DNA from: Agrococcus sp. ProA11
GTDB taxonomy: Bacteria > Actinomycetota > Actinomycetes > Actinomycetales > Microbacteriaceae
Assembly: GCF_039880525.1 (NCBI RefSeq)
Contig: NZ_CP156989.1
Location: forward strand, 1,426,001-1,490,000
Reading direction: 5' to 3'
Length of the DNA stretch: 64,000 nt
Shown: one piece after another, positions 1-64,000 of the stretch
Numbering within the stretch: position 1 is the stretch's first letter
Layout: each line of letters opens with the position of its first letter
The notes under the pieces: model-generated
What the model was told of the DNA's origin: nothing
Database searches by the model: none
What the model saw: only the letters and a program-made list of their open reading frames with translations
Translations under genes and position numbers: made by a program

Positions 1-7667: not shown

Positions 7668-8282
7668 TCACAGCTCGTCGAGCAGTGCTTCCATCTCGGC
7701 GATCTCCGACGTTTGGTCGTTGATGATGCGCTCGGCCAGCTCGACCGCGCCGGCGTTCTCGCCCGCGGCGACCTCGGCCTCCGCCATCTCCACGGCGCCG
7801 TCGTGGTGCACGATCATCTGCTCCACGAACAGCCTCGATGCCTCAGGTCCCGGTGCCTCCTCGAGCAGTTCCATGTCGGATTCCGACATCATGCCGCCGC
7901 CTGTGCCTGATCCATGGTCCATGCCTTCCATGTCGCCGGGAGTCTCGCCCCAGGCTTCGAGCATGGCGTTCATGCGCGCGATCTCCGGCAGCTGCGCCGC
8001 CCGGATGCGTTCGGCGAGGTCGGCGACGCGCTCGTCGACGCCGGATTTGGCCAGCAGCGTGTCGGACATCTCGATGGCCTGTTGGTGATGGGCGATCATG
8101 TTCATCGCCAACATCACGTCGTCCTGGTTGAAGTCCGTCGCCCCCGCGCTGCCAGCGCTGTTCTCCGTGGGGCTGCTCGATGTCGAGGGGCTCGTGGCGG
8201 GCTCGGACGCGGCGGAGCAGCCGGTGAGGACGAGGGCGATCGTGAGCGCGCTCGCTGCGAGCGCGCGCTTGGGTGCATGCAT
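7668..8282 (-). CDS. DUF305 lipoprotein (possible metal-binding protein)
   Basis: A 204-residue lipoprotein: signal peptide with LVLTGC lipobox near residue 20, a Ser/Thr/Pro-rich linker, then a DUF305 domain (ferritin-like helical bundle). The two hallmark motifs are MIAHHQQAIEMS and MIVHHDGAVEMA, each a His-His pair followed by Glu-Met, with a Met/His-rich loop between them (MEGMDHGSGTGGGMMSESDM). DUF305 proteins often occur in copper and other metal-resistance loci, where the His/Met motifs suggest metal binding. The start at 8282 is supported by a GAGAGAAG stretch upstream and by the signal peptide; the frame stays open upstream but is not protein-like. A 40-base hairpin lies 32 bases upstream. 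Confidence 0.9.
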   Translation of the reverse strand: MHAPKRALAASALTIALVLTGCSAASEPATSPSTSSSPTENSAGSAGATDFNQDDVMLAMNMIAHHQQAIEMSDTLLAKSGVDERVADLAERIRAAQLPEIARMNAMLEAWGETPGDMEGMDHGSGTGGGMMSESDMELLEEAPGPEASRLFVEQMIVHHDGAVEMAEAEVAAGENAGAVELAERIINDQTSEIAEMEALLDEL

Positions 8283-8314
8283 GGTGTTCTTCTCTCTGTC
8301 AGTAAGGATTTGTT

Positions 8315-8354
8315 GGAGCCGATGCGGCTGCATGAGCGCAGCCGCATCGGCTCC
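8315..8354. repeat. Perfect 17-bp inverted repeat upstream of the DUF305 gene
   Basis: The arm GGAGCCGATGCGGCTGC and its exact complement enclose a 6-base loop (ATGAGC). On the DUF305 strand it would fold in the 5' leader, ending about 32 bases before the start codon. It could be a terminator separating ccsB from DUF305, an attenuator, or a leftover of insertion. No T-run follows on either strand. Confidence 0.6.
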
Positions 8355-8405
8355 ATCAAGTCCGGCTGATCGAGAGCACGATGAGCGAAGGGGTGGGGGC
8401 GAACC

Positions 8406-8451
8406 GTGCGAAGAACGGGAAGGAGCGCACCGGTGGTGCGCTGGTTCGCAC
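8406..8451. repeat. Nested inverted repeats in the ccsB-DUF305 spacer
   Basis: An outer 7-bp pair (GTGCGAA / TTCGCAC) encloses an inner perfect 8-bp hairpin AGCGCACC-GGT-GGTGCGCT at 8424-8442. It lies about 150 bases downstream of the ccsB stop and may end that transcript. The rest of the 8283-8604 spacer contains no convincing gene. Confidence 0.45.
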
Positions 8452-8543
8452 GACCCATCGCACTGGGGAGGCCGGCAGCAGCTGCCGCGTGCCCTTACGA
8501 GAGGTCCTTGGCGAGTCAGTGTCTGCTGTATATGCAGCATGCA

Positions 8544-8567
8544 CTGACCATACATCAAATGCTGACC
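8544..8567 (-). promoter_or_regulatory. Operator-like motif sharing GTATGGTCAG with the cmtR operator
   Basis: Read on the minus strand, GGTCAGCAT (8567-8559) and GTATGGTCAG (8553-8544) form a direct repeat. The same GTATGGTCAG occurs at the cmtR operator (561-570) and GGTCAGCAT is one of its half-sites. Control of DUF305 by CmtR or a related sensor is inference; no promoter boxes are clear. Confidence 0.35.
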
Positions 8568-8604
8568 TACGAGGACGTGGAGATGGCGGGCTACGCCCGT
8601 GGCG

Positions 8605-9543
8605 TCAGAGGCCGCTGTAGGCGTGCAGGCCGGTGAAGAACTGGTTGACGATCGTGAAGTTGAAGATGATCGCGGCGAAGCCGATGATCTGCAACCAGGC
8701 CGAGCGCGAGCCGCGCCAGCCGCGCGTCGCCCGCGCGTGGATGTAGCCGGCGTAGATGACCCAGATCACGAAGGTCCAGACCTCCTTGGTGTCCCAGCCC
8801 CAGTAGCGGCCCCAGGCGTGCTCTGCCCAGATGGCGCCGGCGATGAGCGTGAAGGTCCAGAAGATGAAGCCGATCACGCCAACCCGGTAGGCGAGATCCT
8901 CGAGCTGCACGGGTGTGGGCAGCGAGCGCAAGAAGCCGTTGTCGCGGCGCTCCTTGATGAGCTGGAGGACGCTCAAGCCCGTGCCGAGTCCCATGAAGCC
9001 GGTCGCGAGCGTCGCGACAAACACGTGGATCACGAGCCAGTACGTCTGCAGCGCCGGCGGCAGCGGCGTCACCGCGACGTAGTAGTTCACAGTCGCGACG
9101 CCCAGGAAGACGGTGGCGAGCCCCGTGAAGAAGACGCCCAGGAAGTTCAGGTCCTTCCACAGCCGTGACAGCACGAAGACACCCACGATCACCGCGACGC
9201 CGGTGAGCGCGAACTCGTACATGTTCGCCCAGGGCACCCGGCCGGCAGCCAGACCGCGCAACAGTGCGCCGCCCAGATGCAGCGCCCACGCGAGCACGAT
9301 CAGGGTGAAGCCGATGCGGGCGCCGCGCCCTGCTGCTGCTCCGGGCGCGACCACACCTACGCTCGGCTCCGCGGGCGCGGCATGCGCGCCGGCCCCGACC
9401 GGCTCGCGCACCGCCGCGGGCACGGGTTTGGCCGCCGATCTGCGGGCGACATCGACCGCGTACGCGATGAACGCCAGCGTGTACACCGCCATCGCCGAGT
9501 AGACGAGCAACAGCGAGTAGGCGTCAAGATCAGCCACGGGCAT
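8605..9543 (-). CDS. ccsB: Cytochrome c biogenesis protein CcsB/CcsA (heme exporter/ligase subunit)
   Basis: System II heme-handling protein of 312 residues. The C-terminal half carries the WWD-like heme-binding block HAWGRYWGWDTKEVWT, plus flanking helices and the conserved His in HVFVATLATGF and in GYIHARATRGW. At least six membrane helices are visible, with a Pro/Ala-rich loop near residues 35-70. The ATG at 9543 (MPVADLDAYSLL) immediately precedes the first helix. It completes, with ResB, the cytochrome c synthetase but is separated from resB by NlpC/P60 and DUF305 genes. QcrC, a diheme c-type cytochrome encoded at 49 kb, is an obvious client. Confidence 0.93.
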   Translation of the reverse strand: MPVADLDAYSLLLVYSAMAVYTLAFIAYAVDVARRSAAKPVPAAVREPVGAGAHAAPAEPSVGVVAPGAAAGRGARIGFTLIVLAWALHLGGALLRGLAAGRVPWANMYEFALTGVAVIVGVFVLSRLWKDLNFLGVFFTGLATVFLGVATVNYYVAVTPLPPALQTYWLVIHVFVATLATGFMGLGTGLSVLQLIKERRDNGFLRSLPTPVQLEDLAYRVGVIGFIFWTFTLIAGAIWAEHAWGRYWGWDTKEVWTFVIWVIYAGYIHARATRGWRGSRSAWLQIIGFAAIIFNFTIVNQFFTGLHAYSGL

Positions 9544-9822
9544 GGAGTCGATCGTACCGTTCAGCGCTAGCTGTTCGACACAAGCCACGTGTGGCGGTGC
9601 CGACGAGCGTGTGCTGACTAGGCTTGACTGAAGATCGGACCGCATCTGCCAAGTGCGTGTAGTCGGCAGTGGGACCAGGCGGGGCAGCGCGCGTCCGTCG
9701 GACCGGGAGGGGAATATTGTCGCATTTGGGGCTGGCGTCGTGAGCCGCCCACGTTCAATCCAGCGCCGACCTCGGTTCGTATGCGATCGTCGGCCCGGCG
9801 CACCGGGTCGCGGGCTTCGGTG

Positions 9823-10785
9823 ATGAGCGCCGCTGACACCGTCGGTCCACTGCTGCCGCCGAGCTTCGACCAATTCCTGCTCCCGGCCTCGCCGATCGTG
9901 CCCGTGCTGCCGGCGGCCTCGGTGATTCTCGCCATCGCGTATCTGGTGGGTGTTGTGCGGTTGCGGCGGCACGGACACTGTTGGCCGTGGCTGCGCTCCA
10001 CCTGCTTCCTGCTCGGCTGCGCGCTGATGGCCGTGGTCACCGGCGCGGGGATCGACGCCTATGGCCAGCTGATGTTTTCCATTTTCATGTTCCAGCAGCT
10101 CGCGCTGATGATGGTGATCGCCCCGCTGCTCGTTCTCGGATCTCCAGGAACCCTGCTCCTGCGCGCCACGCCACATCGTGGCCTTGGCGGCACGGTGCTT
10201 CGGGTCGCCTTGTGTGGGTTGCGCTCGAGAGCGGCCCGGTTCGCGCTGCATCCAGCGCTCGTCATTCCGTTGATGCTGCTGTCCTTCTTCGGGTTCTACG
10301 TCGGCGGGGTAGCGGACGTGGTGCTGCGATCTTCGATCGGTCACGTCCTCCTTGAAATCGTGTTTCTCATCGTGGGGATCTTGATCACCACGCCGCTGGT
10401 GTCGTCGGACCCGCTCCCTCGGCGAACCTCGTACCCGAGCCGACTCTTCGATGTCTTTCTCGAGATGCAGGTCCATGCCGCTTTCGGCCTCGTGATGCTG
10501 TTCGCTCCCACAGTGGTCGTGCCCTACTTCGCCACCGCCACTCCGGAGTCGTGGGATATCGACCCGGTTCGTGACCAGGGCATAGCCGGAATTCTGGCGT
10601 GGACGTTCGGGGAGCTACCCCTGCTCGCGATGCTGATCGTGACGCTCGCACGATGGCAGCGCGGCGACAGGCAGCGCGCAACGCGGGCCCAGGGTCGCGC
10701 CGATGAAGAGGGGGATGCATACAACGAGTACCTGCAGCGCCTGCATCAGCGCGAGCAGGACAGCGACCGTGACGGGCGGAGATGA
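9823..10785 (+). CDS. CtaG-like cytochrome c oxidase assembly membrane protein
   Basis: Polytopic protein of ~320 residues with seven hydrophobic segments, matching the caa3-type oxidase assembly factor CtaG (Caa3_CtaG) family, which is linked to copper insertion into oxidase. Conserved blocks visible are YGQLMFSIFMFQQLALMMVI, LGSPGTLLLRATP, EIVFLIVGILITTPL, EMQVHAAFGLVML and DQGIAGILAWTFGELP. The ATG at 9823 (MSAADTVGPLLPP) starts just before the first helix; an in-frame ATG at 9781 adds 14 basic residues, and neither has a strong ribosome binding site. The C-terminal tail is hydrophilic. It is divergent from ccsB; the 279-base spacer holds no further gene. Confidence 0.88.
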   Translation: MSAADTVGPLLPPSFDQFLLPASPIVPVLPAASVILAIAYLVGVVRLRRHGHCWPWLRSTCFLLGCALMAVVTGAGIDAYGQLMFSIFMFQQLALMMVIAPLLVLGSPGTLLLRATPHRGLGGTVLRVALCGLRSRAARFALHPALVIPLMLLSFFGFYVGGVADVVLRSSIGHVLLEIVFLIVGILITTPLVSSDPLPRRTSYPSRLFDVFLEMQVHAAFGLVMLFAPTVVVPYFATATPESWDIDPVRDQGIAGILAWTFGELPLLAMLIVTLARWQRGDRQRATRAQGRADEEGDAYNEYLQRLHQREQDSDRDGRR

Positions 10786-10859
10786 ACACTCCGTGCGGTC
10801 GCGGGAACGCCACGGCAGCCCCCGCTGGGTGGTTCCCGATGAGGCCGGCGCCATCTTGA

Positions 10860-10884
10860 ACGGCGTACGCGACGCGTACGCCGT
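10860..10884. promoter_or_regulatory. Perfect 25-bp palindrome before lnt
   Basis: Arms ACGGCGTACGCG and CGCGTACGCCGT flank a single central A. It lies 31 bases before the ATG at 10916 and supports that start over GTG codons further upstream. A TetR- or MerR-like operator is possible; the cognate regulator is unknown. Confidence 0.5.
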
Positions 10885-10915
10885 CCCGCGCGGGCCGCGG
10901 GTGCCGGACGGAAGA

Positions 10916-12571
10916 ATGCGGCTGTCATCGATGCTTGATACCGGCGGGCCGCCGCAGCGGATAACCGCGGGTGCCACCGTTGGCGCCGTGGCCTCCTCGA
11001 GCCTCCGCTCGGTGTCCTCGCTCATGATCGCCATGGCCGCCAGCGTGCTCGGCGGTCTCTGCCTGGCCGCGGCCGCTGCGCCCTGGGATGCATGGCCTCT
11101 CGCGATTGTCGGGGTCGCGCTCTGCCTGCTTGCACTGCGCGGCCGCTCGCCGCTCTTGGCCGCCGCAGTCGGGAGTGCTGGCGGTGCGGCGTTGTACGCA
11201 GTACAGATCTCTTGGATTGCGGTCTATCTCGGTCCCGTTCCTCTCGTCGGCCTCACGGCACTGATGGCATCGTGGTACGGACTGGGCGGCATCGCCGCGG
11301 CGTGGACCTGGCGTCTGATGAGTCGGCTGCCCCGGACCGTGGCGGCGCCCGCTACGAGCACGGCGCTCGCCGCTGTCTGGAGTGCGCGAGAGTCGCTCTC
11401 TTCGGCGTTCCCATGGGGTGGCTTCCCGTGGGGCAGGCTCGCCCATACCCAAGCCGGCGGCCCGCTGGCCGAGCCGATCGCCTGGGTCGGCATGCCCGGG
11501 CTCACCTTTCTGATCGCCGCGATAGGCGCTGCCTCTGCTGTCGCGTTGGCACACCGGAACGTAACGCTGCTGCGGGCATCGACCTGGCCGGTAGCGGCGG
11601 CTGTGATTGCATTGCTCGTTCCGAGCGTGCCCCTTGCGCCGCTCGGCGAGCTGCGCGTCGGGGCGGTGCAAGGAGCCTCGGAGGCCGGCTTGCTCGCCCC
11701 GTACGTCCCAGGTCAGATCCTCGCGCAGCACGCCGAAGCCTCGGAGCGGCTCGCGGGCGAAGAGATGGATGTCCTCGTCTGGCCCGAGAACGCCGGCGAG
11801 ACTGACCCTCAACGCGACGCCGATGCGGCGGCGACGATCGATCGCGTGCAAGAGATGGTTGACGCGCCCATAGTCCTGGGCGCCATCCAGACGACATCGG
11901 AGGCGACGTACAACTCATTGCTGCTGTGGGACGACGGGGTGCGTGCGGAGTACCGCAAGCGTCGGCCAGTTCCCTTCGCCGAGTACCTGCCGGCTCGGCC
12001 GATCCTTGCTCCGGTGCTCGACTGGCTGGGTTTTCTGGACTTCATTCCCCGCGATTACAGCATCGACCCGACAAGCGTCAACGCGTTCGATGTCGCGGGC
12101 ACGGCCGCCGGACTCTTCATCTGCTTCGACATCGTCGACGACGGGCTACTACGGGAATCGATCCTCGAGGCAGGCGCCACGATCCTCTTCTCACCATCGA
12201 ACAATGCCGACTTCGGTAAGGGCAGCCCGCAAAGCCTCCAGCAACTCGCCATCGCTCGGCTCCGAGCCATGGAGTCAGGCCGCGCACTCGTTCTCTCGTC
12301 GACCGTCGGCACCAGCGCCGTCATCCTCCCCGACGGAAGCACCATCGATCGACTTACGGCCTACGAGCCTGGCGTCATGCTCGAAACGCTACCGCTCAGC
12401 GACACCGTGACACCGGGCATTGCCCTCGGTGGCGCCATCGAGATCGCGGTAAACAGCCTCGCGGCGTTCTCGACCGCGGCTGCGCTCCTGCTACCCCCAA
12501 GGATTCAGCGACGGCGCTGGAGTTCGGAAGGACGCGTGGACTCAGCTGGGCGCATCGCTGAAGGCGGCTAG
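10916..12571 (+). CDS. lnt: Apolipoprotein N-acyltransferase
   Basis: Membrane enzyme of 551 residues that N-acylates the lipid-modified Cys of lipoproteins. An N-terminal bundle of hydrophobic helices (residues ~30-230) precedes a carbon-nitrogen-hydrolase (nitrilase-type) domain. Catalytic positions are visible: the Glu in VLVWPENAGE, the Lys in YRKRRPVPFAEYLP and the Cys in GLFICFDIVDDG. The start is uncertain: ATG 10916 (MRLSSMLDT, with GGACGGAAG upstream) is chosen because a perfect palindrome lies just upstream, although the frame is open further 5' into ctaG. Placement beside lipoprotein genes and a second-copy-like lspA suggests dedicated lipoprotein maturation in this island (inference). 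Gene order is ctaG-lnt, same strand. Confidence 0.9.
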   Translation: MRLSSMLDTGGPPQRITAGATVGAVASSSLRSVSSLMIAMAASVLGGLCLAAAAAPWDAWPLAIVGVALCLLALRGRSPLLAAAVGSAGGAALYAVQISWIAVYLGPVPLVGLTALMASWYGLGGIAAAWTWRLMSRLPRTVAAPATSTALAAVWSARESLSSAFPWGGFPWGRLAHTQAGGPLAEPIAWVGMPGLTFLIAAIGAASAVALAHRNVTLLRASTWPVAAAVIALLVPSVPLAPLGELRVGAVQGASEAGLLAPYVPGQILAQHAEASERLAGEEMDVLVWPENAGETDPQRDADAAATIDRVQEMVDAPIVLGAIQTTSEATYNSLLLWDDGVRAEYRKRRPVPFAEYLPARPILAPVLDWLGFLDFIPRDYSIDPTSVNAFDVAGTAAGLFICFDIVDDGLLRESILEAGATILFSPSNNADFGKGSPQSLQQLAIARLRAMESGRALVLSSTVGTSAVILPDGSTIDRLTAYEPGVMLETLPLSDTVTPGIALGGAIEIAVNSLAAFSTAAALLLPPRIQRRRWSSEGRVDSAGRIAEGG

Positions 12572-12741
12572 GCCATGACGCGGCCGGATCAGTCGACCAG
12601 AACCGTTTCGGAGCAGCTGCGCCGCCGGATCACACTTTCGCGATACCTCCACTGACCGCCGCAGGATCTGAACGCTGGCTCGCGGCGTTGCAGAGCAGCT
12701 CGCGCACGCCACGAGCGGATGCCGCTCCGTGGCCACCGTGT

Positions 12742-13671
12742 TCAGCGCAGGCGCACTCCGCGCGCGTTGAGGAACGACTCCGGGTTGGCGAGTGTGCCGC
12801 CGACGCGGAGCTGGAAGTGGAGGTGACAGCCGGTGGAGTATCCAGTGGAGCCTTCATAGGCCACGACCTGGCCAGCGCTCACCCGCTGGCCTGGGTAGAC
12901 GTGCGCTGGTCGGGCCATGTGGAAGTACTCGCTCTGCACACCGCCACCGTGATCGATGTAGAGCATGTTCGCGCCGTAGGTGTCGCGAGAGCGCAGCGTC
13001 ACGGTGCCGTCGGCGACAGCGTAGATCGGGGTGCCGCAGCCGGCGGCGATGTCGATGCCGGCGTGCAGCTTGCTTCCCAGATTGCCGAGCGGGTCGTTGC
13101 GCCAGCCGTAGGCGGAGGTGAAGCGGCCGTAGTGCGGGCTGACCCATCCACTGCTGCTTGGCTCGGCCACTGGGACGGAGCCGCCGCCACCGCTGCCGCC
13201 ACCGTTCTGTGCGGCTTCCTCCGCACGTTGCTGCTGCTCGGCGATCGCCCGCTGGCGCGCCGCCTCACGCTCAGCCGCCTCACGAATACGGCGCTGCCGC
13301 TCTTGCTCGGCGAGCCACGCGCGGTGTCGCTGACCGGCCTGGTAGTCATCTTCAGTCGCGGCCCGGTTCTCGACCAGCACTGTCAGTTGCGCCTCCAGCT
13401 CGACCTTGTGCTCCTGCTGCGCGGCGACCGCAGCCTGTGCGGCCGCCGCCGCCTCTTGGGCGGCCGCATACGACTCGTCGGCGGCGACCTTGAGCTCATG
13501 GAGCGCGTCGCGGGCGACCACAGCCTGATCCTGCAGCGCCTGCGCGGTGTTGGCGTCCTGCTGCGCCTGCTCGTAGAGCGTGTCGGCGGTGCCGGCGGCG
13601 CGATCCATCATGTCCAGCCGGTGCAGCCAGGTGTCGGCGGAGCCCGGGTTGGCGAACAGCTCCGCGCTCAT
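12742..13671 (-). CDS. M23 (LytM) peptidase, N-terminally truncated
   Basis: A 309-residue cell-wall endopeptidase fragment. The C-terminal M23 domain is intact, with the zinc motif KLHAGIDIAAGCG (HxxxD), AVADGTV and HLHFQLRVGG. A coiled coil (residues ~20-150, rich in Ala, Gln and Glu) and a Gly-rich linker precede it. The coding pattern extends upstream of the ATG (AEQLAAQLARSGGTGD) without start codon or signal peptide. It then meets the TGA of the CDF gene, which lies in the same frame at 13731-13729. The true 5' end, including the signal peptide, has therefore been lost at a junction near 13722-13731. Without a signal peptide export is unlikely, so this is probably a non-functional remnant, although it could be translated after czcD. 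Confidence 0.8.
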   Translation of the reverse strand: MSAELFANPGSADTWLHRLDMMDRAAGTADTLYEQAQQDANTAQALQDQAVVARDALHELKVAADESYAAAQEAAAAAQAAVAAQQEHKVELEAQLTVLVENRAATEDDYQAGQRHRAWLAEQERQRRIREAAEREAARQRAIAEQQQRAEEAAQNGGGSGGGGSVPVAEPSSSGWVSPHYGRFTSAYGWRNDPLGNLGSKLHAGIDIAAGCGTPIYAVADGTVTLRSRDTYGANMLYIDHGGGVQSEYFHMARPAHVYPGQRVSAGQVVAYEGSTGYSTGCHLHFQLRVGGTLANPESFLNARGVRLR

Positions 13672-13728
13672 GTCGCCGGTGCCGCCAGAGCGAGCGAGCT
13701 GCGCCGCGAGCTGCTCTGCGACGCCCGG

Positions 13729-14679
13729 TCACGGGTGGCGGACGGCATCAGACTCCTGCTCGCTGATCCGGGCGGTCTCGACCTGGAAGGTGGAGTGATG
13801 CACTGCAACGGGGAAGTGCTCTGCGACGCACTGCTGGATGTCTTCGAGGACGTTGGCCGCGTGCCCATCGGTGAAGCAGCCGTCGTCGACCACCACGTGG
13901 GCGCTGATCGTTGGCAGACCAGTCGCGACGGTGGAGGCGTGCAGATCGTGGACACCCTCGACGTGCTCGAGCTCCAGGATGTGGCGACGCACGTCGTCGA
14001 GGTCGAGCCCCTTCGGCGTGAACTCCATGAGCACGCCAGCGGTCTCCTTCATGAGCATGAGCGCCCTGGGCGCGATGAGTGCAGCGATGAACAGGCCCGC
14101 AATCGCGTCGGCCTGTTGGAAACCCGTCGTCGAGATCACGATCGCGGCGACAATGACGCCCAGCGAGCCGAGCGCATCGTTCAGCACCTCGAGGAACGCG
14201 GCCCGCATGTTGAAGTTGGAGCCACGGGCGGATGACAGCACCAGGATCGCGGCGATGTTCACGACGAGCCCGATCACCCCGAACACCAACAGTTCCGAGC
14301 CTGGGATTTCTGGTGGCTGGAAGAGCCGGCGTATGCCCTCGACCGCCGCGTACACGCCGACGGCGAGCAGCAGGGTCGCTTGCCCGAGCGCGGCAATCAC
14401 CTCGATGCGACGGAACCCCCACGTCCGTTTCGATGTCGACGGCCGCCGCATCAGCGTCGCGGCGATCAGTGCGATGAGCAACCCCGAGGCATCGGTGATC
14501 GCATGCGCCGTATCGGTGAGCAGCGCGAGGCTGCCCGTCACGACCGAACCGATCAACTGAGCGACGACGATCGTCGCCGTCAGCCCGAAAGCGATTCCAA
14601 GCCGGATGCGGAAGTCGGCTGCTACCTGACCGTCGCCGGCGGTCGCGCCATGGCTATGCCCGGCTCCCATCGGCGCCAT
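13729..14679 (-). CDS. Cation diffusion facilitator (CzcD-like Zn/Co/Cd exporter)
   Basis: Metal/H+ antiporter of 316 residues. It starts with a His-rich leader (MAPMGAGHSHGAT), followed by six membrane helices. Metal-site motifs are LLTDTAHAITDASG in helix 2 and LNDALGSLGVIVAA in helix 5 (HxxxD and NDxxxS-type positions). A cytoplasmic C-terminal domain follows (VRRHILELEHVEGVHDLHA, HVVVDDGCF). Its start overlaps the upstream ArsR gene by 26 bases, so the pair forms one operon. The last residues (ISEQESDAVRHP) may derive from the recombination junction with the M23 gene, because the frame continues across the TGA. Confidence 0.93.
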   Translation of the reverse strand: MAPMGAGHSHGATAGDGQVAADFRIRLGIAFGLTATIVVAQLIGSVVTGSLALLTDTAHAITDASGLLIALIAATLMRRPSTSKRTWGFRRIEVIAALGQATLLLAVGVYAAVEGIRRLFQPPEIPGSELLVFGVIGLVVNIAAILVLSSARGSNFNMRAAFLEVLNDALGSLGVIVAAIVISTTGFQQADAIAGLFIAALIAPRALMLMKETAGVLMEFTPKGLDLDDVRRHILELEHVEGVHDLHASTVATGLPTISAHVVVDDGCFTDGHAANVLEDIQQCVAEHFPVAVHHSTFQVETARISEQESDAVRHP

Positions 14680-15058
14680 CCTCTCCAGTCATGCCCAGGT
14701 CATCGGCTCGAGCGGTGAGGTGGGCGCAAAGCGCATGCTGCGAGCCGGCCGCCTCAAGCAGCCGCTCAGCGGCGGCGACTAGGTCCCCCAGGGGCCTCGA
14801 GTGCGCGAGCGCGTACCAAGTCGAGCGCCCGTCGACTCTCGCCCTGACCAATCGGCACGCCGCCAGGAACGCAATATGCTTGCTCACCGTCGATTGTGCG
14901 AGGCCGAGGTGATCAACCAAGTCTCGCACGCGATGCTCGCCCAAGGACAGGTGCTGGAGCACGCTCAACCGTGACGGGTCCGCGAGCGCTTGAAACAGAT
15001 GCGCGAACGCCTCGGTCGCCTCGACGTCCAGCTCGCGCCGCTTGCTTAACATCGTCAT
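14654..15058 (-). CDS. ArsR-family metalloregulatory repressor
   Basis: A 134-residue winged-helix repressor: ALADPSRLSVLQHLSLGEHR, then the recognition helix LGLAQSTVSKHIAFLAACRLV and the beta-wing VDGRSTWYALA. It lacks the Cys-x3-Cys of the cmtR product; a Cys-containing helix end (LAACRLV) and a C-terminal HALCAHLTARADD could contribute metal ligands. The start at 15058 has in-frame alternatives two codons later. The 3' end overlaps the CDF exporter, which it presumably represses in the absence of Zn, Co or Cd (inference). A dyad containing ATCAC and GTGAT lies just upstream. Confidence 0.88.
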   Translation of the reverse strand: MTMLSKRRELDVEATEAFAHLFQALADPSRLSVLQHLSLGEHRVRDLVDHLGLAQSTVSKHIAFLAACRLVRARVDGRSTWYALAHSRPLGDLVAAAERLLEAAGSQHALCAHLTARADDLGMTGEDGADGSRA

Positions 15059-15066
15059 GCAGCGAT

Positions 15067-15090
15067 GATATCACTCACGAGCGATGTGAT
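15067..15090. promoter_or_regulatory. Imperfect dyad upstream of arsR (ATCAC-N12-GTGAT)
   Basis: ATATCAC and GTGATCG face each other about ten bases upstream of the arsR start, inside an AGCGATG direct repeat. This placement suits an ArsR autoregulatory operator. The remaining sequence to 15330 contains no gene I can support; the bases at 15309-15330 are the first copy of the module-boundary repeat. Confidence 0.35.
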
Positions 15091-15308
15091 CGATGCGGCG
15101 CGGCTGTCGCACGCAGGCGCAGCACTCTTCAAGCCGAGGCCGGCTGCGACCTCGAGCGTCAGCGCTCCAGACCTCAGTGAAAATCCCCGGATAACCAATC
15201 GCCGGTTGGTGAGCCCGCGGCTTCCGGAACCGCGACAACTACCGGCTCCGCATGCGGCTCATCGTCGGCGGACTATCCGAATGACCCACGCTCAACGGCG
15301 AAGAGCCT

Positions 15309-15330
15309 GATATCCCCGATACCCAGTCAA
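15309..15330 (+). repeat. Module-boundary repeat, copy A
   Basis: GATATCCCCGATACCCAGTC, the most diverged of three same-orientation copies. It abuts the truncated 5' edge of the IS256 remnant. Confidence 0.6.
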
Positions 15331-15337
15331 ATCGGGG

Positions 15338-15664
15338 ATGGAGCACTCCCACCCGGCAGCGGCAGAGATGCTCGACGAAGCGCGAGACGAACTGCTCGCA
15401 TTCGCCGCGTTCCCCTCCCAGCACTGGCAGCAGATCTGGTCCACGAACCCGCTCGAGCGGCTGAACAAGGAGATCAAACGCCGCACCAAGGTGGTCGGCA
15501 CCTTCCCCAACCCCGCCGCTCTCCTGCGGCTCGCTGGGCACGTGTTGATCGAGCAGCACGACGAATGGGACAGCGCCGACCGCCGCTACTTCAGCGAGAA
15601 CTCCATGCGCCTGCTCGAACTGATCCACGAGGAGATGACCATCCCCGAACTCGCTGCTGCATAA
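15338..15664 (+). pseudogene. IS256-family transposase, C-terminal remnant
   Basis: 108 residues matching the C-terminus of IS256-type transposases: AEMLDEARDELLAFAAFPSQ, HWQQIWSTNPLERLNKEIKR (the conserved block around the last catalytic Glu), VVGTFPNPAALLRLAGHVLIE and YFSENSMRLL. The N-terminal ~300 residues with the first Asp residues are missing and copy A of the boundary repeat sits at the break. Sequence after the stop (GAGAAACTCCACCACTCAGC) resembles an IS256-type right end. Not functional. Confidence 0.85.
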
Positions 15665-15728
15665 TCAGGACAACTGGCCGCACGGTGTCGAGAAACTCCA
15701 CCACTCAGCGGGACGTGACCTACGTTCA

Positions 15729-15750
15729 GATCCCCGATATCCAGTCGTAT
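15729..15750 (+). repeat. Module-boundary repeat, copy B
   Basis: GATCCCCGATATCCAGTCGT, following the IS256 remnant and preceding the merA 3' end. It aligns with copy C over about 35 bases including flanks (GACCT..GTT before, ATTG after). Confidence 0.65.
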
Positions 15751-15937
15751 TGGTACTGAAGCTCCGGTCCCGCTCTCCCTGAGGCCCAAGTCAGCAAGCA
15801 AGTCTCATCAAAAACCGTTCCTGACCGGGCGTTTTCCGTGCGTGGTGAACTCTTAACTAGCGCCCACCGCTCATAGGTGATGCAGAAAATGCACCAACCC
15901 GGCGTCCTGCGGCCCGGCCGGTGCGGCCCGGGTCGGG

Positions 15938-17329
15938 TCAGGCACAGCAGGAGGTGGGTAGTTCGTTGCGGAACAGCCCGGCGGCGATCCGCAGGCTCTC
16001 GGCCATAGTCAAGTAGGGAGCCCAGGTGTCGGCGAGGTCGTCGACGGTCATCTCGGCCTTGATCGCGTAAGTGGCGGCGAGCATGATCTCGCCCGCTCCG
16101 TCGGCGACCGCGTGGACGCCTAGGACCTTGCCGGTGTTGGCGTCGGCGACCAGTTTCAGCGCGCCGCGAGTGTCGCGGTTCACCAGTGCTCTCGGCACGT
16201 CCTCCAACGCCAAAGTGCGGCAGGCACACGGGTGGCCTTGCTCAAGCGCTTCTTTCTCAGTGAGCCCTGCCGAGGCCAACTGTGGGCGGGTGAACATCAC
16301 CGCCGGCAGGCCGGTGTAGTCCACCGTCTCACGCTTTGTCCCACCGTCGGCGAGTGCGTTGACGGCGGCGACCCGTCCAGAGGCGGCGGCGACGTACACA
16401 TACTGCGGAGTGCCCGCAACGTCGCCCGCTGCATAGACCCGCGGGTTGGACGTGGCCTGGTGTTCGTCGATCACGACGAAGCCCCGGGCGTCGGTGTCGA
16501 CGCCCGCTGCCGCGAGATCCAACGCGATGGTGTCGGAGTGCCTGCCGGTCGCCACCAACAGTCGCTCCGCAGTCACCTGGTTCCCGGACGCGGTGATCAC
16601 TCTGACGCCGCCTTCCTCGGCGGTCTCGACGCCGGTCGCGTGTTCGGCGATCACGGCGATACCGTCATCGTCGAACACACCGGCCATGACCTCGCGCAAC
16701 TCCGGCTCTGCGCGCGGCGCCAGGCGCCCGATCACAGTCACGCGAGCGCCGAGGTGCGCGAACAGCTGGGCCTGCTCCATCCCGACATAGCCGCCACCGA
16801 TGATCACCAGCGACTCGGGCACCTCGGTCAGTTCCATCGCAGTCGTCGACGTCAAATACTCCACGTCCTCGATCCCGTCGATACCGCGCACCGTGGGCTG
16901 CGAACCGGTCGCGATCACGTAGGACCGTGCCCGCAGCCGCTTCCCGTCGACCTCCACCGTGTCCTTGTCGGCGAAGCGAGCCTCACCTGCGATCAACGGG
17001 AACCCCCACGCGTCAGCGACCTCGATGTACTTGTGCTGCTTGAGTCGGTCGATCAACTCGGCTTTCTGCGCCACCAGGGCGTCCAGGTCCACGCCGCCCG
17101 CGGAGGTGGGAACGCCGTCGAATGGGTTGGTTAGCGCACTGTGCCGTGTCCCGGCAGCGGCCAGCAGGGTCTTGGACGGAATACAGCCGACGTTGACACA
17201 GGTCCCGCCCAGAGCGCCGCGCTCGATCAGTACGACCTCGGCGCCCGCCTTGCGGGCCGCGATACCTGCTGCCATCGCGGCTCCTCCCGACCCGATTACG
17301 GCCAGGTCAACGTCGTACTCCGCGCTCAT
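15938..17329 (-). CDS. merA: Mercury(II) reductase
   Basis: Flavin-dependent pyridine-nucleotide-disulfide oxidoreductase of 463 residues reducing Hg(II) to volatile Hg(0) in the cytoplasm. Visible are the FAD-binding VIGSGGAAMAAGIAA, the redox motif GGTCVNVGCIPSK (Cys44, Cys49), the NAD(P) motif VIIGGGYVGMEQA, YAAGDVAGTPQYVYVAA, and the C-terminal vicinal cysteines in TSCCA that hand Hg to the active site. The N-terminal HMA domain of Tn501-type MerA is absent, as in compact Gram-positive forms. The ATG at 17329 has GGAGGAGATTGAG upstream. It is divergent from merR with a MerR-type dyad between them. No merT/merP or merB is present, so uptake and organomercurial functions are missing here. 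Confidence 0.95.
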   Translation of the reverse strand: MSAEYDVDLAVIGSGGAAMAAGIAARKAGAEVVLIERGALGGTCVNVGCIPSKTLLAAAGTRHSALTNPFDGVPTSAGGVDLDALVAQKAELIDRLKQHKYIEVADAWGFPLIAGEARFADKDTVEVDGKRLRARSYVIATGSQPTVRGIDGIEDVEYLTSTTAMELTEVPESLVIIGGGYVGMEQAQLFAHLGARVTVIGRLAPRAEPELREVMAGVFDDDGIAVIAEHATGVETAEEGGVRVITASGNQVTAERLLVATGRHSDTIALDLAAAGVDTDARGFVVIDEHQATSNPRVYAAGDVAGTPQYVYVAAASGRVAAVNALADGGTKRETVDYTGLPAVMFTRPQLASAGLTEKEALEQGHPCACRTLALEDVPRALVNRDTRGALKLVADANTGKVLGVHAVADGAGEIMLAATYAIKAEMTVDDLADTWAPYLTMAESLRIAAGLFRNELPTSCCA

Positions 17330-17375
17330 CTCAATCTCCTCCGGTTTGGTATTCGCCCATCCATCACCCACCATG

Positions 17376-17399
17376 GACCTTCCAGTGCAGTAGAAGGTC
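17376..17399 (-). promoter_or_regulatory. MerR-type operator/promoter between merA and merR
   Basis: A perfect dyad GACCTT-N12-AAGGTC. On the merA strand TTGACC followed about 19-20 bases later by CATGGT gives the overlong -35/-10 spacing typical of MerR-activated promoters. Confidence 0.7.
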
Positions 17400-17422
17400 A
17401 AGTACCGAGAGCGGAGACCGCC

Positions 17423-17812
17423 ATGCGAATCGGTGAACTCGCCGAGGCCACCGGCACGACCACCAAGACCCTGCGGTTCTACGAGGACAGCGGACTGCTG
17501 CCGCCCCCCGAACGGACCGTCAGCGGATACCGCGACTACGACCAAGAGGCCATCGCCAGGCTGGATTTCATCCGGCGCGGGCGCGCCGCCGGACTCACAC
17601 TCGCTCAGGTCCGCGAGGTGCTCGATATTCGAGATGCCGGGACCGCCCCGTGCCACCACGTCAAGGAGCTCCTCGACATCCGCCTCACTGCCCTCGACCA
17701 GCAGATCGCCGACCTACAAGCGCTCCGCACCAACGTCGCCCACCTCCGAGACGACGCCGCACAAGCCAACCCCTCCGAATGCCAGTCCAAGGACGTATGC
17801 CGCTACCTGTGA
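17423..17812 (+). CDS. merR: MerR-family heavy-metal-responsive regulator
   Basis: A 129-residue activator/repressor: MRIGELAEATGTTTKTLRFY and ERTVSGYRDY form the winged helix, followed by the dimerisation helix (IRLTALDQQIADLQALRTNV). Metal ligands are likely Cys77 (APCHHVKELLD), Cys120 and Cys126 (C-terminal SECQSKDVCRYL), as in actinobacterial heavy-metal MerR proteins; the spacing differs from Tn501 MerR. The start at 17423 gives the canonical N-terminus. Divergent position and the intervening dyad indicate control of merA. Confidence 0.9.
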   Translation: MRIGELAEATGTTTKTLRFYEDSGLLPPPERTVSGYRDYDQEAIARLDFIRRGRAAGLTLAQVREVLDIRDAGTAPCHHVKELLDIRLTALDQQIADLQALRTNVAHLRDDAAQANPSECQSKDVCRYL

Positions 17813-17903
17813 GCCCTTCGTGGCCATAAGGCCGCGGCGGTAGCGCATGACGACCGGTGCGTGCTGCTCGAGGCGACTCTGTGCTCAGGTTCACGACCTG
17901 GGT

Positions 17904-17930
17904 TGATATCCCCGATATCCAGTCGCATTG
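17904..17930 (+). repeat. Module-boundary repeat, copy C; likely right edge of the metal island
   Basis: GATATCCCCGATATCCAGTC followed by GCATTG. Beyond it no mobile or metal-resistance genes occur until 32.9 kb, and the following genes look like ordinary chromosome. The 17813-18065 spacer otherwise contains nothing I can assign. Confidence 0.65.
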
Positions 17931-18065
17931 AGGGGCCCACTCTTCCGCTGCTCAGCACGCGCGCCACGCCTGCTGCTTGAGCAGGCACCCCTCAGCGATC
18001 GCTGGCAGGCTTGCACCATGGCGCGGTGGACGCACCGCCGCCGTCGCAACTCAGGAAGGCACACC

Positions 18066-18218
18066 ATGCACGCCATCGCCAACGCAGCGCACGCCACGAG
18101 CGTTCCTCTGAACGACCCCTTCATGATCCTCATCGTCGTCTCGGCCATCGGGGTCACCGCGTCGTTCCTCGCACTGCTCGGTGGCTTCGCGCTCGTCGTG
18201 ACCGGCCGCGCGGAGTGA
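18066..18218 (+). CDS. Small single-pass membrane protein, 50 residues
   Basis: ATG preceded by AGGAAGG. The protein has one hydrophobic helix (FMILIVVSAIGVTASFLALL, then GGFALVVTG) after a polar N-terminus. Good ribosome binding site and clean start and stop support translation. Function unknown; 19 bases before the DUF2236 gene on the same strand, so probably co-transcribed. Confidence 0.6.
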   Translation: MHAIANAAHATSVPLNDPFMILIVVSAIGVTASFLALLGGFALVVTGRAE

Positions 18219-18237
18219 CCCCCAGTACTCCCCTGGC

Positions 18238-19170
18238 GTGAGCCGGCTGGGCGCGCTCCGCACGCGGCTGCTCGTCGCGCTCTCGGGCGATCCCGAGGGC
18301 ACGCCCGCGTGGGTGCGCGAGCTCGCCGATGGCGATGACACGGGATACTTCGTCGAGGACGGTGCGGCATGGACCGCGCACGCGAGCATGGCGACGCTCG
18401 TCGCCGGCATCCGAGCGCTGCTGCTGCAGGCGCTCCACCCCGGGGCGATGGCGGGCGTGCACGACTGGTCGAGCTACCGGCGTGACCCGCTCGGGCGCCT
18501 CGCGGGCACGGTCCGCTGGGTCGTCTGCGTCACCTACGGCTCGACCGAGCAGGCCCAGCGCGAGACCGCGCGGGTGGCGCGCCTCCACGCCCGCGTCGAA
18601 GGCGACTACCTGGATGGCCGCGGCGACCAGCGCACCTACAGCGCGGCGGATCCCGGGCTCGCCGACTGGGTGCACCTGGCGTTCACGGATGCCTTCCTCA
18701 CCAGCCAGCAGACCTGGGGCCCGCGTCGCGGAGGTGGTCGCATCCCAGGCGGACCCGATGCTTACGTGGCCGAGTGGGCCGCAGCGGCGCGGCTCATGCG
18801 GGTCACCGACCCGCCCACCACTGCCCGGGAGCTCCGCCGCCGCATCCACGGCTACCTGGAGCGCGGCGAGCTGCGCGGCGGCGAGCGCGTGCACGAGGTG
18901 GTCGCCTTCCTGCGGCGGCCGCCGATGGGCGGCGCCGCAGGCATCGGGTACCGGCTGCTCTTCGAGGCCGCGGTCGCGACGCTCCCCCGCCCGTACCGTC
19001 GCCTGCTCGGCGTGCGCCGCTCCGTGCTGCCCGTCGTGACCGCCACGCGGGTCGTGCTCTCGATCGCCGCACGAGCGCTCGCGTCCGGTGACGGTCGGCC
19101 CGCGCACGCGTGGGCGCGGCAACGCCTCCGCCGGCTGCAAGGTCGCACACCGCCGCACGGCATACAGTGA
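18238..19170 (+). CDS. DUF2236 (MpaB/latex-clearing-protein-like) oxygenase family protein
   Basis: A 310-residue protein from a GTG start. Features of the family are ALLLQALHPGAMAGVHDWSS near residues 60-80, RRDPLGRLAGTVRWVVCVTYG, and the conserved His/Asp-rich helices (ARLHARVEGDYLDG, WVHLAFTDAFL). Proteins of this family include heme-b-dependent rubber oxygenases and MpaB-type enzymes, with a conserved His serving as heme ligand. The physiological substrate cannot be told from sequence. The C-terminus ends in a basic tail. Confidence 0.8.
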   Translation: MSRLGALRTRLLVALSGDPEGTPAWVRELADGDDTGYFVEDGAAWTAHASMATLVAGIRALLLQALHPGAMAGVHDWSSYRRDPLGRLAGTVRWVVCVTYGSTEQAQRETARVARLHARVEGDYLDGRGDQRTYSAADPGLADWVHLAFTDAFLTSQQTWGPRRGGGRIPGGPDAYVAEWAAAARLMRVTDPPTTARELRRRIHGYLERGELRGGERVHEVVAFLRRPPMGGAAGIGYRLLFEAAVATLPRPYRRLLGVRRSVLPVVTATRVVLSIAARALASGDGRPAHAWARQRLRRLQGRTPPHGIQ

Positions 19171-19212
19171 GCCGCGTCGCCCAACCGGGCACCGCATCGA
19201 CCTGGAGTCACC

Positions 19213-20058
19213 ATGCCCCGCACCATCCTGCTCACCGGCGCCTCCGATGGCATCGGAGCGGCCTCCGCACGTCAGCTCACCGAGCTGGGTCATCGCCTGC
19301 TGCTCGTCGGCCGCTCCCCCGAGAAGACCGCCGCTGTCGCGCGCGACATCGGCGCGCAGCACTTCATCGCCGACTACGCGCGGCTCGACGACGTGCGCCG
19401 GCTCGCCCGCGAGGTCGCCGACGCGACCGACCGCATCGACGTGCTCGCCAACAACGCCGGCGCCCTCCTCGGCCACCGCACCATCACCGTCGACGGCAAT
19501 GAGGCGACGCTGCAGGTCAACCACCTCGCGCCGTTCCTGCTCACCCAGCTGCTGCTGCCGCAGCTGCAGGCCGGCGAGGGCATCGTCGTGAACACCGCGA
19601 GCTCCGCTGCGCGACGCCTCGCGCGCTTCGACATCGACGACCTGCAGGGCGAGCGCTCCTACGGCCCCAACCGCGCCTACGGCAACGCGAAGCTCGCGAA
19701 CATCCTGCACGCGCGCGGCCTGCAGGAGCGCTACGGCGACGCCGGCATCAGCGCGGTCGCGTTCGATCCCGGCAACGTTCGCACGAGCTTCGCCGTCGGC
19801 AGCACGAGCATCCTGCGCCTGGTCTACCGCACACCGCTCGCGCGCCTGCTGCTCATCAGCCCCGAGCAGGGCGGCACGAACCTCACGTTCTTCGCCGACG
19901 GCACACCCGGCACGACGTGGCAGCCGGGTCGCTTCTACACCGAGCGCTCCCCCGCGACGCTCGGCGACACGAATCCGCTCGTGCATGCCGACTGGCTCGT
20001 CGACGAGCTGTGGGAGCGGAGCGAAGCGCTTGTCGCCGGGGAGACGTCAGCGGTCTGA
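19213..20058 (+). CDS. Short-chain dehydrogenase/reductase
   Basis: NAD(P)-dependent oxidoreductase of 281 residues. The Rossmann motif TGASDGIG is at 8-15, NNAGALLG follows the fourth strand, and the active site has the Ser in VVNTASSAARR and YGNAKLAN (YxxxK). The overall pattern resembles the retinol-dehydrogenase-like SDR branch; the substrate is unknown. Its 3' end overlaps the convergent saccharopine-dehydrogenase-like gene by 12 bases. Confidence 0.9.
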   Translation: MPRTILLTGASDGIGAASARQLTELGHRLLLVGRSPEKTAAVARDIGAQHFIADYARLDDVRRLAREVADATDRIDVLANNAGALLGHRTITVDGNEATLQVNHLAPFLLTQLLLPQLQAGEGIVVNTASSAARRLARFDIDDLQGERSYGPNRAYGNAKLANILHARGLQERYGDAGISAVAFDPGNVRTSFAVGSTSILRLVYRTPLARLLLISPEQGGTNLTFFADGTPGTTWQPGRFYTERSPATLGDTNPLVHADWLVDELWERSEALVAGETSAV

Positions 20059-21279
20059 CCGCCCCGCGGGCGCGGTTTCGAGCGTGAACCCCTGAGCACG
20101 CAGCCGATCCACCAGCACATCGCCCATCGCGACCGCGGGCGTCAGCACGCCGCCCTCCGCACTGCACCGGTCGCCGTCGACGGCGAGCGAGAGCCCTGCC
20201 TCGCCGAGCATCACCGCGGTGGCGGCGTAGCCGGGATCGCCCTGCGCCGCAACGGTGGCTCGATAGGCCCGTCCGCTCGATGTGCGCGTCGTCGTCTCCA
20301 GGCGGAACGAGCCCGCGCTGCGGCGCTGCTCCGAGGGCCCCTCGCCTGGCGCCGGCAGCACGCGGTCGATGATGCCCCCGAGCCAGGGCGTCGCCATGGC
20401 TGCCGCGACCGCCATCGCCGCCGCGATCGCCGCGGCGCGAATTCGTCCGCCTACGCCTCGGCCGGTCGGCAGCACCTCGCGGTACCGGAATTCATCGCCG
20501 TACGCACCCCCAGCCAGGGCGTCGGAGCGCCGAACCACTCGCGTGTTGTACCCCGCCATGACGAAGGGCGCGTTCCACTCCCCCGTCTCCGCATCGAGGA
20601 ACGGCCGCCGCACATCCCGCTGGCCCGCCGCGATCGGCGCTCCGCCGCTGAGCGCTGCCGGATCCGCGAGGATGCGGCCAAGCGCCGGGTCCTGTGCGAC
20701 TCGATGCTGCTGCAGCCGCAGCGAGTCCAGCGTGCCGCCGCTGACGCCACCCTGCAGACGCCGCACCCGCATGGTCGTGTCGCCGAGGGCTCCCGCTCTA
20801 TCGGCCAGTGCCTGCCGGTGCAGCAGCTGCACCGCGAGATCCGACGGCACCGAGTCGAAGCCGCAGGAGACGACGATCCTGGCGCCGCTCGCACGCGCCG
20901 TGTCGTGACAGCGCTCGATGAGCTCGCGCACGAAGAGCACTTCGCCGGTGAGGTCGGCGTAGTCGGTGCCCGCCTCGGCGCACGCGGCTGCGAGCGGGAG
21001 TCCATGGCGCTGGTACGGGCCCACGGTCGTCACGACCACGCGCGAGCGCTCCACCAGAGCGCGCAGGCTGCCGTGATCGTCGGAGTCCGCCACGACGAGC
21101 GGCCATCCCGCGGCGACCGGTCCGAGCCCGGCGCGCACCGCCTCGAGGCGCTCGCGCGAGCGCCCGGCGAGCGCCACGCGCAGGCCAGCGGGCGCGGCGT
21201 AAGCGAGGTGCGCCGCGACCAGGCGGCCCACGAATCCGGTCGCGCCGAAGAGGGTCAGGTCGAGGTCGCGGTGTGCCAT
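20047..21279 (-). CDS. Saccharopine dehydrogenase NADP-binding domain protein (trans-acting enoyl-reductase-like)
   Basis: A 410-residue protein. The N-terminus FGATGFVGRLVAAHL is a Rossmann GxxGxxG motif; then LVVADSDDHGSLRALVERSR, VVTTVGPYQRHGLPLAAACA and GTDYADLTGE follow in the pattern of the saccharopine-dehydrogenase-like family that includes the mycobacterial trans-acting enoyl reductase. The hydrophobic stretch near residues 275-300 is Ala-rich and may be a lipid- or membrane-interacting helix. Lysine biosynthesis is unlikely; a role in lipid metabolism is possible. ATG 21279 is preferred to an upstream ATG at 21387, which would add a non-homologous leader. Confidence 0.82.
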   Translation of the reverse strand: MAHRDLDLTLFGATGFVGRLVAAHLAYAAPAGLRVALAGRSRERLEAVRAGLGPVAAGWPLVVADSDDHGSLRALVERSRVVVTTVGPYQRHGLPLAAACAEAGTDYADLTGEVLFVRELIERCHDTARASGARIVVSCGFDSVPSDLAVQLLHRQALADRAGALGDTTMRVRRLQGGVSGGTLDSLRLQQHRVAQDPALGRILADPAALSGGAPIAAGQRDVRRPFLDAETGEWNAPFVMAGYNTRVVRRSDALAGGAYGDEFRYREVLPTGRGVGGRIRAAAIAAAMAVAAAMATPWLGGIIDRVLPAPGEGPSEQRRSAGSFRLETTTRTSSGRAYRATVAAQGDPGYAATAVMLGEAGLSLAVDGDRCSAEGGVLTPAVAMGDVLVDRLRAQGFTLETAPAGRSDR

Positions 21280-21350
21280 CCGGCCAGTGTGCCCTGCCGT
21301 GCCCGGCTTCCTCACCGGGCGCTGATAGGAGCGGGCCCTACGGTCGGCAC

Positions 21351-21830
21351 ATGAACCACACTCGCCCCGCCCTCGCCACGGCAGCACTCGTCGCCGCCTT
21401 CCTGCTCGCCGGCTGCTCCGGCGGCACCGCCGATGATGCCGCCCCGGCCGCCGACAGCGCCCCCGCCGAGTCCTCCGAGACGGGAGCCGCCAGCGAGACC
21501 GACGCTGCGGAGATGCCCGCCGATGGCGCTCCCACCACGCTGATGGCCGTGGTCGGCAGCGAGGACGACCCGGAGGCGTACACGATGAGCATCGTCGACG
21601 AGGACGGCCAGATGGTCACCTCGGTGCCCGCAGGCGACTACTCGCTGACGTTCGTCGACCGCTCGCAGCTGCACAACTTCCACCTGATGGGCGACGGCGT
21701 CGATGTCGCGACCGACGTGCAGGGCACCGACGAGACGACCGTGGAGATCACGCTCGCGGAGGGCAGCTACGAGTACGTGTGCGACCCGCACGCGAGCACC
21801 ATGAACGGTGTGCTCGAGGTCACCGGCTGA
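21351..21830 (+). CDS. Cupredoxin-like lipoprotein
   Basis: A 159-residue exported protein: lipoprotein signal with FLLAGC (Cys22), a low-complexity Ala/Ser/Glu/Asp linker (~25-65) and a plastocyanin/azurin-like domain. Candidate type 1 copper ligands are His108 or His111 (LHNFHL) and the cluster CDPHASTM (Cys144, His147, Met151). Electron transfer or copper handling at the membrane surface is likely. Divergent from the saccharopine-dehydrogenase-like gene. Confidence 0.82.
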   Translation: MNHTRPALATAALVAAFLLAGCSGGTADDAAPAADSAPAESSETGAASETDAAEMPADGAPTTLMAVVGSEDDPEAYTMSIVDEDGQMVTSVPAGDYSLTFVDRSQLHNFHLMGDGVDVATDVQGTDETTVEITLAEGSYEYVCDPHASTMNGVLEVTG

Positions 21831-21867
21831 TCGGCCACCGCTGCAGCTCGCACGCCAGCCTGCCCGG

Positions 21868-22665
21868 TCACCAGCGGATGTCAGCCAGCGTCCTGATCGG
21901 CAGCGGCCGCGTCTGCCGCGGCGTCGTCGCGTCGGTCTCGGCCTGCGGGATGCCGCTCAGGTCGAGGCCGGTGCGCTCGGCCAGCTCGTCAAGGCGCAGC
22001 TCGAAGGTCTCGAACTCGTCGAGGTAGGCGCTGCGCAGCCCGTCCAGGTCCTGCGTGAGCAGGAACGCCTTCGAGCGCAGCGACTCCCCCGCCCGATAGA
22101 CGACGATCTTCCAATGGTCGCGCGGCACCTGCACCAGATCGCGGTACCAGGGGTCAGTCTCGGCCAGCACCGGGCCGGCGAAGACGCTGATGCGTCGATC
22201 GACGAGCGACTCGAGATCGAGCACCCCGTGCTCGAGCTCGCCCCACACGCCCCCGCGGCTCGATTGGTTGAAGCCCGCCATCTGCGGCGAGATGTTCGTG
22301 AAGCGGAACGAGTCCTGGTTCGCCTGCTCGGCCTCGGCGAGCGTGCCCCACAGCAGGTCGGAGCGGCGCGCGAGATGCCCACGGTCGAGGTCGTTGTCGA
22401 CGTAGACGTCGTTCACCGTCTGCTGCTCGAGCGGCAATCGCAGGTCTGGCGAGAACTGCCGGGCGCGGGGGATGCCGGGGAAGAACCGCAGACCGTCGAC
22501 ATTCCACGCCACCGACCAGGCCAGTCGGCGGCGCACGTGCATGGTGACGGTGAAGTGCACCGAGTCCAGCACCGGCGCGTCGGCGTCGTCGACCGGCGCG
22601 GGCGCGGCCACGCACTCGCCGAGGAAGCGCGGGTCATAGCCGGTCGGGACCGGCTCGGCCCTCAT
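21868..22665 (-). CDS. DNA/RNA non-specific endonuclease family protein
   Basis: A 265-residue protein with the signature of the NUC1/Serratia nuclease fold. DRGH at 94-97 (NDLDRGHLARRSDLLWG) supplies the catalytic His, and NISPQMAGFNQ supplies the Mg-binding Asn. No signal peptide is obvious, so it may act in the cytoplasm or be exported by another route. Start 22665 overlaps the stop of the GH13 gene (ATGA), so the two are translationally coupled, an odd pairing of nuclease and glycosidase. Confidence 0.82.
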   Translation of the reverse strand: MRAEPVPTGYDPRFLGECVAAPAPVDDADAPVLDSVHFTVTMHVRRRLAWSVAWNVDGLRFFPGIPRARQFSPDLRLPLEQQTVNDVYVDNDLDRGHLARRSDLLWGTLAEAEQANQDSFRFTNISPQMAGFNQSSRGGVWGELEHGVLDLESLVDRRISVFAGPVLAETDPWYRDLVQVPRDHWKIVVYRAGESLRSKAFLLTQDLDGLRSAYLDEFETFELRLDELAERTGLDLSGIPQAETDATTPRQTRPLPIRTLADIRW

Positions 22666-23999
22666 GCCGCGTCGTCTCGCTGCAGATCGACCTCGAGCAC
22701 GGCCCAGCCGCGCGGCGGCAGCGTGAGCTCGCCGTCGCCGAGCTCGCATTCCCCGGCCACGACGCCCTGTGCATCCGCTGACGGCACCGTCACCGGCCCG
22801 TCCTCGAGGTTGAGCGCCGTGATCAGCCCCCGCTCCCCCGTCGCGGTGCGCAGCACGATGGATCCGTTCGCGACGTGCACGGCGTCGGTGTGCGCGGTCG
22901 TGACCCACGGGTTGCGCCGCCGCAGCGCGAGCAGCTCGCGGTGCACGTCGAGCATGTGCTGCGCGGCTGCCTCCAGCGCGTCATGCGCGGGCGGCGCCTC
23001 CGAGAACTCGGGACGCACGGCGTCGTCGCCGCCCTCGCGCTCCTCCTTCACCGCCTCCCAGCCGTACTCGTCGCCCGCGTAGATCGCCGGGGTGCCCGCG
23101 ACCGTGCAGAGCACGGCGAGCGCGTGCGGCACGAAGTCCGATCCGATCGCCGACGCGATGCGAGTCACGTCGTGATTGCCGAGGAACGTGTAGGGCACGA
23201 ACGAGCGCAGCAGCTCGTTGCCTCGACCGATCGCGTGCTCGAGCTCGAAGAGGTTGCCGTCGGCGATCCCGTGCCAGAGCCCCTGCCACAGCTCATACTG
23301 CGTGACGGCGTCGATCGTGGACTCCTCCACGAAGGCCGGGTAATCGCCGTGGATCACCTCGCCCAGGAACCACGCGTCGGGGTGCTGCTCCCGCACGCGC
23401 GGCAGCACCGCCGCCCAGAACGCGGCCGGCACGGCATAGGCCGCATCCAGTCGCCACCCGTCGGCGCCGCGGTCGAGCCAGTGGCGCATCACATCGACCA
23501 CGAGATCCTGCACCGCTGCCGAATCGTGATCGAGCTCGACGAGCGCGCCGTGCCCCTCGAACACCTCCGCCTCCCCGCCGTCGCCGAGCCGGAACAGCGC
23601 CGCCTCGGGCGCCGCCTCCGGGTCGGCCTGCGCGGCCTGGAACGCCGGGTGCTCCCGCCCCACGTGATTGAAGACGCCGTCGAGCAGCACCCGGATCCCG
23701 CGCTCGTGCGCCGCGGCGACCAGCCGATCGAAGTCCTGGTCGTCGCCGAGCCGGGGATCGATGCGGAGGTGGTCGATGGTGTCGTAGCCATGCGTGCTGC
23801 TGGCGAAGACCGGGCCGAGCGCGATGCCGTTCAGCCCGAGCTCCACCACGTGGTCGAGCCACGCCTCGATGCGCGGCAGCCGGTGCACCACATCCGGCTC
23901 CTGCCAGTCGCGGATCGGGGCGCCGGTGAATCCGAGCGGATAGACGTGCCACCACATCGCGCTCGCGCTCCAGTGGTCGGTGCTGTGCTGATCGGTCAT
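22662..23999 (-). CDS. GH13 alpha-amylase family glycosidase
   Basis: A 445-residue (beta/alpha)8 enzyme acting on alpha-glucans or related saccharides, probably cytoplasmic as no signal peptide is visible. The four GH13 regions are DGVFNHVG (107-114), GWRLDAAYAVP with nucleophile Asp185, FLGEVIHGDY with acid/base Glu214, and FLGNHDVTR with His276-Asp277. A short beta domain closes the C-terminus. Subfamily is unclear; the compact size resembles neopullulanase/cyclomaltodextrinase-like enzymes. Confidence 0.9.
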   Translation of the reverse strand: MTDQHSTDHWSASAMWWHVYPLGFTGAPIRDWQEPDVVHRLPRIEAWLDHVVELGLNGIALGPVFASSTHGYDTIDHLRIDPRLGDDQDFDRLVAAAHERGIRVLLDGVFNHVGREHPAFQAAQADPEAAPEAALFRLGDGGEAEVFEGHGALVELDHDSAAVQDLVVDVMRHWLDRGADGWRLDAAYAVPAAFWAAVLPRVREQHPDAWFLGEVIHGDYPAFVEESTIDAVTQYELWQGLWHGIADGNLFELEHAIGRGNELLRSFVPYTFLGNHDVTRIASAIGSDFVPHALAVLCTVAGTPAIYAGDEYGWEAVKEEREGGDDAVRPEFSEAPPAHDALEAAAQHMLDVHRELLALRRRNPWVTTAHTDAVHVANGSIVLRTATGERGLITALNLEDGPVTVPSADAQGVVAGECELGDGELTLPPRGWAVLEVDLQRDDAA

Positions 24000-24056
24000 A
24001 CCGACATCCTGCCTCGCCCAACTGTGCGGCGCTCGACCACGCGGCAGACTGGCGTG

Positions 24057-24575
24057 ATGACGACACGCGTGCTGCTGTTGAGCGACACCCACCTGCCAGT
24101 GCGCGCGAAGGCGCTGCAGGAGCAGGTGTGGCGGCTGGTGGACGAGGCGGATGTCGTCATCCACGCGGGCGACTGGGTCGACGTCGCGCTGCTGGACGAG
24201 CTCGAGCTGCGCGCGCGGCGACTGATCGGCGTCGCCGGCAACAACGACGGAACCGCGCTCTGGGATCGGCTGGGCGAGGTGGCGCGCGCGGAGATCGCGG
24301 GCGTGCGCTTCGCCGTCATCCACGAGACGGGAGCGGCGACCGGTCGCGAGCGCCGCTGCGATGCCCGCTTCGGCCCGACCAGCGACGCGCCGGCCGACGT
24401 GCTCGTCTTCGGCCACTCCCACATCCCCTGGGACACCACCACCGCATCCGGGCTGCGGCTCCTGAACCCCGGCTCCCCCACCGATCGTCGGCGGCAGCCG
24501 GTGGGCACGGTGATGCTGGTCGACGTCGCCGACGGCGCGGTGCGAGCGGTCGAGACGATCCCCACGCCGCGCTGA
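24057..24575 (+). CDS. YfcE/MJ0936-type metallophosphoesterase
   Basis: A 172-residue calcineurin-like phosphodiesterase. Metal ligands are visible in LLLSDTHLP (Asp10, His12), VVIHAGDWVD, GVAGNNDG, AVIHETGA and VFGHSHIPWD. The substrate is unknown. Divergent from the GH13 gene with a short spacer. Confidence 0.9.
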   Translation: MTTRVLLLSDTHLPVRAKALQEQVWRLVDEADVVIHAGDWVDVALLDELELRARRLIGVAGNNDGTALWDRLGEVARAEIAGVRFAVIHETGAATGRERRCDARFGPTSDAPADVLVFGHSHIPWDTTTASGLRLLNPGSPTDRRRQPVGTVMLVDVADGAVRAVETIPTPR

Positions 24576-24662
24576 CGCCGGTGCCGGCGACGCGCGAGCG
24601 CACGCGCGCGGGCAGCCCTCGCTCCCGGATCGCACACAGGTCGCCGTGCCACGGTGAGCCGC

Positions 24663-25142
24663 ATGACCGACACCGACGCGACCACCACCGTCTCCGAGAT
24701 CATGCGCTCCACCCGGATCGCATCGCTCTCCTACATCTCGCTCGCGGGCGACCTCGTCTCCACCCCGATGGGCACGCAGAACTTCGACGAGCCCGGCACC
24801 GTCTGGTTCATCACCCAGCGCTCCACCGACAAGGTGCGCGCCCTCGCGCAGGATCCGCGCGTCAACGTGCACTACGCCGGCAAGGGCGGCTGGGTCTCGC
24901 TCGCGGGCACCGCACGCTACGTCGACGACCCCGAGCGGTTGCGCGAGCTGTGGGACGCCTCCGCCGAGGTCTTCATGGAGGGTTCGCCCGACGACTCCGG
25001 CAACGGCCTGCTCGAGATCACCGCGACGAGCGCCGAGTACTGGGACTCCCCCGGCGCGGTCGCGACCGCCGTGCAGCTGGTGAGGGGGCTCGTGAGCGAC
25101 GCTCGACCCGACCTGGGCGACAGCGGCGTGGTCGAGCTCTAG
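24663..25142 (+). CDS. Pyridoxamine 5'-phosphate oxidase family (general stress protein-like) protein
   Basis: A split-barrel flavin-type protein of 159 residues. TRIASLSYISLAGDLVSTPM, then VWFITQRSTDKVRALAQDPR and VNVHYAGKGGWVSLAGTA match the PPOX fold typical of bacterial stress proteins. No pathway is evident. A GTG three codons upstream (24654) is an alternative start. Confidence 0.82.
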   Translation: MTDTDATTTVSEIMRSTRIASLSYISLAGDLVSTPMGTQNFDEPGTVWFITQRSTDKVRALAQDPRVNVHYAGKGGWVSLAGTARYVDDPERLRELWDASAEVFMEGSPDDSGNGLLEITATSAEYWDSPGAVATAVQLVRGLVSDARPDLGDSGVVEL

Positions 25143-25157
25143 TCACGGAGGAGCCGC

Positions 25158-25691
25158 GTGCACGGTCCAGCGCCCGACGATGCGGCGCTCGCGGCGGTCG
25201 AGCGCGCTCGCGCGGTGCTGCGTGCGACCGCCGAGCGCCTCGCGGCCGCGGACGCGCGCGACGAGGCCCTGGCCCGCTACGAGGAGCCTAAGGCGCTGCT
25301 GGGGATGATCCCGCGGCGGCCGACGATGCGTCCGATCGGCCGCGCGTGGCGGCTGGGCGCGCTGCTCCTGCAGGCCGACGGCTCGGTCTGGGCGACGGGC
25401 ATCTCCACCCGCGTCGCCGAGCCCGGCCGGCCCCAGCATCACACCGCATCCGTCGAGATCCGTCGCGCCTACCGAGCCGCCGCGATCGCCGGGGGCTTCC
25501 CCATGGGCGAGACGATCAATCATGGCATCACGCCCATCGAGCTCGACGAGCGGCTGGTCGGCAGCACGGGCCCGCTCCGGGTCCGCGACGGGCAGGCGTG
25601 GGTGCACTGGGGCACGGATGCGCCCGTGCCGCTCGAGCGCTACCTCGACGATCTCGGTGACCTGCTGCTGCATCCGCCGGAGGGTGCGTAG
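25158..25691 (+). CDS. Conserved hypothetical protein
   Basis: A 177-residue soluble protein from a GTG with a strong GGAGGAG. N-terminal charged helix (VERARAVLRATAERLAAADA), then RPIGRAWRLGALLLQADGSV, WATGISTRVAEPGR and HTASVEIRRAYRAAA. I recognise no family. It lies 15 bases after the PPOX gene, so probably co-transcribed with it. Confidence 0.7.
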   Translation: MHGPAPDDAALAAVERARAVLRATAERLAAADARDEALARYEEPKALLGMIPRRPTMRPIGRAWRLGALLLQADGSVWATGISTRVAEPGRPQHHTASVEIRRAYRAAAIAGGFPMGETINHGITPIELDERLVGSTGPLRVRDGQAWVHWGTDAPVPLERYLDDLGDLLLHPPEGA

Positions 25692-25759
25692 CCGATCTCG
25701 CCGACCCGTGACGGCGGGCGGGTCGGGCGGGACTCGGCGCGGATGGCAGGATCGGGAGC

Positions 25760-26563
25760 ATGACTGCCGACAGCGCCGTGCCTGCCCCGTTCTTCGTCGC
25801 GCTCGGGGACGGCCGCTACCGCCCGACCGAGCACGCGAGCGGCGCGTGGCAGCCGGGCGAGATGCACTTCGGGCCGCTGAGCGGCCTGCTCACGCACGCG
25901 ATCGAGCAGCACCGACAGCGGGTCGGCGGCGCTCCCCTGCTGCTGGCCCGCATCGCCTTCGACATCCTCGGCTTCCTCGCGCTGGACGAGACGGCGGTGC
26001 GGGTCGAGACTCGACGCGCGGGCCGCACCATCGAGCTCACCGAGGCCACCGCATCCATCGCCGGCCGCGACGTCGCCGTCGCGCGCGCGTGGCACAGCGT
26101 CGCCGGCGAGACCGAGGCGGTTGCCGGGGGCGCCGACGAGCCGATCCGACCCGTCGACGAGTCGCCGATCGCCGACTTCGGGGTCGATTGGGGCGGCGGC
26201 TACGTCAACGCCATCGAGTACCGCGTGTGCGGTGAGCGGGAGCCGGGGCGCAACCGAGCCTGGCAGCGCACGCCGCATCCGCTCGTGGACGGCGAGCGGG
26301 TCTCGCCGCTCGCCCGCTGGATCGGACTGGTGGATGCCGCCAACGGCGTCGCGGTGCGCGAGCATCCCCGCGACTGGGTCTACCCCAACCTCGACCTCAC
26401 CATCCACCTGCACCGACAGCCCGTCGGCGAGTGGGTGGGCTTCGACACCGCCGTCGTCTTCGGCCCCACGGGGCAGGGCATCACCAGTAGCGCGCTGCAC
26501 GATGAGCACGGCCACGTCGGCCGTGCCGCGCAGACGCTCACGGTGCGGCGAACGCCGCGCTGA
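25760..26563 (+). CDS. Thioesterase-like (double hotdog) protein
   Basis: A 267-residue protein resembling the acyl-CoA thioesterase-like superfamily: an N-terminal hotdog repeat (HFGPLSGLLTHAIEQH, RIAFDILGFLAL) and a C-terminal one (PLARWIGLVDAANGVAV, WVYPNLDLTIHLHRQPVGEW, SSALHDEHGHVGRAAQTLTV). Probable role is hydrolysis of acyl-thioesters; substrate unknown. Confidence 0.78.
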   Translation: MTADSAVPAPFFVALGDGRYRPTEHASGAWQPGEMHFGPLSGLLTHAIEQHRQRVGGAPLLLARIAFDILGFLALDETAVRVETRRAGRTIELTEATASIAGRDVAVARAWHSVAGETEAVAGGADEPIRPVDESPIADFGVDWGGGYVNAIEYRVCGEREPGRNRAWQRTPHPLVDGERVSPLARWIGLVDAANGVAVREHPRDWVYPNLDLTIHLHRQPVGEWVGFDTAVVFGPTGQGITSSALHDEHGHVGRAAQTLTVRRTPR

Positions 26564-26586
26564 GTCGGCTCGCTGCCTTCGGCAGT

Positions 26587-28224
26587 TCAGAGCAGGCCGT
26601 TGACCGCGGCGAAGGTCGCGGCACCCGCCCGGCTCGGCTGGTCGAGCTTGGTCAGGATGTTGGCGACGTGCCGGTGCACGGTGTGCGGGCTCACGACCAG
26701 CGCCCCGGCGATCTGCTGGTTCGTCTGCCCAGCAGCAAGCAGGCGCAGCACCTCCAGCTCCCGATCGGTGAGGTCGTGTGCGACGCCGGTCGCCCCGCCG
26801 GACGCCCGGTCGCGCAGCCGCTCCGCGTCCGAGAGCGCAGCGGCCGCCCCGAGTGCCCGCAGCGTCGCGGCCGCGATGGCTGCATGCTCCGCCGCACTCG
26901 CGTCGTCTCCTGCCTGCTCGTGGGCTCGCGCCAGCTCCAACCTGCACCCGGCCTCCTCGAACGGCAGCTGCGCATCGTGGTAGCGCCGCACCGCCTCGAG
27001 CCAGTGCTGCGGCGACTGCCCGGGCTCCGCGAGCAACGCCGTCGCCGCCGCCGCCGCGCCGAGCAGCGCCGTGCTGGCACCGTCCGCCGCCATGGCCCGC
27101 AGCTCGGCGGCGGCCGTCGCTGCCGCGGCACGGTCGCCCGCGGCCAGCGCGGCGCGCACGGCCGGCAGCAGGAGTCGAGCGCGCGCGCGATGGTGCGACG
27201 GGGGTGTGCGCTGCAGCACGGCGCGCATGGCTCCCCACGCATCATCCGGCCTGCCCTGCGTCACGAGGATGTGCGCCCTGGCGACGATCGCGAGCGGATC
27301 GAACTCTGCCTGGACCAGCAGCGCCTCTGCCTCTTCGATCCTGCCCTGCCGGCGGCGCAACTCGCCGAGCTGGATGACGGCGTCGACGCGCGCGTGCCGG
27401 CGCGAGTCGATCGTGCGCTCGAGCACCGCGGTCAGGTCGGCCTCTGCCTCGCTCCAGGTGCCTCGAGCGATGAGGATCGAGGAGTGCTGGATGCGGCACA
27501 CCGTGAACAGCGGATCCAGGTGCTGCCTGCGGCAGATGATCTCGACGCGACGGCACCACTCCTGCGCGCGGGTGAGATCCGCCGTCTCCTGGCACGCGAT
27601 GATCAGCCAGCAGACGATCTTGCCCATCCACATCAGATCGTGCACATCGCCGGCCGTCGCCGCAGCGGCCGCCACATCGAGCTGCTGCACGGCCGAAGCG
27701 GGACTGCCGGTCATGATCTGCGCGAGGCCGCCGAGCGCGTCGCCCGCGTGGGCCAGATCGGCATCGCCGACCCTGCGCCCGACGGCGGCGGCACGCGCGG
27801 CCGCCTGGCGCGCGATCTCGGGATCGCTGGAGGTCGCGAGCGCGACCTCTGCCTCACGCAAAGCGAGCCAGCCGTGCTCCGGCGCCTCCGGCTCGCCGTC
27901 CAGCAGCTGGGCGGCCTGGCCGAGCCAGCCGCGCGCGACGGATGCTCCCTCGCCGAACAGCAGCGAGTCGTAGCCCAGCGCCGCGGCGGCTCTCGCGGCC
28001 CCTACGCGGTCGCCGGCGTCGCGGTGCGCGCGATAGGCCGACTCGCGGGCCTCCAGGCACGCGGTGCCGTCGTCGAGCCACCACATCGCCTGCGCCAGGC
28101 CCTCGTAGTCGGTGCCCACTGCTCGCGTCGCGAGTCGAGCGCGGAACCCGTCGCGCGCGGCCGCCCAGTGGCCGGAGCGCAGCGCCAGCTCGGCGTCATC
28201 CTGCGCGCTCGGTCGGCCGTTCAT
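26587..28224 (-). CDS. LuxR-family regulator with TPR-like N-terminal region
   Basis: A 545-residue protein. Residues ~1-470 are Ala-rich helical repeats of TPR/MalT-like type. The last ~65 form a LuxR/NarL HTH: LTDRELEVLRLLAAGQTNQQ, IAGALVVSPHTVHRHVANIL and TKLDQPSRAGAATFA. No Walker A motif is visible, so it is not a full LAL ATPase. Targets are unknown. ATG 28224 is chosen over an ATG 11 codons upstream. Confidence 0.87.
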   Translation of the reverse strand: MNGRPSAQDDAELALRSGHWAAARDGFRARLATRAVGTDYEGLAQAMWWLDDGTACLEARESAYRAHRDAGDRVGAARAAAALGYDSLLFGEGASVARGWLGQAAQLLDGEPEAPEHGWLALREAEVALATSSDPEIARQAAARAAAVGRRVGDADLAHAGDALGGLAQIMTGSPASAVQQLDVAAAAATAGDVHDLMWMGKIVCWLIIACQETADLTRAQEWCRRVEIICRRQHLDPLFTVCRIQHSSILIARGTWSEAEADLTAVLERTIDSRRHARVDAVIQLGELRRRQGRIEEAEALLVQAEFDPLAIVARAHILVTQGRPDDAWGAMRAVLQRTPPSHHRARARLLLPAVRAALAAGDRAAAATAAAELRAMAADGASTALLGAAAAATALLAEPGQSPQHWLEAVRRYHDAQLPFEEAGCRLELARAHEQAGDDASAAEHAAIAAATLRALGAAAALSDAERLRDRASGGATGVAHDLTDRELEVLRLLAAGQTNQQIAGALVVSPHTVHRHVANILTKLDQPSRAGAATFAAVNGLL

Positions 28225-28339
28225 GCCCCGAGCGTGCGCGCATCGGGCCGCGCGCACAAGCCCCCGCGGGTGCTCGCGAATGCGCGCGTGCGCCGAGCCG
28301 CCCGGCCGACGACCGGGTGACCCAGCGGATGCGCGATGC

Positions 28340-28564
28340 CTAGACGGCGACGCCGGAGGCCAGCGCGCGCACGTCGGCGGTCGTCAGCGGGTTGCCGGCG
28401 ATGCCCCACGAGCCGCTCGCGACCTCCTCGACGACGCACCACGTGACGGGGCGCATGTTCTCGCCCTCGATCCGCACCATGGCGTCGGTGAGCGTGCGGA
28501 CGATCTCGCCCTTCTGCTCGGGCGTGAAGACGTTCTCGATGACCTTGACCTGGATGAACGGCAT
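28340..28564 (-). CDS. 4-Oxalocrotonate tautomerase family enzyme
   Basis: A 74-residue protein beginning MPFIQVKVIENVFTPEQKGE. The Pro after the initiator Met is the catalytic base of this family, and the length fits (60-75 residues). Preceded by GGGAGGC. Isolated gene, so the substrate is unknown. Confidence 0.88.
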   Translation of the reverse strand: MPFIQVKVIENVFTPEQKGEIVRTLTDAMVRIEGENMRPVTWCVVEEVASGSWGIAGNPLTTADVRALASGVAV

Positions 28565-28721
28565 GATTGCCTCCCTGTGCGATGCGCCCCCGGTGCAGGG
28601 GCGTGCATCCAGACTCCGCCGCGCCGCAGGCGCCCGCATCGACCGTGCGGGTCATCCTGCACCAGCGGCATGGCCCGATCGGGCCACCCGTCGGCCGCGG
28701 CGCGCTCTCAACAGCCGCGCC

Positions 28722-29609
28722 CTACGGCCGGGCTGCGCAGCGATCGACCACCCAGTCGAGCAGCGCATCGCGCTGCGCATCGGGCGAGGGCAGCACCAGA
28801 TCGATCGGCTCGCCGTCGATGCTGGCGCGCAGGCGGAACAGCGTGCCCTGCTTGTCCTCCGCGATCGCGTGCAGGTCGCATCGGCCCGGCTCGAGCGGGA
28901 TCGCCACATCGGTCGGTGCGTCGCCCGGCCGGATCTGCAGCCCGACGGGCAGCTGCTCGACGCGCATGCCGGCGGCGTCGACGGGCGTCAGCAGCACCGT
29001 CGCGTCGATCGCGTCGAGGCTGCCGCTCGCTTGCGCTGTCGCCGCGACGCCGGTCGGATCGATGCCGATCGGATCGATGCGGAGCCGGACGATCGCCGGC
29101 CCGGCCCCGTCGGCCGGGATGCTGGGCTCGAGCCAGCTGATCTGCGCGACCGTCGACGCGAACCTTTGCAGGTCGCAGGCGCGGTCGTCGAGCGCCTCGA
29201 GCTGCTGCTCCGGATCCCCCGGGAGCAGCTCGAGCACCGTGCCGTCGGCGAGCTCCAGCTCGGCGCGGTGCTCGAGCGGGCCGGCGTCGCAGGTCGCCTC
29301 CGGCAGCTGCAGCCGCAGGTTCCGTCGCAGCCCTGGCGGGATGGTCGCGGGGTTCTCGGTCGTCATGGGCGCCGACCAGCGAGTGGAGGCGTAGGTCGCG
29401 CGCAGGATGGTGAGGGGAGCCTCGGCGTGATTCGTCACCCGCAGCTCGATGTGGCCGGTTGCGACGTCGCCGCGCAGCTGCAGGATCTCGACGACCGCCT
29501 CCGGTGTCGCACTCGCACCGGGCGAGTCGGATGGCGCCGCCGCGCAGCCGCCCGTCAGGAGCGTCGCCGCGACCAGCAGCGCCGCGCACCGCCTCCGATG
29601 GCTCCGCAC
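28722..29609 (-). CDS. Lipoprotein of unknown function
   Basis: A 295-residue exported protein from a GTG start: basic n-region, then ALLVAATLLTGGC lipobox, a Ser/Pro/Thr linker and two beta-rich halves, each with paired cysteines (ATCDAG and RACDLQ; GRCDLH and VDRCAARP) that could form disulfides. Not recognised. The upstream neighbour is a DsbA-like oxidoreductase on the same strand, which might oxidise these cysteines (inference). Confidence 0.7.
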   Translation of the reverse strand: MRSHRRRCAALLVAATLLTGGCAAAPSDSPGASATPEAVVEILQLRGDVATGHIELRVTNHAEAPLTILRATYASTRWSAPMTTENPATIPPGLRRNLRLQLPEATCDAGPLEHRAELELADGTVLELLPGDPEQQLEALDDRACDLQRFASTVAQISWLEPSIPADGAGPAIVRLRIDPIGIDPTGVAATAQASGSLDAIDATVLLTPVDAAGMRVEQLPVGLQIRPGDAPTDVAIPLEPGRCDLHAIAEDKQGTLFRLRASIDGEPIDLVLPSPDAQRDALLDWVVDRCAARP

Positions 29610-29659
29610 GCGGTCATCCTGCCACCGTCGAGCCGCCAGCGACTGCGCGGATCGAGCTG

Positions 29660-30307
29660 CTACTCCTCCAGCGCCTGCTGGATGGCCTGCTCGAGGTCGT
29701 CGAAGCTCTGCAGCTCGATGCGGCGACCGTCGATGAAGAACGTCGGCGTCCCCTGGACCCCGGCTGCCACACCCGCGCTGTAGTCGAGCGCGATGCGGTC
29801 GGCCGTGGCCTCCGACTCGACCGCCGCGTCGTACGCGGCCAGGTCGAGCCCCAGCTGCTCGGCGAAACCGCGGAAGATGGCGGCCGCGTCGTCGCTCTCC
29901 GACCACTCGGCCTGAGTCTCGAAGATGCGGTTGTGCATCGCCTCGAACTCGCCCTGCTGCGCAGCGGCCTCGGCGGCGGCGGCAGCCGGCACGGCGTTCG
30001 CGTGCATCTCGAGCGGGAAGTAGCGCATGGCGAACGTCACCGAGCCGTCGTAGCGATCCCGCAGGTCTTCGACGATCGGGTGGAACTGCCCGCAGGTCGG
30101 GCACTGGTAGTCGAAGAACTCGACCAGCACCGGCGCGCCCTCGCCGGCGTCGTCGAGCACGTGCGTGCTCTCCTCGACGAGCGTGCCGCCCGCGTCCGCC
30201 TGCGGCTGCGAGCTCTCCCATGGACGCACCACGAGCAGGGCGACGGCGATGATGAGCAGGAAGGCTCCGACTACGGCAGCGATGCTCCCGAACGCGTTCT
30301 TCGACAT
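29660..30307 (-). CDS. Membrane-anchored DsbA-like thioredoxin-fold protein
   Basis: A 215-residue protein with an N-terminal signal anchor (IAAVVGAFLLIIAVALLVV) and an extracytoplasmic thioredoxin_4/DsbA domain. FFDYQCPTCGQF (Cys69, Cys72) is the redox site, with helical insert and the cis-Pro motif GVQGTPTFFIDG. It probably introduces or isomerises disulfides in exported proteins. The downstream lipoprotein with four visible cysteines is a possible client. Confidence 0.9.
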   Translation of the reverse strand: MSKNAFGSIAAVVGAFLLIIAVALLVVRPWESSQPQADAGGTLVEESTHVLDDAGEGAPVLVEFFDYQCPTCGQFHPIVEDLRDRYDGSVTFAMRYFPLEMHANAVPAAAAAEAAAQQGEFEAMHNRIFETQAEWSESDDAAAIFRGFAEQLGLDLAAYDAAVESEATADRIALDYSAGVAAGVQGTPTFFIDGRRIELQSFDDLEQAIQQALEE

Positions 30308-30348
30308 GGGTTCCAGGCTACCCGGCGCTCCGGAGTACGCTCGCCGGC

Positions 30349-30636
30349 GTGGAGCTCGAGTTCACTGCGGTCGCGATCGAGTGGCGCGGTCCCGCGCCGT
30401 TCGTCTTCCTCCCGGTGCCCGACGACGAGGCCGAGATCATCCACGACAGCGCCTCGGAGCTCACCTACGGCTGGGGCGTGATCCCGGTGACGGCGACGAT
30501 CGGCGGCACCGACTTCACCACGTCGCTGTTCCCGCGCGACGGCGGCTATCTGCTGCCCATCAAGGTCGCGGTGCAGCGCGCGGAGGGCGTCGGCATCGGC
30601 GACGAGCTGAGCGTGCGGATGCGCCTCGGGCGCTGA
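30349..30636 (+). CDS. DUF1905 protein
   Basis: A 95-residue small beta-barrel protein: MELEFTAVAIEWRGPAPFVF, YGWGVIPVTATIGGTDFTTS and LFPRDGGYLLPIKVAVQRAE match DUF1905. GTG start. Function unknown. Divergent from the DsbA-like gene; 71 bases before the SGNH-M4 fusion gene. Confidence 0.85.
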   Translation: MELEFTAVAIEWRGPAPFVFLPVPDDEAEIIHDSASELTYGWGVIPVTATIGGTDFTTSLFPRDGGYLLPIKVAVQRAEGVGIGDELSVRMRLGR

Positions 30637-30707
30637 TGCCGCACGGTCAGTGGCGCCGAGTAGCATCGGCCGCGCCGCGGTGGCAGGCACCGGGCGGAGG
30701 GAGCGGG

Positions 30708-32882
30708 ATGGATCTCGCAGCACGGATCGGCGCGCGCGGCGCCGAAGCCTCGAAGGCGATCGAGCGCTCGATCCACCGCTTGGCGAAGCCGGCCGCCATC
30801 GCGCTCGCCCCGGTGCTGATGCGACAGGCGAAGCAGGTGCAGCAGGGCCTCGTGTGGCTGCCGGAGCCGACTGGCGCGAGGCACGGCACGATAGACGCCC
30901 CCGACGGCAGCGGCGCGCCGTTGCGCCTGCTGGCCATCGGCGACTCGACCGCCACCGGCGTGGGCGCTGCACGGCTCGAGGATGGCCTGGTGCTGCAGAC
31001 CGCGAACCGTCTTGCCGTGAGCGAGCGACGCGGCGTCGAGTGGCGCATCGTCGGCCTCGAGGGCTCGAGCGCCGCGCAGGTGCTGCGCGACCAGCTGCCG
31101 AAGGTCGAGGGCGAGTGGGATGCGATCCTGCTGCTGGTCGGGGCCAATGACGCCCTGCAGCTCGTCGGCCGGTCGGCGTTCGAGCGGACCGTTTGCGCGC
31201 TGCTGGACGGACTCGGCGCGCACCTCGCGCCCGGCGGCGTCATCGGGGTGACCGGCACGCCGCAGATCGACACGTTCATCTGGCTGCCGCAGCCCATCCG
31301 CTCACTGATCGGCGGGCATGCGCGCACCCTCGACGATGTGCAGCAGCGCCTCGCCGCGGCCGACCCCCGTGTCATCCACCTGCCGACGCCGGCGATCGTC
31401 GAGCCCGAGCAGCATGCGGCCGACGGCTTCCACCCCTCCGCCGCCGGCTACCGGCTCTGGTCGAGCATCGTCGCGCCGCGCGTCGCCGCAGCGCTCCATG
31501 GCCGCGCCTCGGCGGTGCCCGTCCGTCGCGGCATCGTGCCGCCGTATCTGCTCGAACGGCTCGCGGCCGCCTCGATACCTTCCGCGTCGATCATCGCCGA
31601 GCGCACGCTCGGGCTCGATCGCGGCATCCGCGGCGAGCGCCACCTGCATGCCGCACCGCATGCGCGACTGATGCCCGACGCACCCGCGCGCATCCCGGGC
31701 GAGCGCCCGGCCCCGCACCGCATCGTGAGCGACGCCAGGGGCACCACGACCCTGCCGGGCGAGCTCGTGCGAGCCGAGGGCGCCGACGTGACGGGCGATG
31801 CCGCGGCGGACCAGGCCTTCGACGGCCTCGGCGCCAGTTGGTCGATGCTCATGGAGGCGTTCGGGCGCGACTCGCTCGACGGCGGCGGGATGCCGCTGCG
31901 CGCCACGGTGCACTACGGCGAGCAGTACGCGAACGCATTCTGGGACGGCAGCCGCATGGTCTTCGGCGACGGAGACGGCAAGATCTTCGCGGGCTTCACC
32001 GCTGCCGTCGACGTGATCGGCCACGAGCTGGGCCACGGAATCATCGCGTCGACCGCCGACCTCGTCTACCGCGATCAGTCCGGTGCGGTCAACGAGTCGA
32101 TTGCCGACGTGCTCGGATCGCTCGTGAAGCAGCACGCGCTCGGTCAGACCGCCAATGAGGCCGACTGGCTCATCGGCTCCGGCGTCTTCACCGACCGCGT
32201 CACCGGGAAGGCGCTGCGCTCCATGGCTGCGCCCGGCACCGCGTACGACGACGCTGCGCTCGGCAAGGACCCGCAGCCGGCGCACATGCGCGACTTCGTC
32301 GTCACCGGCGACGACCTCGGCGGCGTGCACATCAACTCGGGCATCCCCAACAAAGCCTTCCACCTCGTCGCCACCGCCATCGGCGGCAGGGCCTGGGAGG
32401 CGGCGGGGCAGATCTGGATGGATGCGCTCACCAGCGGCCTCTCGGCAAATGCGGACTTCACTGCGTTCGCGGCCGCGACCGAGGCAGCATCCGTCGCCCG
32501 CTTCGGCGACGACGCGCCGGAGACGCGCGCCGTGCGGGCGGCTTGGAGCGCAGTGGGGGTGACGGAGGAGAAGCCGGGAACGACCGCACCGGCGGACGAC
32601 GCCGTCAGGTTGGCGCGCACCGGTGGCATGCTCGGGCAGACGCAGGCCGCCGTGCTCGAGCTGCAGGTGATCCCCGGCGACGATCGGGAGCAGCTCGACA
32701 CGCTCGTCGCCTCCGGGGTGCTCGAGCAGCTCGAGGAGCAGACGCTGCCGGATGCACCGCTGTGGCGCGTGACGGTCGAGACGAAGTGCGACGTCACGGT
32801 GGCCGAGCCGCTGCTGCCCGGCGAGGTGCTCGCGCTCTTCCGCCGCCTGCTCGAGCTCGGCGACGAGCCGCCCCGCGCCTGA
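30708..32882 (+). CDS. Three-part fusion: SGNH hydrolase + protealysin-like M4 metalloprotease + emfourin-like inhibitor domain
   Basis: A single uninterrupted 724-residue frame, ATG preceded by GGAGGGAGC. Residues ~70-260 are an SGNH/GDSL hydrolase: LLAIGDSTATGVG (Ser80), LLVGANDALQ (Asn147) and DGFHPSAAGY (Asp239, His242). Residues ~270-320 match a protealysin-type propeptide with PPYLL at 278-282. Residues ~330-625 are a thermolysin-like M4 domain: VIGHELGHGI (His439, Glu440, His443), NESIADVLGSLV (Glu ligand) and GGVHINSGIPNKAFHL (catalytic His). Residues ~632-718 (AVRLARTGGMLGQTQAAVLE ... WRVTVETKCDVTV) resemble emfourin, the protealysin inhibitor usually encoded by a separate adjacent gene. 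No signal peptide is obvious. The lipase/esterase substrate and protease target are unknown; autoproteolysis could release the parts. Confidence 0.85.
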   Translation: MDLAARIGARGAEASKAIERSIHRLAKPAAIALAPVLMRQAKQVQQGLVWLPEPTGARHGTIDAPDGSGAPLRLLAIGDSTATGVGAARLEDGLVLQTANRLAVSERRGVEWRIVGLEGSSAAQVLRDQLPKVEGEWDAILLLVGANDALQLVGRSAFERTVCALLDGLGAHLAPGGVIGVTGTPQIDTFIWLPQPIRSLIGGHARTLDDVQQRLAAADPRVIHLPTPAIVEPEQHAADGFHPSAAGYRLWSSIVAPRVAAALHGRASAVPVRRGIVPPYLLERLAAASIPSASIIAERTLGLDRGIRGERHLHAAPHARLMPDAPARIPGERPAPHRIVSDARGTTTLPGELVRAEGADVTGDAAADQAFDGLGASWSMLMEAFGRDSLDGGGMPLRATVHYGEQYANAFWDGSRMVFGDGDGKIFAGFTAAVDVIGHELGHGIIASTADLVYRDQSGAVNESIADVLGSLVKQHALGQTANEADWLIGSGVFTDRVTGKALRSMAAPGTAYDDAALGKDPQPAHMRDFVVTGDDLGGVHINSGIPNKAFHLVATAIGGRAWEAAGQIWMDALTSGLSANADFTAFAAATEAASVARFGDDAPETRAVRAAWSAVGVTEEKPGTTAPADDAVRLARTGGMLGQTQAAVLELQVIPGDDREQLDTLVASGVLEQLEEQTLPDAPLWRVTVETKCDVTVAEPLLPGEVLALFRRLLELGDEPPRA

Positions 32883-32913
32883 CGCGGCGCGGCTCTCGCG
32901 CCCGCAGGCAGCG

Positions 32914-32971
32914 ACGCGTGTCAGGTTGTTGCACTTCCTCAGCGCTGAAACAGCAACAACTCGACACGCGT
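32914..32971 (+). repeat. Left palindromic end repeat
   Basis: CGCGTGTCAGGTTGTTGC (32915-32932), 20-base loop, GCAACAACTCGACACGCG (32953-32970): the arms match at 16 of 18 positions. The loop itself contains the small palindrome CAGCGCTG. Confidence 0.75.
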
Positions 32972-33048
32972 GGCCTCGGATGCGCGGCGGCGTGCGAGCG
33001 CTGTGGAGAGTGGCGGCGGGCGCGCGGCGGCCGTGCCAGGGTGCGGCC

Positions 33049-33975
33049 GTGGTCGACGATCTGCCGGCGGCACTGCCGGGCACGGGGTTCAGCTTCCGCG
33101 CGGGGCTCGAGCACGGGCTCAGCCCGGGCAGGCTGCGCGGCCGTGCGTTCGTGGCGCCGTTCCGCGGCGTGCGCACGCTCGAGCCGCCGGACACGCTGAG
33201 CGATCGGGCGATCGCGTTCGCTCCGCTGCTGCGGCCCTGGCAGTGCGTCGGCGGGGTCTCGGCGCTCGCGCTCCTCGGTCTGCCTGTCCCCTGGCGACTG
33301 GCGCGGCACGCCGGCGTCGAGATCGTGTCGGTGAAGGGCCGCGGCCACCCGCAGCGCTCGGGCGTGCAGGCGCAGCGGGTCGCCGAGGCGGTGTTCGAAA
33401 CCTGCGACGTGGCTGGCGTTCGCGTGGCGTCGCCGGCACTGGCGCTCGCGTGCATGGCCACGCGGTGCACGGTGCACGAGCTCGTCCGGATCGGCGACGC
33501 CATCGTCGCGGCCGCCGACAACTACCCCGGCCGACGGCTGCCCGGGCCGATCGCGAGCTTCGACGCGCTGCAGGACATCACCGAGCGATGGGCAGGCAGG
33601 CCGGGTGCGGCGGCGCTGCGCGAGGCCGTGCCGCGCATCCGGCCGCGCGTGGAGTCGCCGCGTGAGACCGACATGCGACTGCTCATCACGGATGCCGGGA
33701 TGCCCGAACCCGAGGTGCAGGTCGAGGTCTTCGATCCCGAGACCGGGCGTCGCCTCGGCCGCGCCGATCTGCTGCATCGGGCGGCTCGCGTGGTCGAGGA
33801 GTACGAGGGCGACGGGCACCGGGAGAAGGCACAGTGGGATCGCGACATCCAGAAGTACCGCGACTTCGAGCGCATCGGGCTGCACGTCGTGCGCGCGACG
33901 AACCGCGACTTCGTGCCGTCGCCGCAGCGCTGGCTCGCCGACCTCGCAGCTGTGCTCCGCCGCCGCACCCCGTAG
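33049..33975 (+). CDS. AbiEi-like antitoxin/DUF559-like nuclease-fold protein
   Basis: A 308-residue protein from a GTG (VVDDLPAALPGTGFSF). Residues ~15-110 resemble the AbiEi-type antitoxin N-terminus (LEHGLSPGRLRGRAFVAPFR, CVGGVSALALLGLPVPW). The C-terminal ~75 resemble a DUF559/Vsr-type PD-(D/E)xK fold: GRADLLHRAARVVEEYEGDG with Asp240 and Glu251/Glu253 as candidate catalytic residues, then REKAQWDRDIQKYRDFERIG and LHVVRATNRDF. No AbiEii nucleotidyltransferase toxin is adjacent, so it is not a complete type IV toxin-antitoxin pair. It sits alone between two inverted palindromic repeats. An ATG at 32926 lies inside the left repeat and is rejected as start. Confidence 0.62.
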   Translation: MVDDLPAALPGTGFSFRAGLEHGLSPGRLRGRAFVAPFRGVRTLEPPDTLSDRAIAFAPLLRPWQCVGGVSALALLGLPVPWRLARHAGVEIVSVKGRGHPQRSGVQAQRVAEAVFETCDVAGVRVASPALALACMATRCTVHELVRIGDAIVAAADNYPGRRLPGPIASFDALQDITERWAGRPGAAALREAVPRIRPRVESPRETDMRLLITDAGMPEPEVQVEVFDPETGRRLGRADLLHRAARVVEEYEGDGHREKAQWDRDIQKYRDFERIGLHVVRATNRDFVPSPQRWLADLAAVLRRRTP

Positions 33976-34041
33976 CCCCCGCCCTCGCCCCCTCGCCCCC
34001 CTCACCCCTTCCCTCCCCCGCCCCGCGCAAGGGCCGGGGCT

Positions 34042-34102
34042 CGCGTGTCAGCTTGTTGCTGTTTCTGCGGCGCGGCGGTGCAACAACCTGACACGCGTCG
34101 CT
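34042..34102 (-). repeat. Right palindromic end repeat (inverted relative to the left)
   Basis: CGCGTGTCAGCTTGTTGC (34042-34059), 20-base loop, GCAACAACCTGACACGCG (34080-34097): 17 of 18 arm positions match. Read on the minus strand its outer arm is identical to the left repeat over 25 bases. Confidence 0.75.
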
Positions 34103-34146
34103 CGTCGCGGGGCGCGGCGGGGTGGGGCGGGGCGGGCGTGGCGCGC

Positions 34147-34178
34147 GGGGCGGCGGGCGGCGGGCGGGCGGGCGGGCG
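34147..34178 (+). repeat. GGGC/GGCG-run, potential G-quadruplex
   Basis: Consecutive GGGC and GGC units just beyond the 3' end of the TPP-enzyme gene. It may form a G-quadruplex or be a slippage-prone simple repeat; no function is shown. Confidence 0.4.
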
Positions 34179-34179
34179 G

Positions 34180-36030
34180 TCAGCGGGCGGCGGCCGCCCG
34201 CATCGCGGCCTCGCGGATCTCGACCATGTAGGGCGCGACGACCTGCTGGCTGACGCGGCAGTCGGCGACGAAGACGCCGTCGGCGCCCGATGCGAGCCAG
34301 GTCTCGAGCTGCTGCAGATCGTCGAGCGACTCGATGACGGCAGCGGATGCCCCCATGCCGCGCGCGATCGCCGCGAAGTCGATCTGCTCGATGAGCATCG
34401 GCTCCTCGGCGACACCGCGCACCGCGTACTGGTGCACCTCGGCGCCGTAGGCCGCATCATTGACGAGCACGACGACGCCGCGGCGCACGGTGCGCAGCAC
34501 GGTGTCCAGGTCGGCGAGGCCCATGAGCGCTCCGCCATCGCCGGAGACGAGCACGAGGGTCGTGTCCGGCATCGCGACGCCGGCGCCCACGGCGCTCGGC
34601 AGCCCGAGGCCGATGGTCTGGAACGCGGTGCCGACCATCAGCAGGCGCGACGGGTCCGCGACCGACAGGTGGGTTGGCCCCCAGCCGATGAAGTGGCCGC
34701 CGTCCTGCACGATCAGGCGGTCGGCGGGCAGGATGCGCTCGAGCGCGTGGAAGAGGCTGCGGGGGTCGAGCCTGCCGTCGACGGCTGCCCGGTCGCCGGG
34801 CTCGCGCTCGAAGTGGATGCCGGTCACGTCGCCGTAGCCCGCCTCGGCCCAGGCCGCGTCGGCGCGGGCCGCATCGGCCCGAGCCGCGTCAGCGCGGGCC
34901 GCGTCGGCTCCAGCCGCATCGGCCCGATCGCCCGCGCCGTCGCCGACCGCCGACAGCAGCGCCTCGGCCACGAACCGTGCATCGCCGCGCACGAGCTCGT
35001 CGACGCGCGGGTTCGTCGCGGCCGGTTCGAGATCGACCTGGATCACGCGCGCTGCGTGATCGAAGGCATCGCCGAACCGGGTCTGGAACTGGTTGAGGCT
35101 CGCTCCGACGACCAGCACGACATCCGCGCGCTCGATCGCGGCGGCCGCACGCTCGGAGGCGAAGCCGCCGGTGATGCCGAGGTGGCGTGCGTCGGGCGCG
35201 AAGATGCCGCTGCCGAGCGCGCTCGACGCGGTGCGTGCGCCCAGTCGCTCGGCGAGCGCACGCAGCGCCGTCGCCGCGCCCGCCAGGTGCGCGCCGCGGC
35301 CGGCGATCAGCAGCGGGCGCTCGGCCCGGCGCAGCGTCTGGGCAAGGCTCACCAGCTGGGCCTTGTCGAGGCGCGCGGCCGTCGTGGTCGGCACGGGCAG
35401 GCCCGCGTCGCGCTCACCGTCGCCCTCCAGCGTGGCGTGGCCGATGTCGTACGGGATCGCCAGCACGACGGGCCGGCGATCCGTCGTCGCGATCTCGACG
35501 GCGCGACGGGCCGCGGCGCGGGCGTCGTCACGCCCGACCACGATCGTGGTCGCACCGACCGCGGTCGCGACCGCCGCCTGATCGATGTCCCACGGGCGCG
35601 CGCCCGCGGTCGGCTGATCGCCGACGACGAGCACGAGCGGGATGCGCGCCTGCGCAGCCTCGGCGAGCGACGTGAGCGCGTTGGTGTAGCCGGGGCCGTA
35701 CGTGGTGGAGGCGATCGCGAGGCGGCCGGTCGCGCGGAAGAACGCGTCCGCGGCAGCGACCGTGGCGGTCTCGTGCCGCACGGAGGTCAGCCGCATGGCG
35801 CCGCGCCGCACGACGGCGTCGAGGAACCAGGCGTTGCCGTTGCCCATGAGCGAGAAGACGTCGCTCGCGTGCCGCTCGAGTTCCGCCGCGATGGCGGCCG
35901 AGACGGTCAGCGGCGCGTCGGGCAGGGCGGCGTCCGGCGCGGGCGCGTCGGGCAGCGCCGCATCGGACATGACGGGATCGAGCAGCGCGGCGTCGGGCAT
36001 CGCCGCGCGCGAGGGGGAAGCGTCAGACAT
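34180..36030 (-). CDS. Thiamine-pyrophosphate-dependent enzyme (acetolactate-synthase-like)
   Basis: A 616-residue enzyme with the three POX/AHAS domains. The N-terminal PYR domain has the activating Glu in VRHETATVAAADAFF; the middle domain has GRGAHLAGAATALRALAERL; the PP domain has VSGDGGALMGLADLDTVLRT, ending in VNDAAYGAE (GDG...N Mg/TPP motif). Two low-complexity segments are unusual: an N-terminal DAALPDAP-type repeat (residues ~12-40) and ADAAR pentapeptide repeats (~365-400) between middle and PP domains. The closest family is acetolactate synthase large-subunit-like; no small subunit is adjacent, so the true substrate is open. ATG 36030 follows CCGGAGTGCCCC. Confidence 0.85.
   Translation of the reverse strand: MSDASPSRAAMPDAALLDPVMSDAALPDAPAPDAALPDAPLTVSAAIAAELERHASDVFSLMGNGNAWFLDAVVRRGAMRLTSVRHETATVAAADAFFRATGRLAIASTTYGPGYTNALTSLAEAAQARIPLVLVVGDQPTAGARPWDIDQAAVATAVGATTIVVGRDDARAAARRAVEIATTDRRPVVLAIPYDIGHATLEGDGERDAGLPVPTTTAARLDKAQLVSLAQTLRRAERPLLIAGRGAHLAGAATALRALAERLGARTASSALGSGIFAPDARHLGITGGFASERAAAAIERADVVLVVGASLNQFQTRFGDAFDHAARVIQVDLEPAATNPRVDELVRGDARFVAEALLSAVGDGAGDRADAAGADAARADAARADAARADAAWAEAGYGDVTGIHFEREPGDRAAVDGRLDPRSLFHALERILPADRLIVQDGGHFIGWGPTHLSVADPSRLLMVGTAFQTIGLGLPSAVGAGVAMPDTTLVLVSGDGGALMGLADLDTVLRTVRRGVVVLVNDAAYGAEVHQYAVRGVAEEPMLIEQIDFAAIARGMGASAAVIESLDDLQQLETWLASGADGVFVADCRVSQQVVAPYMVEIREAAMRAAAAR
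34846..34930. repeat. 15-bp tandem repeats inside the TPP-enzyme gene
   Basis: About five copies of GCSTCRGCSCGRGCC-type 15-mers encode ADAAR/ADAAG units. They keep the frame and probably form a flexible or helical linker; such arrays change copy number by slippage. Confidence 0.7.
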
Positions 36031-36255
36031 GGGGCACTCCGGGAAGAGAGGGAGGCTCGGCGGCGCAGGGCTGCTGCGACACGGCACGGAACCTCGTCGA
36101 TGGGGTCCATGTGTGTCGCGCGCGTGTGCGCGTGGTCCCATTTGTCGAGACCGGCGTCGAACGACGCCTGACCGGTCAACGATAGCGAACGCGTCGGCGC
36201 CTGCGGAAGCGCTGCGGCCCGGCGCGAGCGGCAGCTGCGCGCATCCGGGCGCGGC

Positions 36256-37410
36256 TCAGTCGCGGAAGGTCTCGCGCGCCCGCGTCGGCAGTCCCAGCTG
36301 TGCATCGTGCGGATGCGCGCGCAGGTGCTCCCGCATGCGCGGGATCGCGAAGTCAACCTGCCCTCGCTCGGGTGCCACGATGATGCCGCCGTCGAGCAGG
36401 CGCGCTCGCTGGCGAGCGGCATTGCCAGGGGTGGCACCCATGCGTGCGGCGACGGCGGCGGTGGATGCCGCGCCGTCGTCCTCGGCCATCGCCAGCAGGT
36501 AGTCACGATCCCTGCTCGAGAGGCCTCGCAGCGCCGGGACGATGACGCTCTCCCCCATCGCCGCGTGCGCGACCTCGACGGCGTGCTGCACCGCATCCGT
36601 CGTGATCTCGCGCGTGCTGGGCGTGTACTCCCACGCGCGTGCGCCGATCGACTGCACCAGGTAGGGATAGCCCTCGCTCGCTCGCGCGGCGCGCTCGAGC
36701 GCCTCGTCGCCGATCGCGCGGCCGCGGCTGCGGATCGGCTCGGCGAGGGCCGCGCAGGTCTCGGCGAGCGTCAGCGTGTCGAGGCGCAGCTGCTGGGCGC
36801 GGCGGAAGAAGGTCAGGCCGTCGGCGTCGAGCGCCGCGGCGATCGACGCCGGCACCCCGGCCGCGACGATCGCGATCCGGCGATCCTGGCGCTGCAGGTG
36901 CTGCACCGCGATCGCGATGCGTCGCAGCTGCTCGAGCGACTCCTTCGCCACCTCGTCGAGCGACACCAGCACGCCGGTGCCGCGTGCCTCTGCGAGCTCG
37001 ACGAGCCGACCGAGCATGCTCTCGAGCCGCGGCTCGCGCTCGTACCTCGCCCGCACGGTCGTCTGCAGCCCGCCGACCTGCGCGACCGTCACGCCCGTGA
37101 GGTCGCGCTGCACCGCGTCGGCGTCCTGCTCGGCGAGCATGGCGGGCAGGCGATCGCGCTCGAGCCCGTCGATGAGTCCCGCGTGCAGGGTGCCCTGCAC
37201 CACGGTCCAATCGTGCTCGACCGCGGCGTCCTCCACGGCATTGAGCAGCACGGTCTTGCCGACGCCGCGCATGCCGGTCACCAGCACTGCCCGGAACGGC
37301 GACCACGCACCGAGGTCGAAGACCTCCCGCCACTGGTCGAGCAGCGCGTCGCGCCCCGCCAGCATGGGCGGCGAGATGCCGAATCCGGGCCTGAAGGGGT
37401 TGTCGTGCAC
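36256..37410 (-). CDS. AAA/ORC-like ATP-binding protein
   Basis: A 384-residue ATPase from a GTG start. DNPFRPGFGISPPMLAGRD is followed by Walker A GMRGVGKT (46-53), Walker B VLVSLDEV and sensor-like IVAAGVP. After the ATPase core comes a winged-helix-like C-terminus (LSSRDRDYLLAMAEDDGAAS, VAARMGATPGNAARQRARLL). Proteins of this type occur as single genes of unknown role in actinobacteria; no partner effector is adjacent. Confidence 0.8.
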   Translation of the reverse strand: MHDNPFRPGFGISPPMLAGRDALLDQWREVFDLGAWSPFRAVLVTGMRGVGKTVLLNAVEDAAVEHDWTVVQGTLHAGLIDGLERDRLPAMLAEQDADAVQRDLTGVTVAQVGGLQTTVRARYEREPRLESMLGRLVELAEARGTGVLVSLDEVAKESLEQLRRIAIAVQHLQRQDRRIAIVAAGVPASIAAALDADGLTFFRRAQQLRLDTLTLAETCAALAEPIRSRGRAIGDEALERAARASEGYPYLVQSIGARAWEYTPSTREITTDAVQHAVEVAHAAMGESVIVPALRGLSSRDRDYLLAMAEDDGAASTAAVAARMGATPGNAARQRARLLDGGIIVAPERGQVDFAIPRMREHLRAHPHDAQLGLPTRARETFRD

Positions 37411-37498
37411 GCGCCCACTCTGCCACCGACCTCCCACAGGCACGCCCGACATTCGCCGGGTTGCCCGCATCCGCGTCGACCCGTGGAACGATGGCTGC

Positions 37499-38245
37499 AT
37501 GCCCGCGACGACGCAGCCCCGCGCCCTGCGCATCGGGTTCGGCGTCGCCGCAGCCACCCTCGTGCTCAATCTGCTCGCAGCCGTGCTGATCGGGCTGGGC
37601 GTGGGCGACGCCGGCGCGCTCAACGTGGTGCGAACGGTGCTGATGTGGATGCTGATGCCCCCGCTGGCGCTGGCGCTGGTCCGGATCGGTGCCCTGCGGC
37701 ACGCGGTGGGGCGTTGGCATGTGCTCGCGGTGGCCCTGTACTGGCTCGGTGACGGCGTTGGTGCGACGAGCGGCATCACCGCCGTGCTGCTGGGAGCGTT
37801 CCTGCTCGGCCATCTCGCCTTCATCGTCTCGCTCTGGCCCACCCGCAAGCGGTCGCTCGCCTGGAGCCCCGCGTTCGGCGGCTACGCGTTCGTCGCGCTG
37901 CTGGCGGGCGGCATCATCGCCGTGAGCGCCGGGCCGCTCGCGATCCCGGTGCTCGTGTTCGCGGTCGTACTCGCGGCGATGGCATCGCTCGCCGCGATCG
38001 ACGCGCTCGGCCTGCTCGGCGGGCTGCTGTCGATGCTCACCGTCCTGGTGCTGGGCCTGGGCCTGTTCGTGCTGGAGATCCCCGACCCGCTGCGCACCTT
38101 CGCAGTGCTGGTGCCGTATCTCGGCGCGCAGATGCTGCTCGCGATGAGCCTGCAGCGGCGGCTGGAGCTCGCGGACCCGCTCCCGTCTCCCCCGAGCGCC
38201 TCGACGCCGGCTCGCACCACCTCTGGGTATTACCGCACCGAATAG
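37499..38245 (+). CDS. YhhN-family membrane protein (lysoplasmalogenase-like)
   Basis: A 248-residue protein with about eight membrane helices. YWLGDGVGATSG and LGAFLLGHLAFIVSLW carry the conserved Asp/His-type positions of the YhhN/TMEM86 family, whose animal members hydrolyse lysoplasmalogens. Bacterial function is unproven. Divergent from the AAA gene. Confidence 0.82.
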   Translation: MPATTQPRALRIGFGVAAATLVLNLLAAVLIGLGVGDAGALNVVRTVLMWMLMPPLALALVRIGALRHAVGRWHVLAVALYWLGDGVGATSGITAVLLGAFLLGHLAFIVSLWPTRKRSLAWSPAFGGYAFVALLAGGIIAVSAGPLAIPVLVFAVVLAAMASLAAIDALGLLGGLLSMLTVLVLGLGLFVLEIPDPLRTFAVLVPYLGAQMLLAMSLQRRLELADPLPSPPSASTPARTTSGYYRTE

Positions 38246-38300
38246 CAATCATCAGGGACACAGGCTGGACTTCTACCCTAGGCTCTGGTGAGATCGGATC

Positions 38301-39065
38301 ATGCACCACGTTCCCGGTCCCATCGGCATCCTCGGCGGCATGAGCTGGCACTCCACCATCGAGTACTACCGCGCGATCAATGAGCGCGTCGCGTCCGACC
38401 GCGGCGGGCACGCCTCGGCGCGGATCCTGCTGTCGAGCCTCGACTTCGCCGAGATCCGCGACTGCCAGCTGCGCGAGGACTGGCAGGGCGCCGGTGCCAT
38501 CCTCGCCCGCGAGGCCGCGGCGCTCGAGCGCGCCGGCGCCACCTCGATCGCGATCGCCACGAACCTCATGCACAAGGTCGCCCCCGCCGTCGAAGCGAGC
38601 GTCGGCGTGCCGCTCGTGCACATCGGCGACGCCGTGGCCGATGCCGCGGCAGCGGTCGGCGCTGACACGCTCGGCATCGTGGGCTCGCGATGGGTGATGG
38701 CCGAGCGCTTCTATGCAGAGCGGCTCGCCAAGCACGGCATCAGCACCGTCGTGCCGCACGAGGATGCGCAGGCAGTGCTGGATCGCGTCATCTTCGATGA
38801 ACTGACGCAGGGCGTGGTGACGGATGCCGCGCGCGCCGCCTACCGCGACGCCTTCGCCGCGCTCGTCGCCGACGGCGCCGAGGCGATCGTGCTCGCGTGC
38901 ACCGAGATCATGCTGCTGGTGGATGCCTCGGATGCAACAGTGCCGCTGATCGATTCCTGCGAGGCCCACGCGGCCGTGCTCTCGCGCATCGCGCTGGGCG
39001 CGCTCGCCGCGGACGGCCTGGCGCCCGCCGGCGCGACGTCAGTCGGCCGTCTCGTTCCAGAGTGA
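38301..39065 (+). CDS. Aspartate/glutamate racemase family protein
   Basis: A 254-residue enzyme: GPIGILGGMSWHSTIEYYRA at the N-terminus, then ATNLMHKVAPAVEAS and VLACTEIMLLVD. The second catalytic Cys is present in ACTE. At the first position Thr-Asn replaces the usual Cys-Asn, as in E. coli YgeA (L-Asp/Glu-specific racemase with a Thr/Cys pair), so activity toward L-substrates is plausible. Its 3' end overlaps the convergent LysR gene by 27 bases. Confidence 0.88.
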   Translation: MHHVPGPIGILGGMSWHSTIEYYRAINERVASDRGGHASARILLSSLDFAEIRDCQLREDWQGAGAILAREAAALERAGATSIAIATNLMHKVAPAVEASVGVPLVHIGDAVADAAAAVGADTLGIVGSRWVMAERFYAERLAKHGISTVVPHEDAQAVLDRVIFDELTQGVVTDAARAAYRDAFAALVADGAEAIVLACTEIMLLVDASDATVPLIDSCEAHAAVLSRIALGALAADGLAPAGATSVGRLVPE

Positions 39066-39935
39066 CCGCATCGCGTCGAGCACCGTGCTGACCGCCGGCA
39101 CGCGCTCGGCCCCGTGCCGGTAGCGCAGCGACACGGTGCGCCCCGAGGCGTGCGCGAGCGGCGCGACCACCACGTCGTCGCGCGTCAGCACGCGCAGCGC
39201 CATCTCCGGCAGCAGCGTGACCGAGCCGGTCGCTGCGACGAACGACTGCGCGGCGACGAAGTCGTCGGTCTCGAACTGGATCGTGGGCATGAAGCCGGCG
39301 GTGGCGGCGAGGGTCTCGAGATGGGCGCGGCAGCGCGGGCAGCCGCCCACCCAGTCGTCGGCGGCGAGCCGCTCGAGCGCGACCGGTTCGCCGGAGGCGA
39401 GCGCGTGATCGGTGGGCAGCACGAGCCGCGAGGGGTCGACGCCGAGCTCGACCCGGGTGAGCTGCACGTCGTCGTGGAACTCGTCGTACTCGAACACCAC
39501 CGCGATGTCGGCATCCCCGGCGAGCACCGCCTCGATGGCCTCCGGGGGCTCGAACTCGATGACGCGAGCGCGCAGCTTGGGCACGGCGAGGCGCGCGGCG
39601 GCGATGGCGCGCGGCACGAAGTCGGCCAGCGCCGACGGGAACGCGGCGATGGTCACGCTGCCGGCCCCCTCCGCGAGCGACGCGAGCTCTGCCTCGGCGG
39701 AGCCCAGCAGCGCCGCGACACCGTCGGCGTGCCGCAGCAGCCGCTCGCCCGCCTCGGTGAGCGTCACGCCGGTCGAGGATCGCAGCAGCAGCGCCTGGCC
39801 GACCTCGTCCTCCAGCAGGCGGATGTGCTGGCTCACGGCCGGCTGCGTCCAGCCGAGCGCCCGAGCGCCGCCGGAGACGGAGCCCTCGCGCGCGACCGTG
39901 CGGAAGATCAGGATGCGTCGCGGGTCAAGCTGCAT
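39039..39935 (-). CDS. LysR-family transcriptional regulator
   Basis: A 298-residue regulator with an N-terminal HTH (ILIFRTVAREGSVSGGARAL, GWTQPAVSQHIRLLEDEVG) and a type 2 periplasmic-binding-like effector domain starting about residue 90. A CPRC motif (GGCPRCRAHLETL) in the effector domain may be redox- or metal-sensitive. Gene content suggests it may control the DMT transporter just upstream on the same strand, or the neighbouring racemase; neither is shown. Confidence 0.88.
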   Translation of the reverse strand: MQLDPRRILIFRTVAREGSVSGGARALGWTQPAVSQHIRLLEDEVGQALLLRSSTGVTLTEAGERLLRHADGVAALLGSAEAELASLAEGAGSVTIAAFPSALADFVPRAIAAARLAVPKLRARVIEFEPPEAIEAVLAGDADIAVVFEYDEFHDDVQLTRVELGVDPSRLVLPTDHALASGEPVALERLAADDWVGGCPRCRAHLETLAATAGFMPTIQFETDDFVAAQSFVAATGSVTLLPEMALRVLTRDDVVVAPLAHASGRTVSLRYRHGAERVPAVSTVLDAMRSLWNETAD

Positions 39936-39983
39936 GGGTCAAGCATGCCGCACGACTGCTCGCAGCACGCGCACCGCTCCCGG

Positions 39984-40925
39984 TCATTCCCCCGCCATGC
40001 GCACCGGCGCGTCGATCGCGCCCGTCGGCGGCTCATCGCGCCGCGCGGGCCGGCGCGCGGCGAGCAGCTCGACCGCATACATCGCGCCGAGGATCATGCC
40101 GCCGCCGACGACCAGCCGCCATGTCAGCCCCTCGCCGCCGAACGCCACGGCGTACGCGGTCGCCCAGACCGGCTCCGCGGTCATGATGACGGCGGCGCGC
40201 GTGGCGCTGATCTGCGCCTGCGCCCAGGTCTGCACCCACATCGCCGCGATCGAGGCGAACACCACCATGTACAGCATCGAGGCCCACTGGTCGCCGGTGG
40301 CGGGCAGCGTGATCCCATCCGGAGCGCCACCGGCGATGCAGATGATGCCGATCACCCACAGCTGCACGATCGAGATGCCGAGCGCGTGCTCGACCTTGGC
40401 CCAGCGAGCGGTGGCGATGATCTGGAGCGCGTACGCGAGCGCGCCACCGAGCGTGAGCGCCTCGCCCAGCCCGAACGAGATGCCGGTGAGCGTCAGCACC
40501 ACGAGGCCCGCGGCGGCCACCGCGACCGCGATCCAGGTGCTGCGCCCGATGCGCTGCCGGAAGGCGAGCGCGGCGATCAGCGGCGTGAGCACGACGTAGA
40601 CACCGGTGAGGAAGCCGCTCACCGAGGCTGCGGTGGTCTCGAGCCCGACCGTCTGCAGGATCTGCGCAGCCGTGTAGAGCACGCCGAGCACGGCGGATCG
40701 CAGCAGCAGCGGCCGCCCCAGCCGCACGATGTGACGCCAGGCGATTGCCGTCATGATCACCGCGGCCAGCAGGAAGCGCACGCCGAGGAAGTCGAGCGAT
40801 GGCACGTGCTCGACGAGATCCTTGATCAGGAAGAACGTCGAGCCCCACACGATCGTCAGGCCCACGAGCAGCACCGTCGCCAGCCGCGAGGTCCCCGCCA
40901 GCCGCGAGGTTCCCGTCTGTGCCAC
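39984..40925 (-). CDS. DMT-superfamily (EamA) transporter
   Basis: A 313-residue protein with ten membrane helices in two EamA repeats: VLLVGLTIVWGSTFFLIKDL at the N-terminus and AVIMTAEPVWATAYAVAFGG in the second repeat. Members export amino acids, bases or drugs; the substrate is unknown. The N-terminus has a GTSRLAGTSRLA duplication. Preceded by a divergent acetyltransferase gene. Confidence 0.88.
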   Translation of the reverse strand: MAQTGTSRLAGTSRLATVLLVGLTIVWGSTFFLIKDLVEHVPSLDFLGVRFLLAAVIMTAIAWRHIVRLGRPLLLRSAVLGVLYTAAQILQTVGLETTAASVSGFLTGVYVVLTPLIAALAFRQRIGRSTWIAVAVAAAGLVVLTLTGISFGLGEALTLGGALAYALQIIATARWAKVEHALGISIVQLWVIGIICIAGGAPDGITLPATGDQWASMLYMVVFASIAAMWVQTWAQAQISATRAAVIMTAEPVWATAYAVAFGGEGLTWRLVVGGGMILGAMYAVELLAARRPARRDEPPTGAIDAPVRMAGE

Positions 40926-40956
40926 CGGATCAGCCTAGGGCGCTACCGTCGTGCCC

Positions 40957-41253
40957 ATGACCAGTGAGCAGCAGCAGATCGAGATCGTCGACAACAGCGA
41001 GGCCAACCGCTTCGAGGCGCACATCGAAGGCGAGCGAGCGGGCCTGGCCGACTACCGCGACCGCGATGGCATCCGGTCCTTCGTGCACACCGAGGTCGAC
41101 CCCGCCTTCGGCGGCCGCGGCGTCGGATCCACCCTCGTCGACGAGGCGCTGCGCGCGACGATCGCCGACGGCATGCGCATCAAGCCGAGCTGCTCGTTCG
41201 TCGTCGCGCGCGCAGCCTCGGACGAATTCGCGGCGCACGTCGTCGAGCGCTGA
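40957..41253 (+). CDS. GNAT-family N-acetyltransferase, YjdJ-like small form
   Basis: A 98-residue minimal GNAT: FEAHIEGERAGLADYRDRDG, FVHTEVDPAFGGRGVGSTLV (acetyl-CoA-binding GRGVGS) and GMRIKPSCSFV with the conserved PxCxF motif. ATG 40957 chosen; a GTG two codons earlier is possible. Substrate unknown. Confidence 0.85.
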   Translation: MTSEQQQIEIVDNSEANRFEAHIEGERAGLADYRDRDGIRSFVHTEVDPAFGGRGVGSTLVDEALRATIADGMRIKPSCSFVVARAASDEFAAHVVER

Positions 41254-41277
41254 CGACGGCGCCCACGAGCCCGCGCG

Positions 41278-41973
41278 CTACTCGCCGAAGCCGTCCGCGG
41301 CGAGTGCTTCGATCGCGGCAAGCGCCTCCCCGGCCTGCGCGCCGGTGGCCTCGAATCGCACGGTGTCGCCCTTGCCGAGGCCCAGCGCGAGCACCCGGAG
41401 CATGCTCTTCGCGTCCACGCCATTGACGGTCACCCGCGCGTCGTAGGCGCTCGCCGTGCGCACGAGTTCGGCCGCGGGCCGCGCGTGCAGCCCGTGCTCG
41501 TTCTGCAGCTCGATGTCCAGCACCGAGCCGTCGTCGGCGGCGGCCGTGGACTCCGTCGACGCGTCGCCGTCGGCTGCGTCCGCGCCTTGCGCGGCAGCCG
41601 ACGGCGCCTGATCCTCCGCAGCCGCGAGCACCTCGTCCAGACCGGCTCCGGATTCGGCGGCGACGGCCGCCGCGACCGCACCCTCGACGATCGGCGCGTC
41701 CGCGATCCTGATCCGCTCGGCATCCTCCGCGAAGTCGAGCGCGGTCTCGGTGGTCAGCACTGCCGAGCCCAGATCGCACAGCACCACGATGCCCGAACCG
41801 CTGTCGGCGGTCGCGAACGCGGCCTGCACCTTGTCGAAGCTCGTGCCGATCCCGCCGTCATCGGTGCCGCCGGCGGCCACGATCGCGACCGACGGCGCCA
41901 TCTGCGCGGCGAGCTCCACGACTCCCTCGGCGATCTTCGCCGAGTGCGAGACGATCACGAGACCGACCGTCAT
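41278..41973 (-). CDS. dhaM: Dihydroxyacetone kinase phosphoryl-donor subunit DhaM (EIIA-Man-like + HPr)
   Basis: A 231-residue PTS protein. The N-terminal EIIA-mannose-like domain has His9 in VSHSAKIAEGV; an Ala-rich linker (residues ~115-145) leads to an HPr-like domain with ELQNEHGLHARPAAELV (phosphorylated His) and VNGVDAKSMLRVLALG. It relays phosphate from PEP via EI to DhaL-bound ADP. No EI domain is fused. Start overlaps the dhaL stop (ATGA). Confidence 0.93.
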   Translation of the reverse strand: MTVGLVIVSHSAKIAEGVVELAAQMAPSVAIVAAGGTDDGGIGTSFDKVQAAFATADSGSGIVVLCDLGSAVLTTETALDFAEDAERIRIADAPIVEGAVAAAVAAESGAGLDEVLAAAEDQAPSAAAQGADAADGDASTESTAAADDGSVLDIELQNEHGLHARPAAELVRTASAYDARVTVNGVDAKSMLRVLALGLGKGDTVRFEATGAQAGEALAAIEALAADGFGE

Positions 41974-42589
41974 GGCGTGTCCGCCGCAGCGCGCAGCACG
42001 AGCGCCGACGACTCTGCGCCTGGGTCGCGGTGGCCGACGGCTCGCTCCCCCAGGTAGGAGGCGCGCCCCTTGTGCGCCACCAGCGGCTCGGTCGCGACTG
42101 CGCCGCGCTCGGCGGCCGCGGCCGCGGCATCCAGCACCGCGCGCACGTCGTCGCCCGCGCCCGCGGCGGCCTCGACCGCCGGGCTCCACGCATCCACCAT
42201 CGTCTTGTCGTTCGGCTCTGCCTTGCCGCGGGCGACGATGCCGTCGCGCGCCGCGCCGAGCACCTCGACCAGTGCGGCTGCGTCCAGCTGCTCGCGATCG
42301 CCGGCGGCCATCGCACCCTTCAGGAAGGCGGTGCCATACAGCGGCCCGGCCGCACCTCCCACCGTGGAGATCAGGGTCGTCGCCACGAGCTTCAGCACTG
42401 CGCCCGGCGTCGCGTCGGCGTCCAAGCCGTCGAGCTTGCCGAGCACCGCCTGGAAGCCGCGATCGAGGTTCTCTCCGTGATCGCCGTCACCGATGGCCCG
42501 ATCGAGTGCGGTCAGCTCGCTCTTGCGCGTGGCGACCTGCGCCGCGATCGCCTCGATCCAACGTCGCGTCCAGGCGCCGTCGAGGCCGC

Positions 42590-42602
<13 letters not shown>
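41970..42602 (-). CDS. dhaL: Dihydroxyacetone kinase ADP-binding subunit DhaL
   Basis: A 210-residue all-helical subunit holding ADP/Mg. [18 protein letters not shown] is the Asp/His Mg-binding motif; [19 protein letters not shown] and the C-terminal [20 protein letters not shown] bind nucleotide. It overlaps dhaK by 13 bases and dhaM by four, so the three are coupled. Confidence 0.95.
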
Positions 42603-43594
<992 letters not shown>

Positions 43595-43680
43595 GGTGGG
43601 CCTCTCGCTCGTGGGATCCATCGTCGGTGCGCCAGCGCCGCTGGCCCGACTTGAGCCCACGCTACGCCCCGGCCGGTGGA

Positions 43681-43695
43681 AACTCGATCCGAGTT
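43681..43695. promoter_or_regulatory. AACTCG-N3-CGAGTT dyad in the dhaK-glpF intergenic region
   Basis: A perfect 6-bp dyad near the middle of the ~215-base divergent spacer between dhaKLM and glpFK. It could bind a shared regulator of glycerol/dihydroxyacetone use. The regulator is not encoded beside it. Confidence 0.35.
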
Positions 43696-43808
43696 GCCAG
43701 AATCCTCATTGCGGTTCCACACCGCGCCCCGATCCGGGGTTACTGTGTGGCTATCGCCCGAGTGGGTGGTCCGGGCGATGCGGCCCGGGAACGAGAAAGC
43801 AGGGACCT

Positions 43809-44582
43809 GTGGATCTGAACATCGGTCTGGTATTCCTCTCCGAGCTGGTCGGCACCGCGATGCTCGTGCTCCTCGGCTGCGGCGTGGTCGCCAACGTCGT
43901 GCTGAAGGGCAACAAGGGCTTCGGTGGCGGCTTCCTGATGATCAACTTCGGATGGGGCCTCGCCGTCTTCTCCGGCGTCGTCGTCGCCATCTACTCCGGC
44001 GCGCACATCAACCCGGCCGTGACCTTCGGCCTGATGGCCAACACGCTCTCGACCGGCGGCGACTACAACTGGGCAGCGCTGCCCGCCTACATCGGCGGTC
44101 AACTGATCGGTGCCTTCATCGGTGCCGTGCTCTGCTGGCTGGCCTACAAGCAGCACTTCGACATCGAGGAGGACCCGGCAGCGAAGCTCGGAACCTTCTC
44201 GACCGGCCCCGGCATCCGCCACTACGGCTGGAACCTCGTCACCGAGATCATCGGCACCTTCGTGCTGGTGTTCGTCGTCATCGGCTTCGGCGCCCAGGGC
44301 GGCGTCGACGAGGGCGTGCCCGCTGGCCTCGCAGCGCTCGGCGCCCTGCCGGTGGCCCTGCTGGTCGTCGGCATCGGCGCCTCGCTCGGTGGCCCGACGG
44401 GCTACGCGATCAACCCGGCGCGCGACCTCGGCCCTCGCATCGCGCACGCGATCCTTCCCATCCAGGGCAAGGGCTCGAGCGACTGGAGCTACGCCTGGGT
44501 CCCGGTCGCTGGACCGATCATCGGCGGCGTGATCGCCGGCCTGACGGCTCCGGTGCTGATCGCGACGCTCGCCGCCGCCTGA
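43809..44582 (+). CDS. glpF: Glycerol facilitator (MIP family aquaglyceroporin)
   Basis: A 257-residue channel with six membrane helices and both NPA-type half-helices: [12 protein letters not shown] and [14 protein letters not shown]. The Asp after the second NPA (NPARD) is the usual mark of aquaglyceroporins. GTG 43809 is preceded by AGGGACCT. Followed by glpK after a hairpin-containing 91-base gap. Confidence 0.94.
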
Positions 44583-44588
44583 CCGTCG

Positions 44589-44618
44589 AGAGGAGGGGGT
44601 CCCCGGATCCCCTCCTCT
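44589..44618 (+). terminator. Hairpin between glpF and glpK (partial terminator/attenuator)
   Basis: AGAGGAGGGG and CCCCTCCTCT pair perfectly around a 10-base loop, seven bases after the glpF stop. Because glpK follows on the same strand it may lower glpK expression or protect the glpF mRNA. Confidence 0.55.
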
Positions 44619-44673
44619 TCCTGTTCCGCGCACACACCGCACAGCACATCCATCACCCAACGAAGGAGTTCCG

Positions 44674-46185
44674 GTGAACGACTACGTCATCGCCATCGAC
44701 CAGGGCACGACCTCGACTCGCGCCATCCTCTTCGACCATTCCGGCAGCATCGTCTCGAGCGGCCAGCTCGAGCACGAGCAGATCTTCCCGAAGGCCGGAT
44801 GGGTCGAGCACGACCCCAAGGAGATCTGGAACAACACCCGCGAGGTCATCGGCCAGGCCCTCTCGAAGGCCAATGTCACGCGCCACAACGTGAAGGCCGT
44901 CGGCATCACGAACCAGCGCGAGACCGCCGTGGTCTGGAACAAGAACACGGGTGAGCCGGTCTACAACGCCATCGTGTGGCAGGACACCCGCACCCAGAAG
45001 ATCGTCGACCGGCTGGCCGACGGCGACACCGACCGCTATAAGCGGCAGGTCGGCCTGCCGCTGGCCACGTACTTCTCCGGCACCAAGATCGTCTGGATCC
45101 TCGAGAACGTCGACGGCGCCCGCGAGGCCGCGGAGGCCGGCGATCTGCTCTTCGGCACCACCGACACCTGGGTGCTGTGGAACCTGACCGGCGGCGTGAA
45201 CGGCGGCGTGCACGCGACCGACGTCACGAATGCGTCGCGCACGCTGTTCATGGACCTGGAGACGACCACCTGGAACGACTCGATCCTGGAGGACTTCGGC
45301 GTGCCGAAGTCGATGCTGCCGGAGATCAAGGCGTCCTCGGGTGAGTTCGGCGTCGCGTCCACCGACTCGCTGCTGCGCGAGACGCCCATCACGGGCATCC
45401 TCGGCGACCAGCAGGCCGCCACCTTCGGCCAGGCCGCCTTCGACAAGGGCGAGGCGAAGAACACCTACGGCACGGGCAACTTCCTGATCTTCAACACGGG
45501 CACGGAGATCGTGCACTCGAAGAACGGGCTGCTCACGACGGTCGGCTACAAGATCGGCGACGAGCCCACGCACTACGCGCTCGAGGGATCGATCGCCGTG
45601 ACGGGCTCGCTCATCCAGTGGCTGCGCGACAACCTGGGCCTCATCAAGGACGCCCCGGCGGTGGAGGACCTCGCCAAGACGGTGGACGACAACGGCGGCG
45701 CGTACTTCGTGCCGGCCTTCTCGGGCCTCTTCGCGCCGTACTGGCGGCCTGATGCGCGTGGCGCCCTCGTGGGCATGACGCGGTTCGTCAACAAGGGACA
45801 CATCGCGCGGGCAGCGCTCGAGGCGACGGCGTTCCAGACCGCCGAGGTCGTCGACGCCGTCAACGCCGACTCGGGCGTCGACCTGACGGAGCTGAAGGTC
45901 GACGGCGGCATGATCGCCAACGACACGCTGATGCAGTTCCAGGCCGACGTGCTGCGGGTGCCGGTCATCCGTCCCGTGGTCGCGGAGACGACGGCGCTCG
46001 GCGCGGCGTACGCCGCTGGCCTCGCGGTCGGCTTCTGGAGCTCGCTCGACGAGCTGCGCAACAACTGGCAGGAGGACAGCCGCTGGGAGCCGCAGATGGA
46101 GCAGGAGGCGCGTGACCGCACCTACCGCAACTGGAAGAAGGCAGTGCAGAAGACGCTGGACTGGGTCGACGAAGACGTCGACTGA
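44674..46185 (+). CDS. glpK: Glycerol kinase
   Basis: FGGY-family kinase of 503 residues phosphorylating glycerol taken up by GlpF. Visible are [18 protein letters not shown] at the N-terminus, [60 protein letters not shown] and [19 protein letters not shown]. Full length. GTG start follows GAAGGAG. The missing next step, a glycerol-3-phosphate dehydrogenase, is not in the window. Confidence 0.97.
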
Positions 46186-46194
46186 CGGCTGAGC

Positions 46195-46227
46195 GACGAG
46201 GGGGCGGCTGCGGTCGCCCCCTTCGTC
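46195..46227. terminator. Terminator hairpin between convergent glpK and membrane-protein gene
   Basis: GACGAGGGGGCG and CGCCCCCTTCGTC pair with one bulge around an 8-base loop (GCTGCGGT); it lies between two convergent genes and can serve both. Confidence 0.7.
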
Positions 46228-46236
46228 ATGCGCCGG

Positions 46237-47181
46237 TCACACCGCCCGCTGGGTCGGGTCGCTGACCCAGACCGCGGCGGCCGCGACGACGACGATGACC
46301 ATCACGAACCGGGCGGTCGACACGGCGAGCACGATCGACGCCCACCAGTCGTCCTCGGCTGCGAGGCGGCCGCGCGCGGTGGGCTGCTTCGCCGAGATCG
46401 CGATCGCGATCGCGATGATGTCGAAGCCGATGAGCATCGCGACCACCGCGAATCGCCGTCGGTGCAGCTCCCCGGTGCGCGAGGCTCGACCCGAGGCATG
46501 CGGCTCCGCCACGTCCGCGACCGGCAGCAGGGCGCGCATCCAGCCGTCGAGCCACCAGCCGAGCAGCACGAGCCCCAGCAGGAGCAGCAGCATCACGCCG
46601 CGGGTGACCAGCTCGTCGGCCGCGGTGGCGGCCTCCTCCCAGGCGTTGCCCGCGACCCTCGCGCGGACCGCCGGCATCGCACGCGCATAGAAGGCGGCCG
46701 CGGCAGCGGCGTAGCCGAGCGCCACGATGATGATCGTGAGCGGATGCCGCATGCGCACCAGCATCCAGGCGATGATCAGCGCGGCGCCGGCGACGAACTG
46801 CGCAGCATCCAGCGCCCCGTAGGTGGTCGGACCCAGCAGCGTCGTCGACTCCATGAGCACGATCACGGCGCTCGCGGCCCCGTAGAGCACGAGGCAGTAC
46901 AGCGCCGCGACGCGGTAGCCCCGTGAGGCGGGCGCGACGAGCGCCGCGAAGAGCAGCAGCACCAGGCCGATGACGTGCATGGTGACCGCGGGCGCGAGCG
47001 CCGGCGGGCGGTGCAGCAGCAGCGTCAGGCCGTAGGCGGTCAGCAGGCCTCCGAGTGCGAGCGCGATGAGCAGCAGCGACCGCGATGCCCGGTCGGCCCA
47101 GCGCAGCGGCCAGTCGTGCCAGATCTCGTCGCGGCACCAGCTCGTCTGCCGCTGGGCGCGGGGCTGCTCGAGGACGCTCAC
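46237..47181 (-). CDS. Polytopic membrane protein of unknown function
   Basis: A 314-residue protein with about eight hydrophobic segments (for example SLLLIALALGGLLTAYGLTL, VTMHVIGLVLLLFAALVAPA and ALIIAWMLVRMRHPLTIIIV), a short basic loop (HASGRASRTGELHRRR) and no recognisable catalytic motif. The GTG at 47181 overlaps the trpD stop, so it is coupled to trpD. Not recognised as a known transporter. Confidence 0.75.
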   Translation of the reverse strand: MSVLEQPRAQRQTSWCRDEIWHDWPLRWADRASRSLLLIALALGGLLTAYGLTLLLHRPPALAPAVTMHVIGLVLLLFAALVAPASRGYRVAALYCLVLYGAASAVIVLMESTTLLGPTTYGALDAAQFVAGAALIIAWMLVRMRHPLTIIIVALGYAAAAAAFYARAMPAVRARVAGNAWEEAATAADELVTRGVMLLLLLGLVLLGWWLDGWMRALLPVADVAEPHASGRASRTGELHRRRFAVVAMLIGFDIIAIAIAISAKQPTARGRLAAEDDWWASIVLAVSTARFVMVIVVVAAAAVWVSDPTQRAV

Positions 47182-48242
47182 GCGGGGTTCGGGCTCGCGG
47201 CCCTGCGCCACGCCTCGAGCGTCCGCATGGCGGCGCCCGAGTCGATCGCCGCCTCGGCGACGAGGAGCTCCTCGGCGATCCGCTCCTTCATCGGGCGGTC
47301 CTTCTGCCTCGGGTCGCGATCGAGGCGCCACGCCACCAGCGCGGCGGCAGCGTTCAGCACCACGATGTCGCGCACGGCGCCCGCCTCTCCCGCGAGCGTG
47401 CGGCGCACCACCTCGGCATTGTCCTCCGGCGATCCGCCGCGCAGGTCGTCGAGCGATGCGCGTGGGATGCCCAGCTCGCGGGGATCGATGTCGTGCTCGA
47501 CCACGTCGCCGCGCGCCACCTCCCACAGCTCCGAGTGCCCGGTGGTGGTGAGCTCGTCGAGTCCGTCCTCGCCGCGCACCACGAGCGCGGTCGCGCCTCG
47601 CGTGGCGAACACGCCGACGAACTGCTCGATCACGTGCTTGTCGGCGACGCCGACGAGCGACACCTCCGGCCGCGCGGGGTTGACGAGCGGGCCGAGGTAG
47701 TTGAAGACGGTCGGCACGCCCAGCTGCTGCCGCACCGGGCCAGCGTGCCGGAAGCCGGGGTGGAAGCGCGTCGCCCAGGCGAACGAGATGCCTGCCTGCT
47801 CGAGGATCTGTCGCACTCGGGCGGGATCCTCGTCCACCGGCACCAGCCCGAGCGCGTCGAGCACGTCCGAGGCGCCGGATGAGGAGGACACCGCGCGGTT
47901 GCCGTGCTTCAGCACCGGCACGCCGCTCGCGGCGACGACGATGCTGGCGGTGGTCGAGATGTTGACGGTGTGCTGCCGATCGCCGCCGGTGCCGACGATG
48001 TCGACCACGCGCGTCTCCCCCGGCAGCGGCACCGCCGCGGCGAGGATGGCGTCGCGGAATCCGACCAGCTCCTCGGCCACCACGCCCTTCGCGCGCAGCG
48101 CGATCAGGAGGCCCGCGATCTGCGCGTCGGTGGCCTCGCCGGCGACCACTGCAGCCATCGCCCACTCAGCCTGGCGGATGGCGAGATCGTCGCCGTCCAG
48201 CAGCGTCTCGAGCACGACTGGCCAGGTCAAGAGACGATCCAT
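47178..48242 (-). CDS. trpD: Anthranilate phosphoribosyltransferase
   Basis: A 354-residue enzyme of tryptophan synthesis joining anthranilate to [24 protein letters not shown] (PRPP-binding GTGGD, NxST), [20 protein letters not shown] (anthranilate site), [20 protein letters not shown] and [16 protein letters not shown] are all present. Other trp genes are absent, consistent with the detached trpD beside ctaE/qcr seen in many actinobacteria. Divergent from ctaE. Confidence 0.96.
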
Positions 48243-48310
48243 GGTTGCATCCTATCTTTTTGCGGCACGCTGGCCCCCGGGGCCCAGACCGGCTCCGATC
48301 TGTCACTAGG

Positions 48311-48958
48311 ATGGATCCCGTGTCCACTACTGCGCTCCCCACGTCGCCAGCCTCGGCGCCGATGATCAGGCGGCCGAACACCGTTGCGGTCGGCACGATC
48401 GTCTGGCTCGGCAGCGAGGTCATGTTCTTCGCCGGCCTGTTCGCGATCTACTTCACGCTCCGCTCGATGTCTGGCGATCTGTTCGCCACCGAGGCCGAGA
48501 AGCTGAACGTCATCTTCGCGACCATCAACACGATGATCCTGCTGGCCTCGAGCTTCACCTGCCAGGCAGGCGCGAACGCTGCGGAGCACCACCAGGCGCG
48601 CAAGACCGGCGGGGCGTTCGAGTTCTCCAAGTGGGGCATGATCGAGTGGTTCTACCTGACCTACGCGATGGGCGCCATCTTCGTGGTGCTGCAGGTCTTC
48701 GAGTACTTCGAGCTCATCAGCGACGGCGTCACCCTGTCGTCGAACTCCTACGGCTCGGCCTTCTACCTCACCACCGGCTTCCACGGCCTGCACGTCTCCG
48801 GCGGCCTGTTCGCGTTCCTGTTCGTCATCGGACGCGCCTATGCCGTGAAGCGCTTCGGTCGCAAGGAGGCGACCAGCGCGCACGTGATCTCGTACTACTG
48901 GCACTTCGTCGACGTGGTCTGGATCGGCCTGTACCTCGTCATCTACTGGCTCAAGTAA
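48311..48958 (+). CDS. ctaE: Cytochrome c oxidase subunit III
   Basis: A 215-residue membrane subunit of the aa3 oxidase, with five helices as typical for actinobacterial CtaE. Signatures are [40 protein letters not shown] and [24 protein letters not shown] three codons downstream (48320) is an alternative start. First gene of ctaE-qcrC-qcrA-qcrB, the bcc-aa3 supercomplex locus. Confidence 0.95.
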
Positions 48959-48975
48959 CGGTTGGGTGAATAACG

Positions 48976-49785
48976 TTGGCAACACGCAAGAAGACCGGCC
49001 GCCGGCATCCGCTGGCAAGCGCAGCGATGCTGCTCATCGGGCTCGTCGCGGCGGGTGGAGCATCCGCTGCCGTGAGCACAGTCGCGAACGCGGAGACCAC
49101 CGGCGCCTCCGCGAACGCGCAGTCCCTCTCCGCTCAGGACGGCGCTGAACTGTTCCGCGCGAACTGCGCGTCGTGCCACGGCCTGAACGCCGAGGGCACG
49201 GACAAGGGTACGAGCCTCATCGGCGTCGGCGCCGCATCCGTCAACTTCCAGGTCATGACGGGCCGCATGCCGATGGCGTTCTCCGGCCCGCAGGCGCTGC
49301 AGCGCGACCCGCAGTTCACGCAGGAGCAGTCCGACGCCATGGGCGACTGGATCGCCTCACTGGCACCCGGCCCCGAGCGACCCTCCGACGAGCTACTCGA
49401 CACGTCGCTGGTCTCCGACGAGGAGCTCGCCGAGGGCGGCGTGCTGTTCCGCATCAACTGCGCCATGTGCCACAACGTGGCCGGTGCCGGCGGAGCCCTG
49501 ACAGAGGGCAAGTTCGCGCCGAATCTGCAGGACATCGACGCGGCGCACATCTACGAGGCGATGCTGACCGGCCCGCAGAACATGCCTGTCTTCAACGACA
49601 ACAACATCTCCCCCGAGGAGAAGCGCCAGATCATCGCGTACCTGCACTACCTGGACGACAACCCATCGGTCGGCGGCTTCGACCTCGGCAGTCTCGGCCC
49701 CGTCTCCGAGGGCCTGTTCCTCTGGATCTTCGGTCTCGGCGGCATCGTCGCGATCACGGTCTGGCTGACCTCGAGACCCAACTGA
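48976..49785 (+). CDS. qcrC: Diheme cytochrome c subunit of the bc1-type complex
   Basis: A 269-residue subunit with an N-terminal membrane helix (AAMLLIGLVAAGGASAAVST), two c-type heme sites CASCH (Cys64, Cys67, His68) and CAMCH (Cys162, Cys165, His166), and a C-terminal anchor (GLFLWIFGLGGIVAITVWL). The diheme form replaces soluble cytochrome c in actinobacterial supercomplexes. TTG start. Heme attachment would require CcsB/ResB, encoded at 3-10 kb. Confidence 0.95.
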   Translation: MATRKKTGRRHPLASAAMLLIGLVAAGGASAAVSTVANAETTGASANAQSLSAQDGAELFRANCASCHGLNAEGTDKGTSLIGVGAASVNFQVMTGRMPMAFSGPQALQRDPQFTQEQSDAMGDWIASLAPGPERPSDELLDTSLVSDEELAEGGVLFRINCAMCHNVAGAGGALTEGKFAPNLQDIDAAHIYEAMLTGPQNMPVFNDNNISPEEKRQIIAYLHYLDDNPSVGGFDLGSLGPVSEGLFLWIFGLGGIVAITVWLTSRPN

Positions 49786-49788
49786 TCC

Positions 49789-50928
49789 ATGGCGCAGGAC
49801 ACAGAGAGGAACAGCATGTCGGCTGAAGACCGGTCGGCTCCGGACCAGCACGAGGTCGTGGCCTACGACCGAGGCGCCGCTGTCGAGCAGTCGGACGCAT
49901 TCGTCAACCCGGGACTGCCCCCGCACCGCCCGCGCCAGACGGACCTGCACCCCCACAAGGAGCGCCGCGCTGAGCGCCAGGTGGTCGGCTGGTTCCTGCT
50001 CTCGATGCTCGGCTCGGTGCTCGCGATCGTCGCGTACATCGCCGTGCCGATCGAGATCGGCGACCTGGCGAGCGTGCGCGCGAACAACCTCTTCCTCGGA
50101 CTCAGCATCGCGCTCGCGCTGCTCGGCATCGGCTTCGGCGGCATGCACTGGGCCCGCCAGCTCATGAGCAGCCACGAGGTCGTCGAGGATCGCCACCTCT
50201 CGCGCGGCTCGGCGCCCACCCGTGAGCGCGCCGTCGAGATCTTCCAGCTCGGCGACGAGGAGTCCGGCTTCACGCGCCGCTCGCTCATCCGCAACACCCT
50301 CATCGGTGCCGTGGCGATCCTGCCGCTGCCCGCCGTCGTGCTGTTCCGCGACCTCGCCCCGGCGGAGGACGCCGTCGAGGCCATCTCGAACACGATGTGG
50401 GAGCCGGGCATGCGGCTCGCGCTCGACCCCTCCGGCGCACCGATCAAGGCCGCGGACGTGACGATCGGCTCTGCCTTCCACGTGATCCCGGAGCCGCTCG
50501 CCGAGATCGGCCACAACGAGGGCTACCTCGACCAGAAGGCGCTTGCCTCCGTGCTGCTCGTGCGCGTGCCCACCGAGCGCCTGAACGAGGCACCGGGCCG
50601 TGAGGGCTGGTCGTACGACGGCATCGTCGCGTACTCCAAGATCTGCACGCACGTCGGCTGCCCGGTGGCGCTCTACGAGCAGCAGACGCATCACCTGCTG
50701 TGCCCGTGCCACCAGTCGACCTTCGACGTCACCGAGCACGCCAAGGTGATCTTCGGTCCTGCGAAGCGCCCGCTGCCGCAGCTGCCGATCGCGGTGGACG
50801 ACGAGGGCTACCTCGTCGCGCAGCGCGACTTCACCGAGCCGATCGGTGCATCCTTCTTCGAGCGACTGAACCACGTCGACCCCGAGCACGTGCAGGCGTC
50901 GGCTGCTGAGACGGAGACCCGCGCATGA
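49789..50928 (+). CDS. qcrA: Rieske iron-sulfur subunit of the bc1-type complex
   Basis: A 379-residue protein with three membrane helices (actinobacterial type) and a C-terminal Rieske domain: CTHVGCPV (Cys286, His288) and CPCHQSTFD (Cys305, His308) bind the 2Fe-2S cluster; Cys291 and Cys307 can form the disulfide. A twin-Arg-like RRSLIRNTLIGA precedes the third helix. Stop overlaps qcrB (ATGA). ATG 49816 is an alternative start. Confidence 0.95.
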   Translation: MAQDTERNSMSAEDRSAPDQHEVVAYDRGAAVEQSDAFVNPGLPPHRPRQTDLHPHKERRAERQVVGWFLLSMLGSVLAIVAYIAVPIEIGDLASVRANNLFLGLSIALALLGIGFGGMHWARQLMSSHEVVEDRHLSRGSAPTRERAVEIFQLGDEESGFTRRSLIRNTLIGAVAILPLPAVVLFRDLAPAEDAVEAISNTMWEPGMRLALDPSGAPIKAADVTIGSAFHVIPEPLAEIGHNEGYLDQKALASVLLVRVPTERLNEAPGREGWSYDGIVAYSKICTHVGCPVALYEQQTHHLLCPCHQSTFDVTEHAKVIFGPAKRPLPQLPIAVDDEGYLVAQRDFTEPIGASFFERLNHVDPEHVQASAAETETRA

Positions 50929-52511
50929 CCTCCACCGCCACGCGTCCCTCGCTGACCGCGAAGGCATCGAACTACCTCGACGAGCGCACCAGCATGTCGA
51001 CCATGGTCGCCGCGCTCGGCCGCAAGGTCTTCCCCGACCACTGGTCGTTCATGCTCGGCGAGGTCATCCTCTACTCCTTCGTCGCGATCCTGCTCTCCGG
51101 CACGTTCCTGACGTTCTTCTTCGAGCCGTCGATGACGGCCGTGGAGTACCACGGCTCCTACGTGCCGCTCAAGGGCCTCGAGATGTCGGCGGCGTACGCA
51201 TCCGCGCTCGACCTCTCCTTCGACATCCGCGGCGGGCTGCTCATGCGGCAGCTGCACCACTGGGCCGCGCTGCTGTTCATCGCCGCGATCGGCCTGCACA
51301 TGCTGCGCGTGTTCTTCACCGGCGCCTTCCGCAAGCCGCGCGAGATCAACTGGGTGATCGGCTTCGTGCTCTTCATCCTCGCGATGGCCGAGGGCTTCAC
51401 CGGCTACTCGCTCCCCGACGACCTGCTCTCGGGCAACGGCCTCGCCATCATCAACGGCATGGTCAAGGGCATCCCGATCATCGGCACCTGGATCTCGTAC
51501 CTGCTGTTCGGCGGCATCTTCCCGGGCCACGAGATCGTGCCGCGCCTGTTCGTGCTGCACATCATGCTGCTGCCGGCGCTGGTGATCGCCTTCATCGGCA
51601 TCCACATGGTGCTGCTGATCGTGAACAAGCACACGCAGTTCGCGGGCCCCGGCAAGACCAACGACAACGTCGTCGGCGCGCCGATCATGCCGCTGTTCGC
51701 GGCCAAGGCCGGCTCGTTCTTCTTCATCGTCTTCGGCATCCTGGTGGCGATGGCGTCGACCTTCACGATCCTGCCGCTGTGGGACTTCGGGCCCTATGAT
51801 CCATCGCCGGTCTCCGCCGGCACCCAGCCGGACTGGTACATCGGCTTCGCCGACGGCGCGCTCAGACTTGCGCCGGGTCTGGAGTCCGAGATCTTCGGCC
51901 TGACCCTGTCGTGGAACATCCTGCTGCCCATGGCGGTGCTCGGCGCCTTTATCGTGCTCGTGATGTTCTATCCCTTCATCGAGGCGTGGATCACGGGCGA
52001 CAAGCGCGAGCACCACATCGCCGAGCGTCCCCGCAACAACCCGACGCGCACCGCGATCGGCTCCGCCGGCGTCTGGTTCTACGCGATCCTGTGGGCCGCG
52101 GCCTCGTCCGACCTCATCGCGACGCACTTCAACCTCAACGTGTTCCAGGTGACCTGGGCGCTGCAGGCGATGCTCATCGTCGGCACCGTGATCGTCTACT
52201 TCCTGGCGAAGCGCATCGCGATCGGCCTGCAGAAGAAGGATCGCGAGATCCTGCTGCACGGCTACGAGACCGGCAACATCCGCCGCCTCCCCGGTGGTGC
52301 GTACATCGAGGTGCACGAGCCGCTCGACGAGTACCAGTCGTGGAAGCTCAAGGCCTTCGAGAGCTACGAGCCGGTGATGGTGCGACCGAACGCCGACGGC
52401 AAGATCACCGCCGGCACGCACATGCGCGCGGCGCTCACCCGCTGGTTCTTCGAGGACCGCATCGCGCCGGTCACGCGCGGCGAGCTCGAGGCCGCGAAGC
52501 ACGACCACTAG
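50925..52511 (+). CDS. qcrB: Cytochrome b subunit of the bc1-type complex
   Basis: A 528-residue membrane subunit with the heme-ligating His pairs in LLMRQLHHWAALLFIAAIGL and VPRLFVLHIMLLPALVIAFI, NWVIGFVLFILAMAEGFTGY, and the quinol-site PDW-type motif in GTQPDWYIGFADGALRL. The C-terminal extension (LKAFESYEPVMVRPNADGKI) is typical of actinobacteria. Confidence 0.96.
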   Translation: MTSTATRPSLTAKASNYLDERTSMSTMVAALGRKVFPDHWSFMLGEVILYSFVAILLSGTFLTFFFEPSMTAVEYHGSYVPLKGLEMSAAYASALDLSFDIRGGLLMRQLHHWAALLFIAAIGLHMLRVFFTGAFRKPREINWVIGFVLFILAMAEGFTGYSLPDDLLSGNGLAIINGMVKGIPIIGTWISYLLFGGIFPGHEIVPRLFVLHIMLLPALVIAFIGIHMVLLIVNKHTQFAGPGKTNDNVVGAPIMPLFAAKAGSFFFIVFGILVAMASTFTILPLWDFGPYDPSPVSAGTQPDWYIGFADGALRLAPGLESEIFGLTLSWNILLPMAVLGAFIVLVMFYPFIEAWITGDKREHHIAERPRNNPTRTAIGSAGVWFYAILWAAASSDLIATHFNLNVFQVTWALQAMLIVGTVIVYFLAKRIAIGLQKKDREILLHGYETGNIRRLPGGAYIEVHEPLDEYQSWKLKAFESYEPVMVRPNADGKITAGTHMRAALTRWFFEDRIAPVTRGELEAAKHDH

Positions 52512-52522
52512 CGACGATCGAC

Positions 52523-52560
52523 GCGAAGCAGGGCCCGGGGCGACCCGGGCCCTGCTTCGC
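52523..52560 (+). terminator. Strong intrinsic terminator of the ctaE-qcrCAB operon
   Basis: A perfect 17-bp stem (GCGAAGCAGGGCCCGGG and complement) with a GCGA loop, 11 bases after qcrB. No T-run follows. Confidence 0.85.
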
Positions 52561-52621
52561 GCTCCCGGCGGCTGGAATGCGGCGCGTGGCCGGGCGTTGG
52601 TCTGGGTGGAGAGGACACAGC

Positions 52622-53677
52622 ATGAGCATCGAGTTCGGCGCCCACACCTTCGCCGCCATCCCGCATACCGATGGCAGCCCCGTCAGCCACGCGCAGGTGC
52701 TGCGCGACGTCGTGGCGGAGGGCATCGCCGCCGACCGCGCTGGTCTGCGCTTCTTCGGCATCGGCGAGCATCACCGGGAGGACTTCGCGGCCAGCGCGCC
52801 GGAGATCCTGCTCGCGGCGATCGCCACGGTGACCGAGCGCATCCGGCTCGGCACCGCGGTGACGGTGCTCTCCTCGAACGATCCTGTGCGCGTCTTCGAG
52901 CAGTTCTCGACCATCGACGGCATCTCCGGCGGTCGCGCCGAGATGATCGTGGGCCGCGGCTCGTTCGTGGAGTCGTTCCCGCTGTTCGGCTACCGGCTCG
53001 AGGACTACCAGGAGCTGTTCGAGGAGCGGCTGGAGCTGCTGGCCGCCGTGGTGCGCGAGACGCCGGTGACGTGGTCCGGTCGGCTGCGCGCGCCGCTGGC
53101 GCAGCAGCAGATCTTCCCGCCCTCGCACGCCGCCGAGCACGGCGGGCGGATCCCGGTGTGGGTGGGCGTCGGCGGCTCCCCCGAGTCCGTCATCCGCGCG
53201 GCGAAGCACGGCTTCGACATGATGCTCGCGATCATCGGCGGCTCTCCCGCGCAGTTCGCGCCCTTCGCCGGCCTCTACCGCAGGGCGATGGAGCAGTTCG
53301 GGCACGTGACCGATAACGGCACGCCGCTCGGCCGCGTCGGCATGCACTCCCCCGGGCTCGTCGCCGAGACCGACGAGGAGGCGAGGCGCATCCTGCTGCC
53401 GAAGTGGCTGGTCTTCCGCAACCGCCTCGGGCGGGAGCGCGGCTGGGGCGAGGCCACCGAGCGCGAGTTCGACGCGCAGCTGGCCGAGCACGGCGCCCTC
53501 TTCGCCGGCAGCCCGGAGACGGTCGCGCAGAAGATCGCCTGGGCGGTCGAAACACTCGGGGTGGAGCGCTTCGACCTGAAGTACGACGGCGGCACCTCGC
53601 ACGAGGAGAACCTGCGCACGATCGAGCTCTTCGGCACGGAGGTCGTCCCGCGGGTGCGGGCGCTGCTCGGCACGTAG
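52622..53677 (+). CDS. LLM-class flavin-dependent oxidoreductase
   Basis: Luciferase-like monooxygenase of 351 residues. GLRFFGIGEHHREDFAASAP, then IRLGTAVTVLSSNDPVRVFE and GRAEMIVGRGSFVESFPLFG are conserved flavin/substrate blocks; KYDGGTSHEENLRTIELFG near the end is typical of the CE1758/oxidoreductase branch. Substrate unknown. ATG follows GAGAGGACACAGC. Confidence 0.9.
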   Translation: MSIEFGAHTFAAIPHTDGSPVSHAQVLRDVVAEGIAADRAGLRFFGIGEHHREDFAASAPEILLAAIATVTERIRLGTAVTVLSSNDPVRVFEQFSTIDGISGGRAEMIVGRGSFVESFPLFGYRLEDYQELFEERLELLAAVVRETPVTWSGRLRAPLAQQQIFPPSHAAEHGGRIPVWVGVGGSPESVIRAAKHGFDMMLAIIGGSPAQFAPFAGLYRRAMEQFGHVTDNGTPLGRVGMHSPGLVAETDEEARRILLPKWLVFRNRLGRERGWGEATEREFDAQLAEHGALFAGSPETVAQKIAWAVETLGVERFDLKYDGGTSHEENLRTIELFGTEVVPRVRALLGT

Positions 53678-53717
53678 CGCGCCGGGCGGCAACTGCGTGC
53701 GGCTCCGCGATGGACCG

Positions 53718-54890
53718 TCAGGCGAGCAGGGCCTCGGCGCGCTCCAGCAGCCGCTGGGCGGCGGAGGCGCCGCGGTCGTCGCTGCGCCCGGCGTTGGCGA
53801 GCGCGTGCCCGAGCAGGTGGGTGGCCGCGATCGCGCACACTCGCTGATCGCCCTGCCATCCCGCCTGCAGCTCGTCGGCGAAGGATGCCAGCGCGCGTCC
53901 CGCTTCGACCGATGGCGCTCGTTCGATCGACGACACGACCACGTGCCCGTAGAGCGCGCCGCGATCGTCGGCAGGATCACCGAGGCCGGCGGTATCGATG
54001 TCGAGGATGCCGGTGATCGTCGACGGGTCCTGCTCGTCGACGAAGATCTGACCGAGGTGCAGGTCGCCGTGGATGGTGACCGGCCGCGGCACGGCGGTGG
54101 CCGCGTAGCGCTCGCGCACGACGCGCGCGAGCCTGGCGGTCTGACCGGCGAAGACCGGGGCGGTCTCCTCCATGCGCTCCGCGTACCAGTCGACGCGCCG
54201 CGCCAGGGACTCGCGGGCGCCGATCGTCACGGGCACCGTGGCGATGTGCTGCGTGAGCTCGTCGAGGCCGCGCGCGAAGCGATGGCGGTCGATCCGGTCG
54301 AAGACATCGATCGCCGGCACGCCAGGGAGCGCGCCCAGCAGCACCAGCCCCGCATCCGAGAACCCCAGGGATCGCGGCACCGGCACGCCCGCGTGCAGGA
54401 ACCGCTCGTGCAGATCGTGGATGGTGCTGGCGAGCGAGGGGTGCACGACTTTCGCGAACCAGCTGTCGGTGGCCGTGTCGACGCGCAGCACCGCCCGCTT
54501 GCCGGGGCGGTAGGCCTCCATGCGCAGGCTCGCGCCGTCGGCGGCGATGCCGAACTTCGACAGCACCACACCGGCCGCCTCCGGGTAGGAGACCGCGGGC
54601 AGCGATGGCAGGGATGGGTCCTGCGGGTACACCCAGGCGGTGAGTCGCGCCCCGGCAGCGTCGGTCATCTCGACCGTGTGCTCGTCGGTCACCGCGGTGG
54701 GCGAGGTGTTCACGTAGATCGTCACCCGCTCGATGGTGTCCTGCTGCGTGCGGACGCCGCACGAGTAGCCGATGATGAAGCCCTCGTTGACGGGCTCCAC
54801 ATCCTTCTGCGTGAAGTCCACGAGCTCGCGGCCGCTCTCTGCGAGGAGACGCGTGAGCACGGCGGCGGCATTGTCGAGCATGGGCACCAT
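53718..54890 (-). CDS. Aminoglycoside phosphotransferase-like kinase (APH family)
   Basis: A 390-residue protein with a ~120-residue N-terminal domain and a C-terminal APH/choline-kinase fold: VTIHGDLHLGQIFVDEQDPS holds the catalytic Asp, and GILDIDTAGLGDPADDRGAL the Mg-binding Asp. The architecture with an N-terminal Maltokinase-like extension leaves the substrate open (sugar, antibiotic or other alcohol); resistance should not be assumed. A second Met three codons later is an alternative start. Confidence 0.82.
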   Translation of the reverse strand: MVPMLDNAAAVLTRLLAESGRELVDFTQKDVEPVNEGFIIGYSCGVRTQQDTIERVTIYVNTSPTAVTDEHTVEMTDAAGARLTAWVYPQDPSLPSLPAVSYPEAAGVVLSKFGIAADGASLRMEAYRPGKRAVLRVDTATDSWFAKVVHPSLASTIHDLHERFLHAGVPVPRSLGFSDAGLVLLGALPGVPAIDVFDRIDRHRFARGLDELTQHIATVPVTIGARESLARRVDWYAERMEETAPVFAGQTARLARVVRERYAATAVPRPVTIHGDLHLGQIFVDEQDPSTITGILDIDTAGLGDPADDRGALYGHVVVSSIERAPSVEAGRALASFADELQAGWQGDQRVCAIAATHLLGHALANAGRSDDRGASAAQRLLERAEALLA

Positions 54891-54939
54891 CCAACACCCC
54901 CCGGCCGAGATGCGCCTGCGGCACGCGTATCGTTGCATC

Positions 54940-55986
54940 ATGCGATGGCTGGGCAGGCTCATGACCGAGCAGCAGAGCTCCTGGCTGCAGGTGCTGAAGG
55001 TCGTGATCGCGATCGCGCTCTCCTGGCTGGCGAGCCAGCTGCTGCTCGGCGTCGAAGTGCCCGTCTTCGCCGCGATCGCGGCACTGCTGGTCGTGGCCCC
55101 CAGCGTCAATCAGTCGCTCGGCAAGGGCATCGAGCGCTCGTTCGGCGTGCTCGGCGGGGTGGTGCTCGCCTGGCTCGCGACCCTGGTGCTGCCGACCGGC
55201 CCGCTGCTGGTGCTCGCGGTCACGGTGGTCGCCGTGATCCTCGCGCGACTGCTGCGGCTCGCACCGATGGCAGCCAACCAGCTGCCCATCAGCGCGATGA
55301 TCCTGCTGGCGCTGGGGGCGGGCAGCGGGCCGCTCTTCGGCGCCGAGCGGATCGTCGAGACGATCATCGGCGCGGTCATCGCCCTGGCCATCAACCTGCT
55401 CGTGGTGCCGCCCGTGCACCACGAGCCGGCGGAGCGCGCCATGCGCGAGCTCGCGCACGCGATCGCGGATGCCTACGCGCGGGTCGATCGCTCGCTCACG
55501 GCCGGCGCGGCGAGCGAGCACCTGCTCGAGGAGGCCAGGGCGCTGCGCGGGCGCGTGCAGGCGGCGCGTGCCGCTATGGATGCGCTGGAGGATTCGACGC
55601 AGCTGAACCCCCGCACCAAGCGCCTGCGGGCCAGGCTGGAGCGCGACGAGAGGCTGCTGCTCACGCTCACCGTGCTCGCCAATCGGGTGATCGGCATGTC
55701 ACGGTCGATCGCCGACCGACTGGACGCATCCCTCGTCGACGACCCGACGGTGCTGCGCATCGCCTCGGAAGCACGCAGGATCGCGCACGAGACGCGCGCG
55801 CTGGTCGACCTGCATGCCCACGACGACGGCAGGACGATCACGATGCCGCGGCTCGACGGCGAGATGCTCACGAAGCCGATCCCGATGCCGGAGCCGCATC
55901 CGCAGCACTGGGTGCTGATCGGCGCGCTGCTCGAGGACGTGCGTCAGGCCAGGGAGTCGCTCGAGGCGGACGTCGACGCGGTATAG
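54940..55986 (+). CDS. FUSC-family (aromatic acid exporter-like) membrane protein
   Basis: A 348-residue protein. Six hydrophobic segments lie within residues ~15-155 (VLKVVIAIALSWLASQLLLG, AAIAALLVVAPSVNQSLGKG, FGVLGGVVLAWLATLVL, IIGAVIALAINLLVVP), with the VNQSLGKG block typical of the family. A long helical cytoplasmic domain follows. A role in efflux of aromatic acids or envelope stress is possible. Its 3' end overlaps the convergent gene by 43 bases. Confidence 0.82.
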   Translation: MRWLGRLMTEQQSSWLQVLKVVIAIALSWLASQLLLGVEVPVFAAIAALLVVAPSVNQSLGKGIERSFGVLGGVVLAWLATLVLPTGPLLVLAVTVVAVILARLLRLAPMAANQLPISAMILLALGAGSGPLFGAERIVETIIGAVIALAINLLVVPPVHHEPAERAMRELAHAIADAYARVDRSLTAGAASEHLLEEARALRGRVQAARAAMDALEDSTQLNPRTKRLRARLERDERLLLTLTVLANRVIGMSRSIADRLDASLVDDPTVLRIASEARRIAHETRALVDLHAHDDGRTITMPRLDGEMLTKPIPMPEPHPQHWVLIGALLEDVRQARESLEADVDAV

Positions 55987-56459
55987 GGCACCAGCCACTG
56001 CAGCCGCCAGAACTCGTCGGCGCTCAGCTCGAACGAGTGCGTGTCGATCGCGACAGCGCGTCGCACCTCATCCGGCTCGAGGTGGGGACGGGCGAGGATC
56101 GTGACCGCCGACTGCCGCAGCAGCGTCGACTTGCCGTAGTGAATCGCGAGGATGTCGGCGGTGGCCGGGGTATCGGAGACGACGTAGGCGCTCGCCAGCA
56201 GGCGCGAGCGGCCCAGCATCCGCCACGAGAAGTGACGGCCTGCCCACAGGGCCTCGGCGATGACCTCGCGGTCGCCCTTGTCGGGGCGGTGGTACTCGTA
56301 GACCTCCCGCAGATGCAGCGGCGAGTTGCGCACGAGCTCGAAGGTGACGCGCGGATTCTTGCGTGCCGCGTTCGTCCAGTACGGGAACGTCGTCGCACGG
56401 ATCGCCCAGGTGCCGCGGAGCAGCCGAGCGAGCTCGGCGGGATCTGCGACGCGTGACAT
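55944..56459 (-). CDS. Conserved hypothetical protein, 171 residues
   Basis: A soluble protein: MSRVADPAELARLLRGTWAI, RATTFPYWTNAARKNPRVTF, EYHRPDKGDREVIAEALWAG and FSWRMLGRSRLLASAYVVSD. It may be a lipocalin-like or small beta-barrel domain, but I do not recognise it. Start is divergent from the HD-domain gene; its 3' end overlaps the FUSC gene. Confidence 0.65.
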   Translation of the reverse strand: MSRVADPAELARLLRGTWAIRATTFPYWTNAARKNPRVTFELVRNSPLHLREVYEYHRPDKGDREVIAEALWAGRHFSWRMLGRSRLLASAYVVSDTPATADILAIHYGKSTLLRQSAVTILARPHLEPDEVRRAVAIDTHSFELSADEFWRLQWLVPYTASTSASSDSLA

Positions 56460-56492
56460 GTCTTCAGGATAGCGACCGGATACGCTCGCGTC

Positions 56493-56957
56493 ATGGCGAC
56501 TGCTGACCTGGAACGCGCGATCACGGTTGCGACGAAGGCCTATGACGGCCGCGTCGACCGCCAGGGCGAGCCCTACGTCGCGCACGCCGTGCGGGTGATG
56601 CTCGCGGTGGAGACCGATGACGAGCGCGCCGTCGCGATCCTGCACGACGTCTTCGAGTGGGGCACGATCACGCTGCGCGAGTTCGCCAGCGCCAAGTTCC
56701 CCAAGCGCGTCATCGATGCGGTCGACGCGATGACCAAGCGCTACGGCGAGACGCCGGCGGAGCACATCGCGCGCATCCTCGCCTCGCCGCTCGCGACCAC
56801 GGTGAAGCTCGCTGACCTGCGCGACAACGCGCTGGAGTGGCGGCTCGACGCGCTGCCCGACGAGCAGCTGCGCTCGCGGCTGGTCGCGATGTACCGCGAG
56901 AGCGCGGAGCTCATGGGCACCGACCTCGACGAGCTCTGCGGCCGCGAGGTGCGCTGA
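56493..56957 (+). CDS. MESH1-like HD-domain hydrolase (RelA/SpoT hydrolase-type)
   Basis: A 154-residue single-domain protein. GEPYVAHAVRVMLAVETDDE, VAILHDVFEWGTITLREFAS (HD) and TTVKLADLRDNALEWRLDAL match the metal-dependent hydrolase half of RelA/SpoT. Small proteins of this type hydrolyse (p)ppGpp or NADPH-like substrates. No synthetase domain is present. Confidence 0.85.
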   Translation: MATADLERAITVATKAYDGRVDRQGEPYVAHAVRVMLAVETDDERAVAILHDVFEWGTITLREFASAKFPKRVIDAVDAMTKRYGETPAEHIARILASPLATTVKLADLRDNALEWRLDALPDEQLRSRLVAMYRESAELMGTDLDELCGREVR

Positions 56958-56973
56958 CGGGCCTGGCGGCCCG

Positions 56974-58038
56974 CTACCAGATGCCCCACGGGCGGCGCCG
57001 CACGCGGCGCTCGACCGGCAGCAGCAGCCGCAGGAACATGCGGTAGCGAGGCTCGTCGAGCACCAGGTCGTGGCTCGGCAGGTGATCGACGATCGGCCCG
57101 AACAGGCGCTTGAAGATGCCGGGGCCGTGCATGCGATGCGACTCGTCGTCCGCCGCCCACGACGGCGGTGTCGCGTAGGTGTCGTAGACCTCCCGCCCCT
57201 GCTCCTTGAACCACTGCATGGCGGTCCAGCGCATCAGGTGCGCGCCGCCGCGGATCGCGCGGTCGGGAACCGAGCCGCCGTCCTTGGCGAGTGCGTAGCG
57301 GCCGAAGCCGATCATGAACGCCGATGCTTGCGGGCCCTCGTGCGCGCCGTCGTAGCCGAACCAGAAGTGGCCCTGGCCGCGGTCGCACAGCTCGCCCCAC
57401 AGCGTGCGGTAGTAGTCGTACGACTTCATCGTGTCGACGCCCTTGCCGCCGGCGACGGTCTGCATCAGCTCGTACATCTGCCGGTAGGTCGCCTCCCCCG
57501 GCTCCTGCTTCTCGACCCGGTAGCCGTGCTTGATGGCGTTGCGGATGTGGTTGCGCAGCTTCTTGTTGAAGCCGGCGAAGATGTCATCGACGGGCGGGGT
57601 GAGGTCGACGAGCACGGTGTGGATGTTCTGCTGCACCGTGTTCGCGACCCGGAAGCCGGCCGCCCGCAGCGCGTCGCGGCGCTCTGTCGTATCGAGCTCG
57701 TACGGCTCCACCTTGACCGCGAAGACGCCCTTGGTGACATCGTCGCGGGCGGCGCGCAGCGCATCTGCGATGCCGGGCAGATCCTCGAAGCGCGCGCCGG
57801 GGCCGAGCGGCAGGTACCAGAACCTGCCCGCGAGGCTGCGGTGCTCGAGCGCGAGCACGTGCACCGTGGCGGGCCCCTCGAGCACGAGGAAGACCGGGCG
57901 CAGGCGCTCGGTCGACTTGAGGCGTGCGTAGGCCAGCCCCTGCGTCCACTGGCCGCCGTCGGGATTCGCCTCGACCCGGGCATCCCAGTCGGTGAGCTCG
58001 TCCTGCCGCGCTCGGCGGATCGTCCACGGGGTCGTCAT
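56974..58038 (-). CDS. FemX/FemAB-like peptidoglycan-branching aminoacyltransferase, paralogue 1
   Basis: A 354-residue double-GNAT protein of the FemABX family, which transfers amino acids from aminoacyl-tRNA to lipid II. FNKKLRNHIRNAIKHGYRVE, GQGHFWFGYDGAHEGPQASA, RAIRGGAHLMRWTAMQWFKE and FKRLFGPIVDHLPSHDLVLD are family blocks. It is the last and most diverged of three tandem paralogues, 10 bases after the second with GAGGAGG before its ATG. The acceptor residue and added amino acid cannot be told from sequence. Confidence 0.88.
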   Translation of the reverse strand: MTTPWTIRRARQDELTDWDARVEANPDGGQWTQGLAYARLKSTERLRPVFLVLEGPATVHVLALEHRSLAGRFWYLPLGPGARFEDLPGIADALRAARDDVTKGVFAVKVEPYELDTTERRDALRAAGFRVANTVQQNIHTVLVDLTPPVDDIFAGFNKKLRNHIRNAIKHGYRVEKQEPGEATYRQMYELMQTVAGGKGVDTMKSYDYYRTLWGELCDRGQGHFWFGYDGAHEGPQASAFMIGFGRYALAKDGGSVPDRAIRGGAHLMRWTAMQWFKEQGREVYDTYATPPSWAADDESHRMHGPGIFKRLFGPIVDHLPSHDLVLDEPRYRMFLRLLLPVERRVRRRPWGIW

Positions 58039-58048
58039 GCTGGCCTCC

Positions 58049-59104
58049 TCATCGCAGTGCGTCGGTGCCGGGCTTGATGCGCCATTCGATGCGCCGCACG
58101 ATGCGCTCCCACAGGCGGTGGCGGATGGGGCGCAGGATCACGTCGAACGACGGCAGGTAGCTCACCACCGGGCCGAACTTCTTCTTGAACTGGCCGACGC
58201 CGTAGTACCAGTGCGTCTCGTCGTCCATGTGCTCGGGCTTCGGGGTGCCGCACAGGTCGAACGCGACCTTGCCGTCGCTCGCGGCATCCTGCATCGCGCG
58301 CCAGAGCAGCAGCGCCGCTCCCCCGGCGATGGCGCGCGAGGGACGCGAGCCGCCGTCCTTGTAGACCGCGGTGCGCCCCGCGAGGGTGACGAAGATCGCC
58401 GCCTGTGCCTCACCGCCGTCGTCGTCGTAGCCGAAGTAGAACCGTCCGTTGCCGGTCTTGGCGAACTCGCCCCAGAACAGCCGGTAGTAGGCGTACTCGC
58501 GCATCGCGGCGACGCCCTGCCCGCCGTTGATGGTCTTGAGCAGGTCGTAGAAGCGCTCGAAGTCGTGCTCGGTCGCGTCCTGCGCCTCGATCCGCTCGAT
58601 CCGGTAGCCCTTGTTCTCGGCTCCCCGGATCGAGGACCGGAGCTTCTTCTGGAACTCCATGATGAGGTCGTCGCCGAGCGTGAGATCCAGCACGACCGTG
58701 TGGGTGAGCAGCTGCATGTCGCGGCTGCGCACGGCGCCGGTCGACTCCATCCGCTCGATGAGCTCCGGCGTGCGCAGCAGGTGCGGCTCGACCTTGATCG
58801 CCAGCAGCCCGTCCTGCTGCTCGCCGAAGGCGCGCATGGCCGCGACCATGCCCTCCAGGTCGTCGCAGGTCGGCCCGAGCGGGATGTACCAGTAGCGACC
58901 CAGCCACACGGTGCCCTCGTGGGCGAGCGCGTAGACGGTCTGCGGACCCTCGATCACCAGGTGGCGCGGCGTCAGCCGGTCGTAGCGCTTGATCTCGCCC
59001 ATCGCGCGGGCGCTCGTCATGATCCCGCCGTCGGGGTTCTGCTCGATCAGCGCATCCCAGCGCGCGATCTCGTCGTCGGTCGCGAAGCGGACGGCGGTCG
59101 TCAT
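58049..59104 (-). CDS. FemX/FemAB-like peptidoglycan-branching aminoacyltransferase, paralogue 2
   Basis: A 351-residue FemABX-family enzyme: FQKKLRSSIRGAENKGYRIE, GNGRFYFGYDDDGGEAQAAI, YKDGGSRPSRAIAGGAALLL and FKKKFGPVVSYLPSFDVILR. Its ATG overlaps the stop of paralogue 3 (ATGA), so the two are translationally coupled. It is closer to paralogue 3 than to paralogue 1. The tandem arrangement suggests successive additions to an interpeptide bridge (inference). Confidence 0.89.
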   Translation of the reverse strand: MTTAVRFATDDEIARWDALIEQNPDGGIMTSARAMGEIKRYDRLTPRHLVIEGPQTVYALAHEGTVWLGRYWYIPLGPTCDDLEGMVAAMRAFGEQQDGLLAIKVEPHLLRTPELIERMESTGAVRSRDMQLLTHTVVLDLTLGDDLIMEFQKKLRSSIRGAENKGYRIERIEAQDATEHDFERFYDLLKTINGGQGVAAMREYAYYRLFWGEFAKTGNGRFYFGYDDDGGEAQAAIFVTLAGRTAVYKDGGSRPSRAIAGGAALLLWRAMQDAASDGKVAFDLCGTPKPEHMDDETHWYYGVGQFKKKFGPVVSYLPSFDVILRPIRHRLWERIVRRIEWRIKPGTDALR

Positions 59105-60189
59105 CGCAGCGTGTCCGGGCCCGGCTTGATGCGCCACTCGACGCGGCGCACGAGCTGCTCCCACACGCGGTGCCGCACCGGGTGCAGCACCAGGTCGAAC
59201 GAGGGCAGGAAGCTCGAGATCGGCCCGAAGCGCAGCTTGAACTGCGCGAGGCCGTGGAACGGATGCGTGGGGTCGTCGGCGCGCTCGGGCGGCGGCGTGC
59301 CGGCGAGGTCGAAGGCGAGCTTGCCGTCGGCGATGCAGTCCTGCATGGCCGTCCACAGCAGCAGCGCCGAGCCGCCGTTGATCTTCCGATCCGGGCGGGA
59401 TCCGCCGTCCTTGTAGACCGCGGTCTTGCCGACGGTGGTGACGAAGATGCCGGCCTGCGGCTCGCCGCTGTCGTCGTCGTAGCCGAAGTAGAAGCGGCCC
59501 GCGCCGGCGCGCGTGAACCGGCCCCAGAACTCGTCGTAGTAGGCACGCTCCCGCATGCCCGCCATGCCCTTGCCGCCCGCGACGGTGTGCATCATCGCGT
59601 ACATGCGGTCGAAGGTCTCCTGGGTGGGCTCTGGCCGCTCGACCCGGTAGCCCTTCTTCGTCGCACCCCGCACCTGCCGGCGGATCATCTGCGAGAACGA
59701 GGCGAAGAGCTCCTCCTCGCCCTGCGTGAGATCGAGCACCACCGTGTGCGTCATCACCTGCATGTCGCGGCTCTGCTCGAGCCCCATCGCGACCAGCTCG
59801 TTGATGCGCTCGGGACTGCGCTCGAGGTGCGGCTCGATCTTGACCACCAGCAGCCCGCGCTCGCGGGAGGCGAACTCGCGCAGCGCCTCGACGACCGGGC
59901 CCATGCGCGTCGCCGTCGGCCCCATCGGCAGGTACCAGTAGCGGCCGAGCGAGACGGTGCCCTCGAGGGCGAGGGCGTGGATGCGCTCCGTCCTGACCGT
60001 CGCATCGCCGTCGGCCCGAGCCGGGGTGTCGATGACGAGGAAGACCGGTTCGAGACCGTCGAATCGCTTGGTCTCGGCGAACGCTCGCGACTGCACCATG
60101 TGGCCGCCGTCCGGGTTCGTCTCGATGAGCGCATCCCACTCGGCGATCTCGTCGGTGGTGGCGCGGCGGACGGAAGCTGCGATGAGCAT
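59101..60189 (-). CDS. FemX/FemAB-like peptidoglycan-branching aminoacyltransferase, paralogue 3
   Basis: A 362-residue FemABX-family enzyme, first gene of the three-gene unit: FSQMIRRQVRGATKKGYRVE, GRFYFGYDDDSGEPQAGIFV, YKDGGSRPDRKINGGSALLL and FKLRFGPISSFLPSFDLVLH. It carries a 10-residue insertion (PARADGDATV) in the first GNAT-like domain. The ATG follows a CCCGAGAGG ribosome binding site. Confidence 0.89.
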   Translation of the reverse strand: MLIAASVRRATTDEIAEWDALIETNPDGGHMVQSRAFAETKRFDGLEPVFLVIDTPARADGDATVRTERIHALALEGTVSLGRYWYLPMGPTATRMGPVVEALREFASRERGLLVVKIEPHLERSPERINELVAMGLEQSRDMQVMTHTVVLDLTQGEEELFASFSQMIRRQVRGATKKGYRVERPEPTQETFDRMYAMMHTVAGGKGMAGMRERAYYDEFWGRFTRAGAGRFYFGYDDDSGEPQAGIFVTTVGKTAVYKDGGSRPDRKINGGSALLLWTAMQDCIADGKLAFDLAGTPPPERADDPTHPFHGLAQFKLRFGPISSFLPSFDLVLHPVRHRVWEQLVRRVEWRIKPGPDTLR

Positions 60190-60219
60190 GGAACCTCTCG
60201 GGCTGGCTGACTCCCCAGC

Positions 60220-60996
60220 CTACGACCCGGCTCTGGGCGCCGTGGTCGGCTCGCCGCGCAGGTCGCGCACCAGCAGGGTCGCGCCGACGATCGCGACCGG
60301 AGTGGCCACCACGGCGACGCCGGGGATGAGCAGCAGCAGGTAGGCGACGATGCCGAAGCCGAGCGAGCGCCACGGCCGCGACCGCAGCAGGGCGCGCCGC
60401 TCCGCGAGCGTCATGCCGCGCGCGTCGCCGGCGTGCCCGGTCAGCTCGCGAGCGAGTGCCCGCCCGCCGAGGATCGCGCCGAGCGCGATGCCGACGACCG
60501 TGCCCACGACGGGGATGAGCCCCACGACGAAGACCACCGCGGCGGTGCCGATCGCCATGCCGATGAGCACCGCGGCGTCGCGCAGGCCCCGTCGCGCGGA
60601 TGCCCAGAAGCCCGGCTCCTCGCTCGCTCTCGCGCCGCCCAGTCGCTCCTCGACCGAGCGCGAGATGCGGGCGTAGAACGGGTCGCCGACCGCGAGCGTC
60701 ACCGCGACGAAGGTCAGCACGCACAGCACGATGACGCCCACGAGCAGGCCCACCCCGAGCGCCAGGCGCAGCAGCCCCGACCACTGCGCATCCCAGCTGT
60801 CGGCGAACGGGGTCAGCGCTGCAGCCCATCCGCCCACCTGGAAGCCCAGCAGGATCACGAGCGCGAGCATGAGGCTGCCGACGATGAGCGCCGGCACGGC
60901 GCCGAGCACCATGAGCCCGGGGCTCGACGCCCAGGTGCCGAAGCCGCGCAGGAACAGACCGGCGCCCGCCAGCAGCTCGGAGATCCGATGTCGCAT
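60220..60996 (-). CDS. EI24-domain (CysZ-like) membrane protein
   Basis: A 258-residue protein with about four main hydrophobic regions: GLFLRGFGTWASSPGLMVLG, a long ILLGF helix region, VGVIVLCVLTFVAVTLAVGD, and VAYLLLLIPGVAVVATPVAI. VGDPFYARISRSVEERLGG is the EI24/CysZ-like signature. CysZ is a sulfate transporter in enterics; here function is open. Alternative start three codons upstream. Same strand as the FemX genes. Confidence 0.85.
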   Translation of the reverse strand: MRHRISELLAGAGLFLRGFGTWASSPGLMVLGAVPALIVGSLMLALVILLGFQVGGWAAALTPFADSWDAQWSGLLRLALGVGLLVGVIVLCVLTFVAVTLAVGDPFYARISRSVEERLGGARASEEPGFWASARRGLRDAAVLIGMAIGTAAVVFVVGLIPVVGTVVGIALGAILGGRALARELTGHAGDARGMTLAERRALLRSRPWRSLGFGIVAYLLLLIPGVAVVATPVAIVGATLLVRDLRGEPTTAPRAGS

Positions 60997-61045
60997 GCGA
61001 GCCATGCTGGCATGCGCCGCCCGGGCGCATCCGTAGGATCGCCTC

Positions 61046-62101
61046 GTGTCGATCCCCGTGCAGCAGCGCAGTCCGATGCACGCCGTGGCCGTGCTGCTCG
61101 CCGCCGTGCTGTGGGGCACCACCGGCACCGTCGCGCACTTCGCCCCGGCAGGATCGAACCCGCTCGCGATCGGCCTCGCCACGTTCGGCATCGGCGGTCT
61201 GGTGCTCGCGGCGGTCTCTGCCCGGCGGGTCGCGGCCGTGCTGCGGCAGCGTGCGCACCTCGGCTGGGTGCTGGCGGGCGCCGTCGGCGTGGTGCTCTAC
61301 CCCGCCGGCTACTACCCGGCGATGGCGCTCGCGGGCGTCGCCGTCGGCAACGTCGTCGCGCTGGGCTCCGGCCCGATCTTCGCCGCGCTGCTGGAGTGGC
61401 TCGTCGACCGGCGCCGTCCCGACGCGCGCTGGGCGGTCGCCACCGCGGTCGCCGCCACGGGTATCGTGCTGCTCGTCTCCGGTGAGCCCGCGACCGACGG
61501 CACCGCCGCGGCGGATCCCGCCGGCGCCGCGCTCGGCGTCGTCCTCGCGCTCGCCGCCGGGTTCGGCTACGCGCTGTACGCCTTCGCCGGCGCACGGCTC
61601 ATCGGGCGCGGTGCGCCGTCCACGGGCGCGATGGGGGCGCTCTTCCTGGTCGGCGGCGCCGCGTGCCTCGCGTGGCTCGCGCTGGTCGGGATCGGCCCGC
61701 TCGGCTCCCCGGCCGGGCTCGCCACCATCGGCTACCTGGGGCTCGTGCCGATGGCGCTCGCCTACCTGCTGTTCGGCTACGGCCTGCGGGTGCTGCGCTC
61801 CTCGACCGCGACCACCATCGCGCTGCTCGAGCCGGTGGTGGCGACGCTGCTGGCGGTCGCTGTGGTCGGTGAGCGCCCCAGCCCGATCGGCTGGGCGGGC
61901 CTCGCCGCGATCGCCCTCGGCATCGCGCTGCTGACGGTGCGCCGGCCCTTGACAGCCCGCGGTCGGCGCGTAGCGTTGGTGGACGGTGCGGTTGCCGCCA
62001 GCGCGGCGGACGACAGCGCCGAGACCGCCTACGACGACGCCGACGACACGGAGCAGGGGCATGACCGAGCACGACCCCAGGACGAAGCACCGCAGCGATG
62101 A
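61046..62101 (+). CDS. DMT-superfamily (EamA) transporter
   Basis: A 351-residue transporter with ten helices in two repeats: VAVLLAAVLWGTTGTVAHFA and the second-repeat SSTATTIALLEPVVATLLAVAV, GERPSPIGWAGLAAIALGI. The tail after residue ~300 is an acidic, Ala-rich cytoplasmic extension. Its 3' end overlaps the next gene by 41 bases, suggesting coupling. GTG start. Confidence 0.87.
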   Translation: MSIPVQQRSPMHAVAVLLAAVLWGTTGTVAHFAPAGSNPLAIGLATFGIGGLVLAAVSARRVAAVLRQRAHLGWVLAGAVGVVLYPAGYYPAMALAGVAVGNVVALGSGPIFAALLEWLVDRRRPDARWAVATAVAATGIVLLVSGEPATDGTAAADPAGAALGVVLALAAGFGYALYAFAGARLIGRGAPSTGAMGALFLVGGAACLAWLALVGIGPLGSPAGLATIGYLGLVPMALAYLLFGYGLRVLRSSTATTIALLEPVVATLLAVAVVGERPSPIGWAGLAAIALGIALLTVRRPLTARGRRVALVDGAVAASAADDSAETAYDDADDTEQGHDRARPQDEAPQR

Positions 62102-62942
62102 CTTCCCGGTGCAGCAGCAGTCGCAGCAGCCCGGCATGACCGCGGCGACCGACCCCGTGCCGGACCACGGCGAGCAGAGCTGGGTCGGGCACGGTCGGCT
62201 CGCCGGGCTGCGCGCGCTCATCACCGGCGGCGACAGCGGCATCGGCCGGGCGGTCGCGATCGCGTACGCGCGCGAGGGCGCCGACATCGCGATCGTGCAC
62301 CTGCCGGAAGAGGCCGAGGATGCCGCCGAGACGGGCAGGCTCGTCGAGGCAGCCGGCCGACGCTTCCACGCCATGGCGCTCGATCTCAGCGAGGAGCAGG
62401 GCTGCATGGACGCCGTCGCGGGCACCGTCGCGACGCTCGGCGGCCTGGACGTGCTCGTGAGCAATGCCGCCTACCAGCGGCAGCGCGACGGCGTGCACAC
62501 GATGGAGGTCGCCGAGATCGAGCGGGTGTTCCGCACCAACCTGGTCGCGGCGATCGTGCTCGCGCGCGAGGCGGTGCCGCACCTGCAGCCGGGCGCGTCG
62601 ATCATCGTCACGACCTCCATCCAGGCGGAGGAGCCGAGCGCCGGGCTGCTCGACTACGCCATGACCAAGGCGGCGCTGGTGGCCTATGTCGAGGCACTCG
62701 CGACCGAGCTGGGTGAGCGGGGCATCCGCGTCAACGGCGTGGCCCCCGGCCCGATCTGGACGCCGCTCATCCCCGCCACCGACTTCCCGGACGAGAAAGT
62801 GGAGGAGTTCGGCAAGAACACGCCGCTGGGCAGAGCTGGGCAGCCCGCCGAGCTCGCCGGCGCCTACGTCTACCTCGCCAGCGAGGAGGCGTCGTACGTC
62901 TCGGGCGCGATCGTGCCCGTCACAGGAGGAAGGGGATTCTGA
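62061..62942 (+). CDS. SDR-family oxidoreductase, general-stress (YhdF/YghA-like) type
   Basis: A 293-residue SDR with the long Gln/Pro-rich N-terminus typical of the Gsp39/YghA group (FPVQQQSQQPGM), Rossmann ALITGGDSGIGRAVAIAYAR, VSNAAYQRQ, ITTSIQAEEPS-type Ser region (IIVTTSIQAE) and LLDYAMTKAALVAY (YxxxK). Stress-related reductase of unknown substrate. Ends 1 base inside the next start. Confidence 0.9.
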   Translation: MTEHDPRTKHRSDDFPVQQQSQQPGMTAATDPVPDHGEQSWVGHGRLAGLRALITGGDSGIGRAVAIAYAREGADIAIVHLPEEAEDAAETGRLVEAAGRRFHAMALDLSEEQGCMDAVAGTVATLGGLDVLVSNAAYQRQRDGVHTMEVAEIERVFRTNLVAAIVLAREAVPHLQPGASIIVTTSIQAEEPSAGLLDYAMTKAALVAYVEALATELGERGIRVNGVAPGPIWTPLIPATDFPDEKVEEFGKNTPLGRAGQPAELAGAYVYLASEEASYVSGAIVPVTGGRGF

Positions 62943-63199
62943 TGCCGGAACCGCAGATCAAGGACGAGGAGCTCTACCAGAAGCTGCGCGACGAGGGCGA
63001 CTCGAAGGAGAAGGCGGCGCGCATCTCGAACGCCGCGGCCCGCGACGGGCGCTCCTCGGTCGGCGAGCGCGGCGGCGAGGCCGAGGACTACGAGGATCGC
63101 ACCGTGGAGGAGCTGCAGCAGCGCGCGAAGGAGCTCGGCATCGAGGGCTACTCCGACCTTCGCAAGGCCGAGCTGATCGAGCGGCTGCGCAATCACTGA
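62942..63199 (+). CDS. Small DUF7218/Rho-N-like protein
   Basis: An 85-residue acidic/basic protein: KDEELYQKLRDEGDSKEKAA, RISNAAARDG, and a C-terminal Rho-N/SAP-like helix-turn-helix TVEELQQRAKELGIEGYSDL, RKAELIERLRNH. Its ATG overlaps the SDR stop by one base and follows AGGAGGAAGG. Often found with stress SDRs (inference). Confidence 0.83.
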   Translation: MPEPQIKDEELYQKLRDEGDSKEKAARISNAAARDGRSSVGERGGEAEDYEDRTVEELQQRAKELGIEGYSDLRKAELIERLRNH

Positions 63200-63230
63200 C
63201 CTTTGAGCAACCGGGTGAGATGATGCCCGG

Positions 63231-63713
63231 GTGACTGCGCATGATCGCGGGCGGGACGAGACTCCCGATGAGCGAGCCGATCGGAACTTCGGCGACATCC
63301 TGCAAGAGCTCCGCGTCGTGCTGACCGGCACGCAGTTGATCTCGGGCTTCCTGCTCGCGGTGGCGTTCCAGAGCGGCTTCAAAGACCTCGACGCGCGTGA
63401 GCTGGTGCACTACCTGGTGCTCGTCGCCGTCGCCGCGCTCGCAACGCTGCTTGGGATGACGCCCGTGGTCGTCCACCGGTTGCACTTCGCCAAACGAGTG
63501 AAGCGCCGCGTCGTGCTGCTCGGCAATCGGCTGCTCATCGTGACGCTCGTGGTCGTGTCGGCGCTCGTCGTCGGCGTCACCTCCTTCATCTTCGAGGTGG
63601 TCGTGTCGGCGGCGGCTGGCCTCTGGGCGGCGGGCGCAACCGTCACGATGATCCTCGCACTCTGGGCGATCGCTTGGAGCATGCGCGCCGATGCACCCGA
63701 GCGCGAGACCTGA
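63231..63713 (+). CDS. DUF6328 membrane protein
   Basis: A 160-residue protein from a GTG: NFGDILQELRVVLTGTQLIS then four helices (GFLLAVAFQSGF, LVLVAVAALATLLGMTPVVV, LLIVTLVVVSALVVGVTSFI and AGATVTMILALWAIAWS). Matches the DUF6328 pattern. Function unknown. Confidence 0.83.
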   Translation: MTAHDRGRDETPDERADRNFGDILQELRVVLTGTQLISGFLLAVAFQSGFKDLDARELVHYLVLVAVAALATLLGMTPVVVHRLHFAKRVKRRVVLLGNRLLIVTLVVVSALVVGVTSFIFEVVVSAAAGLWAAGATVTMILALWAIAWSMRADAPERET

Positions 63714-63785
63714 CCGCCCCTCCACCTGAACAACGACAGCCCGGCGGGTCCCAGAGCAGCCGCAGTGTCCTGAGTCCGCCGCCGA

Positions 63786-64000
63786 TCAGCTGCAGGTCGG
63801 CTGCAGCTCTGTGGGGGATTCGCCGCCGACGAGTGCGGCGCCAACGGCGGCGGCTGAATAGCCGTCGGGCAGCAATTCCACCCTGGAGGCCAACTGGAGG
63901 GAGTCGAGGAACGGCGATTCGACTGCCCAGGCGTCGAGCACGGTGGCGACGGCGTCGATGAGCGGAGCGCCGAGACTGCTCATCCCGCCGCCGATCACCA
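63786..64000 (-). CDS. ROK-family protein, C-terminal fragment (continues beyond window)
   Basis: The last ~70 residues of a ROK sugar kinase/regulator: GGGMSSLGAPLIDAVATVLD (the C-terminal VIGGG motif) and VELLPDGYSAAAVGAALVGG. The rest, with the ATP and zinc motifs, lies outside the window, so kinase and repressor cannot be told apart. Confidence 0.72.
   Translation of the reverse strand, partial: VIGGGMSSLGAPLIDAVATVLDAWAVESPFLDSLQLASRVELLPDGYSAAAVGAALVGGESPTELQPTCS

Follow-up and report, generated by a model that had tools for sequence, protein, structure and literature searches.

A predicted AbiEi-EDxHD nuclease gene in the genome of an Agrococcus species is bracketed by two matching palindromes, and such matched flanking palindromes are a class-wide property of its gene family in Actinomycetes. 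Across the family the gene is inverted between its palindromes and occupies several locations, palindromes are present or absent at syntenic junctions, and at least three palindrome types are dispersed in genomes. We interpret these arrangements as probably those of a small selfish element, composed of the nuclease gene, its own recognition palindrome at each end and a dispersed set of like palindromes. An earlier note on the window (here the whole stretch of 64,000 bases that was analysed) had treated the locus as a single odd mini-element, a view overturned by the class-wide pattern.

That note had described the outer 25 bases of the flanks as identical and inverted and each flank as a hairpin with a 20-base loop, and both descriptions hold: positions 32910-32934 are the reverse complement of 34078-34102 at 25 of 25 bases, and the arms, 18-19 bases long and paired with one or two mismatches in both palindromes, lie at 32914-32932 and 32953-32971 on the left and at 34042-34059 and 34080-34097 on the right, with loops of 20 bases. 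RNA folding of both palindromes beats that of shuffled sequences (z of -4.7 on the left and -3.3 on the right), and TGTCAGGTTGTTGC, with up to two mismatches, has five matches in the window against 0.21 expected, a number reached in 0 of 100 shuffles; chance hairpins were rejected on the folding scores and this match count. Between the flanks there is, as had been stated, a single gene (Table 1). Its left neighbour carries GDSL-lipase and M4-peptidase domains, and its right neighbour is a convergent gene for a thiamine-pyrophosphate (TPP) enzyme (hereafter the M4-TPP locus). The left neighbour region holds a single 724-aa frame (30708-32882) that combines the GDSL-lipase domain, an M4 thermolysin-type peptidase and an emfourin domain. 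The absence of an AbiEii toxin and of a transposase was likewise reproduced: no AbiEii nucleotidyltransferase toxin gene lies beside the nuclease gene among the window neighbours, which are other genes, and the Y1 transposase model PF01797 has no match in the host genome (5 of 14 control genomes were positive), so that a RAYT was rejected as the enzyme. Promoter- or terminator-like consensus sites number zero in 32800-34250, the terminator scan covering loops of 3-8 bases only. Gene positions around palindromes, control genes and upstream regions were defined with a home-made codon-usage caller trained on the host genome.

Table 1 Features of the nuclease locus and family loci at which the gene is inverted
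Feature	Position in window	Strand	Description
Left (upstream) palindrome	32910..32974	.	Two half-sites GCGTGTC-RRS-TTGTTGC around 20 bases; one of 15 genomic copies
CTCTCCACAG, DnaA-box-like motif	33001..33010	-	Between left palindrome and start codon
Nuclease gene, 308 aa	33049..33975	+	GTG start codon at 33049, stop codon ends at 33975; residues 2-198 AbiEi-like, 203-308 EDxHD/Vsr-like nuclease
Right (downstream) palindrome	34039..34102	.	Same type; its outer 25 bases repeat 32910-32934 exactly in inverted orientation
Inverted loci			Agrococcus M4-TPP; second Agrococcus locus (L065, L316, L319, L321); L168/L200
Inverted loci, continued			L172/L177; L181/L183; L189/L191

The AbiEi-like N-terminus and DUF559/Vsr-like C-terminus claimed for the protein are supported by fold comparison, which recovers both halves (AbiEi-like, and EDxHD/Vsr-like nuclease), but not by Pfam, in which the C-terminus has weak matches to MTES_1575 (E 4e-4) and DUF559 (E 0.05), both below the cut-off, and the AbiEi-like N-terminus has none. 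The nearest fold of the catalytic domain is that of an EDxHD homing endonuclease (I-Bth0305I, 3r3p), and the conserved E, D, H and D residues of the nuclease domain are E206, D240, H257 and D266, matched to the letters of the EDxHD motif by our own assignment. With Foldseek alone, Toxoplasma mitoribosomal proteins rank first, at TM-scores <0.3. NCBIfam models do not match the window protein, and PADLOC matches neither this protein nor its homologue L059; the PADLOC AbiEi models match two other homologues, L168 and L198.

Homologues are present in at least 173 of 296 sampled Actinomycetes genomes, at most seven candidates having been scored per genome, and in 24 of 24 genomes of the genus examined. 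Flanks were compared by local alignment of the 450 bases upstream with the 450 bases downstream of each gene, and a locus passed at a score >38, a threshold set at the 99th percentile of the scores from 1740 mismatched flank pairs. This control is conservative, since its highest cross-locus values come from syntenic loci with an inverted gene. The first set comprised 89 loci (automatically fetched homologue loci plus 40 further matches hand-picked down lists), 87 of which had the required flanks of at least 200 bases and were scored, L067 and L204 being left out for their short flanks; 69 of the 87 passed, as did 17 of 20 previously unseen loci of the genus in a second set. Combined, flanks match in 86 of 107 family loci (21 fail), compared with 3 of 567 control genes taken from named relatives. 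The strongest of these three control genes is of PaaA/PaaC type (L105, 10360-11156, score 84). As expected of palindromes, 58 of the 69 matching loci exceed the 95th percentile (32) in both orientations, and by a palindrome score of our own both flanks are palindromic in 53 of the 69 and at least one in 62, with median lengths of 61 and 56 bp. At L320, L322, L324, L326 and L328, short tandem-unit arrays upstream and inverse arrays downstream take the place of single palindromes.

Orthologues with 57-69% identity occur in nine other Agrococcus genomes, and at each of them the left palindrome is similar to the right one, whereas the pair is unlike that of most other species; the palindromes of G009 and G015 are shared, and both gene and palindromes are degenerate in G004. 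Eight of the ten orthologue loci, the host's included, pass the flank score, the exceptions being L056 and L058. Close relatives with the gene at the same locus and no palindromes, which the earlier note had named as a counter-example, did not turn up: the relatives have palindromes of another sequence, and L058 has degenerate ones with a broken gene. The best homologues of ten further genomes (about 33-40% identity) mostly show yet other matched pairs, with L066 and L068 ambiguous, and the host genome itself holds four family genes, one interrupted by a stop, all with their own matching flanks. Recurrence of the palindromes beside genes of this family, a check the earlier note had suggested, is seen for matched pairs but not for their spelling, which differs in most relatives. 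Over 1653 pairs, palindrome similarity shows a weak rank correlation with protein identity (0.16 for the N-terminal and 0.10 for the C-terminal part), because palindromes are unrelated below about 60% identity; above about 60% protein identity they are similar in 15 of 22 pairs (68%).

The notion that the window palindrome is private to the nuclease gene was rejected by the presence of 15 complete copies in the single-contig host genome of 2,665,899 bases. All 15 consist of two 15-base half-sites spaced exactly 20 bases apart, and across the 30 half-sites GCGTGT and TGTTG are invariant, the three positions between them vary and the central 20 bases are mostly free. The two arms are identical to each other in only 5 of the 15 copies, which fits two independent half-sites better than a hairpin maintained by pairing. 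According to the home-made gene caller every copy is intergenic, nine between convergent and six between tandem gene pairs, with none between divergent ones. No T run lies beside the 15 copies and no GTAG at their ends, both sides ending in GCG/CGC. Four gaps between neighbouring copies are shorter than 6 kb, which was achieved by 9 of 20,000 random placements. These close pairs lie near 665.7/668.5, 891.5/896.6, 1458.9/1460.0 and 2451.8/2456.4 kb, and only one of them brackets the nuclease gene. Among 398 genomes of the bacterial family, the window palindrome (up to three mismatches) occurs in four, all of the same genus, with 15 copies in the host and one or two in the three others.

Other palindrome types are dispersed as well. 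The type found at L059-L061 matches exactly at 8 sites in G006, 5 in G007 and 4 in G013; 2, 2 and 0 of these sites, respectively, flank a family gene, and the remaining 21 genomes of the genus have no match. Copies of the L168-L203 type number 2 to 145 in 12 of 12 genomes of another genus, including those adjoining family genes, and the reversed pattern used as a control has no match in these genomes. Both G522 and G596, in that other genus, contain two gene types that differ in their flanking palindromes, GATCATGGAG for one and GATCTTGGAG for the other. Dispersed sites with known surroundings are intergenic in 14 of 15 cases in Agrococcus and 25 of 25 in the other genus, the latter comprising 13 tandem, 7 convergent and 2 divergent sites and 3 with one neighbour unseen. 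One genome, G542 (L281-L283), has 100 palindromes and is absent from the genomes listed with a family gene, for which at most seven candidates were scored per genome; its palindromes are possibly orphan repeats. Yet another palindrome family, GCAGGCGATC...GATCGCCTGC, lies downstream of the TPP gene at L267, L268 and L269 (G013, G007 and G006), in one to several copies in a row. A plasmid or phage as the usual vehicle was rejected; two homologues (27-29% identity) lie on Arthrobacter replicons filed as plasmids, and the phage collection contains none.

Comparison of syntenic loci reveals changes in the orientation and place of the gene. Conserved DNA borders the gene on both sides in 37 pairs drawn from the 107 loci, 23 with the gene in the same orientation and 14 with the gene inverted, the latter amounting to six loci by our own grouping. 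The DNA next to the gene can be aligned at 82-92% identity over 0.7 to 1.1 kb in L168/L200, L172/L177 and L181/L183, and only the gene is reversed. The synteny breakpoint falls inside the palindromes in L168/L200, and in or within about 130 bases of them in the other four inverted pairs measured. At the M4-TPP locus the gene is on the M4 strand in the host and G020 and on the TPP strand in G002, G004, G014 and G016; G008, G009, G015 and G017 have it at other places, G021 has a different gene at the junction, and in twelve genomes the junction is gene-free. Empty and filled sites were compared here, as had been proposed: the gene-free junction of G008 carries two palindromes that match the ones flanking the relocated gene of this genome (alignment of 58 bases, score 71, compared with at most 25 for the G008 palindrome against ten other gene-free loci). 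G008 is the only one of the 12 genomes with cognate palindromes at this junction.

Single palindromes, too, differ in presence between genomes of the second genus. One palindrome in a 19-kb stretch of G542 is absent at the same junction in all eight relatives compared (168 bases in G542 vs. 14 in G452), and a second is missing from G551 and G522, where 48 and 54 bases lie between the anchors vs. 191 in G542, as well as from G596 according to the alignment; a third in this stretch (P1 of L281) offers no clean junction. At the syntenic junctions of the first two, the extra DNA is longer than the palindrome and its boundaries are inexact, so that neither exact boundaries nor target-site duplications can be claimed. 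Identities of the gene and of the TPP enzyme correlate (r 0.66 over 28 genome pairs; means 66% and 79%), indicating that the gene is mostly inherited with its genome.

Family upstream regions (170 bases) share a further motif. TCCACA, on either strand, occurs in 90 of 108 of them vs. 5.9 in shuffles, TCCACAG in 72 of 108 vs. 16 of 793 control genes, and TTATCCACA in 12 of 108. The TCCACAG motif resembles a DnaA box, and in most members of the family it is found after the upstream palindrome and ahead of the start codon; any connection with replication is speculative.

To our knowledge no element composed in this way has been described, although its layout has a known analogue, REP/RAYT, with an unrelated enzyme. 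The likeness to REP/RAYT units (REPtron, TIRtron; TnpA-REP) that the earlier note had drawn holds as an analogy: a single enzyme gene sits between palindromes of which further copies are scattered over the genome, matched flanks prevail (86 of 107) and the gene is inverted and relocated. In REP/RAYT systems, as described in PMC3733652 and PMC8266576, palindromes or inverted repeats border an enzyme gene, and these repeats are also dispersed, intergenic and co-varying with the enzyme. However, RAYTs are HUH tyrosine transposases, whereas the enzyme here is an AbiEi-EDxHD nuclease in a genome with no Y1_Tnp; REPs carry a GTAG (or CGTC) tag at one end, whereas the ends here have no GTAG; and, unlike REPs, the palindromes here measure 50-70 bp. 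Since transposase and GTAG tag are both missing, the element is REP/RAYT-like in working but not a member. With EDxHD homing endonucleases (I-Bth0305I, 3r3p) the enzyme shares the catalytic fold and the E, D, H and D residues; it differs in the setting of its gene, which lies between two complete palindromes and where neither an intron nor an intein was noticed, and in its AbiEi-like DNA-binding part. Antitoxins of the AbiEi type (type IV toxin-antitoxin; 6y8q) have the AbiEi-like fold in common with it, but here a nuclease domain is fused, no AbiEii toxin gene adjoins in the window, and the repeats stand at both gene ends and are dispersed. As for DUF559/MTES_1575/Vsr-like nucleases, the window protein falls below both Pfam cut-offs, and an association with palindromes is undescribed in the literature searched: open full-text literature, as judged from titles and abstracts among the matches listed, mentions no palindromes at DUF559/AbiEi-like genes, and a subscription or preprint description may exist.

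It is very likely that the protein recognises its palindromes, and probable, with rather less assurance, that the nuclease drives their movement. Each arm of about 20 bp would be the site of one AbiEi-like DNA-binding region, and two protomers per palindrome would place two EDxHD nuclease domains over its middle, where the DNA may be nicked or cut. Repair of the break and recombination with other palindromes could then copy, move or remove palindromes, and the gene between two palindromes could in the process be inverted, lost or occasionally transported with them. As in REP/RAYT pairs, new DNA-binding specificities may arise hand in hand with new palindromes. Family palindromes are about 50-70 bp long with arms of about 20 bp; AbiEi and a homologue are reported to occupy a pair of 23-bp inverted repeats spaced by 3 or 13 bp, i.e., 49-59 bp (PMC7319586), and I-Bth0305I to dimerise on nearly 60 bp (PMC3943268). 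Ordinary recombination between inverted repeats could, however, invert the gene with no help from the nuclease, and arms that stay conserved around free loops are also what selection on binding sites or operators would give. Also weighing against the reading are the 21 loci that fail the flank score, the five with tandem arrays, the weak rank correlation of palindrome similarity with protein identity, the inexact junction boundaries and the mostly vertical inheritance of the gene. The more general reading, whose chances we see as evenly balanced, is that of an unnamed large class of selfish elements in Actinomycetes, each with one AbiEi-EDxHD nuclease that recognises and cuts its own palindrome and thereby spreads this palindrome and sometimes the nuclease gene as well, an actinomycete counterpart of REP/RAYT with a homing-type nuclease, an antitoxin-type DNA-binding region, fast new specificities and a flipping gene.

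Conserved half-sites with free loops in the 15 copies would also be expected if the palindromes were operators of a chromosomal regulator, whose AbiEi-like region represses its own gene via the left palindrome and also works at the ends of other genes, while the nuclease domain does something else and nothing is mobilised. AbiEi antitoxins autoregulate via upstream inverted repeats, according to PMC7319586. We nevertheless regard this explanation as unlikely, because the gene has a matching palindrome on its downstream side as well, the 15 copies follow gene ends with none between divergent genes, and inversion, change of place and up to 145 lineage-specific copies are unpredicted by it. A role in defence or conflict, with the nuclease attacking invading DNA and the palindromes marking self DNA or regulating the gene, appears more doubtful still: the fold is common in restriction enzymes and L168 and L198 match PADLOC AbiEi models, but PADLOC is negative for the window protein and L059, no toxin partner adjoins the gene in the window, and matched flanks, inversion and dispersal are left unexplained.

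Strict homing would make a solitary palindrome an empty site that is cut and then filled by repair from the palindrome-gene-palindrome arrangement, recombination between both palindromes emptying it again. The kinship of the catalytic domain to EDxHD homing endonucleases, the existence of solitary palindromes, the gene-free palindromes of G008 where relatives carry the gene, and the inversion of the gene between palindromes all accord with it. Its prospects are slim even so, since complete palindromes on both flanks would expose the element to its own enzyme, a situation that usual homing endonucleases do not face, and cognate palindromes occupy the gene-free M4-TPP junction in only G008 of 12 genomes. 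We give hardly any credence to ordinary intergenic hairpins or terminators that flank the gene by chance. The hairpins are strong and all 15 copies are intergenic after gene ends, and the genome-wide occurrence that the earlier note had associated with ordinary terminators is real; the palindromes are, however, tied to the gene family and, unlike intrinsic terminators, include no stem-loop with a T run in 32800-34250 (loops of 3-8 only), and chance flanking is excluded by the family statistics and by sequences that change yet stay matched. Terminators as a full account are refuted by the terminator scan and the family flank statistics, and a terminator effect as a side use of the palindromes is possible.

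If the selfish-element reading is true, a gene family barely described by existing models would be an engine of dispersed palindromes in Actinomycetes genomes, and a single nuclease without a transposase could drive a mobile element. The family would further provide many natural pairs of a DNA-binding protein and its long palindromic target, and with them a direct route to studying the joint change of protein and recognition site. How dispersed palindromes originate in genomes that lack a RAYT would thereby become testable.
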